Assembly (NCBI GenBank): GCA_947258875.1
Contig: CAMYKB010000019.1
Coordinates: 1-62,484 of the forward strand
Length of the DNA stretch: 62,484 nt
Direction: 5' to 3'
From: an uncultured Gammaproteobacteria bacterium
GTDB lineage: Bacteria; Pseudomonadota; Gammaproteobacteria; CAMYKB01
The notes under the pieces are model-generated. The model saw only the letters and a program-made list of their open reading frames with translations, was not told the origin of the DNA and made no database searches. Below, in pieces: positions 1 through 62,484 of the stretch; positions within the stretch are counted from its first letter, which is position 1, and every line of letters begins with the position of its first letter. The position numbers were made by a program, and so were the translations under genes.

Positions 1-37
1 AAGGCTCTTGCTAGGTCAAATCCCATTACTCTTTGCT

Positions 38-511
38 TCAAAATAGAGGTGCCTTTAGAGAGCTAACGACAAAGCTGAGCCGAGATGAGCCGCATCGCGG
101 CGACGAACGATCTTCCCCTTCCAGGGGTGAATAATAACCAATTCCTGAATGCGATCGCTTTTTGTTATAAAAGTGATTGATGTGCCTGTTCAAAGCAGAC
201 CTTAATTCACGCGTTGTGTTAAATTTTCTGTCTCTAATCTGTTCCGCTTTAAGGCTATGGAAATATGATTCCATATGGCCGTTATCGATACAATAGCCCA
301 ATCGGTTAACACGCGGCGTTATCTTGTGTTTCTTAAGCGTTTTCCTGAACGCTTTGCCTGTAAATTCTATACCTCGATGCGTATGGAAGATCAATTCCTC
401 GCCAGGCTGCCTTTCTCGGAGGGGCCGTTTCAACACCGTTGATGTTGACATGCCCAAGATCTTTGGTCCATTCATCCTGTTGGGGATTTCGGTTTTTGAA
501 TCAAATGACAC
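38..511 (-). pseudogene. IS3-family transposase (OrfB) C-terminal fragment, decayed
   Basis: The 157-residue frame matches the C-terminal half of the integrase-like (rve) transposase of IS3-family elements. It shows FHTHRGIEFTG, then a conserved block IDNGHMESYFHSLKAE, and the usual ending with NKKRSHSGIGYYSPLE. The second acidic catalytic residue, normally Asp in the HSDRG-type motif, is His here (codon CAT), while the final Glu before SYFHSLK is kept. The N-terminal half with the first catalytic Asp is absent, and no OrfA or clear terminal inverted repeats are visible. It cannot be an active transposase and is best read as a relic of an old insertion at the left edge of the window. Confidence 0.85.
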
Positions 512-543
512 TCAGTTCATCGCTGTAAAAACGTCTTTGGATT

Positions 544-571
544 CAGGCCGCCCGGTGAGCCATGCGGCCTG
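544..571. repeat. 8-bp inverted repeat beside the IS relic
   Basis: CAGGCCGC and GCGGCCTG form a perfect 8-bp inverted repeat around a 12-nt loop, just upstream of the transposase fragment. It may be part of the old insertion or a stray hairpin. Nothing more can be assigned. Confidence 0.4.
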
Positions 572-619
572 ACCCTGTTGTTGAAATCAAGCCAGAAAGT
601 GGGATTTAATCTGACAGAG

Positions 620-641
620 AAAAGCAGCTAACGCCGCTTTT
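620..641 (-). terminator. Probable intrinsic terminator of the P-loop gene
   Basis: Read on the minus strand, AAAAGCGGC, loop GTTA, GCTGCTTTT forms a 9-bp stem with one G-U pair that ends in a short T run. It lies about 40 nt after the stop codon of the minus-strand P-loop gene. Confidence 0.5.
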
Positions 642-682
642 AAAACCTTATTGCCTATTGACTCCAGGGGGCTTTGTATGTG

Positions 683-1213
683 TCATATGCGAACACCAGT
701 ATAGCCGAATTGCTTAGCAAAATTATTAATTTCTTTAACTGATGTAATTCTATAAATATCTTTACCTTTAGCATGAAACTGAATTTTCTCGAACAACTCA
801 GGAGTCCAGAAGTTGGGAGATAACCGCAGATATTTCCAGCTTGCCAATGTCCCTATCAAAACCGAACTACCTTCAGGCCATCCTTCCGGTTTTACAAAAA
901 AACTCTTTAGTAGCCTCTTAGTAACCCACCAGTAGTGAACATAATACGGTAAATCAACGTAAATGAGAGTATCTGCGGCATCAAGACGCAACCAAAAAGA
1001 TTCTAATGAACCAAGTCCTTCAATTATCCAGTTGTCAGTGACTATCAAATCGGCATGTTTTTTTGAATACTCTTCAGGCGAAACACGCTCACCATTTTTC
1101 TTATACTCTATTAAATCCAACGCACATAGCTTGATACCTGTTTCAGCAGAAAGCTTTCTACTCAGCGTTGACTTTCCACCTCCTGGCTTTCCGAATACAA
1201 CAACCTTGTTCAT
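683..1213 (-). CDS. P-loop NTPase, adenylate kinase / FlaR-like
   Basis: A 176-residue protein that opens with a strong Walker A motif, VVFGKPGGGKST (residues 5-16), in the short P-loop kinase fold seen in adenylate kinases and so-called DNA topology modulation (FlaR-like) proteins. A LDLIEYKKNG segment and a conserved NWIIEGLGS follow at about residues 81-89, typical of this family, whose substrate is not known. The start ATG has no clear ribosome-binding site. It sits alone between the IS relic and ampG and looks like an accessory cytoplasmic gene. Nucleotide binding is well supported; the substrate is not. Confidence 0.8.
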   Translation of the reverse strand: MNKVVVFGKPGGGKSTLSRKLSAETGIKLCALDLIEYKKNGERVSPEEYSKKHADLIVTDNWIIEGLGSLESFWLRLDAADTLIYVDLPYYVHYWWVTKRLLKSFFVKPEGWPEGSSVLIGTLASWKYLRLSPNFWTPELFEKIQFHAKGKDIYRITSVKEINNFAKQFGYTGVRI

Positions 1214-1396
1214 TTAATGATGCTTTTTTTGCTCGGATTTTGATTGTATAAAACTACAAATGGATGGCAAAATTGCCATGTTGTTTTATGTGGATTGTGC
1301 AATATGTAGCACAGCAAATCCAGCAATAACTTACTGATTTATATGCGACCCTGCGCAGAAAATACCGCAATATCAATAACAGGGAATACGGCATCC

Positions 1397-1414
1397 ATTG
1401 CAGGGGTCTGCAAT
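1397..1414. other. Hairpin just after ampG
   Basis: ATTGCAG-GGGT-CTGCAAT is a perfect 7-bp stem immediately 3' of the ampG stop on the minus strand. No T run follows, so it is more likely a transcript-end stabiliser than a complete intrinsic terminator. Confidence 0.4.
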
Positions 1415-1418
1415 ACGG

Positions 1419-2774
1419 TCAGCGATCAATATACTTGCCGATGCGCAGTAAAAGAATCAGGCTGGGTATTACCATCAACGCGGTGATGATGAAAAACAAG
1501 GTCCAGTTTCCATTCAGGTAATCGACTAATGCGCCACTGGCGGAAGACAGGGTCGTGCGACCCAGGTTGCCTAAGGACGCCATGAGGGCGTATTGGGTTG
1601 CGGTATAGGTGCGATGGGTCAGGTAGGAAATGAAGGCAACAAAGGTGACGGTCGAGAATGCGGTGGTGAAGTTGTCGATGATGATGGTGGCGAGCAGGAG
1701 AGTTTTGTCCGGGCCGGTGGCGGCAATCCAGGCAAACATGAGATTTGAACATGCCATGGCGATACCGCCAATCATCAGGCCGCGCACGATGCCAAAACGT
1801 GCATTAAAAAGACTGCCCGTAACAGCAAAAATGATAGTTACCCACCAGCCAATGAATTTGGAATAGGTGCCGATGTCGGCATTGCTGAAACCAATTTCTT
1901 TGTAGAACACGATCGACATGCGCCCCAGGAAGGCCTCGCCGATTTTGAACAGGAATATGAAACTCAAAATGGCCAGCGCAAGCTTGACGCCATTACGTGT
2001 AAAGAATTCGCGTAACGGTTCAATAAGGGTAACCGCAAACCAGGCCAGGAAACGTTCCCATGCCGTGTGGTGATCGCCCAACAGGTGCAGGTAGTGTTGT
2101 TCGCGCTGTTGTTGTTCTGCTTCACGGTTGCTGGCAGGTTCTTTGATAAACAGCACCACCACCATCAGTAAAACAAGAATCAGGCTGAGCGCGGTATAGA
2201 CTTCCCCCCAGGACCAGCCTCCATAAGCCGGATCGGATAACCAGAATGCGACCGCGCCCGGCAGGCTGTAACCGGTCCACCAGCCGCTGGTGGCCATCGC
2301 GGAACCGGCGGGGATTTTTTCTTCCTCGTGCGCACCGATAATCTCAATGCGGTAGGCATCAACAGCAATGTCCTGCGTCGCGGAAGCAATGGCGATGGAT
2401 AACGCAAACGCAGCGGTGAGTATAATGCTGATACCGGGACCGGTTTGGCTAATGGCCAGCGTGCCGAGCAGGATCAGCCCCTGCATGAGTATTATCCAGC
2501 TTTTACGTTGGCCAAGACGACGTGTAAGTGGCAGGCGTACGCGATCGAGAAATGGAGACCATAAAAAATTGGCGAAGTAGGCGCTGGCGATGAGGCCAAA
2601 CAGACCAATCGAGGAACGCGACAGCCCTGTTTCCTGCAACCAGGCCGTCATGGCCGAGCCGGTGAGCACCCACGGAAAGCCGCTGGAGAAGCCTAATAAA
2701 AAGATGACCCACAGGCGCCGGTCGGCATAGAGTTCGATGCTCTCGAGCAGGCTGATTTGTTTGTGTGCATCCAC
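1419..2774 (-). CDS. ampG: AmpG-family muropeptide permease (MFS)
   Basis: A 451-residue, highly hydrophobic protein with about 12 or more membrane segments. The N-terminal GFSSGFPWVLTGSAM and the loop SPFLDRVRLP followed by GQRKSW are typical of AmpG, as is SATQDIAVDAYR near residue 135. AmpG imports anhydro-muropeptides released by cell-wall turnover across the inner membrane into the cytoplasm for recycling, and so influences AmpC beta-lactamase induction where that exists. It follows xthA on the same strand with a 13-nt gap, suggesting cotranscription. No ampC, ampD or ampR is in the window, so the beta-lactamase link is family knowledge only. Confidence 0.9.
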   Translation of the reverse strand: MDAHKQISLLESIELYADRRLWVIFLLGFSSGFPWVLTGSAMTAWLQETGLSRSSIGLFGLIASAYFANFLWSPFLDRVRLPLTRRLGQRKSWIILMQGLILLGTLAISQTGPGISIILTAAFALSIAIASATQDIAVDAYRIEIIGAHEEEKIPAGSAMATSGWWTGYSLPGAVAFWLSDPAYGGWSWGEVYTALSLILVLLMVVVLFIKEPASNREAEQQQREQHYLHLLGDHHTAWERFLAWFAVTLIEPLREFFTRNGVKLALAILSFIFLFKIGEAFLGRMSIVFYKEIGFSNADIGTYSKFIGWWVTIIFAVTGSLFNARFGIVRGLMIGGIAMACSNLMFAWIAATGPDKTLLLATIIIDNFTTAFSTVTFVAFISYLTHRTYTATQYALMASLGNLGRTTLSSASGALVDYLNGNWTLFFIITALMVIPSLILLLRIGKYIDR

Positions 2775-2787
2775 TGTATACGCCGGC

Positions 2788-3561
2788 TTACGGTTGTAAG
2801 TCGTAATCCATTATCAATGGCGCATGATCGGAGAAGCGTTCATCTTTATAAATCGATACGGACTTCACCTTGCCTTTCAGTTTAGGACTGGTGACCTGGT
2901 AATCGATCCGCCATCCGACATTCTTGTCCCAGGCCTGGCCGCGGTTTGACCACCAGGTGTACTGATCGGGTTCCTGATTGATCTCGCGGAAGGCATCGTT
3001 GTATTTCAGATCGCCAAACAAGCTATCCATCCAGGCGCGTTCGTGTGGCAGAAAGCCGGAATTTTTCTGGTTGCCCTTCCAGTTTTTTAAATCAATTTGT
3101 TTGTGTGCGATGTTCCAGTCACCGCAAATGATGTATTCACGGCGTTTGCGCTTGAGGGACTTAAGGTGTGGCAGAAAGTAATCCAGAAACCGGTCCTTGG
3201 AGGCCTGGCGATGTTCTCCGGACGAGCCAGAGGGGGCATATAGGGAAATTATGGATAATTTATCAAAACGTGCCTCGATATAACGGCCCTCACGGTCGAA
3301 CTCATCGCAACCCATACCCGTGATTACTTCATCAGGTTCCTGCCGGCAATAAATCGCGACGCCGCTGTAACCCTTTTTCTCGGCGTCATGATAATAACTG
3401 TAGTAACCCTGTGGCCAGAACATCTCGTCTTCGAGTTGGTGTTCCTGGGCCTTGGTTTCCTGTATGCAGAAAACGTCGGCATCCTGTTTTTTGAGCCACT
3501 CGAAGAAGCCCTTGCGGGCAGCAGCGCGTATGCCATTGACGTTAACGGTGATTACCCGCAT
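2788..3561 (-). CDS. xthA: Exodeoxyribonuclease III
   Basis: A 257-residue endonuclease/exonuclease/phosphatase-fold enzyme acting in base excision repair at abasic sites. Visible motifs are VNVNGIRAA at the N terminus, CIQETKAQ with the metal-binding Glu, ICGDWNIAHK with the catalytic Asp and Asn, and a C-terminal FSDHAPL containing the Asp-His pair. An upstream in-frame ATG would add nine residues, but the ATG at 3561 is preceded at good distance by AAGGA and begins MRVITVN exactly where homologues start. It is followed closely by ampG. Confidence 0.93.
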   Translation of the reverse strand: MRVITVNVNGIRAAARKGFFEWLKKQDADVFCIQETKAQEHQLEDEMFWPQGYYSYYHDAEKKGYSGVAIYCRQEPDEVITGMGCDEFDREGRYIEARFDKLSIISLYAPSGSSGEHRQASKDRFLDYFLPHLKSLKRKRREYIICGDWNIAHKQIDLKNWKGNQKNSGFLPHERAWMDSLFGDLKYNDAFREINQEPDQYTWWSNRGQAWDKNVGWRIDYQVTSPKLKGKVKSVSIYKDERFSDHAPLIMDYDLQP

Positions 3562-3667
3562 GTCGGTTTCCTTGTGTCCGGTGGCCACATCAGCAAGCTG
3601 GCCTATGATTAACTGCTAGTTGAAGATACTGTATATTAAGAGCTGCTCGCAGGGCACGGTGCTGCCG

Positions 3668-5545
3668 TCAAGGCAGCGATTTTGATGCGCTGCTCTTGTC
3701 GGCGGGCTTACCATTACTGGGTTTGGTTATCGATTTTTCAGATTTACCCTCCCTGGGCCTGATAATACTCATGATTGTCCAGCCGCTGGCGGGCTTGAGT
3801 TTGTCGTCGGCCACGAAGATACGCAGTTCACCCTTTGTGTTCAGGGCAAACAAAGGGATGGCATTGCGGCCATGTTTTTCCCTGTAATCTTCGAAGCTGA
3901 ATTCGTCGCCCAGGGTAGTGGCGCGAATCTCAGCACCCCTGGAAACCAGTCCTGCCAGTTTGGGATAGGTCATTTCGTCATCGAACAACACACGGCCGCC
4001 CTGTTGGGTGGTAACGCTGGTCTTACTGGCCTTGTTGTCATCTGCCGCGACCGACAGGCGATACACCGCGTTTTTACCAAACTCGCGCTGGTAACGCAGT
4101 ATCGATAACAGGTTCAGTTCTTTATGCGGTGATAACCCCAGCATGCGGCCGATGCCTACCAGTTCAAGCTGGCGGTCAGCGTGATCTGAAACCGGGTTGC
4201 CATAAAATGTTCGCAAGCCTTCCATGCGCGCCTCGCGGATATTTTCCCAATAAGTATCGACCAGGATGGTATCAAAGCCTTGTTCCCTTAATGCTTTGGC
4301 AATGGCGCGCGCCACCTTGTTGGCGCCGATGATTAATAGGCCCTTGGTGGCAGGTTCGGCGACTTTGAGCAGATGCGCGAGTGGCCTGGCAGTGGCGCTT
4401 TGCAGGACCACTGTGCCAATGATGATAATGAAGGTTAACGGTACAATTAATGGCGCTTGTTCAAAGCCCAGGGTTTCCAGGCGAATGGCGAATAACGCCG
4501 AGATGGCTGCGGCAACGATGCCGCGCGGTGCGATCCAGCCTATGAGTGCGCGTTCCCGCCAGTTCAGCGATGAACCCAGTGTTGAGGTGAACACCTTCAA
4601 TGGTCGGGCGATGAACTGGATTGCGAGTAATACACCTAGTGCACCCCAGCCTAAGGTAATGATCTGGCTGAACTCGACACGTGCCGCCAGGATGATGAAG
4701 AGGCCGGATATTAGCAACACACTCAGACTTTCCTTGAAGTTGAGGATGTCTTCAGTATCGACTTGCCGCATATTGCCCAACCAGGCACCGGTGATAGTGA
4801 CCGCCAGCAGCCCGGACTCTTCGGCGATGGTATTGGAGAAGGCATACACAGCCAGTACCAGAGACAATGTGGCGACATTATGCAGGTACTCGGGAAGCAT
4901 ATGGTGGCGTAGCAACAAGCCAAAAAGATAGCCACAACAGGCACCGATGACGGTGCCTGTGATCAGCGTTAGGCTGAAAATTCCTATGACGTGACCGAGG
5001 CCACCGCCTGTAGTGGTGCTGGAGACAATGAACTCAAATACCAGCACGGCGAGCAGGGCACCGAAGGGGTCGATGATGATGCCCTCCCAGCGCAGGATAT
5101 TAGCAATTCTCGCATTAGGTCTGACGGTACGCAGCATGGGCACAATGACAGTCGGTCCTGTGACGACGATGACCGCGCCGAACAGAAAAGACAGCGACAG
5201 GCTGAAGCCCAACAGCCAGTGGGTGGCCAGGGTGCCGACCAGCCAGGTGATCAGCAGGCCGGTGGTGAGCAGTTTGCGCACTACCTCACCCACACCGCGG
5301 ATCTCTTCCAGCTTGAGTGTCAGGCTGCCCTCGAACAGAATCAGGGCGACCGACAGTGACACCATGGGGAATAACAGGTCGCCAAACAGCAGGTCAGGTT
5401 GTAACCAGCCCGTGACCGGACCGGCAAGAATGCCCGTTAACAAGAGGAACAGGATGGCTGGCAGTTTGACGCGCCAGGCCAGCCATTGGCAGACAGAGGC
5501 CATCAGGCCAATCCCGGCCAGTGAGATGATTGCAGTATGGTTCAT
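3668..5545 (-). CDS. Cation:proton antiporter, CPA1/NhaP type with C-terminal RCK domain
   Basis: A 625-residue protein. Residues 1 to about 390 form a Na+/H+ exchanger domain with a dozen membrane segments; LLLTGILAGPVTGWL and LILFEGSLTL are characteristic. A Rossmann-type TrkA-N (RCK) domain starts at about residue 398 with LLIIGANKVARAIAKAL, and a soluble TrkA-C-like region and a basic, serine-rich tail follow. Such proteins exchange Na+ or K+ for protons across the inner membrane, gated by nucleotide or pH sensing through RCK. The gene diverges from pyrE. Which cation it moves cannot be told from sequence. Confidence 0.88.
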   Translation of the reverse strand: MNHTAIISLAGIGLMASVCQWLAWRVKLPAILFLLLTGILAGPVTGWLQPDLLFGDLLFPMVSLSVALILFEGSLTLKLEEIRGVGEVVRKLLTTGLLITWLVGTLATHWLLGFSLSLSFLFGAVIVVTGPTVIVPMLRTVRPNARIANILRWEGIIIDPFGALLAVLVFEFIVSSTTTGGGLGHVIGIFSLTLITGTVIGACCGYLFGLLLRHHMLPEYLHNVATLSLVLAVYAFSNTIAEESGLLAVTITGAWLGNMRQVDTEDILNFKESLSVLLISGLFIILAARVEFSQIITLGWGALGVLLAIQFIARPLKVFTSTLGSSLNWRERALIGWIAPRGIVAAAISALFAIRLETLGFEQAPLIVPLTFIIIIGTVVLQSATARPLAHLLKVAEPATKGLLIIGANKVARAIAKALREQGFDTILVDTYWENIREARMEGLRTFYGNPVSDHADRQLELVGIGRMLGLSPHKELNLLSILRYQREFGKNAVYRLSVAADDNKASKTSVTTQQGGRVLFDDEMTYPKLAGLVSRGAEIRATTLGDEFSFEDYREKHGRNAIPLFALNTKGELRIFVADDKLKPASGWTIMSIIRPREGKSEKSITKPSNGKPADKSSASKSLP

Positions 5546-5637
5546 TCGGAGGTTGTGCGATTATCGTTGTTCAAAACCGGTTTCTACTTTAGCATGCGCG
5601 CATTAACTGTGCCTGATTCTGTGGTTAGAGGGGCGAG

Positions 5638-6282
5638 ATGAGCTACAAAGACGAATTTCTGGAATTTGCGATCCAGCAGGACGTGCTCCGCTTTGGCGAA
5701 TTTACGCTGAAATCGGGCCGTGTCAGCCCCTATTTCTTCAATGCTGGCCGTTTTAACAGTGGCGGAGCGTTATCCAGGTTGGGGCGTTTTTATGCGCGTG
5801 CTATACAGGACTCCGGTATTGCATTCGATATGCTGTTTGGCCCCGCCTACAAGGGTATCCCGCTGGTTGCTGCGACCGCCATTGCGTTTTTCGATGAGTT
5901 TGGGATGGACGTTCCTTATGCCTTTAATCGTAAGGAGGCCAAAACACATGGAGAGGGAGGCAATATTATCGGTGCGCCCCTGCAAGGGCGGGTATTGATT
6001 ATTGACGATGTGATTACGGCAGGGCTGGCGATTCGTGGGGCTGTCAAGATCATCTCATCCGCCGAGGCAGAGCCTGTGGGAGTTGCCATATCGCTCAACC
6101 GGCAGGAGCGCGGCAAGAGTGAGTTATCGGCAATTCAGGAAGTCGAGCAGGACTATGGCATGCAGGTTATCAGTATCGTCAACATGGATGACCTGCTCGC
6201 CTATGTGAGGAAGGAATCGTCGCTAGCGTCGCTGGTGGACGCTATTGAAGACTACCGCCTGGAGTATGGTGTAGACGCCTGA
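5638..6282 (+). CDS. pyrE: Orotate phosphoribosyltransferase
   Basis: A 214-residue cytoplasmic enzyme joining orotate to PRPP to give OMP in de novo pyrimidine synthesis. The PRPP-binding loop [11 protein letters not shown] lies at residues 119-129. [16 protein letters not shown] near residue 22 and [15 protein letters not shown] near 94 are the usual OPRT signatures. The ATG follows a good purine-rich site, GAGGGGCGAG. The gene diverges from the antiporter and is close to the argB-dut operon, a neighbourhood common in gammaproteobacteria. Confidence 0.96.
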
Positions 6283-6673
6283 GCTGGACGCCTTATCCCG
6301 CTGTGCCGTGCTGCTACGTAGCACATAAAGAGTTTTGGTTGCAGATGCTGGCGTCCGTTCTTTAGTGCCAACCATCGGGCTAATAATGCCACTAGTTAAG
6401 TATTTTCTGGTCTCGCGGCGCAATCCGGTGTGAGATCCAGGGTGTCTGCGCCCGCAATTCGTGAATATATCACGCGATGAGGTGATGAAACTGAACCAGA
6501 TTCGGTGATATCTTCAGGAACTCGAGCGGTGGATGAGGTTCGAATCATAAGAATGAGAGGCGGGTGGTGGCGCGCAAGCCACGATAGTATCCGACGTATG
6601 CCCGGCCTCTTTGGTTAGGGGAGAGAAATTTTCTCTGCTGTGTTACACAACTATGGAGTAACGAAATAGATTC
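6283..6673 (+). other. Gene-free region with nested inverted repeats
   Basis: No convincing gene lies in these 391 bases. Several self-complementary elements are visible. GGACGCC (6286-6292) pairs with GGCGTCC (6350-6356), enclosing the palindrome TGCTACGTAGCA (6312-6323). AGAGGC (6556-6561) pairs with GCCTCT (6605-6610), enclosing GTGGC-GCGCAA-GCCAC (6567-6582). AGAGAAATTTTCTCT (6622-6636) lies 37 nt before the next start codon. The first group may end pyrE transcription without a T run; the second may lie in the leader of the DUF4124 gene. Confidence 0.5.
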
Positions 6674-7333
6674 ATGAGTTTTTGTCGTATCCAGATTGTG
6701 TGGTTAATAGCTGCAAGCTGCCTGATCTCGGCTGAGATCGCGAGCGCTGAGCTTTATCGCTGGGTCGATGAGCAGGGAAATGTGCATTACAGTGATCATG
6801 TGCCGCCTGAGCAGTCAAAAAAGCGCGGTCATGAGGTCATCAACAAACAAGGAACTACGCTAAATAAGGTTGATCGCGAGAAAACTGCCGAAGAAGTGGC
6901 AAAGGAAAAACTGCAACGTCAGGCAGAGGAGACCAGGCTGGCGGAGGAGGCGCGTGAGGCAAAACGTGATTACACGTTACTACAGACCTTCACAACAGAA
7001 AGAGACCTGTTGATTGCCCGCGACGAGTGGTTATCGATCATTGACTCCAATATCCTCATCACTGAAAAACGTCTGGAAGAGTTTAAGGAAAAGCGCCTGG
7101 GGCTTGCCGCAAAGCGCAAGGGTTACCTGACAGAAGTCAAGCCGGTTCCCGGCTGGGTCGAAGAAAAGCTGGCAGATATCAATGAACGTATCAAACACAC
7201 GAGTATTTTCATTGATAAAAAGCGTCGCCAGCGAATGGCAATTCAGAGATCCTTTGATAGCGACCTGGCGCGTTTTCGTGAATTACAGGCCCTCAAGGCG
7301 CAAGGCAAGCTCAAGCTCAAGCTGGCTCCCTAG
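6674..7333 (+). CDS. DUF4124 domain protein, secreted, coiled-coil
   Basis: A 219-residue protein with an N-terminal signal peptide (hydrophobic stretch to about residue 24, ending AEIASA). A DUF4124 domain follows, recognisable from ELYRWVDEQGNVHYSDHVPP (residues 26-45). From about residue 65 to the end it is highly charged with KLQRQAEETRLAEEAREAK-type heptads, predicting a long coiled coil. DUF4124 proteins are envelope proteins of unknown function common in gammaproteobacteria. The nearest GGAG lies unusually far (about 17 nt) from the ATG. The gene converges on argB, one nucleotide separating the ends. Confidence 0.85.
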   Translation: MSFCRIQIVWLIAASCLISAEIASAELYRWVDEQGNVHYSDHVPPEQSKKRGHEVINKQGTTLNKVDREKTAEEVAKEKLQRQAEETRLAEEAREAKRDYTLLQTFTTERDLLIARDEWLSIIDSNILITEKRLEEFKEKRLGLAAKRKGYLTEVKPVPGWVEEKLADINERIKHTSIFIDKKRRQRMAIQRSFDSDLARFRELQALKAQGKLKLKLAP

Positions 7334-7334
7334 G

Positions 7335-8237
<903 letters not shown>

Positions 8238-9608
8238 CTAAAACGGTAAACCGATGCTGTTATCAACCGCATGGATCTGCTCGCGGAACACATCCTTAAT
8301 GCGTTCCAGTTCTGTCTCATCATCGGCCTCGAAACGGATGACCAGGCTCGGCGTGGTATTCGAGGCCCGCACCAGTCCCCAGCCATGAGGGAAATCGACC
8401 CGTATACCGTCGATGTCCGTGACCTTGCCGTCACTGAAATTGGCGTCGGCCACGAATTTTTCGATGAAGGCATGCTGTGCGCCATCCTTATCGAAGTGCA
8501 CATTCAATTCAGGCGTGTTAATAGCGTCGGGTAGTGCTGCAAATATCTCGCTGACGGCGCGCTCGTCATTTGACAAAATCTCCAGTAGGCGCGCAGCGGC
8601 ATACAGGCCATCATCAAAACCATACCAGCGTTCCTTAAAAAAGATGTGCCCACTCATTTCACCAGCCAGTAATGCGCCGGTTTCCTTCATCTTGGCCTTA
8701 ATGAAGGAATGCCCGGTTTTCCAAATGCTGGCCTTGCCGCCATATTGTTCTATGACGTCATGCAGGTGCCGCGATGATTTGACGTCATAGATGATCTCCG
8801 CACCAGGATTGCGCGACAATACGTCAATGGCGTACAGCATCATTTGCCTGTCGGGCCAGATGACGTTGCCGTGATTGTCGATGACACCCACGCGATCGCC
8901 GTCGCCATCGAAGGCGAGTCCGAGGTCTAGCCCGTTATCAATGACAGCCGCTATGACGTCGCTGAGGTTCGCGGGCACGCTGGGGTTAGGGTGATGGTTG
9001 GGGAAATTGCCGTCGATGTCGCAATACAGCGTGGTCAGTTCACAACCCAAGGCCGTGAATAATTGCGTGGCGAGTGGACCGGCAACGCCGTTGCCGCAGT
9101 CGATGGCGATCTTCAGGGGCCTCGCCAGTTTGACGTCTGAGGTAATGCGCTCGACATAGGTTTGTCCCAGTTCGATCTTTTCAAGCCGACCTGTGCCTGT
9201 CGTCAACGCGCCGTCCACGATGCAGCTATAGATTTCCTGGATCATGTCGCCGTACAGGGTTTTACCATCCATGACCATCTTGATGCCGTTGTATTCCGGC
9301 GGGTTATGGCTGCCGGTGATCATGATGCCGGCACCGGTCTCCAGGTGTTGGGCCGCATAGTACAGTACCGGTGTCGGCACCTCGCCGATATCAATCGCCG
9401 TACAACCCGCCGCCATCAGTCCTTCACACAATGCCGCAGCCAGTTCAGGACTGGACAAGCGGCCATCGCGACCGACGGCCACGCGGCGGGAATTGGGATA
9501 CAGCGTGGCCAATGCCTGACCAATCTGGCGTACCACATCGGTGCTTAACGCGGTATCGACGACGCCGCGAATATCGTAAGCGCGAAAAATATCGTGAGTA
9601 AGTGTCAT
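8238..9608 (-). CDS. algC: Phosphomannomutase / phosphoglucomutase
   Basis: A 456-residue alpha-D-phosphohexomutase. The phosphoserine loop appears as GIMITGSHNPPEYNG (about residues 95-109), the metal-binding loop as FDGDGDRVGV (about 235-244), the sugar-binding loop as GEMSGHIFF (about 317-325), and the C-terminal phosphate-binding RASNTTPSLVIRFE near residue 420. It interconverts the 1- and 6-phosphates of mannose and glucose, feeding GDP-mannose, LPS and exopolysaccharide precursors. It lies between dut and argB, as in Pseudomonas. Confidence 0.94.
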   Translation of the reverse strand: MTLTHDIFRAYDIRGVVDTALSTDVVRQIGQALATLYPNSRRVAVGRDGRLSSPELAAALCEGLMAAGCTAIDIGEVPTPVLYYAAQHLETGAGIMITGSHNPPEYNGIKMVMDGKTLYGDMIQEIYSCIVDGALTTGTGRLEKIELGQTYVERITSDVKLARPLKIAIDCGNGVAGPLATQLFTALGCELTTLYCDIDGNFPNHHPNPSVPANLSDVIAAVIDNGLDLGLAFDGDGDRVGVIDNHGNVIWPDRQMMLYAIDVLSRNPGAEIIYDVKSSRHLHDVIEQYGGKASIWKTGHSFIKAKMKETGALLAGEMSGHIFFKERWYGFDDGLYAAARLLEILSNDERAVSEIFAALPDAINTPELNVHFDKDGAQHAFIEKFVADANFSDGKVTDIDGIRVDFPHGWGLVRASNTTPSLVIRFEADDETELERIKDVFREQIHAVDNSIGLPF

Positions 9609-9635
9609 GGTATATCGCTAAGTTAAGGTTAGAGT

Positions 9636-10091
9636 TCAGTGGCGCCCGGAATGGCCAAAGCCACCTTCGCCGCGGGCGCTGTTATCAAATTCATCGACAA
9701 TCTCAAAATCAGCCTGCACCACTGGAACGAACACCAGTTGTGCGATGCGCTCACCGATTTCGATAGTGAAGGGTTGGTCGCCCCTGTTCCAGCAGGAGAC
9801 ATATAACTGGCCCTGATAATCCGAATCAATCAGCCCAACCAGATTACCGAGTACGATACCATGCTTATGCCCCAGTCCCGAGCGCGGCAGGATGGTGGCT
9901 GCCAGGCCGGGATCACCTATATGAATAGCCATGCCGGTAGGGATCAATTCCGTCATACCAGGCTCGAGCGTGATGGCCGTTTCCAGGCAAGCCCGTAAAT
10001 CAAGCCCGGCAGAGCCGCTGGTGGCGTATTCAGGTAAAGGTATATCCGTGCCGATGCGTTTATCCAGGATCTTGACTTCGATTTTTTGCAT
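9636..10091 (-). CDS. dut: dUTP diphosphatase
   Basis: A 151-residue trimeric dUTPase that hydrolyses dUTP to dUMP, limiting uracil in DNA and supplying dTMP synthesis. All five motifs are visible: [35 protein letters not shown] and the C-terminal [11 protein letters not shown] chose the ATG at 10091 ([10 protein letters not shown]), which aligns with homologue starts, over one four codons upstream. The 5' end overlaps coaBC by 32 nt, implying translational coupling. Confidence 0.95.
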
Positions 10092-11319
10092 TATTGATTT
10101 CAATTATGTTGCTGTGCGGATGCTGTTCGCTGTAATGCGCCGCCAGTATGGCGATCAGCTGGCGCGCGAGTTTATGTTTGCTGGTCATGGGTAATGAGGT
10201 CTGCCCGCCCCGCCACATCACTTCGAGGGCGTTCTGCTTGCTGTCGAAACCGCCCCTGCCGGATGCGACGTTATTGGCTGCAATCATGTCCAATTTCTTG
10301 CCCTCGAGTTTGCATCGAGCATGGTCAAGGAGATCTTGTGTTTCGGCCGCAAAACCCAGCGTAAAGGGCAGTGTTCCCAAGGCGGCAACCTCAGCCAGAA
10401 TGTCGGGGTTACGCACCATTTCGAGAGTGATCTGCGCAGCAGATTTTTTTATCTTCTGTGGTGACATTGTCACTGGGCGATAGTCTGCAACCGCAGCACA
10501 ACCAATGAAGATGTGCTGCCTGGTGATGCGTGTCATCACCGCATCGTACATTTCCTGCGCGCTATCCACATTGATGCGCCGCACGCCTTCCGGGGTTTCC
10601 AACATAACAGGCCCGCTGATCAACGTGACCCTTGCGCCGGCTTCAGAGGCGGCCTGTGCCAGTGCAAAGCCCATCCGGCCGGAGCTGCGATTAGTGATGT
10701 AGCGCACCGGATCCAGGGGTTCGCGAGTGGGCCCCGCAGTAATCATCAGGTTCAGGCCTGCCAGCTCACCTTGCTTGAACAGGTTGCGCAGTGCGGCCAC
10801 GAGGTCAGCGGGTTCCAGCATGCGGCCGTCACCAATCTCACCACAGGCCTGGCTGCCCGAAGCCGGTCCGAACAAGACAATATCCCGTGCCACTAACAAT
10901 GCAGCATTTTCCTGGGTGGCGGCGTTGCTCCACATGGCGCGGTTCATGGCAGGCGCCAGGGCCAGCGGCGCCTCAGTTGCAAGACACAGCGTCGATAACA
11001 GGTCGTCAGCCCTGCCTTGCGCCAGTTTGCCCATAAAATTTGCACTGGCAGGTGCGATCAGTACCGCATCAGCCCAGCGCGCCAGTTCGATGTGTCCCAT
11101 GGCGGCTTCGGCCTCTGGGTCCAGCAGGCTGGTGTGTACCGGGTTGCCGGACAATGCCTGGAAGGTTAGCGGTGTAACAAATTCGGTCGCGGCTTGTGTC
11201 ATGACAACACGCACATCCGCGCCTTCGTCTTTAAGGCGGCGAGTAAGTTCGGCACTCTTGTAGGCGGCGATGCCGCCGGTGATGCCCAACAGGATATTTT
11301 TGTGCTGCAAGCTGCTCAT
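10060..11319 (-). CDS. coaBC: Bifunctional phosphopantothenoylcysteine decarboxylase / ligase
   Basis: A two-domain protein of about 419 residues that makes 4'-phosphopantetheine for coenzyme A. The N-terminal CoaC flavoprotein half shows [14 protein letters not shown], the PAMNRAMW motif and the substrate clamp [10 protein letters not shown]. The C-terminal CoaB half shows [20 protein letters not shown] with SGRMG and [13 protein letters not shown] two codons upstream is possible, but the ATG at 11319 is preferred. It is the first gene of the minus-strand operon with dut, algC and argB, and diverges from radC. Confidence 0.95.
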
Positions 11320-11430
11320 GCACAAAGTCTATCAGAGGTTCAGGAATCGCGTCACAGACAGGTCATGAATTTTTCACAGATTTCACCCCTTCAGCCAGAT
11401 AAAGTAAGTCAACTAACAATAGGGGGGTGA

Positions 11431-12102
11431 ATGGCGATTACCGATTGGCCGGTGGATGAACGGCCGCGTGAAAAACTACTCAGCCGCGGGCCGCAGGCGC
11501 TTTCAGATGCCGAGTTGCTTGCCATATTCTTACGCACCGGCGTGGCTGGCAAAACAGCGGTCGACCTGGCGCGCGAATTACTAAGTATGTTTGGAGGCTT
11601 GCGCCCCTTGTTGAGTGCCGATCAGCCCGCTTTTTGCTCTGCCAGAGGGTTAGGCAAGGCCAAGTTTGCCCAATTGCAGGCTGTGCTGGAGATGGGACGC
11701 CGTCATCTCTTCGAAGTTGTAAGTCGTGGTGACGCCCTGGTCAGTCCGGCGGATACCCGCGATTACCTGCTGCTGCGTATGCGGGATTATCATGCCGAGG
11801 TTTTCGCCTGCCTGTTTCTCGATAACCGACACCGCATCATTGAATTTGAAGAGTTGTTTCGCGGCACCATAGATGGCGCCAGCGTGCATCCGCGTGAAAT
11901 CGTCAAGCGCGCGCTGCATCACAATGCCGCCGCCGTAATCTTTGCCCATAACCACCCTTCGGGTGTGGCGGAACCCAGTCGCGCCGACGAGCAGATTACG
12001 CAACGCTTAACGGACGCGCTGGCGTTGATCGATGTGCGTGTGCTGGACCATATTGTAGTGGGCGATAAAACCGTGTCGTTTGCGGAAAGGGGTTTGTTGT
12101 AA
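11431..12102 (+). CDS. radC: RadC family JAB/MPN protein
   Basis: A 223-residue UPF0758/RadC protein. The N terminus ([20 protein letters not shown]) is the family signature, a helix-hairpin-helix-like region follows, and the C-terminal half is a JAB1/MPN metalloprotease-like domain with [16 protein letters not shown], the zinc-binding HxH...D pattern. Despite the name, a direct role in DNA repair is not established. A strong GGGGGTG site precedes the ATG. The gene diverges from coaBC and ends in a clear hairpin terminator. Confidence 0.94.
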
Positions 12103-12103
12103 A

Positions 12104-12148
12104 CAACAGTGCCGGCATGATGCCGGCACTGTTGATACTTATTTATTT
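12104..12148 (+). terminator. Intrinsic terminator after radC
   Basis: CAACAGTGCCGGCAT and its exact complement ATGCCGGCACTGTTG (12104-12134) form a very stable hairpin two bases after the radC stop. A T-rich tract follows on the plus strand. It lies between convergent radC and mscL and may serve both directions. Confidence 0.85.
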
Positions 12149-12152
12149 TATT

Positions 12153-12572
12153 TTACTTTTTCAGGGAATCACGGATTTCCTGGAGCAGTAATACCTCTTC
12201 GGAGGGCTTTGGCGGCTCCGCCGGGGCTTCCTCTTCCTTCTTCTTCATTTTGTTCATGGCTTTGACCACCATGAAAATGGCAAAGGCGACGATCAGGAAG
12301 TCGATCACGATCTGGATAAAATTACCATAGTTAAGGGTTGGCGCACCGGCCTTACTGGCTTCTTCCAGGGTTGCAAAGGTGCCTTCCCCGAGGTTGATGA
12401 ACAGCCCGGTGAAGTCAACGCCGCCCATGATTTTGCCGATCGGAGGCATGATAATGTCTTTCACGAGCGAACTGACGACCTTGCCGAATGCGGCGCCAAT
12501 GATAATACCGACAGCCATGTCGACAGCATTGCCCTTAATGGCAAAATCCTTGAATTCTTGCATCATACCCAT
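12153..12572 (-). CDS. mscL: Large-conductance mechanosensitive channel
   Basis: A 139-residue inner-membrane channel that opens under membrane tension to release solutes during hypo-osmotic shock. [17 protein letters not shown] (residues 6-22) and the glycine-rich TM1 ([16 protein letters not shown]) are diagnostic. A second membrane segment lies at about residues 84-106, and the C-terminal cytoplasmic helix bundle is charged ([12 protein letters not shown]). GAGGGGG lies at good distance before the ATG. The gene is convergent with radC. Confidence 0.96.
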
Positions 12573-12640
12573 CGTTATTCCCCCTCAGGTTGTCATACGA
12601 GTGATTGTAAGTCGCAGAACATAACGGCTAGTCAGCAATG

Positions 12641-12708
12641 CAGCAAGCCAATTTGCTGCTAATGAGCCTGCATTTCACAGAAAATAACATTTCGCCAATA
12701 TTTGGCGA
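12641..12708 (-). other. Two hairpins between bioF and mscL
   Basis: TCGCCAA-TAT-TTGGCGA (12692-12708) and CAGCAA-GCCAAT-TTGCTG (12641-12658) lie downstream of bioF and upstream of mscL on the minus strand. The first, followed by AATGTTATTTT on that strand, is a plausible weak terminator for bioB-bioF. Confidence 0.45.
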
Positions 12709-12729
12709 CACATTCCTGTGTCAGCATCA

Positions 12730-13887
12730 TCAGATTTTCAGCATAAGATTGTCGAGTGTATCGAGTAGCCGTTCGACATGTGACTCATCATGACTTGTGG
12801 ACAAGGTGATACGCAGGCGTGCAGTGCCGGCGGGGACCGTAGGCGGACGAATAGCGGTCACCAAGATGCCATGTTCGAACAAGGTATCGCTGAGCTGCGC
12901 AGCAGTTGCAGTATCGCCAATCATGAGCGGTTGGATAGCTGTCTGTGAATCCATCACTGGCAGCTTGCGTTGTTCGGCGCCCTGACGGAAGGAGCAGATC
13001 AAGGTCGAAAGTTTTTGCCGTCGCCAGCTTTCACTTTGTAAAAGTTGTAGGCTCTTGCGTGTTGCTACCGCAATGGCGGGAGGGCTGGCCGTAGTATAGA
13101 TATAACTGCGCGCATTCTGGATGAGTGTCTCGATCAGATCTTCGCTGCCTGCTACAAACGCTCCCGCGGTGCCGCAGGCCTTACCCAGTGTCGCCATCAA
13201 TACCGGGACCTCGGATGCAGACAAGGCGCAGTGCTCAAGCGTACCGGCCCCCGTGTTACCGAGCACACCCAGGCCATGCGCATCATCCACCATCAACCCG
13301 GAATCATGTTGCTTAGCAATGCGGACAAGCTTTGCAACTGGTGCGAGGTCACCGTCCATACTAAATACGCCATCGGTGAGGATGAGCTTTTGCTGGGCTT
13401 TACTGTTGACCAGTTTGTCGGCAAGTTCTGTTGTATCGCAGTGTTGATAACGTTGTAGGCGGGCACCGCTTAACAGGCCTGCATCCAGCAGCGACGCATG
13501 ATTGAGTCGGTCTTCAAACACGGTGTCGCCGCGCTTAAGCAGTGTTGAAACGACACCCAGATTAGCCATATAACCGGTGGAAAATAATAATGCTCGTTGG
13601 CGTCCCGTAAACTCTGCGAGTTCTTCTTCCAGTTCGTGATGTGCACGCGTGTGGCCATTGACCAGGTGTGCCGCGCCGCTGCCAACGCCGTACTCCTCAG
13701 CGCCCTGTTTGAAAGCGGCAATAACCTCGGGGTGGTTCGCCAGGCCTAGATAATCGTTGCTGCAAAAACTGATGACCTCGCGACCATCGATGATCATCAC
13801 GGGTTGTTGTGGGCCATCGGAAATGCGCCGTGAACGGTATAGATGTTCGGCGCGGCGCCTGACGAGGGCTGGGTGTAGGTCCTTCAA
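12730..13887 (-). CDS. bioF: 8-amino-7-oxononanoate synthase
   Basis: A 385-residue PLP-dependent alpha-oxoamine synthase that condenses pimeloyl-ACP with alanine in biotin synthesis. [15 protein letters not shown] (about residues 56-70), [14 protein letters not shown] (about 124-137), [11 protein letters not shown] (about 198-208) and the lysine region [14 protein letters not shown] (about 232-245) place it firmly in the family. The only suitable start is a TTG at 13887, 17 nt after the bioB stop, suggesting coupling to bioB. No bioH, bioC or bioD follows. Confidence 0.94.
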
Positions 13888-13904
13888 TCGAGGTATTTCA
13901 CAAC

Positions 13905-14900
13905 TCAGGCCGTGTTGGATAAGTTCGCTGCGGCAGGCGCGTTGACATCCAGTGGCTCGATGCCGAGTTTATCGAATAAAGCGCGGTCGTGCTGCTGTTC
14001 CGGGTTGGGCGTGGTAAGCAGGGTCTCGCCATAGAAGATGGAATTCGCTCCGGCAAAGAAACACAGCGCCTGGGTCTCATCACTCATGTCGGTACGTCCG
14101 GCAGACAGGCGCACGAATGAATGGGGCATGAGGATGCGCGCGACCGCAATCGTGCGCACAAATTCGAGAGGGTCGAGTTCGTCCGTGCCGTGCAGCGGCG
14201 TGCCTTTGACTTGCACCAGCATATTGATGGGTACCGACTCCGGATGTTTGGGTAGGTTGGCTAACTGTTGCAACAGGCGCGCGCGATCGCGGCGTTGTTC
14301 ACCCATACCCAGTATGCCGCCAGAGCACACATTAATACCCGCATTGCGCACGTAACCGAGTGTATCAATACGCTCCTGGTAGGTGCGCGTGGTGATGATT
14401 TCCCCATAGAACTCGGGTGAGGTATCGAGGTTGTGGTTGTAATAGTCCAGCCCTGCATCCTGCAGGCGCTGCGCTTGTTGTGGCGTGAGCATACCGAGCG
14501 TGACACAGGTCTCCAGTCCCTCGTCTTTGACAGCCTGGATCATCTCAATCACCTTGTCGAGGTTCTTATCGGTAGGGTTGCGCCAGGCGGCTCCCATGCA
14601 GAAACGGCTGGCACCCTTGGCCTTGGCGGCGCGTGCGTTTTCCAAGACCTCGTCCAGTGGCAGCAGGCGTTCACGCTCAAGTTCAGTTTCGTGTTTGGCA
14701 CTTTGCGGGCAATAGGCGCAGTCTTCAGGGCAGGCGCCGGTCTTGATCGATAATAGGGTGCTGATCTGTACCGCATTTGGGTTGTGGCAGCTGCGGTGAA
14801 GGGTATGCGCCTTGTGCAAAAGATCACTGAACGGCAGATCGAATAGTGTTTCGATCTCTTGTAGCGACCAGTCGTAGCGGGCTGTACTGGCTGTGGTCAT
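13905..14900 (-). CDS. bioB: Biotin synthase
   Basis: A 331-residue radical-SAM enzyme inserting sulfur into dethiobiotin. The [4Fe-4S] motif is [15 protein letters not shown] (about residues 52-66, CxxxCxxC). [14 protein letters not shown] and [11 protein letters not shown] complete the family pattern. It is the first gene of a bioB-bioF pair. I looked for a BirA operator (TTGTnnACC dyads) in the 86 nt upstream and found none, so regulation is open. It diverges from comF. Confidence 0.96.
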
Positions 14901-14986
14901 GTTGCGGCTCTCTGGGTGCTGAAGCTGGTTGGAATGTCGGCAAAGTCTATCTGGAGTGGATAAGCTGTCAACTCACAAGGAGGTAT

Positions 14987-15688
14987 ATGGTATACAACTG
15001 GCTAAAAAATGCCCATTCCGTACTGTTTCCCGCGACGTGTCTGATTTGCCAGGCACCGGGAACTCAGGGTTATGATCTGTGTGCTGATTGTCTGCAGAGT
15101 TTACCAGTCACTGGCCCGGTGTGCGTGCGCTGTGCCATGCCTTTGAGCCTGAGCCACGAGGCCCTATGTGGGGCCTGTCTGCGCAAACCACCAGGTTATG
15201 ACCGTTGTGTGGCGTCCTTCAGCTATGATCCGCCCGTAGACCACATCATTCAGCACTTCAAATTCAATGGCCGACTTAATCACGGGCGTTTTTTGGGTGA
15301 ATGGATGGCGGAGTCGCTGGCAGACAGCGTGGATAGCTTGCCTGATTGCATCATCCCGGTGCCGTTGCATGCCAAGAGAATGCGTGAGCGTGGATTCAAT
15401 CAGGCATTGGAATTGGCGCGGCCCATAGCGCGGTGTTTGGGAGTGCCTATCGATTGTAAAAGTGTGCGACGTGTCATGCCAACAGCGCCACAAATGGCGT
15501 TGCCTGCCCGGGAACGGCATAACAATATCCGCGGTGCGTTTGCTGTGTGTGAGCAGTTCTTAGCCGGGCATGTCGCTATTGTCGATGATGTCGTGACCAC
15601 TGCCGCGACCGTTAATGAACTGGCAAGGGTGTTGCGCAAGGCGGGTGTGCAAACCGTCGAGGTATGGTGCTGCGCGCGTGCTACTTGA
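14987..15688 (+). CDS. comF: ComF family phosphoribosyltransferase-like protein
   Basis: A 233-residue protein with an N-terminal double zinc-finger region (CLICQ, CADC, CVRC, CGAC) and a C-terminal PRTase fold with VAIVDDVVTTAATVNELARV. Family members (ComF/GntX) are linked to natural transformation or to use of DNA as a nutrient; dprA elsewhere in the window is consistent with competence. The frame is open upstream, but an ideal AAGGAGGT immediately precedes the ATG at 14987. The gene diverges from bioB, the usual bioB/comF arrangement in gammaproteobacteria. Confidence 0.9.
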   Translation: MVYNWLKNAHSVLFPATCLICQAPGTQGYDLCADCLQSLPVTGPVCVRCAMPLSLSHEALCGACLRKPPGYDRCVASFSYDPPVDHIIQHFKFNGRLNHGRFLGEWMAESLADSVDSLPDCIIPVPLHAKRMRERGFNQALELARPIARCLGVPIDCKSVRRVMPTAPQMALPARERHNNIRGAFAVCEQFLAGHVAIVDDVVTTAATVNELARVLRKAGVQTVEVWCCARAT

Positions 15689-15704
15689 CCAGAGGTTCTT
15701 TAAC

Positions 15705-16304
15705 TTACTGGCATAGCATCATACGGATATCCAATACCTGGAAATCATGACCGGCGAGTGCCAGGCGTTCCATTTCCTCACGCTGAACGCTATGCACGTC
15801 TCTTCCGCAGGCCTCTGTGAGCTTGGCCATAAAGTCAACTGAGCGCTTGGTTTTTAATGTCAGCAGCCGCTTACCACCCAAGGGCGCATCGCTGCCCAGC
15901 AGTCGTTCCGCGGAATTATCCTGCCACACATCCGGGGCCTCACCGTGCATGATGCTCGGTGCATTGAGCCAGCGTTGTTGTCGCAGTGTTTCCTGCACAG
16001 GCTTATACTGGCTGTGTTCACGGATGACATTTAGTGGTGGGTCATACAGTTCTAGTATCAACGGCCGGGTAACAGCTGTCGCGGGGCTATCTGTTTTTGC
16101 CGGAGGCCCAGACTGTACACGCGGTGATTCGCTGCGTATGGGGACTGTACGATCGGTCTTGTTATCGTCCCGCGGTTCGTGGGTGTCTGTTGTGTCAAGC
16201 AGTGTTAGCGTGACGGAGGGCCCGGTATGTTTGCGGGTCTTGGGAGGCAGCTCAGTGCGGCTGATGAGTAATAGGGCGGTTAGGTGCAACAGCAGTGATA
16301 CCAT
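15705..16304 (-). CDS. Unrecognised N-terminally anchored protein
   Basis: A protein of about 199 residues that I do not recognise. It opens with a hydrophobic stretch (VSLLLHLTALLLI), then a proline/threonine/aspartate-rich, probably extended segment to about residue 75. A globular region follows with RQQRWLNAPSIMHGEAPD and, near the end, ACGRDVHSVQREE. The layout (membrane anchor, linker, periplasmic domain) recalls TonB-like or energy-coupling proteins, but no TonB motif is seen. The frame stays open about 45 codons upstream without ATG, so the true start may be a rare codon. It lies downstream of ubiA on the same strand. Confidence 0.6.
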   Translation of the reverse strand: MVSLLLHLTALLLISRTELPPKTRKHTGPSVTLTLLDTTDTHEPRDDNKTDRTVPIRSESPRVQSGPPAKTDSPATAVTRPLILELYDPPLNVIREHSQYKPVQETLRQQRWLNAPSIMHGEAPDVWQDNSAERLLGSDAPLGGKRLLTLKTKRSVDFMAKLTEACGRDVHSVQREEMERLALAGHDFQVLDIRMMLCQ

Positions 16305-16459
16305 CAAAATACCTGACCAACGGCGCCCGGCAGCCGGGTCGATGCTGTCATGATTCGCTAACGGTTTTTCCAGTACGTCCTGTTGCGTTGTGGTCTGCAG
16401 GCCAGCCCCGACTTTGCTATTACGTGGCGTTATAATCCTCTGAGTTGTGCAGCAGTGAT

Positions 16460-17317
16460 TTAGTTCATCACATAGTGCAACAACAGCCCGCCAAAAACGG
16501 CCATGCCGAAATAGTTATTATTGAGAAAGGCGCGGAAGCATCGCCCGGGGTCGCGATCCTTGATTAGCCACTGCTGGTAGACCGCAAAGCCCGCAGCAAT
16601 GATGAGGCCGAGGTAGTAATAGAGTCCCAGTTCGGCGCGGCGCCCCACCAACAGCAGGTCGACCAGCAATAGGCCTTGAATCATGCCGATGATGATACGG
16701 TCGGCGTCTCCAAACAGGATGGCGGTGGATTTGACACCGATTTTGAGATCGTCTTCGCGGTCCGCCATGGCGTACATGGTGTCGTAGGCCGTTGCCCACA
16801 GCACGGTAGCGATGAACAATAACCATGCCACGGGCGGTGTCGCATTGATCTGTGCCGCATAGGCCATCGGTACCGACCAGCCAAAGGCCGCGCCAAGATG
16901 CACCTGCGGCAAGTAATGAAAGCGTTTCATGAAAGGATAGGAGGCCGCCAGTGCAGCCCCGACAAAGGCCATCATGATCGTGAGTTTGTTCATCAGGAGC
17001 ACCAACGCGAAGGCGCTGAGGCTGAGTAGCACAAACACGGCGAGCGCTTCTCGTGGGCTGATCCTGCCGGCGGCGACGGGTCGGTTGCGGGTGCGTTCGA
17101 CATGAGGGTCGATATCGCGATCAGCATAATCGTTGATGGCGCAGCCGGCGGAGCGCATCAACACTACGCCGCTGATGAACACAAACAATACCAGAGGGTC
17201 AGGAAGCCCTTCGGCGGCAATCCATAACGCCCATAAGGTAGGCCACAACAGCAGCAAGATACCGATCGGGCGATCAAGGCGTATTAATAGTGCGTATTGT
17301 TTCAAGTGGTCTATCAT
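16460..17317 (-). CDS. ubiA: 4-hydroxybenzoate polyprenyltransferase
   Basis: A 285-residue integral membrane prenyltransferase of ubiquinone synthesis that attaches the polyprenyl tail to 4-hydroxybenzoate. Both aspartate-rich motifs are present: [19 protein letters not shown] (about residues 66-84) and [16 protein letters not shown] (about 187-202). About eight to nine membrane segments can be drawn. ubiC, the usual partner, is not adjacent. The unrecognised anchored protein follows on the same strand. It diverges from gor. Confidence 0.95.
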
Positions 17318-17452
17318 CGCCGTGAATCAAAGAACCTGTGGTCCTGAATACAAACGTGAAGAGTCAAAAACATTACGAATTGGTCTGGATCAAGCAAATA
17401 TAAATGATCTGCGTTAAAGTTGCGGTTCACGTAACTAGCCGGTAAAGGGTGT

Positions 17453-18802
17453 ATGCCGAAACATTATGACCTGATTGCTATTGGTGGTGGTAGTGGTGGC
17501 CTGTCGGTCGCCGAACGCGCCTCCAAGTATGGCGCAAAATGCGCAGTTGTCGAAGCCCATAAACTGGGCGGTACTTGCGTCAATGTCGGCTGTGTGCCGA
17601 AAAAGGTGATGTGGTATGGGGGCACGCTGGCGCACATACTCGATGAGGCGGGTGATTACGGTTTTGATATAAGCCGTAACGGTTTCGACTGGACGGCGCT
17701 GGTTGAAAAGCGCGAGGACTATATCCGCGGCATTAATGATTGGTATCACACCTATCTGGGCGACGCCGACGTGGATGAGATTGTGGGTTATGCGCGGTTT
17801 GTCGACAGTCATACCATCGAAGTGGAAGGCGAACGTTATTCCGCCGAACATATCGTTATTGCGACGGGCGGTAGCCCGGTAGTACCGGATATTTCTGGTG
17901 CCGAGCTGGGTATCACCTCTGACGGTTTTTTTGCTTTGGAAAAACGCCCCGGGCGTGTTGCTGTTGTGGGGGCGGGTTATATCGCCGTTGAGGTCGCCGG
18001 TGTGCTCAATGCCCTGGGCAGTGAGGTGAGCCTGTATCTGCGTAAGGAGCACTTGCTGCGTAGCTTCGATGCCATGCTGCGCGAGGCCCTCATGGAGGAA
18101 ATGCTTGAAGACGGCATCAATATTTTCCCGCGTACTCAGGTGAGTCATGTCGAAAAGCAGGGCGATGGCGCGCTGACGTTGGTGTGCGACCAGGGCCAGC
18201 TTACGGAAGGTCTGGATGCCGTCATCTGGGCCATCGGCCGCACACCGAATACGGCCGGCTTGGATCTGGCCTCCGCCGGGATACGGGTGGACAACATGGG
18301 GTACATTCCGGTCGACGCTTATCAGAATACACAGGTGAAAGGTGTTTATGCCTTGGGGGATATTACCGGTCAGTCTGCTTTGACGCCTGTGGCTATAGCG
18401 GCCGGACGCAGATTGGGCGACCGTTTATTTGGTGGTCAGCCTGAAAGGCGCTTGGAATATGAAAACATCCCGACGGTTATTTTCAGTCACCCACCGATCG
18501 GTAGTGTTGGTTTAACCGAAGGTGAGGCGCGTGAACAGCACGGCGAGGCTGTCAAGGTTTACCAGACACGCTTTACTTCTATGTACCATGCCTTCACCGA
18601 ACGCAAGGTCAAGACCGCGATGAAGCTGGTTACTGTCGGATCCAGGGAAAAAATAGTCGGTTGTCATATCATCGGCCCCGGCAGCGACGAGATGCTACAG
18701 GGCTTCGCGGTGGCGATACGTATGGGCGCTTGCAAAAAGGATTTTGATGACACTGTGGCGATTCACCCCACTAGTTCAGAAGAACTAGTGACGATGCGCT
18801 GA
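17453..18802 (+). CDS. gor: Glutathione-disulfide reductase
   Basis: A 449-residue FAD/NADPH disulfide oxidoreductase. It shows the FAD-binding [15 protein letters not shown] (about residues 9-23), the redox-active disulfide [13 protein letters not shown] (about 42-54), a second Rossmann motif [15 protein letters not shown] (about 173-187), the YALGDITG motif, and a C-terminal HPTSSEE with the catalytic His. Motif choice (VPKK, HPTSSEE) fits glutathione reductase better than mercuric reductase or lipoamide dehydrogenase. It keeps cytosolic glutathione reduced. Confidence 0.93.
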
Positions 18803-18910
18803 ATTCCGACGAGTTCAACCCAAACCTCAATGCCTGTTGTCGCGGGCCTCACGCCTACCCGCAGACCTGGTCAGATTAGAGGGTTCGCATTATATGCATC
18901 CTACTGGTGC

Positions 18911-19903
18911 TCACGGTTCTATAGTGCATTGTACAACTCGATTTCGACCGCTTTCTTTGGCGTCGTAGAGTGCGGTATCTGCAGCATGGAGAATTTCAGC
19001 AGCTTCGACTACAGCACCGTGATTTATTGTGGTGATTCCGATGCTGATGGTTACCCTGTCGGCTATGGATGATGCATTGGTTGCGATATTGGCTTCCCAG
19101 GTTGCCCTGAGTAAATTATCAGCAAGTTCTCCGGCTTCTTTTGTTGGTGTGCCTGGCAGGATGATGACAAATTCTTCACCTCCGTAACGCGCCACGAAGT
19201 CGGATGCGCGGTGAAACTGGTCTTTCAGCAACCGGGCGATTTCTTTCAGGCACTTGTCGCCTTCAATATGTCCGTATTCATCATTGTAGCTTTTGAAAAA
19301 ATCGATATCACATATCATCAGGGTGAGTGGTGTTTTTTCACGGGTGCTACGCCTGACTTCTTTGGCGAGCGTTGAATCGAAATGACGGCGGTTATTAAGA
19401 CCCGTCAAACTGTCGCGACGCACCAGCTGCTCCAGAATTTTGTTAGTTTTCCGAAGTTTGAGTGTGCGTTCACTTACGAGTTTCTCGAGATTTTTCTTGG
19501 ATAGTATTAGCTTGTCTTCGGCGTCCTTGCGTTCTGTGATATCTATGCCCGTTCCAATAACATAGGCGATGGAACCGTCATCATGGGTTATGCATGTGTT
19601 TGACCACTCGATTAACCGTTGTTCACCGGACTTGGTTAGCCAGTAGTTGATATGATTGCTCGGGAAGTTACCCGCTGTTAGTTCACCGAAAACTGATTTG
19701 ACTTTGTCAGCTTCTTCGGAGGTAACAAATAATTCCCATGGTGCCTTGTTTTCAACTTCAGCGAATGTGTATTCAGTCAATTTCTCGCATGCTTTGTTGA
19801 ATATAACAATTTGCCCTTGCGCATCCATGACAACCACAAGGGCGCCGATTACGTCAAGCACCGCGCTGCAGAGTTCTGTTTTGAGAAGTTGATTATTATC
19901 CAT
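18911..19903 (-). CDS. PAS-GGDEF diguanylate cyclase
   Basis: A 330-residue cytoplasmic protein. A PAS/PAC sensor domain covers about residues 12-130 (DAQGQIVIFNKACEKLTEY; GTGIDITERKDAE). A coiled linker follows, then a GGDEF domain with ARYGGEEFVIILPGT, an active-type GGEEF signature, preceded by DIDFFKSYNDEYGH, which holds the metal-binding Asp. I see no RxxD inhibitory site immediately before the GGEEF. It should make cyclic di-GMP from GTP in response to an unknown signal. It lies 91 nt downstream of the GGDEF-EAL gene on the same strand and may be cotranscribed with it. Confidence 0.92.
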   Translation of the reverse strand: MDNNQLLKTELCSAVLDVIGALVVVMDAQGQIVIFNKACEKLTEYTFAEVENKAPWELFVTSEEADKVKSVFGELTAGNFPSNHINYWLTKSGEQRLIEWSNTCITHDDGSIAYVIGTGIDITERKDAEDKLILSKKNLEKLVSERTLKLRKTNKILEQLVRRDSLTGLNNRRHFDSTLAKEVRRSTREKTPLTLMICDIDFFKSYNDEYGHIEGDKCLKEIARLLKDQFHRASDFVARYGGEEFVIILPGTPTKEAGELADNLLRATWEANIATNASSIADRVTISIGITTINHGAVVEAAEILHAADTALYDAKESGRNRVVQCTIEP

Positions 19904-19994
19904 GGAATCTAAAACAAATTACTGTCTGATATCGCTTATAGCATAAATAGTTTTGCAATATCAGTGCGTCTGGGAAAAGTGATTCTTGGTCCGT

Positions 19995-21590
19995 TCAGGA
20001 GTTCTTTAGGCGCGCTGGCTGCAGGTTGTCTTCGGCGCGCCGAACAGGGCGGGTTCTCAAATCGATACGGTTCTCCTTGAGCGCGGATAACCAGGCAGGA
20101 AGTTCTGAGGCTGGCATGGGGCGTGCAATATGGAAGCCCTGCGCCATATCGCAGCCGAGTATTTCCAGAATATCCATAACTTCACGGCTATGCACGCCTT
20201 CGGCGACCACTTTCTTGCCCATGTTATGAGCCAGGTCGATAGTGGAGCGAACGATTACGGCATCGTTCTCATCCTCCGTCATATCAACAACGAAGGATTG
20301 ATCAATCTTGATGAGGTTGGTCGGCAGGTGCTTAAGGTGGGCAAGTGAGGAATAGCCTGTGCCAAAATCATCTATCGCCAATGTAATGCCCAAATTGTGT
20401 AATTTATTTAGCACAGTATGAGTTTGTTCGTAGTCGCGCATCATGCTGCTTTCTGTGATTTCGAAAATGAGGCGATCTGCCGTTACCCTACGCTTTGATA
20501 GCAGTTCCTTTACTTCTTCGACAAAGCCGGGTTGTTGTAAGTCACTGCTCGATATGTTGATTGAGATCCGGCAGGTGATACCCAGACCGCCCCACTCGGA
20601 TAATTGCCTGGTGGCTTTATTAAGTACCCAGCGCGTCAGTTTGTGAATCAATCCCGAGCGTTCTGCGATTGGGATAAAGTCATCGGGAAGGACTACTTCA
20701 ATGTTACTGCGAGGCCAGCGCGCCAGGGCTTCGATGTGCAGGATCTGTATATCATTGATCGAAATGATCGGTTGATAATGTAATTCCAGTCTGTCGTGTT
20801 TTATTGCGTCTTCAAGTTCATTAGTGAGCTGCAGTCGCCGTAAAGAGTACTTGTCATTTTCCGCGTCGTAAACGGCGTACCCGGTATTCTTGCGCTTCGC
20901 GGTATACATGGCCACATCTGCATGTCGCAGTAAGGTATCTGTATCCTTCGCATGCCGTGGGTAATGGGATATACCAATACTGGCGCCAACCTTCAGTGTA
21001 TGTTGATGAACCTGTATGGGGTGTTGCATTGTCTCAATAATTCTTTCCGATAAAATTCCGGCGGCATTGAGATCTGTTGCCGGCATGATGATGCAAAATT
21101 CATCGCCTCCCAAGCGTGCAACAGTGTCGCTATCGCGAGCTGTCTCGCGCAGGCGAGGCGCGATTTGTTGTAGTACCAGGTCACCGGTATGATGTCCCAG
21201 CGTATCGTTGATTTCCTTGAATCTGTCAAGGTCCAGTAACAATACTGCTACTTGGCCGTCGGTTTGTTTGGCGTGTGTCAGGGCGTGTTCGATGCGTGTA
21301 TGCAGCAGACCCCTGTTAGGCAGGCTGGTTAATTCATCATGAGTGGCATTGTGCCTTTCTACTGAGGCGATACGCTTAGCATTGTTCATGCTGGCAATGC
21401 TCATCTTAACGACGAGCATAATGAAGATACCGCCGGCGAGGAAATAGAACGCCAGTAGAGTGTCGATGATGCGTATATCGGTCCGCCACAGGTGCGCAGC
21501 AAACAGGCAATAACCCAACATAAACAGCAAGGCATAGCTTACGTATATGCTTAAGCGAATACGCAAGCAGTAACAGCCCTGCCAATACAA
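19995..21590 (-). CDS. GGDEF-EAL cyclic-di-GMP protein, N terminus uncertain
   Basis: About 531 residues as read: two membrane segments (about residues 12-32 and 44-66), a GGDEF domain with an intact ARLGGDEFCII, and an EAL domain with LHIEALARWP, DDFGTGYSSL and VVAEGVH. Both catalytic signatures look intact, so cyclase and phosphodiesterase activities are both possible. The only start in frame is a TTG at 21590. An overlapping frame starting with ATG at 21612 encodes MKYIALSLVLAGLLLLAYSL, a better membrane segment, and a single-base shift near 21550-21570 would join the two. The gene may therefore be frameshifted or carry a sequence error there. Confidence 0.85.
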   Translation of the reverse strand: MYWQGCYCLRIRLSIYVSYALLFMLGYCLFAAHLWRTDIRIIDTLLAFYFLAGGIFIMLVVKMSIASMNNAKRIASVERHNATHDELTSLPNRGLLHTRIEHALTHAKQTDGQVAVLLLDLDRFKEINDTLGHHTGDLVLQQIAPRLRETARDSDTVARLGGDEFCIIMPATDLNAAGILSERIIETMQHPIQVHQHTLKVGASIGISHYPRHAKDTDTLLRHADVAMYTAKRKNTGYAVYDAENDKYSLRRLQLTNELEDAIKHDRLELHYQPIISINDIQILHIEALARWPRSNIEVVLPDDFIPIAERSGLIHKLTRWVLNKATRQLSEWGGLGITCRISINISSSDLQQPGFVEEVKELLSKRRVTADRLIFEITESSMMRDYEQTHTVLNKLHNLGITLAIDDFGTGYSSLAHLKHLPTNLIKIDQSFVVDMTEDENDAVIVRSTIDLAHNMGKKVVAEGVHSREVMDILEILGCDMAQGFHIARPMPASELPAWLSALKENRIDLRTRPVRRAEDNLQPARLKNS

Positions 21591-21791
21591 GGCTCAACGC
21601 TATATATTTCATGAAAACTGATGTTCCCTAAGTAAGGTATGTCTTGGCAGTTTTTATTGTTTTGTTATAGTGAAACTGAGAATTGAGAATACCATCGACT
21701 CCATGTAACGCCAACTTGATAGCTATCAATGATGTTAGCCATCGCAACAGTCCGCAGCCTCATAACCAGTCTTGATATGGGTGGTGAATAG

Positions 21792-22325
21792 ATGACAATT
21801 CGTGCATACCTGCAAAACTTGCCGCAGATACATGCTTCAGTGTTAGTGGATGAACAAGCCCTGGTTGTCGGTGATGTGGTGATTGGTGAGGACAGCTCGG
21901 TATGGCCAATGGCGGTGCTGCGTGGCGATGTGCAACGTATTGAAATCGGCGCGCGCAGCAATATCCAGGATGGTTCGGTGCTGCATGTGACGCACGATAG
22001 TGAATATACGCCGGGCGGCAGGCCGTTGATTATTGGTGATGATGTTACGGTGGGTCATGCTGTGATGCTGCATGCTTGTACGCTTGAGGATTGCTGTTTA
22101 ATTGGTATAGGCGCAATTGTGCTCGATGGCGCGGTCGTCAAATCAGGTGCTATGCTTGCTGCGGGCAGCCTGGTGCCTCCAGGTAAAATCATTGAGGGAG
22201 GTTATCTATGGATGGGTAGCCCGGTGAAGAAGCTAAGACCCCTTAGTGATAAAGAGCGCGCCTACCTTGAGTATTCTGCTGCGCATTATGTGCGTGTCGC
22301 GCGGCAGCATAAGTTAGGCTCTTAG
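21792..22325 (+). CDS. Gamma carbonic anhydrase-like hexapeptide protein
   Basis: A 177-residue left-handed beta-helix protein of the YrdA/CaiE/PaaY group. Hexapeptide repeats run from about residue 20 to 145. The three metal-binding histidine regions of gamma carbonic anhydrases are present (VLHVTHD and GHAVMLHAC), and the ending GSPVKKLRPL is typical. Members bind zinc; some hydrate CO2, others act as thioesterases or have no known activity, so the enzyme activity is uncertain. It stands alone with its own terminator. Confidence 0.9.
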   Translation: MTIRAYLQNLPQIHASVLVDEQALVVGDVVIGEDSSVWPMAVLRGDVQRIEIGARSNIQDGSVLHVTHDSEYTPGGRPLIIGDDVTVGHAVMLHACTLEDCCLIGIGAIVLDGAVVKSGAMLAAGSLVPPGKIIEGGYLWMGSPVKKLRPLSDKERAYLEYSAAHYVRVARQHKLGS

Positions 22326-22336
22326 GTCGTAGGCAT

Positions 22337-22370
22337 AAAAAAGCGCCGGGTTATCACCCGGCGCTTTTTT
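22337..22370. terminator. Bidirectional intrinsic terminator
   Basis: AAAAAAGCGCCGGGT-TATC-ACCCGGCGCTTTTTT is a perfect stem flanked by A and T runs. It lies between the convergent carbonic anhydrase-like and OmpA-family genes, and can terminate both. Confidence 0.92.
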
Positions 22371-22390
22371 GGTATTGCTGAAATGTTCGC

Positions 22391-23071
22391 TTAACCTTGC
22401 GTGACCGGGATCAGGGTCAACTCAACGCGACGGTTGGCGGAACGGCCACTGTCGGTGTTGTTGTCAGCGATCGGGCGGCTTTCACCAAAACCGATGGCAT
22501 TGAGGCGAATGCTCTGCACGCCTTGACCTGCAAGGTAATTGGAGACGCTGGCGGCGCGCCGTTCTGATAAGCCCTGATTCATGCTGTCAGAGCCAACACT
22601 GTCGGTGTGACCCGCGATCTCGATCGCGGTCTTGTCGTATTTCTTTAACACCAGTGCGACAGAATCCAATACCGAGTAAAAGCCGGTGTTCAGGGAGGAC
22701 TGGCCGGTGGGGAAGGTGATATTGCCGGGCATGTTGAGGATCAGATCGTCACCGGCACGGGTGACGCTGACACCTGAACCTTCAAGGCGCTGGCGCAGTT
22801 CTGCTTCCTGTTTATCCATGTAGTAACCGACGCCCGCACCGGTTAGGCCACCGACGCCTGCGCCGATGAGAATAGACTTCTGGCGGTCATGGCGGTCTTT
22901 ATCCTTGGCTGTGAGGTAGCCGATAGCGGCGCCTGCGACTGCGCCGATGGCGGCGCCGTAGGTGGATTTGCTGGTTTTTTCCTCACGTGTGTAGGGATCA
23001 AGCGTAGTACAGCCCCAACCTGTGGTCATCACAGCAGCGGCCAGTCCGGTAGCAATTATTTTGTTTTTCAT
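22391..23071 (-). CDS. OmpA-family lipoprotein, YiaD type
   Basis: A 226-residue envelope protein. A signal sequence leads to a cysteine (TTGWGCTTLDPYT, Cys about 21) in the position of YiaD-type lipoproteins, although the residues before it do not match the standard lipobox well. A glycine-rich region follows (GAAIGAVAGAAIGYL; GAGVGGLTGAGVGYYMDKQE). The C-terminal OmpA domain binds peptidoglycan through IEIAGHTDSVGSDSMNQGLS with ERRAASVSNYL and ANRRVEL. GGAGAA before the ATG at 23071 fixes the start. Confidence 0.9.
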   Translation of the reverse strand: MKNKIIATGLAAAVMTTGWGCTTLDPYTREEKTSKSTYGAAIGAVAGAAIGYLTAKDKDRHDRQKSILIGAGVGGLTGAGVGYYMDKQEAELRQRLEGSGVSVTRAGDDLILNMPGNITFPTGQSSLNTGFYSVLDSVALVLKKYDKTAIEIAGHTDSVGSDSMNQGLSERRAASVSNYLAGQGVQSIRLNAIGFGESRPIADNNTDSGRSANRRVELTLIPVTQG

Positions 23072-23222
23072 TTCATAATTCTCCAACAGGGTTTACTCAA
23101 TATCGCCTGGCAGGCCTGTGTGGCTACCAGTGATGCTAGATTTATTCTAATGATATAGCGTTGTTGCTAACTATAGTACGTATTTGGACAAGCAGTGAGC
23201 GCGTATCGCTTCACAGTTTGGG

Positions 23223-24041
23223 TTATTTCACAAATTGTAACGATTCAATTACCTGGTGGGTTTTCGGCCGTAGGCCGCGCCAGATGAAAAAGGATTCCGC
23301 CGCCTGCTCCACCAGCATCCCCAGGCCGTCGAGTGTCTTGCTGGCGCCGTGTGCTTGCCCCCAGCGAACGAAGGCGGTGGCTTCGCTGGCATAGAACATG
23401 TCATAGCAAGTGCCCCCGGGAAGCAATACGTCGTCCGGAATAGGTGGTACTTGGCCGCTGACCCCGGCGGCAGTGCCGTTGACGATGAGGCTGAAGCCTT
23501 GCCCGGCCAGCGCCTCGAAACTGACGGCCTCGAGTGGACCTAAAGCGCTGAAGTCGTCTACCAGGGACTCAGCGCGGCTCACGGTGCGATTGGCAATGAC
23601 CAGGCGTTGCGGATGTGCCGACAGCAAGGGTTCCAAGGCGCCGCGCACGGCGCCGCCGGCGCCCAGGATGAGGATATTTTCACCCCTCAGCATAATGCCG
23701 TGATTGTCCGCCAGGTCGCGTAACAGCCCTGCACCATCGGTATTGTCGCCGTAGCGGCTGCCGTCGTCGCGCAACACCAGGGTGTTGACCGCGCCGGCCC
23801 GTTCGGCCCGAGGGCTGCGCTCGTCTGCCAGCGCAAAGGCCTGCAGCTTGAACGGCAGGGTGATATTGAGGCCTTTGCCGCCATTCGCCTGAAACTCGTC
23901 CACAGCAGCGGCGAAACCGTCGGTTTCGACCAGGATCGCCTCATAACTGAGCGATTGCCCGCATTGCTCGGCGAACTGACGATGGATGCGGGGTGACAGG
24001 CTATGGGCAATCGGGTTGCCCATCACGGCGTAACGGTCCAT
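23223..24041 (-). CDS. aroE: Shikimate dehydrogenase
   Basis: A 272-residue NADP-dependent enzyme reducing 3-dehydroshikimate to shikimate. The N-terminal VMGNPIAHSLSPRIH, the catalytic-lysine region NITLPFKLQAF (about residues 59-69), GDNTDGAGLL (about 98-107), the nucleotide-binding ILGAGGAVRGAL (about 125-136) and NRTVSRAE (about 150-157) are all present. It lies 52 nt downstream of hemB on the same strand and could share its transcript. Confidence 0.95.
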   Translation of the reverse strand: MDRYAVMGNPIAHSLSPRIHRQFAEQCGQSLSYEAILVETDGFAAAVDEFQANGGKGLNITLPFKLQAFALADERSPRAERAGAVNTLVLRDDGSRYGDNTDGAGLLRDLADNHGIMLRGENILILGAGGAVRGALEPLLSAHPQRLVIANRTVSRAESLVDDFSALGPLEAVSFEALAGQGFSLIVNGTAAGVSGQVPPIPDDVLLPGGTCYDMFYASEATAFVRWGQAHGASKTLDGLGMLVEQAAESFFIWRGLRPKTHQVIESLQFVK

Positions 24042-24093
24042 GGTTGTCAGCCGCGAGCGATGGGTGGCAGGGAAGTGCCTGGCTGGCGGTCTG

Positions 24094-25218
<1,125 letters not shown>

Positions 25219-25259
25219 TTACCCGGATCAGAGCAAAATCCTGCATCCATATTATTTTG

Positions 25260-25318
25260 GCCCCCGTATAAGGGGGTGTGAAGAGTTTAACAACTGGTTT
25301 ATTGACCCCCTAGGAGAG
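25260..25318 (+). promoter_or_regulatory. Upstream region of hvfA with alternative C5/G5 pairings
   Basis: CCCCC (25261-25265) and GGGGG (25272-25276) form a short inverted repeat around GTATAA. AGGGGGT (25271-25277) is also fully complementary to ACCCCCT (25305-25311), which directly abuts the ribosome-binding site AGGAGAG (25312-25318). Depending on where transcription starts, this is an operator dyad or a leader in which two pairings compete near the translation start. An 8-bp hairpin AATCAGGG-GTT-CCCTGATT lies further upstream (25201-25219). Confidence 0.4.
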
Positions 25319-25324
25319 TAACAA

Positions 25325-25816
25325 ATGAGTAAGAAACCGACTATCAAACCTATTGCCGCAGCCGTAGGCGCTGCCTTATTGGGCTCGTTGGCCACCATCC
25401 CTGCAGCCAATGCAGAGCAGAACCCTTTTGGCATGACCGATCTTTCCAGCGGTTACATGGTGGCCGGTAAAGACGCCGAAGGTAAATGCGGAGAAGGTAA
25501 ATGCGGCGGCAGCATGAAAGGCGAAAAAGGTGCCGAAGGCAAGTGTGGTGAAGGCAAATGCGGCGGCGACAAGGCCAAGGGTATGGCCGAAGGCAAGTGT
25601 GGTGAAGGCAAATGCGGCGGCGACAAGGCCGCGGCGACAAGGCCAAGGGTATGGCCGAAGGCAAATGCGGCGGCGACAAGGCCAAGGGTATGGCCGAAGG
25701 TAAGTGTGGCGAAGGTAAATGCGGCGGCGACAAGGCCAAGTCTGAAGGTGACAAGACCAAGATGGAAGGTAAATGTGGCGAAGGCAAGTGCGGCGGTAAC
25801 AAGTAAGCTACACTGA
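25325..25816 (+). CDS. hvfA: HvfA-type RiPP metallophore precursor, frameshifted
   Basis: A Sec signal peptide (cleavage expected after AANA, residue 30) is followed by NPFGMTDLSSGYMVAGKD and a glycine-lysine-rich tail of repeated EGKCG units, the hallmark of HvfA-family precursors. In HvfA the EGKCG cysteines are known to be modified to oxazolone/thioamide groups that bind copper. As read, the frame breaks after residue 102 and continues as an Ala/Arg/Pro-rich tail (163 residues). The EGKCG coding continues in another frame to a TAA at 25806. Removing one copy of a 14-bp duplication would restore a product of about 155 residues with 11 EGKCG units. The maturation proteins HvfB (DUF692) and HvfC (DUF2063) are not in this window. 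The ribosome-binding site AGGAGAG is good. Confidence 0.82.
   Translation: MSKKPTIKPIAAAVGAALLGSLATIPAANAEQNPFGMTDLSSGYMVAGKDAEGKCGEGKCGGSMKGEKGAEGKCGEGKCGGDKAKGMAEGKCGEGKCGGDKAAATRPRVWPKANAAATRPRVWPKVSVAKVNAAATRPSLKVTRPRWKVNVAKASAAVTSKLH
25478..25800 (+). repeat. EGKCG-coding repeat array
   Basis: About eleven copies of a 15-bp unit coding EGKCG, mostly as tandem pairs separated by GDKAKGMA-type spacers of near-identical DNA. The repetitiveness makes slippage, recombination and assembly error all likely. Six units lie before the frame break and five after it. Confidence 0.9.
25617..25644 (+). repeat. 14-bp tandem duplication causing the hvfA frameshift
   Basis: GCGGCGACAAGGCC occurs twice, end to end (25617-25630 and 25631-25644). 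Before it, EGKCG is read in one frame; after it, in another. Deleting either copy joins both halves into one continuous repeat frame. Confidence 0.9.
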
Positions 25817-25818
25817 CA

Positions 25819-25863
25819 GTGCAATAAAAAATGCCCGGTTATGCCGGGCATTTTTTATTGCAC
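25819..25863. terminator. Strong intrinsic terminator after hvfA
   Basis: A perfect 20-bp stem (GTGCAATAAAAAATGCCCGG with its complement) around a TTATG loop lies 12 nt after the TAA of the restored hvfA frame and 2 nt after the stop of the frame as read. The embedded A and T runs let it act in both directions. Confidence 0.92.
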
Positions 25864-26302
25864 ATGGCTATTGTTGGTTTAACCTGGAAATGACTCGAAC
25901 CTGTTCAAAAAAATATTGCGCTAGAAGCTGATATATTTCGATCTGCAGAAAATGGCCTATTCTGTTTTTGTTGTCATGACAATTAATAATATATATCGAG
26001 CATATAGAAATACTCAGAGTTACTGTATTTTTAACAAAATATTAGCAGTTATTTAATAAGTACTCTGTCTCTAGTTGATGCGTATCAACGAAAATAAGGG
26101 CACGTTGTGCTATTTAGAAAAATAGGGATTTTTCAATTTTAGGATATTTGCAATATCAATCCCAGGTCTTAATTCAATAGTTAGACTCCATCCGCTCGTA
26201 TGCGTCAAGATAACCAATACTAAAAATAAAATTAATAGGAAGCTTGATAGGGGTACGGTCGAGGCACTGGCTTGCAGTACTCCAATTTAAGGAGAAATCT
26301 CT
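25864..26302 (+). other. AT-rich gene-free region with leader hairpins
   Basis: No gene is seen in these 439 bases, which are far more AT-rich than their surroundings. The palindrome TTGTCATGACAA (25971-25982) overlaps a possible sigma-70 promoter, TTGTCA-17 nt-TATATC. GTTGAT-GCGT-ATCAAC (26074-26089) is a perfect hairpin. GGGATT (26125-26130) pairs with AATCCC (26158-26163) around the inner hairpin GATATT-TGC-AATATC (26143-26157). These probably belong to the promoter and leader of the 919-residue gene downstream. Confidence 0.5.
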
Positions 26303-29062
26303 ATGGCTAAGAGTCACAATGACGGCCGTAAGAAAACTCGCCAGCCCCGCTTCCTGCTTCCCGATTTGGCGCGCGTGCCAAGGCTTGAGGTCTCCGACGA
26401 TACCTTGTTCAGGGGCGCACCCGAGATTGCTGCCAATGCTGGTGTGAGGACGGATGCGCGGCTGCGGGATGTGGCCAAAAGCATTCAGAATACTAAAAAT
26501 ATTTCTACATTGATGGGTGATACCGTCACTGGGAGTGGTACCACTGGTAGGGGGCTGTTGGGAAACGCCTGTTCTCATTACCTAGGGGTAAATCGCTTTG
26601 GATGGTGGGATGCTGTAGTGCCCGCAACCGGCGCCATTGGCAGTGGTAGTGATGAAACGACTCTAGAGACCGTCTTCTGCAATGAGTTCTGTTCATCCCT
26701 AGCGACAGTAGTAGGTGCTGATTTGGATGGGTCTTCCAGTACCCCGGCACGTAAAGTTTCTTGGGATATGTTTCAAGTGGGATCCTCCCCAAACAATATC
26801 CCGCATATTGAGTTTTCTTTACGCACAGTGCGGCCCACTTCCATTCCAACGATCATGCTGGCGAGTGTATACACCAGGGACAGTGGTTCGGCGCAGGTGT
26901 TACAGAAGGTAATCTATAATTGTGTGGAAGAGGGGTGCATGCCCGACCCCGCACAACCGCGACCACCACTCATTATTGATTTTGTGGTCCCGCAGCGGGC
27001 TGTCGGTCTGGAGTTCGGCTTCCTGGGGGAGGATCATCGCATCATCAATCCAGAACATGTTCAGCTAATCGCTCGCAACCGTGATGGTGAGGAGATATTT
27101 ACAGCACAGGCTTATAGAACTGTAAATGCAAATTCTGTTAGGGGCCTTATCGGGGTTCGTGATCAAAATGGGGCGATCAGCTCTGTGGAGTTGAGATTCG
27201 AGCACCCGGAATACACTATCCTCGAACTGCAACTCATCTACCGCATCTGGCACGAGCCCCTGCCCCCGGCCGCGGTTCGACAAGGCGCCGTGGAGACAGT
27301 GTGGTATGGCCCTAACGACGGACGCAATCTGGAGACCAGGGCTTGTGAACCACTCCCGTTTCACTGCGGCAGCTATATCCCGATGGTTCGGGGATTCCGG
27401 CTTGAATTCCTGGATGGCGAGCCACATGAAGTTTCATCCCTCAGTATCCGACTCGATGACGTCAGGCACGATCGCTCATGTGAAGGTGGACAGGTGGAAC
27501 TCGTGGCACGCGGTGGGATAGGTGCGAACGACGTGGAACGCAGTTACAACGCCTATAAAATCAAGATCTACTACACGCTGCTGGCCTGGGATTCTACGCA
27601 GATGGACGTGAACTTCACAAGGGTCACTATAGGTGGCCTGGGCCTGCAACATTCTTTTGGGAAGATCATTGTGGACGATCCGTGCTCCCTGAGCAGGGAA
27701 TGGGAGGCGCCAGGGCAAAACGTGTGCGGCGAGGTGGACGGCTTCATGCGTTCATACGGATGCACCGCATACCATGATCAAATGGAGCGCATGAGCTTCT
27801 GGTTGGATATACCTTACAGGACTCGAGGTCATTACCCGAGATCGTCATTGGTGACATCGGAGCCGGTTGGTATCAGTGTCGACATCGATGGTGCTTCGGC
27901 GTCGAATAAGACCAGTCTCCTCTGGACGATGGAAAGCACTATTGAGGGCGACCATGAAGGCCGAACTCGATGGGATATGAGTGGGACATTGATCACGGGG
28001 CCCAGCGTAGTCAGGCCTTTTAGTTCAATATTGGATTCCGGCTCCAATATTGAAGTCAATCTGCGTAGTGATGTCCGGCGCGCAGATCGTGAATGGTTTT
28101 TTACACCCGATGATGTGGCGAATTTAAATTTAATCGCACCTATGGAGGCGGACATGACCTTCGTGTCTCCCGAATTCTTCAACTTTGGAGAAATAGATGA
28201 GATCCAGGCGCTTGATGTGGAGGTAAAGGGCGATAGCTATGATGGCAGTCGGGTCAATTGGAAAATGGGCTTTGAAAGCGAAGGTCACTTCGCCGTGGCA
28301 TGGCCTCGCTTTGGTGGGCTCGTGCGCCGCATACGCAGACCGCGCACAACCTTGTCCAAGCGAGATGTCCGCTTCGACAATGCCATCGTTGACGTAGTTA
28401 CCTTGATGCCTGATCAGTTCGGGTTTGTTCGCAATGAAGGCAATATTCCTGTGTTCATCAATGAGCTCACATGGGGTGGGCAATATGTGCGCGAGTTCAG
28501 CCCTCGTTTCGAATACAGGGGGGAAGTGCTCTCTGAGACCGAGCTGGCAAATCGGGCACCTTTACGACTTGACCCGGGTGAAGCATTAACGATTGGTGGA
28601 CGGTTCTTCACCATCGAGGGCGGGGATACCGAGCGCTCAGCCTGGCTCGAGTTTCGTACCAACAGCATGCAGACGCCGTACGTGCATGTAGACCTGTCTG
28701 CACAATTGGTGCCTTCCCAAGCTGAGGGAGAGTGGTTTCCGCCAATGTACAATTTTGGAAATGTTGAGGTGGGTTACGATGAAACGCATGTCGCGTCAAT
28801 TAATTCTAAAGGACGCTCACCATTGATTGTTCGTTCATTGGCGATTAAAGCGCCTCCAGGTAGCGTTATGCGCGCTGACACAGGATTTAGTTTCACCGGA
28901 GCATCAGCGACTAACCGGTATCAGATCGAAGCTGGCGGATTTCTGGATTTGAGGATTACGTTCACGCCAACCACTGCGGGACAAGTTGAGGTTTTGTTGG
29001 TCGCCGAGACCAATGCAGGTACATTGGGGCTACGTCTGTTAGGTGAGGGTGTCGCGCATTGA
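26303..29062 (+). CDS. Large unrecognised protein with C-terminal ASH-like domains
   Basis: 919 residues; I recognise no full-length family. The basic, polar N terminus (KSHNDGRKKTRQPRF) has no signal peptide or membrane segment. Residues about 75-600 look like mixed beta-sandwich modules with scattered cysteines and tryptophans. The C-terminal 220 residues contain two ASH / choice-of-anchor-D-like immunoglobulin domains: one around NEGNIPVFINELTWGG with PLRLDPGEALTIGGRF, and one from YNFGNVEVGYDETHV through ITFTPTTAGQVEVLL to LGLRLLGEGV. AAGGAG lies at ideal distance from the ATG. It sits alone between hvfA and the mer locus. Use as a surface, sheath or secreted adhesion-like protein is conceivable, but there is no direct evidence. 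Confidence 0.85.
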   Translation: MAKSHNDGRKKTRQPRFLLPDLARVPRLEVSDDTLFRGAPEIAANAGVRTDARLRDVAKSIQNTKNISTLMGDTVTGSGTTGRGLLGNACSHYLGVNRFGWWDAVVPATGAIGSGSDETTLETVFCNEFCSSLATVVGADLDGSSSTPARKVSWDMFQVGSSPNNIPHIEFSLRTVRPTSIPTIMLASVYTRDSGSAQVLQKVIYNCVEEGCMPDPAQPRPPLIIDFVVPQRAVGLEFGFLGEDHRIINPEHVQLIARNRDGEEIFTAQAYRTVNANSVRGLIGVRDQNGAISSVELRFEHPEYTILELQLIYRIWHEPLPPAAVRQGAVETVWYGPNDGRNLETRACEPLPFHCGSYIPMVRGFRLEFLDGEPHEVSSLSIRLDDVRHDRSCEGGQVELVARGGIGANDVERSYNAYKIKIYYTLLAWDSTQMDVNFTRVTIGGLGLQHSFGKIIVDDPCSLSREWEAPGQNVCGEVDGFMRSYGCTAYHDQMERMSFWLDIPYRTRGHYPRSSLVTSEPVGISVDIDGASASNKTSLLWTMESTIEGDHEGRTRWDMSGTLITGPSVVRPFSSILDSGSNIEVNLRSDVRRADREWFFTPDDVANLNLIAPMEADMTFVSPEFFNFGEIDEIQALDVEVKGDSYDGSRVNWKMGFESEGHFAVAWPRFGGLVRRIRRPRTTLSKRDVRFDNAIVDVVTLMPDQFGFVRNEGNIPVFINELTWGGQYVREFSPRFEYRGEVLSETELANRAPLRLDPGEALTIGGRFFTIEGGDTERSAWLEFRTNSMQTPYVHVDLSAQLVPSQAEGEWFPPMYNFGNVEVGYDETHVASINSKGRSPLIVRSLAIKAPPGSVMRADTGFSFTGASATNRYQIEAGGFLDLRITFTPTTAGQVEVLLVAETNAGTLGLRLLGEGVAH

Positions 29063-29213
29063 GCGATAGCTTCCCATCACAAGTACAACCTTGAGCGTCA
29101 GGCCCGGCTCCTACTGAGGGTTGCGGGGCTTGTTATTGGTCGGGGGAAGGATGGTGTGTACACAGAATGGGCCTAAATCAGCGCAAGTGAGCCCAAGAGT
29201 AACGATCGGATGC

Positions 29214-31296
<2,083 letters not shown>

Positions 31297-31330
31297 GGTT
31301 GGGTCCTCAATTTGATTGTTGATGCAAAGA

Positions 31331-31361
31331 GTGTAAACTCCGTACTCGCCTACGGAGTCAA
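31331..31361 (-). promoter_or_regulatory. MerR-controlled promoter/operator of merCA
   Basis: On the minus strand, -35 TTGACT (31356-31361) and -10-like TTACAC (31331-31336) are separated by 19 bp, the over-long spacer typical of MerR promoters. Between them lies the dyad ACTCCGTA-N6-TACGGAGT (31337-31358), matching the classical mer operator. MerR is expected to repress without, and activate with, Hg(II) by untwisting the spacer. It lies between divergent merR and merC. Confidence 0.93.
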
Positions 31362-31377
31362 GCGGAAGATTAAGAAA

Positions 31378-31806
31378 ATGAGCAAAGCAAGCCAGTCTGA
31401 ATTGACTATCGGCCGCTTGGCAGAGGCGGCAGGAGTCAATGTTGAGAGCATTCGTTATTATCAGCGGATAGGATTAATCGAAGAACCGGTTAAGCCGCAG
31501 CAGGGGTTTCGCAAGTACCCAGTAAGAGCCGTTGAACACATTAAATTTATAAAACGTGCACAGCAATTGGGATTTAGCTTGCATGAAATTGCTGAACTGT
31601 TAGAGCTTGGTGAGGGGCATTGTCGCGACGTCCGCAAGCGTGCAGAAAAAAAGCGCGATAAAATTGAAGGCCAGATTAGAGATTTACAAGCATTGCACGA
31701 TACGCTCAGTCAATTAATCGGCGCATGCCGTGCCGGCAAAAATGCGCATCAATGCCCTATTGTGGAAGCTCTACTAAAGCAAGATACGCCTGCAAACGCC
31801 TGCTAG
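31378..31806 (+). CDS. merR: Mercury-responsive regulator MerR
   Basis: A 142-residue MerR-family regulator. The winged helix-turn-helix is LTIGRLAEAAGVNVESIRYY (residues 9-28), and a long dimerisation helix follows. All three Hg(II)-binding cysteines are in place at Cys82 (GHC), Cys117 (GAC) and Cys126 (QCP), the same numbering as in Tn501 MerR, so metal sensing should be intact. I preferred the ATG at 31378, after GGAAGA, over an upstream in-frame ATG that would run through the operator. Confidence 0.96.
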   Translation: MSKASQSELTIGRLAEAAGVNVESIRYYQRIGLIEEPVKPQQGFRKYPVRAVEHIKFIKRAQQLGFSLHEIAELLELGEGHCRDVRKRAEKKRDKIEGQIRDLQALHDTLSQLIGACRAGKNAHQCPIVEALLKQDTPANAC

Positions 31807-31814
31807 TCGATTCT

Positions 31815-31871
31815 ATGTTTCAGGCTATTGAATCTTGGAATGGCCGTCCAGGGTTTGCTCTGTTGAAACAT
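31815..31871. repeat. 8-bp inverted repeat between merR and hemF
   Basis: ATGTTTCA (31815-31822) and TGAAACAT (31864-31871) are exact complements separated by 41 nt, which include the smaller hairpin TGGA-ATGGCCG-TCCA. It may terminate merR or mark the edge of the accessory block. No T run is seen. Confidence 0.35.
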
Positions 31872-31875
31872 GCCC

Positions 31876-33368
<1,493 letters not shown>

Positions 33369-33414
33369 GGAAAATAGTACTTATGCGCTGGAACGGCATC
33401 GCCCGCGGTGATGA

Positions 33415-35865
33415 TCAGTCAGCGGCTTTTTTCTTTTTTGGGGCAGCCTTTTTCTTCTTAGGCGCGGCTTTCTTCTTTTTCGCTACAGCCTTTTTCTTCT
33501 TGGGCGCGGCTTTTTTCTTTTTCGTTGCAGTCTTTTTCTTGGGTGCGGCCTGTTTCTTTTTGGCGGCGCCACGGCGGCCCTTGCGTTCCGGTGCTTCTTC
33601 GATCATTTGTTCGCATTGTGCCAGTGTGAGCTCAGCCGGTTCCTGGTCCTTGGGGATCTTGGCGTTTTTCTTGCCGTCGGTGACATAGGGACCGTAACGG
33701 CCATTGAGTACCTGGATTTCAGAGCCTTCGAACTGCTTGATGATCTTGTTGGCATCATCGATCTTTTTCTGCTCTATGAGCTCGAGCGCGCGCTCCAAGG
33801 TGATAGTGTAGGGATCGTCCTCCTTCATGGAGACGTATTTTTTGCCGTATTTGACATAGGGCCCGAAACGCCCGATGTTGGCCTGCACTGCTTCACCATC
33901 GGCGGTCTCCCCGAGATTGCGCGGCAGCTTGAACAGTTCCAGCGCCTCTTCGTGGGTGATGGCGTCCATCTTCTGGCCAGGGCGCAAGCCGGCGAACTTG
34001 GGCTTATCTTCGTCGTCGCGGGTGCCGATTTGCACGAAGGGACCGTAGCGTCCCATGCGTACCGACATGGGGCGGCCGCTCTTGGGATCGGTGCCGAGAT
34101 CGCGTGCCTGTACCGCCTCTTCGCGGGTAACATTTTCTTCCTTGTCATCAACCAGTGCCTTGAAGGGGTCCCAGAAGGCTTTCAATAGCGGCACCCAATC
34201 GCGTTCACCACGCGAGATCTCGTCCAGTTCGTTCTCGAGCTCTGCGGTGAAATCGTAATCGACATAGCGCGTGAAATGCTGTGTCAGGAAGCGATTGACC
34301 ACGCGGCCCATATCGGTGGGGTGAAAGCGGCGGTTTTCCAGCTCGGCGTATTCTCGCGAGGTTAACGTGGAGATGATGCTCGCATAGGTCGATGGCCGAC
34401 CGATGCCATATTCTTCGAGTGTTTTGACCAGGCTGGCTTCGGAGTAACGTGGCGGTGGTTCGGTGAAGTGTTGTTCTGCGCGAATCTCTTCCAGATTAAC
34501 TGTTTCGCCTTCTTCCAGTTGTGGAAGCATGCGTTGGTCATCATCTGTCTTTTTGGCGTCGTCGGTGTCTTCCTGGTAGATGCTCATGAAACCTGGCTCG
34601 CGTATCGATGAACCGGTGGCGCGGAACAGGTTGTCGTTGTCACCACAAGCCAGATCGGCCGCCACGGTATCCAGGGTGGCATGGATCATTTGGCAGGCTA
34701 TAGTGCGTTTCCAGATCAAGCTGTACAGCTTGAGCTGATCGCGACTCAAGTGTGACTTGATGTCATCAGGCGCATTAAAGGCAGAGGTCGGGCGGATGGC
34801 TTCATGAGCCTCCTGTGCGTTCTTTGACTTGGTCTTGAAAGTGCGGACCTGCTCCGGCAGTTTGTCTTTGCCATAGCGCTCGGTGATGTAGCGGCGGATT
34901 TCGTCCAACGCCTCGTTTGCCAGTGTCACCGAGTCGGTACGCATATAGGTGATCAGGCCGACCGGTCCGGACCCCAGATCCACGCCTTCATACAGCTGTT
35001 GTGCCACGCGCATGGCGCGTTGCGCGGAGAAGCCAAGTTTGCGCACCGCTTCCTGTTGCATGGTCGAGGTGGTAAACGGCGCAGTCGGATTGCGTTTGCG
35101 CTGTTTCTTTTCGATTTTGGCGACCACCAGCTTGCCGTTGGCGGCGCTGAGCAGTGATTCGCGTGCCGTGTTGGCGTCCTTGTCATTGTTGATATCAAAC
35201 TGGTCAAGCTTGTTGCCCTGGTAGATATTCAATTTGCCAAGAAATGCCTGCTGATCCTTATTTAGGTCGGCCTCGATGGTCCAGTATTCGCGCGCCGTGA
35301 ATTTCTCGATCTCTTCTTCGCGCTCAACAATCATGCGCAGTGCCGGGCTTTGTACACGCCCTGCAGACAAGCCGCGCTTGATTTTTTTCCACAATAGGGG
35401 CGACAGATTAAAGCCCACCAGATAATCCAGTGCACGCCGCGCCTGTTGTGCGTTGATCAGGGGTGCTGCCAGCTCGCGCGGGTTGGCGATGGCGTCGTTA
35501 ACTGCCTTCTTGGTGATTTCGTGGAACACAACCCGGTACACGGATTTGTCTTTGAGCAGTTTCTTTTCTTTAAGAAGTTCAAAAAGGTGCCAGGAGATGG
35601 CCTCCCCCTCGCGGTCCGGGTCAGTGGCCAGATACAGGGCGTCGGCTTTTTTCAGAAGTTTCTCGATATTGGCAACGTGCTTTTCGTTTTTCTCGATTGC
35701 CTGATACTTCATGGCGAAGCCATGCTCGGTATCTACAGCGCCTTCTTTAGGCACCAGATCACGGACATGACCATAAGAAGCAAGGACCTCGAAATCCTTA
35801 CCCAGATATTTTTTGATGGTCTTGCCTTTGGCAGGCGATTCTACGATGACCAGATTCTTGCCCAT
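33415..35865 (-). CDS. topA: DNA topoisomerase I with zinc-free C-terminal repeats and lysine tail
   Basis: An 816-residue type IA topoisomerase that relaxes negative supercoils. The TOPRIM domain opens with VIVESPAKGKTIKKYL and contains ATDPDREGEAISWHL. The catalytic tyrosine is in GLITYMRTDS (Tyr307). The C-terminal region has three Topo-C repeats (GRYGPFVQIG, GRFGPYVKYG, GRYGPYVTDG) without the four-cysteine zinc fingers of E. coli TopA. It ends in about 45 residues of KKKAAPKKKK-type repeats, a histone H1-like tail likely to bind DNA backbone. A smg-dprA pair lies upstream. Confidence 0.96.
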   Translation of the reverse strand: MGKNLVIVESPAKGKTIKKYLGKDFEVLASYGHVRDLVPKEGAVDTEHGFAMKYQAIEKNEKHVANIEKLLKKADALYLATDPDREGEAISWHLFELLKEKKLLKDKSVYRVVFHEITKKAVNDAIANPRELAAPLINAQQARRALDYLVGFNLSPLLWKKIKRGLSAGRVQSPALRMIVEREEEIEKFTAREYWTIEADLNKDQQAFLGKLNIYQGNKLDQFDINNDKDANTARESLLSAANGKLVVAKIEKKQRKRNPTAPFTTSTMQQEAVRKLGFSAQRAMRVAQQLYEGVDLGSGPVGLITYMRTDSVTLANEALDEIRRYITERYGKDKLPEQVRTFKTKSKNAQEAHEAIRPTSAFNAPDDIKSHLSRDQLKLYSLIWKRTIACQMIHATLDTVAADLACGDNDNLFRATGSSIREPGFMSIYQEDTDDAKKTDDDQRMLPQLEEGETVNLEEIRAEQHFTEPPPRYSEASLVKTLEEYGIGRPSTYASIISTLTSREYAELENRRFHPTDMGRVVNRFLTQHFTRYVDYDFTAELENELDEISRGERDWVPLLKAFWDPFKALVDDKEENVTREEAVQARDLGTDPKSGRPMSVRMGRYGPFVQIGTRDDEDKPKFAGLRPGQKMDAITHEEALELFKLPRNLGETADGEAVQANIGRFGPYVKYGKKYVSMKEDDPYTITLERALELIEQKKIDDANKIIKQFEGSEIQVLNGRYGPYVTDGKKNAKIPKDQEPAELTLAQCEQMIEEAPERKGRRGAAKKKQAAPKKKTATKKKKAAPKKKKAVAKKKKAAPKKKKAAPKKKKAAD

Positions 35866-35924
35866 TCAGCTGGCTTCTATATTTGTTGAGACTGAAGGTG
35901 GCCATTTATACAGGCCGCGAGGCG

Positions 35925-36401
35925 CTAATGTAAATAGTGAGGTGTATCTTCCATGACAAGATTTTCAAGCCAGGTATAACTCATTGGCTCACCTGGTTGG
36001 TTGAATAGCACCATCATGATGACCCATTTGACCTGCTCAAGGTCGATATCGTCACTGTCCAGCGCCATGACCCGGTCAATGACCAGTTCGCGGGTCGTGG
36101 TGTCGAGCACGCCGATTTGTTCCAGGAACATCAGGAAACCACGTGATTCTTCATCCAGGCGCGATGTTTCGGTTTCATGGTAGACGCGCACGGTCTTGCT
36201 AACCGGGCTGCTGTCGCGGCGGTTATCTTGGAGTTCCGCCAGGCCTTCCAGCCAGTCAAAAGCGTTTTCGATCTGTTCATGGTGGAATCCTGCATCGAGA
36301 AGCTTGGATTGCAGGATTTCATGGTCGAGGTCGATGTCCTGTTCTTCGTCCATGTAACTCTCGAAGAGATACATCAATACTTCAATTATGGTTTCTTTCA
36401 T
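35925..36401 (-). CDS. smg: Smg / DUF494 protein
   Basis: A 158-residue acidic cytoplasmic protein of the Smg/DUF494 family, recognisable from ETIIEVLMYLFESYMDEE at the N terminus and LEQVKWVIMMVLFNQPGE near the C terminus. Its function is unknown, but it is conserved between dprA and topA across gammaproteobacteria, as here. I took the ATG at 36401, where homologues begin; the upstream extension falls inside the dprA 3' end and is unlikely to be used. The gap to dprA is 7 nt. Confidence 0.92.
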   Translation of the reverse strand: MKETIIEVLMYLFESYMDEEQDIDLDHEILQSKLLDAGFHHEQIENAFDWLEGLAELQDNRRDSSPVSKTVRVYHETETSRLDEESRGFLMFLEQIGVLDTTTRELVIDRVMALDSDDIDLEQVKWVIMMVLFNQPGEPMSYTWLENLVMEDTPHYLH

Positions 36402-36408
36402 CTGGTTG

Positions 36409-37515
36409 TTACGTTGCGGTCCGGGTATATAAGCCAGCCGAGCCGGTGACGACAAGCCCCTTGAGTTCCAATATGAGCAGCATGGAGGAAACTGCCTCCG
36501 CGGTCAATCCACTGCGTTCAACAATGACATCAATCGACGTGGGGTCATAGCCGAGCGCTTCCAACAGTCTCAGGTAATCGTCATCAAGGGCAGCGTTTGT
36601 GGGGCTGGAGACCGCGTCAGCGGGCGAGGGTGTCAGCAGCGTGAAATCCAGTGCAGTGGTGAGCTCCACCAGGACGTCCTCAGCCGTTTCTACCAGTTTA
36701 GCGCCTTCACGGATCAGTTGATGACAGCCTTTGGTCATCGGGTTGTGGATCGAGCCTGGGATAGCAAACACCTCGCGGGCCTGCTCCACGGCATAGCGGG
36801 CAGTGATTAAGGAGCCGCTTTTGCGGGCGGCTTCAACCACCAGTGTACCCAGGCTGAGGCCACTGATGATGCGGTTGCGGCGCGGGAAGTTGTCGGGCTT
36901 GGGTTGCGTGCCGATCGGGAATTCGGAGATGATCGCGCCATTTTCGATGATTTTATACGCCAGATCGCGGTGTTTGGCGGGATAGATGCGATCCATCCCC
37001 GTTGCGGCGACCGCGATGGTCAGCCCGCTTGCCGCCAACGCACCTTCATGACTGGCGCCATCCACACCTAGCGCCAGGCCACTGGTTATGCCCAGACCGG
37101 CGGTTGCCAGTTGGTGTGCGAATTCATAGGCAGATTCGCGTCCACCCGCTGAGGGACTACGGCTTCCTACCATCGCAAGCTGTGGGTCGCTGAGATGTTC
37201 GCAATGGCCGTTGACATAGAGCACAGGCGGCGGTGAGCCGATTTCCCGAAGGAGTTGCGGATAAGCTGCGTCGGCCAACATCAGGATGTTGTGGCCGGGT
37301 TGTTCGGCCCATTCGATATCGCGTTCGATGGCCTTTGGGTCTACATCGTGCAGTAACCGTATCGTGTCTGTCGCGAGCCCGGCGTGTTGCAGGTCATTGT
37401 CAGAGGCATCAAGGATGGAAACTGCGGTGCCAAAACGATGGAGCAACCGCAGCAAGCGGGCGCCTCCAATACCGGGTGTATGGCACAGCTTTAGCCAGCA
37501 CTCGAGTTCGCTCAT
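36409..37515 (-). CDS. dprA: DNA processing protein DprA
   Basis: A 368-residue protein that loads RecA on incoming single-stranded DNA in natural transformation. A helix-hairpin-helix-like N terminus (LCHTPGIGGARLLRLLHRF) is followed by the Rossmann-like core with MVGSRSPSAGGRE, GITSGLALGVDGASHEGAL and SGLSLGTLVVEAARKSGSL, and a C-terminal winged-helix (DprA-WH) region. Together with comF it suggests competence machinery. It forms a unit with smg just downstream. Confidence 0.95.
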   Translation of the reverse strand: MSELECWLKLCHTPGIGGARLLRLLHRFGTAVSILDASDNDLQHAGLATDTIRLLHDVDPKAIERDIEWAEQPGHNILMLADAAYPQLLREIGSPPPVLYVNGHCEHLSDPQLAMVGSRSPSAGGRESAYEFAHQLATAGLGITSGLALGVDGASHEGALAASGLTIAVAATGMDRIYPAKHRDLAYKIIENGAIISEFPIGTQPKPDNFPRRNRIISGLSLGTLVVEAARKSGSLITARYAVEQAREVFAIPGSIHNPMTKGCHQLIREGAKLVETAEDVLVELTTALDFTLLTPSPADAVSSPTNAALDDDYLRLLEALGYDPTSIDVIVERSGLTAEAVSSMLLILELKGLVVTGSAGLYTRTAT

Positions 37516-37580
37516 TAGTGTTGTGTAATCGCCGTACCAAGGTTCAAGGGACGGATTGTCCGGAGATCTGTCATGGATGT

Positions 37581-37605
37581 CCCCGAAGCCCTATCGGCTC
37601 CGGGG
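37581..37605. other. Hairpin between the LysM gene and dprA
   Basis: CCCCGAAGCC-CTATC-GGCTCCGGGG forms a 10-bp stem with one mismatch or wobble. No T run follows on the minus strand, so it is not a standard terminator. It may attenuate or process the transcript between the LysM gene and dprA. Confidence 0.4.
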
Positions 37606-37627
37606 GTGTTAGTATTTCATCTTAATA

Positions 37628-38764
37628 TTAAGGGTTGGTCACCACATCATTGAGATGGATGGCGCGTTCAGCCTCCATAACCAATGCATAACTGACTTTC
37701 TCGAAGGTGCGGAATACCATCAGTGTACCGGAACGCTCATCCGGAAGTTTTACCTTCTCGTTGCCGCTCTTGCCGTAGGGGTCTTTGACGGTGCTGCCAG
37801 CCTGCATGGATGCAAATACATGGCCCTTTTCAATGCCATCGCGTTCGCCGAGGTTGAGTACCGCAATCTGGTAACTACCGATTTGGCTGACGGCATCAAA
37901 TAATGAAATTATGTACCCGGATACCGGTTTAGAAGGCGCATGCGGGATGAAGACGCGGTCCTGGTTATTTTCCAGGGGCATCAACCTGTCGCCGCGCAGG
38001 GTTTCACGATTGGCATTCTCAACATCGACAGTGGCCGGGTCCCCGACGCGCTTGATCTCGCCGTCAGCCGTGTGGATCGCTTCATAGCCGAGCATTTCAC
38101 CGGTGATTGGGTCCAGCAATTTCTCACCGGGTCGGTATATGCTGTGGATGCCAGTGGCGGATTCTTCAAGGCCGCGCACATAGACACGGTCGCCATTACC
38201 GTAAATGATGCGGTTATCCCTGGCGCCAACGATATAGGGTGCGTTCTGTAGTTGTTCCTCGGTCACTACGCGCGGGCGTACCAGGAACTGTTGGATGGCG
38301 CCGATGGGTATGCTTAAGTCCTCGGCTTCCAGCTGTTCAGCTCGGATGCGAGGGCTAAGACGCGGGCCGCCGCCGACTTGAATCCTGGGGCGCCCGTCTA
38401 CATATACGATATTGAGTACATCGCCCGGGTAGATGAGGTGCGGGTTATGGACTTGCGGGTTCACCTGCCAGATTTCCGGCCAGTACCAGGGATCGCGTAA
38501 ATAGCGGCTGGAAATGTCCCACAGCGTGTCGCCCGATTTGACCACATAGGTCTCTGGGGCGGTTGCTTTTAGTTGAATGGGTGCTGGTGCGGGTGCTGAA
38601 ACCGGCGCCGGGGGTGGCGCCACGGGCACACGTTGTGTCTCGTCCGCCGGGGACGCTGTGGGTGCCGCTCCCGGCAACCAGGCGCATCCTGAGGACAAAA
38701 ACGTTAGAATGCATGTAACGACGAGTACGGTGAAATTCTGCGGACGGAATCTACGGGCGAACAT
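37628..38764 (-). CDS. LysM-domain lipoprotein
   Basis: A 378-residue envelope protein. A signal peptide ends in a good lipobox (LSSGCAW, Cys about 27). A proline/alanine-rich linker follows, then a LysM domain at about residues 72-118 (TYVVKSGDTLWDISSRYL ... YPGDVL) that should bind peptidoglycan. The remaining 260 residues form a conserved but uncharacterised region found in LysM proteins next to dprA. It probably sits at the cell wall or outer membrane. It diverges from def, as in many gammaproteobacteria. Confidence 0.9.
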   Translation of the reverse strand: MFARRFRPQNFTVLVVTCILTFLSSGCAWLPGAAPTASPADETQRVPVAPPPAPVSAPAPAPIQLKATAPETYVVKSGDTLWDISSRYLRDPWYWPEIWQVNPQVHNPHLIYPGDVLNIVYVDGRPRIQVGGGPRLSPRIRAEQLEAEDLSIPIGAIQQFLVRPRVVTEEQLQNAPYIVGARDNRIIYGNGDRVYVRGLEESATGIHSIYRPGEKLLDPITGEMLGYEAIHTADGEIKRVGDPATVDVENANRETLRGDRLMPLENNQDRVFIPHAPSKPVSGYIISLFDAVSQIGSYQIAVLNLGERDGIEKGHVFASMQAGSTVKDPYGKSGNEKVKLPDERSGTLMVFRTFEKVSYALVMEAERAIHLNDVVTNP

Positions 38765-38908
38765 TCGGGTTCCCTTTTATCTCGTGGTTTGTGCTAGTTT
38801 AGCCAAAAAAGGCACCTACTCAAGCGTTTTATTATCAAGAGTTTATAATAGGTTCATAACCTTAGCAGAAATACCTGCATCAATGCACAGAATTAATTGG
38901 CTAACGCT

Positions 38909-39445
38909 ATGGCATTATTAGACATTTTACACTTTCCTGATCCACGCTTGCGCAAACAAGCGCTGCCGGTGGCGCAAGTGGACGATGATGTCCGACAAAC
39001 GGTCGATAACATGTTCGAAACCATGTATGCGGCCCCCGGGATCGGCCTTGCGGCTAACCAGGTCAACATTCAGCAGCAGATCATCGTGATCGATATTTCC
39101 ACTGAAAAAAATCAACCGTTGTGCTTGATAAACCCTGAAATACTGTCGGCCGAGGGGGAAGAAGAAATGGAGGAGGGCTGTCTCTCAGTTCCGGGTTACT
39201 TCGAGACGGTGCAACGCGCAGAGAAAATCAGGGTCAGGGCGCTAAATCGTGAGGGTGAGCCCTTCGAAATGGATGCAGATGATCTGTTGGCGGTGTGTGT
39301 TCAGCACGAAATAGACCACCTCAATGGCAAGCTATTCGTTGATTACCTGTCGCCGCTCAAGCGTCAGCGCATCCGCAAGAAGTTGGAAAAACAGCAAAAA
39401 CTTGAGGATGGACCCAGTCCTCAGAAGGACAAACGAGCGATCTGA
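38909..39445 (+). CDS. def: Peptide deformylase
   Basis: A 178-residue iron/zinc hydrolase removing the formyl group from nascent proteins. All three motifs are intact: GIGLAANQV (about residues 43-51), EGCLSVPG (about 88-95) and [12 protein letters not shown] (about 131-142). The ATG at 38909 ([15 protein letters not shown]) matches homologue starts; a TTG four codons earlier is possible. Paired with fmt 60 nt downstream, giving the usual formylation/deformylation unit. Confidence 0.96.
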
Positions 39446-39505
39446 CTGCGCTGACCTATATTCGCGTATCGTAGATGCGCCCCTCACTTGCTCACGCTAT
39501 CCAAG

Positions 39506-40459
39506 ATGCCAGGCGAATTACGTTTAATTTTTGCGGGAACGCCCGATTTTGCCGCGCATGCACTGCGCGCACTCGCCGATTCGCGTCATCGTCTGCTTGC
39601 CGTCTATACCCAGCCTGACAGGCCGGCGGGCCGTGGGCGTAAATTACAGGCCAGTCCCGTTAAGTTGTTTGCGCAACAACGGGGTATCGCTGTTTATCAG
39701 CCCGATTCATTTAAATCCGACGATGCCCGCCAGCAACTGGCAGATCTGAAACCGGATTTGATGGTAGTGGCGGCCTATGGGTTAATCCTGCCGCAAGCGG
39801 TGCTCGATATTCCGCGGCTGGGTTGTATCAATATTCATGCTTCGCTGCTGCCACGATGGCGCGGTGCTGCGCCAATACAACGCGCAATTCTGGCCGGCGA
39901 TGACAGGTCTGGTGTCACTATCATGCAAATGGCAGCCGGGCTCGATACAGGCGACATGTTGTTGAAAAAAGAATGCCCGATTGAAGCGGCCGATACCGCC
40001 AGTACACTGCACGATCGCCTCGCTGCACTGGGGGCTGACGCGGTGATCGAAGCTATTGAGCGGCTGGTGGCGAATCATGTCACTGCTGAGCCTCAGGATC
40101 CGGCGTTGGCAACCTATGCAAACAAGTTGCAAAAAGCTGAAGCTGTACTCGACTGGGCGCAACCGGCGCCGCAGCTGGCACGGCAAGTTCGCGCATTTAA
40201 TCCATGGCCGGTGGCATACACGCCTTACCAGGGTAATAACTTGCGGGTTTGGGATGCACATGCCCTGGGCGAGCAGAGCTGTGTAAAGGTCAATAAGCCG
40301 GCCGGCTGCGTGATCGCTGCGTCGCAGCACGGTATTGACGTTGCCACTGGTGACGGTGTGTTACGTATCACGCGCCTGCAATTGCCTGGTGGCAAGCCAC
40401 TGGCCGCGAAGGATTTTGTCAATGCGCATGACATGACATCGGTATGTTTCAACGTTTGA
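39506..40459 (+). CDS. fmt: Methionyl-tRNA formyltransferase
   Basis: A 317-residue enzyme formylating initiator Met-tRNA with 10-formyl-THF. RLIFAGTPDFAAHALRAL opens the protein, and the catalytic region shows INIHASLLPRWRGAAPIQRA (about residues 105-124) and MAAGLDTGDML. The C-terminal OB-fold domain with VRAFNPWPVAYT is present. The ATG at 39506 fits the family; a TTG six codons earlier is an alternative. It follows def and precedes rsmB in a conserved order. Confidence 0.95.
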   Translation: MPGELRLIFAGTPDFAAHALRALADSRHRLLAVYTQPDRPAGRGRKLQASPVKLFAQQRGIAVYQPDSFKSDDARQQLADLKPDLMVVAAYGLILPQAVLDIPRLGCINIHASLLPRWRGAAPIQRAILAGDDRSGVTIMQMAAGLDTGDMLLKKECPIEAADTASTLHDRLAALGADAVIEAIERLVANHVTAEPQDPALATYANKLQKAEAVLDWAQPAPQLARQVRAFNPWPVAYTPYQGNNLRVWDAHALGEQSCVKVNKPAGCVIAASQHGIDVATGDGVLRITRLQLPGGKPLAAKDFVNAHDMTSVCFNV

Positions 40460-40493
40460 TCTGTATGCCAATACCTGCGCGCGCAACTCCCTG

Positions 40494-41813
40494 ATGGTTA
40501 AACGCCAAGCCACCCGTACAGACGCTGATGCCAGGACGCTTGCAGTGGAGGTCCTGGTGCGTGTCCTGCAGAGGGGTGAGTCACTGTCGTCAGCATTGCT
40601 GCGATCTTCCGTTGAAGATTCGCGAGAACAGGCGCTGATCCACGAGCTCTGCTATGGCAGCCTGCGTTGGCAGCACCGTTTATCTGCATTGCTCGGGCTG
40701 TTGCTGGATAAGCCGCTCAGAGCAAAAGATACCGATGTCGAGTGCCTGCTGCGTATAGGATTGTATCAACTCATTTATATGCGAATACCCGAACATGCAG
40801 CAGTGCATGCTACCGTGGCCGTAACGGCCATGCTCGGTAAGTCCTGGGCCAAAGGGCTGGTTAATGGGGTATTACGTCAATTTCTGCGCACTGCCGATGC
40901 ACTGTTGCAGCAGGTCGACCGTAAGCCTGCCGCACGGTATTCACATCCCGGTTGGTTGTTGTCGTTGTTGCAAAAGGCTTATCCACAGAACTGGCAGGAT
41001 ATCTGCGAGGCCAATAATGCGCGCGCACCGATGACGTTACGCATTAATGCGCGTAAGACAACCACTACAGCGTACCTGCAACTGCTGCACGAGGCGGGCA
41101 TCAGTGCAAAACAACACCCACAGCTTGGCTCTGCCGTAGTCTTGGAGAGGCCACGTGATGTGCAACATTTGCCTGGTTTTGCTGAAGGTGTGGTGAGTGT
41201 CCAGGATGCGGCGGCGCAGCTGGCGACACCCTTGCTTGCCTGCAAAACGGGCATGCGGGTACTGGACGCCTGCGCTGCTCCGGGCGGCAAGACAGCGCAG
41301 CTGCTGGAGAGTGTAGAGGACATTGAGGTGACGGCCATCGAAATTGATGCGGCGCGCATTCCGCGTTTGCGCGACACGCTAGAGCGTGTTGGGGTACAGG
41401 CGGTTGTGATGCAGGCCGACGCGGGGAAGCCTGATGAATGGTGGGATAGCAGACAGTATCACCGTATTCTGCTGGATGCGCCCTGCTCCGCAACGGGCGT
41501 GATTCGTCGTCATCCAGATATCAAGGTGTTGAAAAAAGCCGCAGATATTGCTGAATTATGTAGACGCCAGCAGCAAATATTGCAGGCGCTATGGCCGTTG
41601 TTGGCTCCCGGCGGTATGCTCTTGTATTGCACCTGTTCTGTATTGCCAGAGGAAAACGACGTGCTGATACAGCGATTTGTAGAGGAACAGGATGATGCGC
41701 ATCTGGCAATGCCGGAGATTCAATGGCATGAGACGCATGAATGGGGATTGCAGATACTACCAGGCGAGTATGTTATGGATGGGTTCTACTATGCGCGTCT
41801 GGTAAAACAATAA
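40494..41813 (+). CDS. rsmB: 16S rRNA (cytosine-967-C5)-methyltransferase
   Basis: A 439-residue NOL1/NOP2/Sun methyltransferase. An N-terminal NusB-like domain (REQALIHELCYGSLRWQHRL) is followed by the SAM-binding LDACAAPGGKTAQLLE, the catalytic region LLDAPCSATGVIRRHPD and the second-cysteine motif LLYCTCSVLPEEN. It methylates C967 of 16S rRNA. It lies 34 nt after fmt and just before the DUF4390-ntrYX genes. Confidence 0.95.
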   Translation: MVKRQATRTDADARTLAVEVLVRVLQRGESLSSALLRSSVEDSREQALIHELCYGSLRWQHRLSALLGLLLDKPLRAKDTDVECLLRIGLYQLIYMRIPEHAAVHATVAVTAMLGKSWAKGLVNGVLRQFLRTADALLQQVDRKPAARYSHPGWLLSLLQKAYPQNWQDICEANNARAPMTLRINARKTTTTAYLQLLHEAGISAKQHPQLGSAVVLERPRDVQHLPGFAEGVVSVQDAAAQLATPLLACKTGMRVLDACAAPGGKTAQLLESVEDIEVTAIEIDAARIPRLRDTLERVGVQAVVMQADAGKPDEWWDSRQYHRILLDAPCSATGVIRRHPDIKVLKKAADIAELCRRQQQILQALWPLLAPGGMLLYCTCSVLPEENDVLIQRFVEEQDDAHLAMPEIQWHETHEWGLQILPGEYVMDGFYYARLVKQ

Positions 41814-41835
41814 TGGCTTGCAAAGGCTGGGTAAT

Positions 41836-42426
41836 GTGAAACACGAGCACGTGCCAGGCACCAGATTCACTGTCTCACGGATAGTCTTTCCGTTGTTGTT
41901 GTGTGCCCTGCTTGTTCCCTATGCCGTTGCTTCCAGTGATAGTTATATCCGCATCGTCAGCGCTGAGACGCGTATGGTAGATGAGGTCTATCAGCTCGAT
42001 GCAATAGTTAATTATGTATTCGATGCAAGCGTGCGCGACGCACTGAAAAATGGTGTGGCGCTGGTATTCGAAATGAATATCGAGGTGCAGCAAGAACGAG
42101 GCTGGTGGTGGAATGAGCAGGTCGCCAGTCTCGAACAGCGATATAAATTGGGCTACCATGCTCTCAGCCGCCAGTATGTGACGGTGAATGTCAATGCCGG
42201 CTCACAACAAACCTTCCCCGACCTGCAATCCGCACTGGAATACCTGGGTTTGATCGAAAACCTGCCGCTGCTGGATGCAGCATTGTTGACGCCTGATAGC
42301 GACTATGTGGTGCGTGCCCGGGTGCGTCTGGTGCTGGATGAATTGCCGTTACCACTGCGTGCCAGGGGTTATGTATCTTCTGCCTGGCGTCTTGCTTCGG
42401 ACTGGTATACATGGCCAATGCCCTGA
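41836..42426 (+). CDS. DUF4390 protein, exported
   Basis: A protein of about 196 residues with an N-terminal signal-like segment (IVFPLLLCALLVPYAVASS). The domain contains YQLDAIVNYVFDASVRDALKNG and GYHALSRQYVTVN, characteristic of DUF4390. Its function is unknown, but it regularly sits between rsmB and ntrY in gammaproteobacteria, so a link to NtrY sensing is possible. The start is uncertain: a GTG at 41836 or a TTG at 41818. The 3' end overlaps ntrY by 16 nt, implying coupling. Confidence 0.85.
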   Translation: MKHEHVPGTRFTVSRIVFPLLLCALLVPYAVASSDSYIRIVSAETRMVDEVYQLDAIVNYVFDASVRDALKNGVALVFEMNIEVQQERGWWWNEQVASLEQRYKLGYHALSRQYVTVNVNAGSQQTFPDLQSALEYLGLIENLPLLDAALLTPDSDYVVRARVRLVLDELPLPLRARGYVSSAWRLASDWYTWPMP

Positions 42427-44627
42427 GAAAGATATCCAGAGGGCTGTTACCCATACTGGCCCTGTTTGGATTGCTGATGGGGTCGCTCTATTTGATGAGT
42501 GATGCCACTCAGAACGTCACCTCTTTTGGGCGCTTGTACATACCTCTGCTGGTATTGAACAGCCTGCTGTTGCTACTGCTGTTTATCCTTATCGCTATCA
42601 ACTTGTTCAGGCTTGTCGCACAAGTCGTGAAGCGCCAACCCGGTTCGTTGCTGACAATGCGCATGATGCTGGTGTTTGTAGTACTCGCGTTGATACCTGC
42701 GGGTATCGTTTACGGTTTTTCAATCAAGTTACTGGAGCGAGGTATTGACAGTTGGTTTGACGTGCGCGTGGAGAGCGCCTTGCGTGATGCGCTCGACCTG
42801 AGTCGTTCTTCGCTGGATCTTTATGTGCGCGAATTGCGCCAACAGACGTCGTCAATGAGTAAGGTGCTTTCCGATGTGCCAGACCCGCTTGCGGCGTTGA
42901 CATTGAATGACCTGCTCAATTCCAGTGGCGCCACAGAGATTACCCTGTTTGGCGCCAATAGCCGCATCATCGCCACCAGCGGCGAGATATCAAGTGCCGT
43001 GGTGCCGCGTATGCCAGGTCAGACTATCCTGCGGCTGGTGTCACAGGGTGAAATCTATACGGGTCTCGATCCCATCAAAGATTCCGGGCTAACGATACGT
43101 CTGGTGTTGCCAGTGCCTGCGAGCCAGGAAAATACCGAAATCCGAGTGTTGCAAGTGCTTTACCCGGTGACCGAGCGGATTAATACGCTGGCAAGCAACG
43201 TGGAGGAGGCCTTCGGTAAATACAACGAATTGGTGTATTTGCGTACCCCGTTGAAGCAGAGTTTCACTCTGACGTTGTCGCTGGTATTGCTGTTAGGTGT
43301 ATTGTTCGCGGTGTGGGCGTCATTTGTTTCATCACGCCGATTAATGGCGCCGATACGCGAGTTGGCGGAAGGCACCAAGGCGGTGGCTGCTGGGGAATAT
43401 CATAAGAAACTACCGGTGGGGAGCAAGGATGATCTGGGTAAGCTGGTGATGTCGTTTAACCAGATGACCGAGTATCTGGCTGTATCTCGTGACGCAGCCG
43501 AGAGTAGTCAACGCATGGTCGAGGGACAGCGCGCCTATCTGGAGACCATCCTGCAGCATTTATCATCCGGAGTGATCAGCCTTGATCAGACCTTTGTGTT
43601 ACGTACGGTCAACGCGGCAGCCAATCATATTCTGGGCGTTGATTTAAACGCCTATGTGGGTTACACCCTCCACGATGTGTTACATGGCGAACCGATATTG
43701 AAGTCGCTTTACCGAAAACTTGAGCCTGCCTTCAGGCAAGCGGATTCTGACTGGCAGGAGCAGTTGGTTGTGGTGACACCCAGTGGCCGCAAGACGTTGA
43801 TCTGCCGTGGCACCAATTTGCCAGTGCGTGCCGGCATGGCGGGCGGCTACGTGATTTTCTTTGATGACATTACCGCGTTGATCCAGGCGCAGCGTAATGC
43901 GGCATGGGGTGAGGCGGCGCGCCGTCTTGCGCATGAAATCAAAAATCCGCTAACCCCGATACAGCTTTCAGCCGAACGGCTGCGCAAGAAACTGCTAAAA
44001 CAACTGGAACCCGATGCCGCAGTGATACTTGACCGTGGAACACATACGATAGTCGAACAAGTTGAATCCATGAAAACCATGGTCAATGCCTTCAGTGATT
44101 ACGCGCGTTCCCCAGAGGTTGAGTTGGTCTCCGTGGATATCAATAAATTGATAGCTGATGTTGTGGAACTTTATCGGGGCAATGTTAGCAGCACGCAGCT
44201 GATGCTTGATCTCGATGAAGCGTCGCCACGAATCGAGGCGGACCCGGTGCGGATCCGGCAGTTATTGCACAATCTGATCAAGAATTCTTTGGAAGCCCTT
44301 GAGGGCAGTGAGCAGGGTAAACTGACTGTTAGTAGCCAATGCTGTGCACAGGAAAACGCGCATGATTTGGTTGAAATCACTGTCACGGATAATGGTCCGG
44401 GTATACCGGAAGATATCATGGACCGCTTATTTGAGCCCTACGTGACGGACAAAATTAAAGGTAATGGCCTGGGATTGGCTATCGTGAAGAAAATCGTCGA
44501 GGAACATAATGGTAATGTATGGGCTGAAAATGCTGCTGCTGGTGGTGCGGTGATACACATACGTTTATTGCAACTGAACGCGGAAGCCAGCGGTCGTGTT
44601 GTGCAAATGAGGGGGGATGCGGCATGA
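42411..44627 (+). CDS. ntrY: NtrY-type sensor histidine kinase
   Basis: A 738-residue inner-membrane kinase. Three membrane segments lie in the first 100 residues, then a periplasmic sensing region to about 280 and a fourth membrane segment (SFTLTLSLVLLLGVLFAVW). HAMP, PAS, HisKA and ATPase domains follow in order. The phosphoacceptor lies in RRLAHEIKNPLTPIQL (His508), and the ATP-binding boxes include VTDNGPGIPEDI and KGNGLGLAIVKKI. The architecture is that of NtrY. It overlaps ntrX by four bases. The signal is unknown; relatives respond to nitrogen, redox or envelope state. Confidence 0.93.
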   Translation: MANALRKISRGLLPILALFGLLMGSLYLMSDATQNVTSFGRLYIPLLVLNSLLLLLLFILIAINLFRLVAQVVKRQPGSLLTMRMMLVFVVLALIPAGIVYGFSIKLLERGIDSWFDVRVESALRDALDLSRSSLDLYVRELRQQTSSMSKVLSDVPDPLAALTLNDLLNSSGATEITLFGANSRIIATSGEISSAVVPRMPGQTILRLVSQGEIYTGLDPIKDSGLTIRLVLPVPASQENTEIRVLQVLYPVTERINTLASNVEEAFGKYNELVYLRTPLKQSFTLTLSLVLLLGVLFAVWASFVSSRRLMAPIRELAEGTKAVAAGEYHKKLPVGSKDDLGKLVMSFNQMTEYLAVSRDAAESSQRMVEGQRAYLETILQHLSSGVISLDQTFVLRTVNAAANHILGVDLNAYVGYTLHDVLHGEPILKSLYRKLEPAFRQADSDWQEQLVVVTPSGRKTLICRGTNLPVRAGMAGGYVIFFDDITALIQAQRNAAWGEAARRLAHEIKNPLTPIQLSAERLRKKLLKQLEPDAAVILDRGTHTIVEQVESMKTMVNAFSDYARSPEVELVSVDINKLIADVVELYRGNVSSTQLMLDLDEASPRIEADPVRIRQLLHNLIKNSLEALEGSEQGKLTVSSQCCAQENAHDLVEITVTDNGPGIPEDIMDRLFEPYVTDKIKGNGLGLAIVKKIVEEHNGNVWAENAAAGGAVIHIRLLQLNAEASGRVVQMRGDAA

Positions 44628-45991
44628 CTGGCCAATATATTCTTGTCGTCGATGATGAACCGGCGATCCGTGACCTGGTGCAAGAGATCCTGGAAGATGA
44701 GGCTTATGAGGTCGATGTGGCAGAGAGTGCTGCAGAAGCACGCGACAAGCGCAGCCAACGACGTCCCGACCTGGTGCTGCTGGATATCTGGATGCCGGGT
44801 GAGGATGGTATCAGCCTGTTGAAAGATTGGCAGGAGTCCGGCAGCCTGGCTTGCCCGGTTATCATGATGTCGGGCCATGGTACGGTTGAAACGGCGGTCC
44901 AGGCCACTCGTCTTGGCGCTTATGATTTTATTGAAAAGCCGCTGACGCTGGCCAAGCTACTATTGTGTGTACGCCGCGCCCTGGAGGCCGATCAATTACG
45001 CAAGGAGAATGTAGGTCTGAAACACCAGACCTCGGTCGTGCGAGAGCCCATTGGTTCGAGTGAAATCATGCAACAGTTGCGTGAGCAGGCCAAACGACTG
45101 GCCGAACATGACACCTGGTTGTTAATAACCGGTGAGCCGGGTGCTGGTAAGCAGACGACTGCGCGTTACATTCACAGCCTGAGTGCGCGCCGTGAACAAG
45201 CATTCGTCAATCTGGGCGCAGCGTCACTTGCCAGTGACAATGTTTCGGCGGAGCTGTTTGGTCGCGAGACGGGCGAGCAGACCAACCAGGGTCTGCTCGA
45301 CCAGGCAAATGGTGGTGTGCTGTTCATGGACGAGGTGGCTGATCTGGATTTGCAGGTACAGGGGTTGTTGGTAAACGCCTTCGAGGCCAGCAATTACATG
45401 CACGTTGGCGGTGTTCAGGTGCAGGACCTTGATGTTCGCGTTATAGCCGCTACTTGCCGCGACCTGCAGGAAGACGTCAAGGCCGAGCGATTTCGCGAAG
45501 ACCTGTTTTATCGCTTGAATGTTGTGCCGTTACATGTACCGCCGTTACGCGAACATACAGAAGATATCCCTGAGCTATTGAATTATTATGTCGATTACTA
45601 CTGTTCGCGCGAAGGATTTACCTACCGCCATTTCTCGATTTCCGCGCAAAACCGGCTGAAACATTATTCATGGCCTGGCAATATTCGTGAGCTGCGTAAC
45701 TTGGTGCAGCGCCTGTTGATACTGGGTATCGGTGATGAAATAGACTCAGAAGAAGTGAATGCTGCGCTGGGTGATCCGAGCGTGCGTCCGGATGAGCAGT
45801 CCCAATGGCAACATAGCGTGTTTGAGTTGCCGTTGCGAGAAGCGCGTGAGGCCTTTGAACGGAATTATCTACTGCATCAATTGAAAAATGCGCAGGGTAG
45901 CGTGACCAAACTATCGCAGCGCGTGGGGATGGAGCGCACGCATCTCTATCGTAAACTACGTGCGTTGGGCATTAACCCAAAAGAAGTATAA
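44624..45991 (+). CDS. ntrX: NtrX-type response regulator lacking a GAFTGA loop
   Basis: A 455-residue regulator. The receiver domain has LVVDDEPAIRD and phospho-acceptor Asp54 (VLLDIWMPG). The AAA+ domain shows GEPGAGKQTTA (Walker A) and GGVLFMDEVADL (Walker B) with R-finger-region residues FREDLFYRLNVVPL. The C-terminal Fis-type HTH is VTKLSQRVGMERTHLYRKL. The GAFTGA loop needed to contact sigma-54 is absent: ELFGRETGEQTNQGLLDQANGG (in two parts ELFGRETG and EQTNQGLLDQANGG) shows a shortened, different segment. This is known for NtrX proteins and suggests action other than classical sigma-54 activation. Confidence 0.92.
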   Translation: MTGQYILVVDDEPAIRDLVQEILEDEAYEVDVAESAAEARDKRSQRRPDLVLLDIWMPGEDGISLLKDWQESGSLACPVIMMSGHGTVETAVQATRLGAYDFIEKPLTLAKLLLCVRRALEADQLRKENVGLKHQTSVVREPIGSSEIMQQLREQAKRLAEHDTWLLITGEPGAGKQTTARYIHSLSARREQAFVNLGAASLASDNVSAELFGRETGEQTNQGLLDQANGGVLFMDEVADLDLQVQGLLVNAFEASNYMHVGGVQVQDLDVRVIAATCRDLQEDVKAERFREDLFYRLNVVPLHVPPLREHTEDIPELLNYYVDYYCSREGFTYRHFSISAQNRLKHYSWPGNIRELRNLVQRLLILGIGDEIDSEEVNAALGDPSVRPDEQSQWQHSVFELPLREAREAFERNYLLHQLKNAQGSVTKLSQRVGMERTHLYRKLRALGINPKEV

Positions 45992-45997
45992 CAATAC

Positions 45998-47371
45998 ATG
46001 AAAATTATTATTCTCGGCTCCGGACAGGTCGGCGGTTCACTCGCATACAGTCTGGCGCGCGAAGCCAATGATATTACTGTGGTCGATCTGCGTGCCGAAA
46101 TCCTTCAGGAGATACAGGACAGGGCGGATTTAAGTACCGTAGTAGGTCATGCGTCGCACCCAACAGTGCTGGAACAAGCGGGTGCCGCCGATGCCAATAT
46201 GGTGATTGCGCTGACCAATAGCGACGAGACCAATATGATCGCCTGCCAGGTGGCCTACACCCTGTTTCATACCCCTACCAAGATTGCGCGTGTGCGCGCC
46301 AGTGAATACCTGCAGTACAAAAAATTATTTATGCAGGAGGCCTTGCCGATCGATGTGTTGATCAGTCCGGAGTTGCTGGTGTCGCAATACGTGCAACGAC
46401 TGATCGAGCACCCGGGTGCCCTTCAAGTTCTGGATTTTGCCGATAGCAAGGTACAGCTGGTAGCAGCGCGTGCCTATTATGGTGGTGCACTGGTGGGGCA
46501 CGAGTTGCGCACACTGAGTGAGCATATGCCGAATGTGCCGATGCGGGTGGTGGCAATTTTTCGTCGGGGCGCGTCGATCAAGCCTGAAGGTCGTACCGTC
46601 ATCGAGCCGGACGACGAAGTGTTCTTTATTGCAGCTGACAACAATATCGAACGCGTGACCAGCGAGCTGCGCAAGCTAGATAAGCCTTATAAACGCGTCT
46701 TGCTTGCCGGTGGCGGTAATATCGGTATGCATTTAGCACAAGCGCTGGAGCAGAAGTATCAGGTCAAGATTATTGAGCGCAACAAGCAACGTGCCAAATA
46801 CTTGTCGGAGACACTGGATCGCGCGATTGTGCTATGTGGTGACGCCGCTGATCAGGAATTATTGCTGGAGGAAAATATCGAGAACACGGATGTGTTTTGT
46901 GCAGTCACCAATGACGACGAGGCGAATATACTTTCTGCTATGTTGGCCAAGCGGCTGGGTGCGCGTAAGGTCATGTCGCTGATCAATCGGCCGAGTTATG
47001 TGGATCTGGTCGAGAGCGGCATTATCGATATTGCCATCTCACCGGAACAGGTCACGATCGGTACCTTGCTGACTCACGTAAGGCGTGGTGATGTGGTGGC
47101 GGTGCATTCGCTACGGCGCGGCGCGGCTGAAGCTATCGAGGCTATTGCTCATGGCGATAAAAATACTTCCAAGGTGGTCGGCCGTGCCATCGAGGATGTC
47201 AACCTGCCGGTGGGTACGACCATTGGCGCGATTGTGCGCGATTACGAAGTCGTGGTTCCTCACCATGATACGGTTATCGAATCCGAAGATCATATCATTA
47301 TGTTTTTGACCAATAAGAAACGCATCTCCGAGGTCGAGAAACTGTTCCAGGTCGGCGTCACCTTTCTTTAG
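45998..47371 (+). CDS. trkA: Trk potassium uptake regulator TrkA
   Basis: A 457-residue cytoplasmic NAD-binding subunit of the Trk potassium channel. Two RCK modules are present: the first starts at residue 1 ([18 protein letters not shown]), the second near residue 233 ([18 protein letters not shown]), each followed by a TrkA-C domain. It gates TrkH by nucleotide binding. It lies 6 nt after ntrX and 5 nt before trkH, so the rsmB-ntrYX-trkAH stretch may be a single transcript. Confidence 0.96.
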
Positions 47372-47376
47372 ATTTT

Positions 47377-48828
47377 ATGAATTATACCGTTATTCAACGC
47401 ATTGTTGGGCTGCTGCTTATGTTATTCAGCTTGACCATGCTGCCATCGGCTGTAGTTGCCTGGTGGTACGATGAAGATGCAATCAAACCGTTCGTTTATG
47501 GATTCGGTGTTACGTTCGCTACGGGTCTTGCGCTGTGGTTGCCGGTACTTCGTGCCAACCGCGACCTGCGGTTGCGAGATGGTTTTATCGTGGTGGTTAT
47601 GTTCTGGGCGGTGCTGGGTTCGTTTGGTTCAATCCCGTTGATCATCTCTGAGCAGCCTTCGGTATCGGTCGTTGACGCCATTTTTGAATCAATCTCGGGC
47701 TTAACCACTACCGGTGCCACGGTCATTACCGGCCTGGACGATTTGCCCAGGGCCATTCTCTTCTATCGCCAGTTGTTGCAGTGGATGGGTGGTATCGGAA
47801 TCATCGTGATCGCAGTGGCGATTCTGCCTATGCTGGGTGTCGGCGGCATGCAGCTCTATAGGGCGGAAACGCCTGGCCCGGTCAAGGATAAGAAACTTAC
47901 TCCGCGTATTGCCGAGACCGCCAAGGCGTTGTGGTATATCTATCTCACGCTCACCGCAATTTGTGCGCTCGCCTACTGGATGGCAGGGATGAGTCTCTTC
48001 GATGCCGTTTCGCACAGTTTCGCAACAGTGGCAATCGGCGGTTTCTCCACGCACGATGCCAGCATGGGGTATTTCAATAGCCCGCTGATCGAGACGGTGG
48101 CGATTGTGTTTATGTTGTTATCGGGCGCCAATTTCGGATTACACTTTATGGCGTGGCGCAGCATCCGGCTTAAACCCTATTTCGTGGATCCGGAGTTTCG
48201 AGCCTATATAACGGTGTTGGCCGTAGTGGCCGTGGTCACGGTGGTGTATCTGTATTTCACCAGGACCTTCGGCCATTTCGGTACAGATGTGCATCATGGG
48301 GTATTCCAGGCGGTCTCGATCGGTACGACTACCGGGTTTACCACGGCGCAGTACCATGCATGGCCTGGGTTCCTGCCCATATTGTTGCTGTTTATCAGTT
48401 TTATCGGGGGTTGCGCTGGATCTACCGGCGGCGGTATGAAGGTGATTCGTGTTTTGTTGTTGTTCAAACAAGGTGCGCGCGAGTTGATGCGTCTTATTCA
48501 TCCCAATGCGCAGATCGCGGTGAAAGTTGGAAACAAACCCATGGAAGAACGCGTGATTGAGGCGGTATGGGGATTTTTCTCGGCCTATATCGCGGTGTTT
48601 GTTATCATGATGTTGCTGTTGATGGCTGCCGGCCTGGACCAGGTCACCGCCTTCTCTGCTGTGGCGGCAACTCTCAATAATCTTGGCCCGGGGCTTGGCG
48701 ATGTCGCCACCAATTATGCGGGCATCAGCGATTTTGCCAAGGCTGTGCTTTGTGTCTCGATGCTACTGGGTCGTCTGGAAATCTTCACCTTATTGGTCGT
48801 GTTAACACCTGCATTCTGGCGGCGTTGA
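47377..48828 (+). CDS. trkH: Trk potassium channel subunit TrkH
   Basis: A 483-residue integral membrane K+ channel with about ten membrane segments and four selectivity-loop repeats (ESISGLTTTGATVITG, FATVAIGGFSTHDASM, AVSIGTTTGFTTAQYHAWP, AVAATLNNLGPGLGDV). The glycine in each filter (TTGA, IGGF, TTGF, LGPG) is preserved. It takes up K+ using the proton motive force, gated by TrkA encoded immediately upstream. Confidence 0.96.
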   Translation: MNYTVIQRIVGLLLMLFSLTMLPSAVVAWWYDEDAIKPFVYGFGVTFATGLALWLPVLRANRDLRLRDGFIVVVMFWAVLGSFGSIPLIISEQPSVSVVDAIFESISGLTTTGATVITGLDDLPRAILFYRQLLQWMGGIGIIVIAVAILPMLGVGGMQLYRAETPGPVKDKKLTPRIAETAKALWYIYLTLTAICALAYWMAGMSLFDAVSHSFATVAIGGFSTHDASMGYFNSPLIETVAIVFMLLSGANFGLHFMAWRSIRLKPYFVDPEFRAYITVLAVVAVVTVVYLYFTRTFGHFGTDVHHGVFQAVSIGTTTGFTTAQYHAWPGFLPILLLFISFIGGCAGSTGGGMKVIRVLLLFKQGARELMRLIHPNAQIAVKVGNKPMEERVIEAVWGFFSAYIAVFVIMMLLLMAAGLDQVTAFSAVAATLNNLGPGLGDVATNYAGISDFAKAVLCVSMLLGRLEIFTLLVVLTPAFWRR

Positions 48829-48855
48829 TGAGTGGCATTTGAGTGTACGGTCCTG

Positions 48856-49431
48856 ATGTCGATCCTGGTTGAAAAATGGAACGAGCGCTACCGCGAGGCG
48901 CGTGTAGAGGATGCCCGCGTCGCACAGGTGCTGACGGAAAATGCTCACTTACTGCCACCAGTAGGTGCTGCGCTTGATCTCGCCTGTGGTCTGGGGGGTA
49001 ATGCCAGTTTTCTTGCAGAGCATGGATTACAGACACTCGCCTGGGACATCTCGCCGCAGGCGATCAGGAAGTTGCAGGAGTATGCCGTGTCCAAGGGTTT
49101 GCCGCTCAAGGCGGAATCCAGGGACGTTGAAAACAATCCTCCTGGGGCAGCGAGTTTTGATGCGATCGTGGTTGCGCATTTTCTGCATCGTCCGACGGTA
49201 CCGGCACTGGTGGCTGCCTTGAAACCCAAAGGCCTGCTGTTCTATCAAACCTTTATCCGCGACACCGTTGATGATATTGGCCCGAAGAATAAAGATTTTC
49301 GTCTGGCGGCTAATGAATTGCTACAACTGTTCTCACCTCTGCGTGTACTGGTGTATCGGGAAGAGGCCAGGGTAGGCGATACAACGCGTGGATTTCGTAA
49401 TCAAGCCATGCTAGTCGGCATGAAGGTTTAG
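48856..49431 (+). CDS. SAM-dependent class I methyltransferase
   Basis: A 191-residue protein with the SAM-binding glycine motif ALDLACGLGGNASFLAEHG (about residues 39-57), a motif II acidic region (LAWDISPQAIRKLQEY) and FDAIVVAHFLHRP. It resembles small TehB/UbiE-like methyltransferases; the substrate is unknown. The ATG at 48856 begins MSILVEKWNERYREA, a common family start; a GTG eight codons earlier is possible. It follows trkH and precedes a GNAT gene with a 7-nt gap. Confidence 0.88.
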   Translation: MSILVEKWNERYREARVEDARVAQVLTENAHLLPPVGAALDLACGLGGNASFLAEHGLQTLAWDISPQAIRKLQEYAVSKGLPLKAESRDVENNPPGAASFDAIVVAHFLHRPTVPALVAALKPKGLLFYQTFIRDTVDDIGPKNKDFRLAANELLQLFSPLRVLVYREEARVGDTTRGFRNQAMLVGMKV

Positions 49432-49438
49432 CGAACCA

Positions 49439-49861
49439 ATGCCCGAGGTAGCGCTTGCAGTCAATACAGATGAAATAGCGGCCTGCTATCCGGTGATGGC
49501 GCAATTGCGACCACATTTGACAGAAGAGATATTCGTGGAGCGTGCGACGCAACAAATGCAGGAAGGCTACAGGCTGGCGTATTTACAGGATAGTGGGATT
49601 GTTCATACCGTAGCGGGATTTCGCATTATCTCAAATCTTGCCTGGGGCCGTTTCTTGTATGTCGACGACCTGGTTACGGATTCAGGGCAACGTTCCAAAG
49701 GCTATGGTAAACAGATGTTGGACTGGCTTGTTCGTCATGCAAAGGGGCATGGGTGTAAAGAGCTGCATCTGGACTCCGGACTGCAACGCCTCAATGCGCA
49801 TCGTTTCTATGAGCAACACAATGTTATCAAAACGGGGTTTCATTTTGCGGTTAAACTATAG
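49439..49861 (+). CDS. GNAT-family N-acetyltransferase
   Basis: A 140-residue single-domain acetyltransferase. The N-terminal AACYPVMAQLRPHL and core FLYVDDLVTDSGQRSKGYGK contain the acetyl-CoA phosphate-binding (QRSKGYG) loop; HLDSGLQRLNAHRFYEQHN covers motif B. This form is common for amino-group acetyltransferases of uncertain substrate. The gene is tightly spaced between the methyltransferase and the TPR protein. Confidence 0.9.
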   Translation: MPEVALAVNTDEIAACYPVMAQLRPHLTEEIFVERATQQMQEGYRLAYLQDSGIVHTVAGFRIISNLAWGRFLYVDDLVTDSGQRSKGYGKQMLDWLVRHAKGHGCKELHLDSGLQRLNAHRFYEQHNVIKTGFHFAVKL

Positions 49862-49887
49862 AAAGAATGCTTCTGGAAAGTGGTGAT

Positions 49888-50217
49888 ATGAGCCTGATCG
49901 ATAATTTTGAAAAAATGTTGGAGAGTGGGCAGGACAATGCCATGCTGCGTTTTACGCTGGGCTCGGCATTTTTGAAAATGGATAAACCGCAGCATGCCGT
50001 GGAGCACCTGCGTAAGGCCGTGGAACACGATCCCAAGTACTCCGCTGCATGGAAAGCGCTGGGCAAGGCGTTGACGGCTTGTGCCGATATTCAGCAGGCT
50101 CTCGATGCCTACACCTCGGGCATTGCAGTCGCCGAAGAGCATGGCGACAAGCAGGCGGCCAAGGAAATGCAGGTCTTCAAGCGGCGACTCGAAAAGCAGT
50201 TGCCGCCAGCCGATTGA
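49888..50217 (+). CDS. Tetratricopeptide repeat protein
   Basis: A small cytoplasmic protein of about 109 residues made of roughly two TPR units (NAMLRFTLGSAFLKMDKPQH ... YSAAWKALGKALTACADIQQA), a helical scaffold for protein contacts. Family members of this size lie near lipid A acyltransferase or TrkH genes in other gammaproteobacteria, without known function. Two starts are possible; I favour the ATG at 49888 over that at 49867. It lies 11 nt before the acyltransferase gene. Confidence 0.85.
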   Translation: MSLIDNFEKMLESGQDNAMLRFTLGSAFLKMDKPQHAVEHLRKAVEHDPKYSAAWKALGKALTACADIQQALDAYTSGIAVAEEHGDKQAAKEMQVFKRRLEKQLPPAD

Positions 50218-50228
50218 AGGAATAGATT

Positions 50229-51167
50229 TTGGCTGACGCACTATCCAGCGGTGTACCGCCGTTTCAACGCAGTTTTCTGCACCCGCGTCACTGGCCTGTC
50301 TGGCTCGGTATGGGCCTGATCTGGTTATTGTCGCTGCTGCCTGTCCGTATACGCGCGCGCCTGGGCAAGACTATCGGTAATAGCGTCTATCGGCGTAATC
50401 ACAAACGCCGCCATATCGTGCTTACCAATATGGAACTGTGTTTCCCAGGGTGGACGCAGGATGAACGCGAACAACGTGCCCGCAGGTTATTTCAGGTGAT
50501 GGGTCTGAGTATGCTCGATTACGGGCAGTTGTGGTTTTCAAGTCATAAACGCCTGCTCAAACAAACAGCGCTGCTGGGTGAGGAATATATCGCTGAATGT
50601 CGCCGCGAGGGCCGTAATGTGATTGTCATGGCCGCGCACTGCGTAGCGTTGGACTTTGGTCCCTCAATGATGCTGCGCAAGGGCTACCCTTTGATAGGGC
50701 CATACAATGCCGCGAAAAATCCGATTGTCGACTGGTTGATCGCGCGTGGTCGTTGCCGTTTTAAAGGCCGTGTCTTCGAGCGTGACACCGGTATGATGGC
50801 TTATTCACGGGCGCTGAAACGTGGCGAGTATCTATTTTATTTGCCGGATGAGGATCTCGGTATCGAGCATTCGGTGTTTGTGCCGTTTTTCAATACGCCC
50901 AAGGCGACGCTGACCACCATGGGCAGGCTTGCCAAGATAGGTAAAGCGGCGGTGATTCCTTGTATCACGATCTTTAATGGCGAAGCGTGCCGCTACGAGT
51001 GTCATCTGTTGCCAGCGCTGGATGATTTTCCATCCGGTGATGAAGTGCGGGACGCGAGGCGCATCAACGAGGCGCTCGAAGACCTGATTCGCATCGCGCC
51101 CGAGCAGTATTTGTGGACCCTGAAATATTTCAAGACCCGCCCTGAGGGTGAGCCCCCTGCTTATTGA
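50229..51167 (+). CDS. Lipid A lauroyl-type acyltransferase, H(X4)D
   Basis: A 312-residue LpxL/LpxM-family acyltransferase anchored by an N-terminal membrane helix (WLGMGLIWLLSLLPV). The catalytic motif is AAHCVALDFG (His to Asp, HX4D), and FYLPDEDLGIEHSVFVPFF is a classic family block. It transfers a secondary acyl chain to lipid A at the inner membrane. The best start is a TTG at 50229 after AAGGA. Its 3' end overlaps the convergent second acyltransferase gene by 7 nt. Which position it acylates cannot be assigned. Confidence 0.92.
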   Translation: MADALSSGVPPFQRSFLHPRHWPVWLGMGLIWLLSLLPVRIRARLGKTIGNSVYRRNHKRRHIVLTNMELCFPGWTQDEREQRARRLFQVMGLSMLDYGQLWFSSHKRLLKQTALLGEEYIAECRREGRNVIVMAAHCVALDFGPSMMLRKGYPLIGPYNAAKNPIVDWLIARGRCRFKGRVFERDTGMMAYSRALKRGEYLFYLPDEDLGIEHSVFVPFFNTPKATLTTMGRLAKIGKAAVIPCITIFNGEACRYECHLLPALDDFPSGDEVRDARRINEALEDLIRIAPEQYLWTLKYFKTRPEGEPPAY

Positions 51168-52078
51168 GGCGAATACGGATCCCGACTGCCTTCAGGCTGA
51201 CGTTTGAAGCGTTTGTAGCTCCAGGAATACTGTTCAGGACATTCCCTGATCAAAGTCTCAACGCCCTGATTGGTTGCAGTGGCAGCGATCACCTGGTCCT
51301 TGTCGTGGATACCTTCCGCAGCCTTGATAAAATGAATGTGATAACCCTGACCATGCGGCAGTCGTTCGGCATAAGAAAAGATGACCGGGGTCTTGTGCTT
51401 GGCGGCGAGGCGCGTCAGCAGCACCATGGTATACGCGGGCACGCCGAAGAGTGGCGCGAAGACACCGGTTCCTGCCTGCGGCACCTGGTCGGGTAGTATG
51501 CCGACGCACTGGCCTTCATTGAGCGCCTTGAGTAACAGCTTTACGCCACGCGTATCGGTGGGCACCAGGGTGGCGCCCGTGGATTGGCGGGCCTGGCGGA
51601 TGACCTCGTCGAGTGACTCGATACCGCTGGGCCGGTAGAGGCTGCTCATGGGGTATAGCGTTGCGACATACATGCCGCACATTTCCCAACAGCCAAGGTG
51701 GGGCACCACGTACAACGCCCCTTTTTGCTCAGCCATGGCGCTATCGAGTAATTCCTTGCCCGTGGTCTGTTTGACCAGTTGCGTTATGCGTTCGGGTTTC
51801 GACCACCAGATATAGCCTGCCTCGGTCAGTCCTTTGCCGGTCTCTATGAGGTTGCGGCGTACTAATTGCTGTTGCCAAAGGCGCGGTTTGTCAGGAAAGC
51901 ACGTCGCGATATTGATGCGTGTAACGCGCTTGAAGTCAGAAGGGAACAGGTAAACCAGCAGGCCTATGCAGGCACCGACGGCATGATTCACTGGCAAGGG
52001 CAGTAACGAAAGGCCGCGCAGTATGGCGACAGTCAACTTGTCACGGATTTTTGTTTTCAGTTTGCCGCTAGTTTTCAT
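51161..52078 (-). CDS. Second lysophospholipid/lipid A acyltransferase, H(X4)E
   Basis: A 305-residue LpxL-family acyltransferase with an N-terminal membrane helix, catalytic VVPHLGCWEMCG (HX4E) and GILPDQVPQAGTGVFAPLFG. It differs clearly from the convergent neighbour, so the pair is probably not a recent duplication, and the two may add different chains or act on different positions. GGGGA before the ATG at 52078 fixes the start. It overlaps the other acyltransferase gene by 7 nt tail to tail. Confidence 0.9.
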   Translation of the reverse strand: MKTSGKLKTKIRDKLTVAILRGLSLLPLPVNHAVGACIGLLVYLFPSDFKRVTRINIATCFPDKPRLWQQQLVRRNLIETGKGLTEAGYIWWSKPERITQLVKQTTGKELLDSAMAEQKGALYVVPHLGCWEMCGMYVATLYPMSSLYRPSGIESLDEVIRQARQSTGATLVPTDTRGVKLLLKALNEGQCVGILPDQVPQAGTGVFAPLFGVPAYTMVLLTRLAAKHKTPVIFSYAERLPHGQGYHIHFIKAAEGIHDKDQVIAATATNQGVETLIRECPEQYSWSYKRFKRQPEGSRDPYSPQ

Positions 52079-52133
52079 ACTTCCCCAACACGCCACGTTA
52101 TGCCGGACATGACACTTCAATATTAACGCGTTA

Positions 52134-52907
52134 CTACTGACCGGCAGCTTTGGCGCAGATCTCTGTATCGGGGGGCAGGCCCCTGGACATAAGTGGGCGC
52201 ATTGCCGATAACAGATTTTGATAAATGCGCGAATTGTTGCGTTGCTCGGCCTGCAATAATTCCTTCATGTGTTGCCGCTGTGTCGGCATCTCAAAACAGG
52301 CCGGACAATTTTCCATGATAACAGGCAAGGCATTATCCTGTGCAAAGGCTAGTGTCTGGGTTTCACGCACATAAACCAGAGGTCGTATGACCCGCAGATC
52401 GCCGGCGTCGATTTGATAGTGGGCTTTCATGGTGTTGAGTTTGCCGCCGTGAAATGCCGACATGAGAAAACTCTCCGCCAGATCATCGAGATGTTGCGCC
52501 AGTGCCAGCACGTTATAACCTGCCTCGCGTGCGGTGCCGTACATAATGCCCCGCTTCATACGTGAGCAAAATGCGCAGTAAGAACCATTGTCATCCATAT
52601 GTTCTGTGGCGAGCTGCATGATGGGTTCGCGCCGGTAGTAATACTGCAGGCCCAATGATTCGACATAAGGTATTAAAGGTGATGGATCGAAGCTGCCGGA
52701 TTGCGGGTCGACCGTGACGACACCCACTTCAAAATCAACTGGTGCGTGGCGTTGCAGATGCAGCAGGCTGTGCAGTAGGCTCAGTGAATCCTTGCCACCG
52801 GAGAGGCCCAGCAGGATACGGTCGCCGTTGCGAATCATGCTGTAATCGGCAATGGCCTTGCCGATGTGCCTCAGCAATGATTTGGGGGGTGTGATTTGGC
52901 TACTCAT
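52134..52907 (-). CDS. ttcA: TtcA-family tRNA 2-thiocytidine synthase
   Basis: A 257-residue PP-loop ATPase. The pyrophosphatase loop is LLGLSGGKDSLSLL (about residues 33-46), the first cysteine pair CAFCSRMKRG and the second CPACFEMPTQR, consistent with the [4Fe-4S]-dependent TtcA group that thiolates C32 in some tRNAs. It is shorter than E. coli TtcA (about 310 residues) at both ends, so a paralogue with a different tRNA site is possible. A minus-strand small RNA gene and its terminator lie just upstream. Confidence 0.87.
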   Translation of the reverse strand: MSSQITPPKSLLRHIGKAIADYSMIRNGDRILLGLSGGKDSLSLLHSLLHLQRHAPVDFEVGVVTVDPQSGSFDPSPLIPYVESLGLQYYYRREPIMQLATEHMDDNGSYCAFCSRMKRGIMYGTAREAGYNVLALAQHLDDLAESFLMSAFHGGKLNTMKAHYQIDAGDLRVIRPLVYVRETQTLAFAQDNALPVIMENCPACFEMPTQRQHMKELLQAEQRNNSRIYQNLLSAMRPLMSRGLPPDTEICAKAAGQ

Positions 52908-52965
52908 GAAGCGCACGATAAAGCGCAAGCTTGTTGTGATGCAAGTCCGGAGCCCGTCGCGGGCA

Positions 52966-53000
52966 TAAAAAAACCCCGGCGCCCATGGGCCGGGGTTTTG
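52966..53000 (-). terminator. Intrinsic terminator of the GGA-rich RNA
   Basis: Minus-strand AAAACCCCGGC-CCATGGGC-GCCGGGGTTTT is a perfect 11-bp stem; counting the last stem bases, the transcript ends in seven T. The T run is on the minus strand, showing that a minus-strand transcript ends here, about 60 nt before the ttcA start. Confidence 0.9.
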
Positions 53001-53262
53001 CCATTTCTGGCGTAGGGGGTATGAAACGTCGAGTCCCTAATTACTTCTTCCCTCCAGGTCTATTCCATAGACGCTGTTGGTTTATCTATCCCTGAGACTT
53101 CACTGACCATGTCCTGTACGGCCGCTCCTGGTGAAGACCTTTAGATCCAATAAGTTGAGATATCCTTAATCCTTGCTGGATCCGTTCCTTCGACTGACAG
53201 GTAGTGATACAGTCCGTATATCGCTGCCCCTATCAGGTGTCCCTGTACCTCCTCCTTGAGTG
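52967..53262 (-). ncRNA. CsrB/RsmY/RsmZ-like GGA-rich regulatory RNA (predicted)
   Basis: The minus strand between ttcA and pip carries 16 GGA trinucleotides in about 250 nt, several exactly in hairpin loops: GTCTAT-GGA-ATAGAC (53058-53072), ATAC-GGACT-GTAT (53207-53219) and CAGG-GACA-CCTG (53234-53245). It ends in a strong intrinsic terminator. A CATAAT -10-like box lies at 53269-53274, and a GacA/UvrY-box-like palindrome about 87 bp upstream of the expected start. CsrB-type RNAs trap CsrA/RsmA dimers through such GGA loops and relieve repression of their target mRNAs. No protein-coding frame with a usual start fits. The 5' end is an estimate. Confidence 0.8.
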
Positions 53263-53478
53263 GTTGTAATTATGGACAAAGCAGATAGGTTTTACAGCCA
53301 GTTATTTGACGTTTTTTGTGTAAGATACCACACTAAATTTTGTAGGAAACGTCCTACGTAGTATTACGTAAAATCAATAAATATATATAATTATCATGAT
53401 GTTGCAAAGACTTCGCTTGTTGGTTGGCGGGTTACTAACAAACAGGCCGGATCACCCTCAAACTCTTCCGGGTCTGGA
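53263..53478. other. AT-rich intergenic control region of the GGA-rich RNA and pip
   Basis: No gene is seen. The region holds the proposed promoter of the minus-strand RNA, the 18-bp palindrome at 53341-53358, two TACGTA palindromes (53355-53360, 53365-53370) and an AT-rich tract (about 53375-53397) that could be a promoter UP element or serve the plus-strand pip gene. Confidence 0.6.
53341..53358. promoter_or_regulatory. GacA/UvrY-box-like palindrome
   Basis: TGTAGG-AAACGT-CCTACG has the length, symmetry and 6-nt spacer of the GacA box consensus TGTAAG-N6-CTTACA, with three substitutions. It is centred about 87 bp upstream of the predicted start of the GGA-rich RNA, in the range where GacA-type regulators bind upstream of rsmY/rsmZ/csrB genes. 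Confidence 0.65.
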
Positions 53479-54435
53479 ATGACATTGCGCACGTTGTATC
53501 CAGCCATCTCGCCCAATAGTTCTGAGGTGCTGCCAGTCGATGCTGTGCATACACTTTACATCGAGGAATGCGGTAACCCGGATGGCGTGCCGGTTATTTT
53601 CCTGCACGGCGGGCCCGGCGCGGGATGCGAACCTTACCACCGGCGTTTTTTCGATCCTGAGCGCTATCGAATTATCTTATTTGATCAGCGTGGCTGTGGC
53701 CAATCACGGCCGCATGCCGAACTGGCAGGCAATGCCACGGCTAACCTGGTCGCCGATATCGAGGCCATACGTGAACACCTCAATGTTGAACGCTGGGTGG
53801 TCTTCGGCGGTTCCTGGGGCTCGACCCTGGGTTTGGTGTATGCCGAGAGCTATCCCCAACGCCTACTGGGGCTGGTTCTGCGTGGGATATTTCTGTGCCG
53901 TGAGCAGGATATACGCTGGTTTTACCAACAGGGGGCCAGCCGCCTGTTCCCTGATTACTGGCAGGACTTTGTGGCGCCGATACCAGAAGCCGAGCGCGGC
54001 AATCTGGTTGAGGCGTATTACCAACGCCTAACCGGTGATGATGAGTTGGCACGCATGGCGACGGCCAAGGCATGGTCGATGTGGGAAGGCCGTACTGCGA
54101 CGCATATTCCGAAGCCGAGTATCGTGGAACACTTCAGCGACCCGCATATCGCCTTGAGTATGGCGCGCATCGAGTGCCACTACTTTATTAATAACAGTTT
54201 CATGGCGCCAAACCAGATCCTTAATGATGCTCATCGCTTGCGTGATATCCCTGGATTTATCGTGCATGGACGTTATGATGCCATTTGTCCTGTCGACCAG
54301 GCGTTCGCCTTGCATGCAGCATGGCCGCAGGCGACGCTTAACATCATTCCAGCAGCAGGTCATTCGGCAATTGAGCCCGGGATCGTCGATGCGCTGATTA
54401 GGGCAACGGATGAGATGGCCAGATATCTGGCATGA
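53479..54435 (+). CDS. pip: Prolyl aminopeptidase
   Basis: A 318-residue alpha/beta-hydrolase (peptidase S33) releasing N-terminal proline. The oxyanion loop is [12 protein letters not shown] (about residues 38-49), the nucleophile elbow [13 protein letters not shown] (Ser in GGSWG, about 110), and [11 protein letters not shown] and [10 protein letters not shown] carry the acid and His. The N-terminal [19 protein letters not shown] is also typical. Its stop overlaps the dtd start (ATGA), so the two are coupled. Confidence 0.95.
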
Positions 54436-54875
54436 TCGTCTTGCTACAGCGCGTTACCCAGGCGCATGTTGAAGTCGACAGTGAAACCATAGCCGCGATT
54501 GGTGCGGGTGTGCTGGCTCTGGTTGCAGTTGAGCAGGGTGACACAGAGCAACAGGCCAAGCGTTTGTTGCAGCGAATACTCGGTTACCGATTGTTCCCGG
54601 ATGAGTCGCAACGCATGAATCTAAGCCTTAGTGATACCGGCGGCGGTTTGCTGCTGGTGCCACAGTTTACGCTTGCAGCCGACACGCGAAAGGGGATGCG
54701 GCCCAGTTTTACGCCTGCTGCAGAGCCGCAGCAAGGTGAACACCTGTTTGGCTATCTGCAGGACATGGCCAGGCAGATGCATGCTGATGTCGCATGCGGA
54801 CGTTTTGGCAGCGATATGAAGGTGCATTTGGTCAACGACGGGCCGGTGACGTTCTGGTTGCAGGTGGCGGCCTGA
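54432..54875 (+). CDS. dtd: D-aminoacyl-tRNA deacylase
   Basis: A 147-residue editing enzyme removing D-amino acids (and Gly from tRNA-Ala) from tRNA. The start [16 protein letters not shown] and the cross-subunit motif [10 protein letters not shown] (Gly-cis-Pro) are intact. The usual SQFTL motif reads PQFTL here ([17 protein letters not shown]): the Ser is replaced by Pro while the Thr is kept. Activity is still likely, but the change is worth noting. It overlaps pip by four bases and precedes hisB. Confidence 0.93.
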
Positions 54876-54936
54876 TGTTCAAAACGGCAGACACAGTGTA
54901 TGCTTACCGCTAAGAATTACACCCAAGCACGAAACC

Positions 54937-55530
54937 ATGTCACAACGTAACGCCGCAGTTGAGCGTAATACACTCGAAACCCAGATTCGTGTCAGCATCA
55001 ATCTGGATGGTGCTGGTACATCCGATTTCCAGACAGGCTTGCCTTTTCTTGATCACATGCTTGATCAGGTCGCGCGTCATGGCATGATCGATATCAATGT
55101 TGTAGCCAAGGGTGATTTGCATATCGATGCGCACCACACTGTTGAGGATATCGGTATCTCCCTGGGGCAAGCTTTCAAGCAGGCGCTGGCTGACAAAAAA
55201 GGCATTCGCCGATATGGGCATGCCTATGTGCCACTCGATGAAGCACTGTCACGCGTAGTAATCGACTTTTCCGGACGCCCGGGCCTTGAATACCATGTCG
55301 GTTATCCGCGATCACATGTGGGTGAATTCGATGTAGACTTGTTGCATGAATTTTTTCAGGGTTTTATCAATCATGCACAAGCGACCTTGCACATCGATAA
55401 CCTTCGTGGCGCCAACGCTCATCATATCGCTGAAACCATTTTCAAGGCCTTTGGTCGAGCCTTGCGTATGGCTGTGGAGCTAGATCCGCGTATGAAAGGT
55501 GTCTTGCCCTCTACAAAAGGCGCCCTATAA
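54937..55530 (+). CDS. hisB: Imidazoleglycerol-phosphate dehydratase
   Basis: A 197-residue monofunctional His[50 protein letters not shown] and [20 protein letters not shown] provide the metal-binding histidines. It makes imidazole-acetol phosphate in histidine synthesis. No phosphatase domain is fused, unlike E. coli HisB. It is first in the hisB-hisH-hisA-hisF series; hisG, hisD and hisC are not here. Confidence 0.97.
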
Positions 55531-55580
55531 CCATCAAACCGCCGGGTTTCTTTATACCTGTTTTCTAATCGCACTGAATC

Positions 55581-56231
55581 ATGAATAACATAGCAGTCAT
55601 TGATTATGGCATGGGCAATTTACGTTCCGTCGCCAAAGCGCTTGAGTATGTTGCTCAGGGCAAGGCGCGCGTGCAGGTGACGTCCGATGCCCGTGAGGTG
55701 CTGCAGGCAGATCGAGTTGTATTTCCGGGTCAGGGTGCAGCGCGCGATTGTATGCGTGCTCTTATAGAATCTGGACTGGATCTGGCGGTGCGTGAGGCGG
55801 TAGAGCTCAAGCCCTTTTTGGGTATTTGTATGGGTATGCAGGTGTTGGTTGAATCCAGTGCTGAAAATAATGGCACCGAATGCTTAAACATATTTCCTGG
55901 CAAGGTCAGTAATTTTGCTGATGTGTTAAATAGCCCGGATGACGAAGTTCATTATAAAATTCCGCACATGGGTTGGAATGAAGTTACTCAAACCCGCGAT
56001 CATCCTCTGTGGGGCGGGATCGCGCAAAACAGTCGTTTTTATTTCGTGCACAGTTATTATTTAGAACCTGAGGGCCCGGATTTACTGGTAGGTGAAACTG
56101 AGTATGGTATACGCTTTACTTCAGCCATCGCGCGTGACAACGTATTTGCTATCCAGTGTCATCCGGAAAAAAGTGCGGCGGCAGGTTTGCGGTTACTTGA
56201 GAATTTCACTCGTTGGAATGGCGAGGCTTGA
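55581..56231 (+). CDS. hisH: Imidazole glycerol phosphate synthase, glutamine amidotransferase subunit
   Basis: A 216-residue class-I glutamine amidotransferase delivering ammonia to HisF. The nucleophile lies in FLGICMGMQVLVES (Cys about 83), and the His-Glu pair in AIQCHPEKS. VIDYGMGNLRSV opens the protein and FVHSYY is conserved. It works as a complex with HisF, encoded two genes downstream. Confidence 0.96.
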   Translation: MNNIAVIDYGMGNLRSVAKALEYVAQGKARVQVTSDAREVLQADRVVFPGQGAARDCMRALIESGLDLAVREAVELKPFLGICMGMQVLVESSAENNGTECLNIFPGKVSNFADVLNSPDDEVHYKIPHMGWNEVTQTRDHPLWGGIAQNSRFYFVHSYYLEPEGPDLLVGETEYGIRFTSAIARDNVFAIQCHPEKSAAAGLRLLENFTRWNGEA

Positions 56232-56263
56232 TTTTATGATTGCGGTGCGAGGAGAATATCCTG

Positions 56264-57007
56264 ATGTTACTTATCCCGGCAATTGATCTTAAAGGCGGTA
56301 AATGCGTGCGTTTGCGGCAAGGACGCATGGAAGACGAGACTGTGTTTTCCGACGACCCAGTGGCGGTGGCTACACGTTGGATTGAAGCGGGCGCGCGACG
56401 TATTCATATCGTCGATCTCGATGGCGCTGTTTCCGGTGAACCTAAAAATGCCGCTATCATCGAGCGAATAGCGACAGCCAATCCGGAGGTGCCGATACAA
56501 ATTGGTGGAGGCATTCGTGATGCGGATACGGTGCAGGCCTACCTCGAGGCCGGCGTACAGTACACGATTATTGGCACCAAGGCCGTCAGCGCACCGCATT
56601 TTGTAAATGACCTATGCCTGCAATTCCCCGGTCATATCATTGTGGGTCTCGATGCCAAGGACGGCAAGGTGGCGATCGATGGTTGGTCGAAACTTTCACG
56701 TCATGATGTGATCGACATAGCGCAACATTTTGAAAGTGATGGTGTGGCTGCGATTGTCTATACCGATATCAGCCGCGACGGCATGATGAGTGGTGTTAAT
56801 GTAGAGGCCACGGTTAAACTCGCACAATCCATCCATATACCGGTGATTGCATCCGGTGGCGTTACTAATATGGATGATATAAAGGCTCTGTGCGCCGTAG
56901 AAGAAGAGGGTATCGAGGGCGTCATCATCGGTCGCGCCTTGTATGAGGGCACCATTAGCCTGGAAGAAGCGCAGAAATATTCCGACGAATTTTCAGTGCA
57001 ATCATAA
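56264..57007 (+). CDS. hisA: ProFAR isomerase (HisA)
   Basis: A 247-residue TIM-barrel isomerase acting on Pro[22 protein letters not shown] carries the first catalytic Asp; [13 protein letters not shown] and [14 protein letters not shown] are the phosphate and second Asp regions. I set the start at the ATG at 56264 with AGGAGA upstream; the frame is open eight codons earlier. It lies 32 nt after hisH and before hisF, a tandem of homologous half-barrel proteins. Confidence 0.96.
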
Positions 57008-57107
57008 GTTCATTCAGCGCCATGAGTAATGTGTCAGGTCCATGGATTACCTCCAGCGAGGCCAATATCTCTATGCACAGAACATTGAATTAAAATACGG
57101 GATCGCT

Positions 57108-57881
57108 ATGCCACTCGCTGTACGAATTATCCCCTGTCTTGATGTCGATAATGGCCGTGTGGTCAAGGGTGTAAAGTTTGTCGATATTCGTGATGCCGGT
57201 GACCCGGTTGAGATCGCCAAACGTTATGATGCCGAAGGCGCAGACGAAATCACCTTTCTTGATATCACTGCGAGTTCAGATGATCGCGAAACTATAGTGC
57301 ACGTTGTTGAAGACGTTGCGTCACAGGTGTTCATTCCGTTGACCGTCGGTGGGGGCATCCGCACCGTTGATGATATTCGCCGCATGTTGAATGCAGGCGC
57401 TGATAAGGTGGGTATCAATACTGCTGCAGTATTTAATCCGGAATTCGTAAAAGAGGCATCAGAAAAGGTTGGCTCGCAATGTATCGTGGTGTCTATCGAT
57501 GCCAAGAAGGTCAGTGCAGAAGGTGAGCCTCATCGCTGGGAAATTTTCACCCATGGCGGACGTAAGCCGACCGGTCTCGATGCCATCGACTGGGCACGGA
57601 AAATGGAGGCCTATGGCGCTGGTGAGATCCTCTTGACCAGTATGGACCGTGACGGTACCAAGATCGGTTTTGATCTGCAGTTAACACGCGCGATCAACGA
57701 TGCGGTGACTGTCCCGGTGATCGCCTCGGGTGGCGTGGGTACCCTTGACCACCTGGTTGAAGGTGTTACCAAGGGCAGGGCCGATGCGGTATTGGCTGCG
57801 AGTATCTTCCATTTTGGTGAATATACGATCCATGAGGCCAAGGAATATATGGCCAAGCACGGCATCGAAATGCGCCTCTAA
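57108..57881 (+). CDS. hisF: Imidazole glycerol phosphate synthase, cyclase subunit
   Basis: A 257-residue TIM-barrel enzyme that makes imidazole glycerol phosphate and AICAR with His[20 protein letters not shown] (catalytic Asp), [27 protein letters not shown] and [13 protein letters not shown] are all diagnostic. The frame is open 22 codons upstream, but [13 protein letters not shown] is the usual start. It is the last gene of the hisBHAF group; hisIE begins nearly 200 nt later. Confidence 0.97.
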
Positions 57882-58077
57882 GCGGATCTTTTATCCGATA
57901 ACGGCGTTGTGGCGCTTTTTCCGATGTTCATGTATTAATCCATGCGCCGCGCCTTGTTTTCGAACAAAATCTCTCGCTCACAGTAGAGCTGCAGAGGGTT
58001 CTGGCCAGGCTCTCTCCATAACACCTGTGGTAAACTTACCTTCTTGATTCATTGCTACATTTCGCAGATTAATTTCC

Positions 58078-58482
58078 ATGTCAGAACAATGGCTTGATGA
58101 AATCCGCTGGACGGCCGACGGGCTGGTGCCAGTCATCGCCCAGGAGGCTAAGACTGCTAAGGTGCTGATGGTGGCCTGGATGAATCGTCAGGCCTTGCGG
58201 TTGACGGTGGAGCAGGGCGAGGCGGTCTACTGGTCACGGTCGCGGCAAAAGCTGTGGCATAAGGGAGAGAGCTCCGGCCATGTGCAAGTGGTCAAGGATA
58301 TGCGCGTTGACTGCGATAAAGACGTTATTCTGTTAGAAGTTGAGCAAAAAGGCGGTATCGCTTGTCATACGGGTAGGCACAACTGCTTTTTCTATCAGCT
58401 ACAGGAGCAGCGTTGGGTTGAGGTGGAGCCTGTCTTGAAAGACCCTAAGGAGATTTACGTCTCGGCGGCACAGGATAAATGA
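58078..58482 (+). CDS. hisI: Phosphoribosyl-AMP cyclohydrolase
   Basis: A 134-residue zinc enzyme opening the adenine ring of [52 protein letters not shown] and the ligand region [11 protein letters not shown] (Cys and His) are intact. It is separate from HisE, which follows directly: the stop codon is immediately followed by the hisE ATG. A 196-nt gap upstream suggests its own promoter. Confidence 0.97.
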
Positions 58483-58815
58483 ATGAGCAGCGATAGTGAT
58501 ATTCTGCGACGTCTGGCCGACGTGCTTGAAGTTCGCAAACAGGCTGATCCGGGCAGTTCGTATGTCGCGAGCCTCTATGCCAAGGGGCAGGACGCCATTC
58601 TCAAGAAGATTGGTGAAGAGGCGACCGAGACGGTGATGGCAGCCAAAGACGGTGAATCGGAGCGCATTATCAGTGAGGTTGCTGATTTGTGGTTTCATTG
58701 CCTGGTGATGCTGGTCGATCGGGATTTAAGTCCCGACGCAGTGTTGGCTGAACTGGATAGACGTTTTGGTTTGTCTGGTCTTGAAGAAAAAGCGCAGCGT
58801 GCCGACAAGGCATGA
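58483..58815 (+). CDS. hisE: Phosphoribosyl-ATP diphosphatase
   Basis: A 110-residue MazG-like all-helical enzyme hydrolysing PR-ATP to [25 protein letters not shown] with [13 protein letters not shown] and [14 protein letters not shown] holds the acidic metal-binding residues. It starts on the base after the hisI stop, so is fully coupled, and precedes tatA by 29 nt. Confidence 0.96.
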
Positions 58816-58844
58816 TGTATTGATTAACTGAGTGGAGAACGACT

Positions 58845-59072
58845 ATGGGTTTCGGTGGTATTAGTCCTTTATCATTATTAATTATTTTGGCGATTATTAT
58901 TTTGCTGTTTGGCACCAAGAAGCTGCGTAACATCGGTGGTGACCTGGGATCAGCCATCAAGAATTTCAAGAAGTCCGTAAAGGATGGTGAGGCCAATGAC
59001 AAGCCTGTCGAGGACAAGCAGGGCCGGGTGATCGATGCCGAGGTTGAACATAAAGAAAACGACAAAGTTTGA
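58845..59072 (+). CDS. tatA: Twin-arginine translocase subunit TatA
   Basis: A 75-residue protein with one N-terminal membrane helix ([15 protein letters not shown]), the conserved [20 protein letters not shown] amphipathic helix and a charged tail, as in pore-forming TatA. GGAG precedes the ATG. It heads tatABC, which exports folded proteins with RR signal peptides. Confidence 0.95.
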
Positions 59073-59112
59073 TGGGCCTGGTTGGCCACGCTGACCGTAA
59101 TGTGTTGTTGCC

Positions 59113-59505
59113 ATGTTCGATATCGGATTTGTAGAAATCATCGTTATTGGGGTCGTCGCCTTGTTGGTGGTGGGTCCCGAGCGTTTGCCGGGCGTTGCGC
59201 GTCAGGCGGGATTGTGGGTTGGCAAGGCGCGGCGTTTTATCAACAATGTACGTTCCGATATCGAGCGCGAGATACAATCGGAAGAGCTCAAAGAGTTGTT
59301 GGGCAAACAGCAAAGCGAGATCTCGGAACTCAAAAATATTCTCAAAGATACCCACAATGAAGTCAAAGCCGAATTAGAAGAGACGGATTACCTGGTAAAG
59401 TCCATCGAAGACCAGATAGCCAGCAAGCCGCAGCCATCTGAAACAGCAGGCGACAAGGCGGCACCTGCTGCGAGTGCAACTACTTCTCCTAAAAATGCAG
59501 ATTAA
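59113..59505 (+). CDS. tatB: Twin-arginine translocase subunit TatB
   Basis: A 130-residue protein with an N-terminal membrane helix ([20 protein letters not shown]), [20 protein letters not shown] and a long charged, coiled-coil-prone region. It starts MFDIGF, characteristic of TatB rather than TatA, and acts with TatC in binding RR signal peptides. Its 3' end overlaps tatC by 11 nt. Confidence 0.95.
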
Positions 59506-60403
59506 ACCTGACAGCGCAGAGGCGCAAAAGGAAGAAGGTTTTATCCATCACCTGATCGAGTTGCGTGACCGCCTGTTACGTGTGGTGTTGGCAGTGCTTG
59601 CCGTGTTTGTTTGTCTGTTTCCGTTTGCCAACCGGCTTTACAGCTTGCTCGCCGGGCCACTCACCCGGCATCTTCCCGAGGGCAGTTCGATGATTGCCAC
59701 TGAGGTGGCATCCACGTTCCTGATCCCGTTCAAGCTGGTATTGATGCTGGCGGTGGTGTTGGCGATACCGTTTATCCTGTACCAGGCGTGGGCCTTTGTA
59801 GCGCCGGGTTTGTACAAGCATGAGCGCCGCCTGGTTACGCCGATTATGTTTTCCAGTACGATGTTGTTCTACGTCGGCATGGCGTTTGCCTATTTCGTGG
59901 TTTTCCCCTTGATGTTCCAGTTTTTTATCGGCACTGCCCCTGAGGGTGTGGCGGTGATGACCGACATCAGCCGTTACCTCGATTTTGTGCTCATGATATT
60001 TCTGGCTTTCGGTATCGCTTTTGAAGTGCCCATCGTGACGGTGGTACTGGTGGTGCTGGGGATGACGACCCCCGAGGCCCTTGCCAAGAAGCGCCCCTAC
60101 GTGATTGTCGGCGCCTTCGTGATTGGCATGGTGTTGACGCCGCCCGATGTGGTGTCACAGATCCTGTTGGCGATCCCGGTGTGGCTGTTGTTTGAGATCG
60201 GACTGATTTTCTCGCGCATGGTGATCAAGGGCAGGCGGGATGAGGAGGTGACACAGGATATCGCTAATGACCCACAGCAACAGGTTGCGGGTGACGATTT
60301 CCAGCCCATGTCAGACGATGAAATGGACGCCGAACTGGATGCTATTGAGCAGCAAGAGCAGGCTGATACGGAAAATGATGGTAGTAGTGGTGATGGCAAG
60401 TGA
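59495..60403 (+). CDS. tatC: Twin-arginine translocase subunit TatC
   Basis: A 302-residue protein with six membrane segments, the receptor for RR signal peptides. [16 protein letters not shown] opens it, and [30 protein letters not shown] and [19 protein letters not shown] are classic. The C terminus is extended by about 50 acidic residues ([20 protein letters not shown]) beyond the last helix, longer than in E. coli. I took the ATG at 59495 rather than 59474. Confidence 0.96.
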
Positions 60404-60556
60404 GATCGCGGGAAAGACCTGAATTTCTTGAGCTGGATTGTATTTATCATGGTTTTTTGTCTCTATCGGCCGCGAAAAGATGTTTTTGTGCAAGTGAACC
60501 GCTAGAATAGCGCCCGATTATCAGGGCGACTCATTATCCAGAATCCAGAATATTTC

Positions 60557-62104
60557 ATGACACACGCAGAAAAGACGGTACTACGCCGACGGGCAATGCT
60601 CGTCATTCTCGATGGCTTCGGTCTCAATCCCGGCAAAACGAATAACGGTATTTATGAGGCGCGTACGCCGCGGCTCGATGATTATTTTTCGCGTTACCCG
60701 CATACCGTTCTCGAGGCCTCAGGTGCAGCAGTTGGCCTGCCGTCAGGGCAAATGGGTAACTCAGAGGTTGGCCATATCACCCTGGGTTGCGGCAGCATCG
60801 TGCGTCAGGACCTGGTGCGTATCGATGACGCAATCGAAGACGGAAGTTTTTATGAAAATCAGGCATTTACCTACGCGATCAGGAAGGCGCGCGATACCAA
60901 ACGTCCGCTGCACCTGATTGGCTTGGTGTCTGATGGCGGCGTGCATTCACACCTTCGTCATCTGTCCTCACTGATTGATTTATGCAAGCAGCGCGAAGTT
61001 CGTCCGCTGGTGCATATGATTACAGATGGCCGCGATACTGCGCCACAGTGTGCCAAACAATTTTTGCCTGGCCTTGAACATGACTTATACGAGGCGGGTG
61101 GCGCGATCGCGACTGTGATGGGGCGTTATTACGCCATGGATCGTGACAAGCGCTGGGATCGTACTGAAAAAGCTTGGCGCGCGCTGGTGAAATTAAAAGG
61201 TGGAAAAGCACAAAATGCGACAGCCGCAATTGATGCGGCTTATGCCGATGGCCTGGGCGATGAATTTATTCTGCCGACTATTCTGCCGGATGCTGAAGCA
61301 ATAAGCGCGGAAGACAGTGTGATCTTCTTTAACTTCCGTAATGACCGTCCACGTCAACTGACCAAGGCATTGGCGGTGCACGAATTCAACGGCTTCGATC
61401 GTGGTAATTTTCACCCTGTAAGCATTACTACCATGACGGAATTCGATTCCGGCTATCCTTGCCCCATTGCCTTTTTGCCCGAACGTCCCGAATCCACCAT
61501 CGGGGCGATTGTAAGTGAAGCTGGATTGCGTCAATTTCATTGTTCCGAAACTGAGAAATACCCACATGTCACTTTCTTTATAAATGGCGGCCGCGAAACC
61601 CCCTACGAGAATGAGGATCGCGTCATGATCCCGTCACCCAAGGTGGCGACCTATGATCTGAAGCCGGAGATGAGCGCCAGGGAAGTTGCCGATGAGGTGA
61701 TCAAGGCGTTGAACAATGAGGAGTACGCATTCATCGTTGTCAATTTTGCCAATGGCGATATGGTGGGTCATACGGCGGTACATGATGCCATTATCAAGGC
61801 GGTGGAAACGCTCGACCTTGAGGCTGGGCGCGTCCTCGAAGCCGCCGAAGAAAATCACGTTTCAGTACTGCTGACTGCCGATCACGGTAATTGTGATGAG
61901 ATGATAGACCCTGTTAGTGGGCAACCGCATACGCAGCACACCTTGTATCCGGTACCCTGCCTGCTGATGGACAAGTCGAGCTGGCACCTGGCCACCGGTG
62001 CGGGTTTGAGTAGCGTTGCCCCCACATTGCTGCAACTCATGGGGTTGTCGCAGCCAGAGGCGATGACCGGTAAATCACTGCTACTCGAAGAAGTCAACAA
62101 GTGA
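60557..62104 (+). CDS. gpmI: 2,3-bisphosphoglycerate-independent phosphoglycerate mutase
   Basis: A 515-residue metal-dependent mutase interconverting 2- and 3-phosphoglycerate in glycolysis and gluconeogenesis. The phosphoserine lies in QMGNSEVGHITLGCG (about residues 69-83). VHSHLRHL, ITDGRDTAP and LTADHGNCDEM bring in the metal ligands. This alkaline-phosphatase-superfamily form needs no 2,3-BPG. An isolated gene after tatC with its own upstream region, including the hairpin GCGCCCGATTATCAGGGCG. Confidence 0.97.
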   Translation: MTHAEKTVLRRRAMLVILDGFGLNPGKTNNGIYEARTPRLDDYFSRYPHTVLEASGAAVGLPSGQMGNSEVGHITLGCGSIVRQDLVRIDDAIEDGSFYENQAFTYAIRKARDTKRPLHLIGLVSDGGVHSHLRHLSSLIDLCKQREVRPLVHMITDGRDTAPQCAKQFLPGLEHDLYEAGGAIATVMGRYYAMDRDKRWDRTEKAWRALVKLKGGKAQNATAAIDAAYADGLGDEFILPTILPDAEAISAEDSVIFFNFRNDRPRQLTKALAVHEFNGFDRGNFHPVSITTMTEFDSGYPCPIAFLPERPESTIGAIVSEAGLRQFHCSETEKYPHVTFFINGGRETPYENEDRVMIPSPKVATYDLKPEMSAREVADEVIKALNNEEYAFIVVNFANGDMVGHTAVHDAIIKAVETLDLEAGRVLEAAEENHVSVLLTADHGNCDEMIDPVSGQPHTQHTLYPVPCLLMDKSSWHLATGAGLSSVAPTLLQLMGLSQPEAMTGKSLLLEEVNK

Positions 62105-62116
62105 CGGGGTAACCGA

Positions 62117-62484
62117 CTAATCGCCTGCGATGTGTTTGATGTACTTAGGTATATCGTAAAGCGTCAGCTCGATCTGTTCACCCATTACGACCAAAGTTGC
62201 ATTACTACCCTTGAATTTCACTTCAAAACCAACTGAGCCCTTGGTCCTGAAAGGTAGCTGCACCATATCGCGGTAGATATAACTATTGTCGATCAGGTCG
62301 GCTGTCTCCACCACGCAGGCAGTGGCTGACAGCTCACCCTCGATCTCGGCATTCTCTACTGTGACATTGCCAGCCTGACGCCACTGGGTTTTATCAACGG
62401 CGCCGTCCATGGTCTTGACGAGTATTGCCTTAGAGAATTCGAGTATCACCTGATCGCCGGTCTGGGTCACGTTTGTCACTTCCA
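62117..62484 (-). CDS. Unrecognised protein, N terminus outside the window
   Basis: The frame is open from the window edge to a TAG at 62117 and codes for at least 122 residues; the N terminus lies beyond the window. A GTG near the edge should not be taken as the start. The visible part has beta-strand-like alternation (VILEFSKAILVKTMDGAVDK, then WRQAGNVTVENAEIEGELS) and ends LTLYDIPKYIKHIAGD. No family is recognised. It converges on gpmI with 12 nt between. Confidence 0.65.
   Translation of the reverse strand, partial: EVTNVTQTGDQVILEFSKAILVKTMDGAVDKTQWRQAGNVTVENAEIEGELSATACVVETADLIDNSYIYRDMVQLPFRTKGSVGFEVKFKGSNATLVVMGEQIELTLYDIPKYIKHIAGD

Follow-up and report, generated by a model that had tools for sequence, protein, structure and literature searches.

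The window, by which we mean the entire stretch of 62,484 nucleotides analysed from an uncultured gammaproteobacterium, carries a GGA-rich segment between a ttcA-like gene and pip. A sequence-only reading had assigned this segment to a regulatory RNA of the CsrB/RsmZ type. The ttcA-like gene has PRK10696 TtcA as its top NCBIfam match, at 216.4 bits, which is under the cut-off of 272. The features of the locus are as follows.

53479..54435, plus strand: pip, prolyl aminopeptidase, divergent neighbour (TIGR01249, 428.9 bits; cut-off, 259.75)
53341..53358, no strand assigned: 18-bp dyad, GacA/UvrY-type box, agreeing with 11/12 consensus positions; also before positional orthologs
53269..53274, minus strand: predicted -10 element CATAAT, 66 bp past the dyad
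52967..53262, minus strand: predicted CsrB/RsmZ-type sRNA, ~296 nt with 16 GGA; start inferred
53034..53255, minus strand: predicted GGA-rich sponge body, delimited by GGA positions
First bases of GGA, first half, minus strand: 53255, 53252, 53242, 53215, 53188, 53183, 53172, 53165
First bases of GGA, second half, minus strand: 53148, 53128, 53114, 53091, 53066, 53055, 53051, 53036
52967..53016, minus strand: 3' module, consisting of the short hairpin GCCA-GAAA-TGGC and the terminator, homologous to relatives
52967..52999, minus strand: intrinsic terminator, G+C-rich stem and 7 T
52134..52907, minus strand: ttcA-like tRNA 2-thiocytidine synthetase gene, next gene downstream, with a putative start at ATG 52907

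Between 53273 and 52967, the minus strand contains 16 GGA triplets and a single TCC, and all 16 GGA fall within ~220 nt, inside 53255-53034. Counted per 250 nt, this stretch is the minus-strand maximum of the window (the plus-strand maximum is 11), which bears out the 16 triplets in about 250 nt that had been reported. Base shuffles gave an expectation of 6.7 GGA and reached at least 16 in 1/5000 cases; shuffles that preserved dinucleotides, and with them the numbers of GG and GA, gave 10.4 and reached at least 16 in 11/2000. The GGA excess is therefore real, although the original figure of about four expected by chance was somewhat low. The 11 dinucleotide shuffles that reach 16 are the point in favour of chance purine-rich intergenic DNA, and a 37-aa frame with a TTG start at 53279 is the point in favour of a small protein gene. 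However, that frame begins upstream of the predicted transcript, no frame spanning the RNA (53262-52967, minus strand) and no credible ORF was found. Three findings described below argue against both explanations: positional orthologs built from the same elements, a sibling locus, and an independent model match. We assign a negligible probability to both.

In the predicted ensemble, the two hairpins singled out by the sequence-only reading both exist, and their GGA is unpaired with a probability of 1.0 in GTCTAT-GGA-ATAGAC and of 0.89 to 0.98 in ATAC-GGACT-GTAT. About 9 of the 16 GGA are mostly unpaired in this ensemble and several are buried in pairs. Across 17 RNAs, the mean predicted unpaired probability was 0.54 for GGA versus 0.27 for other GGN (paired test across the 17 RNAs, p=8e-6), and the commonest GGA contexts were AAGGA, AGGGA, and CAGGA.

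The signals that had been proposed to flank the RNA, an upstream 18-bp dyad with a -10-like box and a strong minus-strand terminator, were all located. The dyad has the form TGTAGG-N6-CCTACG (TGTAGGAAACGTCCTACG at 53341-53358, which is CGTAGGACGTTTCCTACA at 53358-53341), with one mismatch to the consensus. In the relatives, -10-like hexamers cluster 44 or 66 to 69 bp past the dyad; CATAAT in the window lies at 66. From this spacing, transcription is predicted to begin near 53262 and to yield an RNA of close to 296 nt, the length originally given for an RNA ending near 52967. The terminator, ACCCCGGC..GCCGGGGT and 7 T, has a folding energy of -22.8 kcal/mol when folded with the preceding hairpin. 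A class-wide search returned 69 perfect TGTAGG-N6-CCTACA sites, 14 of which have a GGA excess of at least 8 in the adjoining 200 nt, compared with 4 of 1170 random intergenic control points, which are partly interdependent. Thus, such dyads predict GGA-dense neighbours. At one locus (L153), GacA-type dyads occur at 617 and ~790, and extra dyads occur in genomes G239 and G099; two or three dyads per genome, some of them close together, suggest more than one such RNA in some genomes. Separately, GGA-rich RNA-like stretches with 15 and 16 GGA were seen at L095 (1360-1020, minus strand) and L293 with no recognisable dyad nearby.

The Rfam covariance-model check on the class assignment was negative. 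No family reached the gathering score in the window, matches to 52700-53700 up to E=10 included no CsrB, CsrC, RsmY, or RsmZ, and none of 17 related loci produced a match at gathering. A permissive Rfam scan of six related loci gave a single weak RsmY match, to the ortholog at L121 (25.9 bits versus a gathering score of 57). What carries the class claim is therefore the architecture, together with the comparative evidence, rather than a place in an Rfam family. DNA similarity searches against 35 other genomes and plasmids returned only terminator-like or chance matches, and most of what a loose search for the motif AATCACCTNNNGCCAGGNNGGC found, with 2 mismatches allowed, were chance matches. 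A GGA-rich stretch at L041 was dropped as a candidate because the region looks protein-coding. MAFFT could align the whole RNAs at the 3' end only, and for that reason no whole-RNA covariation test was possible. In the literature searched, this locus was not reported.

Among ttcA relatives, one metagenome-assembled genome (J044, locus L021) has pip, dyad, GGA-rich RNA, terminator, and ttcA in the order seen in the window. When the regions upstream of pip were scanned in ~90 gammaproteobacterial genomes, the succession of dyad, GGA-containing RNA, and terminator could be read in L080, L090, L099, L108, L115, L121, and L126 and also in L128, L129, L135, L151, L155, and L159, and the arrangement divergent from pip extends over many distant gammaproteobacterial families. 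In some families, pip and the RNA are separated by a small gene of ~190 aa that is membrane-protein-like and divergent from the RNA (L080, 2464-3024; L090, 2592-3167; L099, upstream of pip).

These neighbourhoods bear on whether the RNA is instead a 5' leader that acts only in cis, on ttcA, and whose terminator serves as an attenuator. The ttcA-like gene is on the same strand, its start is 60 nt beyond the end of the terminator, and ttcA follows the RNA in many relatives, all of which would suit a leader. However, a convergent typA/bipA (identified by eye from translations) follows the RNA in L115, L121, and L135, and the sibling RNA described below does not adjoin ttcA, and in all of these the dyad and GGA body are kept. 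The convergent typA excludes a leader at those orthologs and argues against a cis-acting ttcA leader, a reading that we consider very improbable; some transcripts may nevertheless run on into ttcA as a by-product.

The covariance model R1 was built on 70 positions at the 3' end of ten orthologs, with the window left out. Its two helices show both-sided changes at 7 of 11 pairs, a value reached by 0/500 shuffles. R1 matched the window at 52967-53016 (28.0 bits; E=0.0006 in 203 kb), and in the whole genome the window terminator was the only match (E=0.008). Part of this score comes from the terminator, and synteny is thus the stronger evidence. In 369 sampled genomes, R1 gave 27 matches in 19 families, with pip within ~1.5 kb of 22 of them; among the 17 matches outside the training set, 12 were within ~1.5 kb of pip and 1 more was beside ttcA. 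The best match in 375 kb of other loci, in Thiorhodospira sibirica (25 bits), lies directly before ttcA and 125 bp past a dyad, and therefore it is probably a true family member. The pip-linked sRNA family, which spans these 19 gammaproteobacterial families of the sample, is absent from Rfam; what is new is the family relative to Rfam, and the mechanism is already known. The shared synteny offers a route to CsrB/RsmZ-type RNAs whose rapid divergence defeats alignment, and a means of tracing how they evolved. The window RNA has in common with the family its divergence from pip, the upstream dyad, and the match to the 3' module.

A second locus was found in the same genome (G000; 3.01 Mb, 98.5% complete). 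Genome-wide, TGTARG-N6-CYTACA has one perfect site, on contig C36, and behind it lies a second GGA-rich stretch that has 14 GGA and 0 TCC in 308 nt and ends in a terminator.

L161 1501-1935 (G000 contig C36, 21330 onward): likely sibling RNA locus, behind the only perfect TGTAGG-N6-CCTACA dyad

The flanking genes are lptD-like and proton-pyrophosphatase-like (names by eye from translations). The two RNAs have short exact blocks in common, for example, GGACTCGACGT and CAGCAAGGATT, and the C36 RNA is likely a sibling sRNA of the window RNA.

We searched this genome for Csr pathway genes by patterns and models. It has a single copy of csrA, a UvrY/GacA ortholog (a response regulator above the curated UvrY cut-off, at 284.2 bits), and a full-length BarA-like hybrid kinase (positions 4-893 of 920; 544.7 bits, below the curated cut-off of 890). 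The gene for uvrY/gacA is known to lie near uvrC, and the arrangement here is close to that, with uvrC (by eye from translation) as the second gene downstream of the UvrY-type regulator gene. In genome G036 (J044), no csrA was found, yet the GGA-rich RNA is present; a gap in the assembly, or divergence of CsrA, is the probable reason.

Taken together, these results strongly support the original reading. The GGA density and loops, the terminator, the dyad, the lack of a credible ORF, the presence of csrA, uvrY, and barA, the sibling, and the orthologs all point to 53262-52967 on the minus strand being, with high confidence, a noncoding CsrB/RsmZ-type sponge RNA that would titrate CsrA under BarA/UvrY control. 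Counting against it are the missing Rfam match, the paired state of some GGA, the dyad mismatch, the motif AUACCCCCU discussed below, the share of the terminator in the R1 score, and a BarA score below cut-off. Architecture, pathway genes, synteny, and the homologous 3' module can be read directly from the DNA; transcription, UvrY control, CsrA binding, a regulon, and a phenotype we infer by analogy with CsrB/RsmZ (PMC4682653, PMC4950607, PMC8523701). On that model, the BarA-like kinase would feed phosphate to UvrY/GacA, which in its phosphorylated form would bind the dyad at 53341-53358 and activate the promoter at ~53270. The ~296-nt transcript would then present GGA sites open to binding, some nine or more of them, and take up several CsrA dimers, and this titration would free CsrA-repressed mRNAs, with the C36 RNA acting as a sibling in the way that CsrC does for CsrB. 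The two predicted RNAs would be the missing sponges of BarA-UvrY-CsrA regulation in this lineage, which has no close relatives in the set searched.

In length and GGA number, the window RNA is closest to CsrB of E. coli. CsrB and CsrC also have many GGA, form a sibling pair, and have an 18-nt inverted repeat; the repeat of csrB is bound by UvrY and centred near -183 (PMC4682653), whereas that of the window is at about -87, there is no sequence match, and the neighbours are different. The Pseudomonas rsmY/rsmZ-type RNAs, which sequester RsmA, have the 18-bp GacA upstream sequence TGTAAG-N6-CTTACA, at -75 for rsmY (PMC4950607, PMC2375449). RsmX, RsmY, and RsmZ (Rfam RF00195 RsmY and the RsmZ family) resemble the window RNA in their multiple unpaired GGA and 18-bp upstream dyad, and their size is close to that of the shorter pip-linked relatives. 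They differ in that the window has no Rfam match, the pip-linked dyad reads TGTAGG-N6-CCTACR, the genomic place is another one, and the pip-linked relatives carry a conserved AAUCACCU 3' module. CsrB and CsrC of Marinomonas mediterranea were found by GacA box, ANGGA motifs, and terminator, and RNA-seq shows their BarA/UvrY-like dependence (PMC8523701). By description, these are the same criteria as those that pick out the window RNA, but the Marinomonas RNAs are backed by expression data, whereas the window RNA is predicted from sequence.

The sequence AAUCACCU(CC) is conserved before the last hairpin in the 3' ends of L278-L303 and in L027 (3846-3913), and predictions leave it single-stranded more often than not (mean paired probability, 0.41). 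The window has AUACCCCCU at this place, which departs from AAUCACCU in a degenerate AAUCACC part, and its membership in the pip-linked family therefore rests on the other features. CsrA binding does not explain the conserved motif, which leaves room for some other regulatory RNA or DNA element whose GGA do not bind CsrA, such as a sponge for another protein or an sRNA that base pairs via the 3' motif. The AAGGA, AGGGA, and CAGGA contexts and their loop placement fit CsrA, however, and the dyad, being of the UvrY type, links the RNA with the Csr pathway, so that we regard such an element as extremely improbable and retain the CsrA sponge. The family's AAUCACCU(CC) equals the 3' tail of 16S rRNA (anti-Shine-Dalgarno), AUCACCUCC. 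Because R1 contains the motif, a count of identities to the 16S tail is partly circular, and only the consensus identity was used. Candidate partners of the motif are the RNA's own GGAGG sites, mRNAs, or a protein. We tentatively raise the possibility, which we think doubtful, that the family is a two-part RNA in which a GGA-rich CsrA sponge is joined to a mostly unpaired 16S-tail-like 3' element that may pair with Shine-Dalgarno sequences, either of mRNAs or in the sponge's own GGAGG sites. If so, one RNA of the family would both free and block ribosome sites. The conserved 3' motif is in any case a new feature open to testing.
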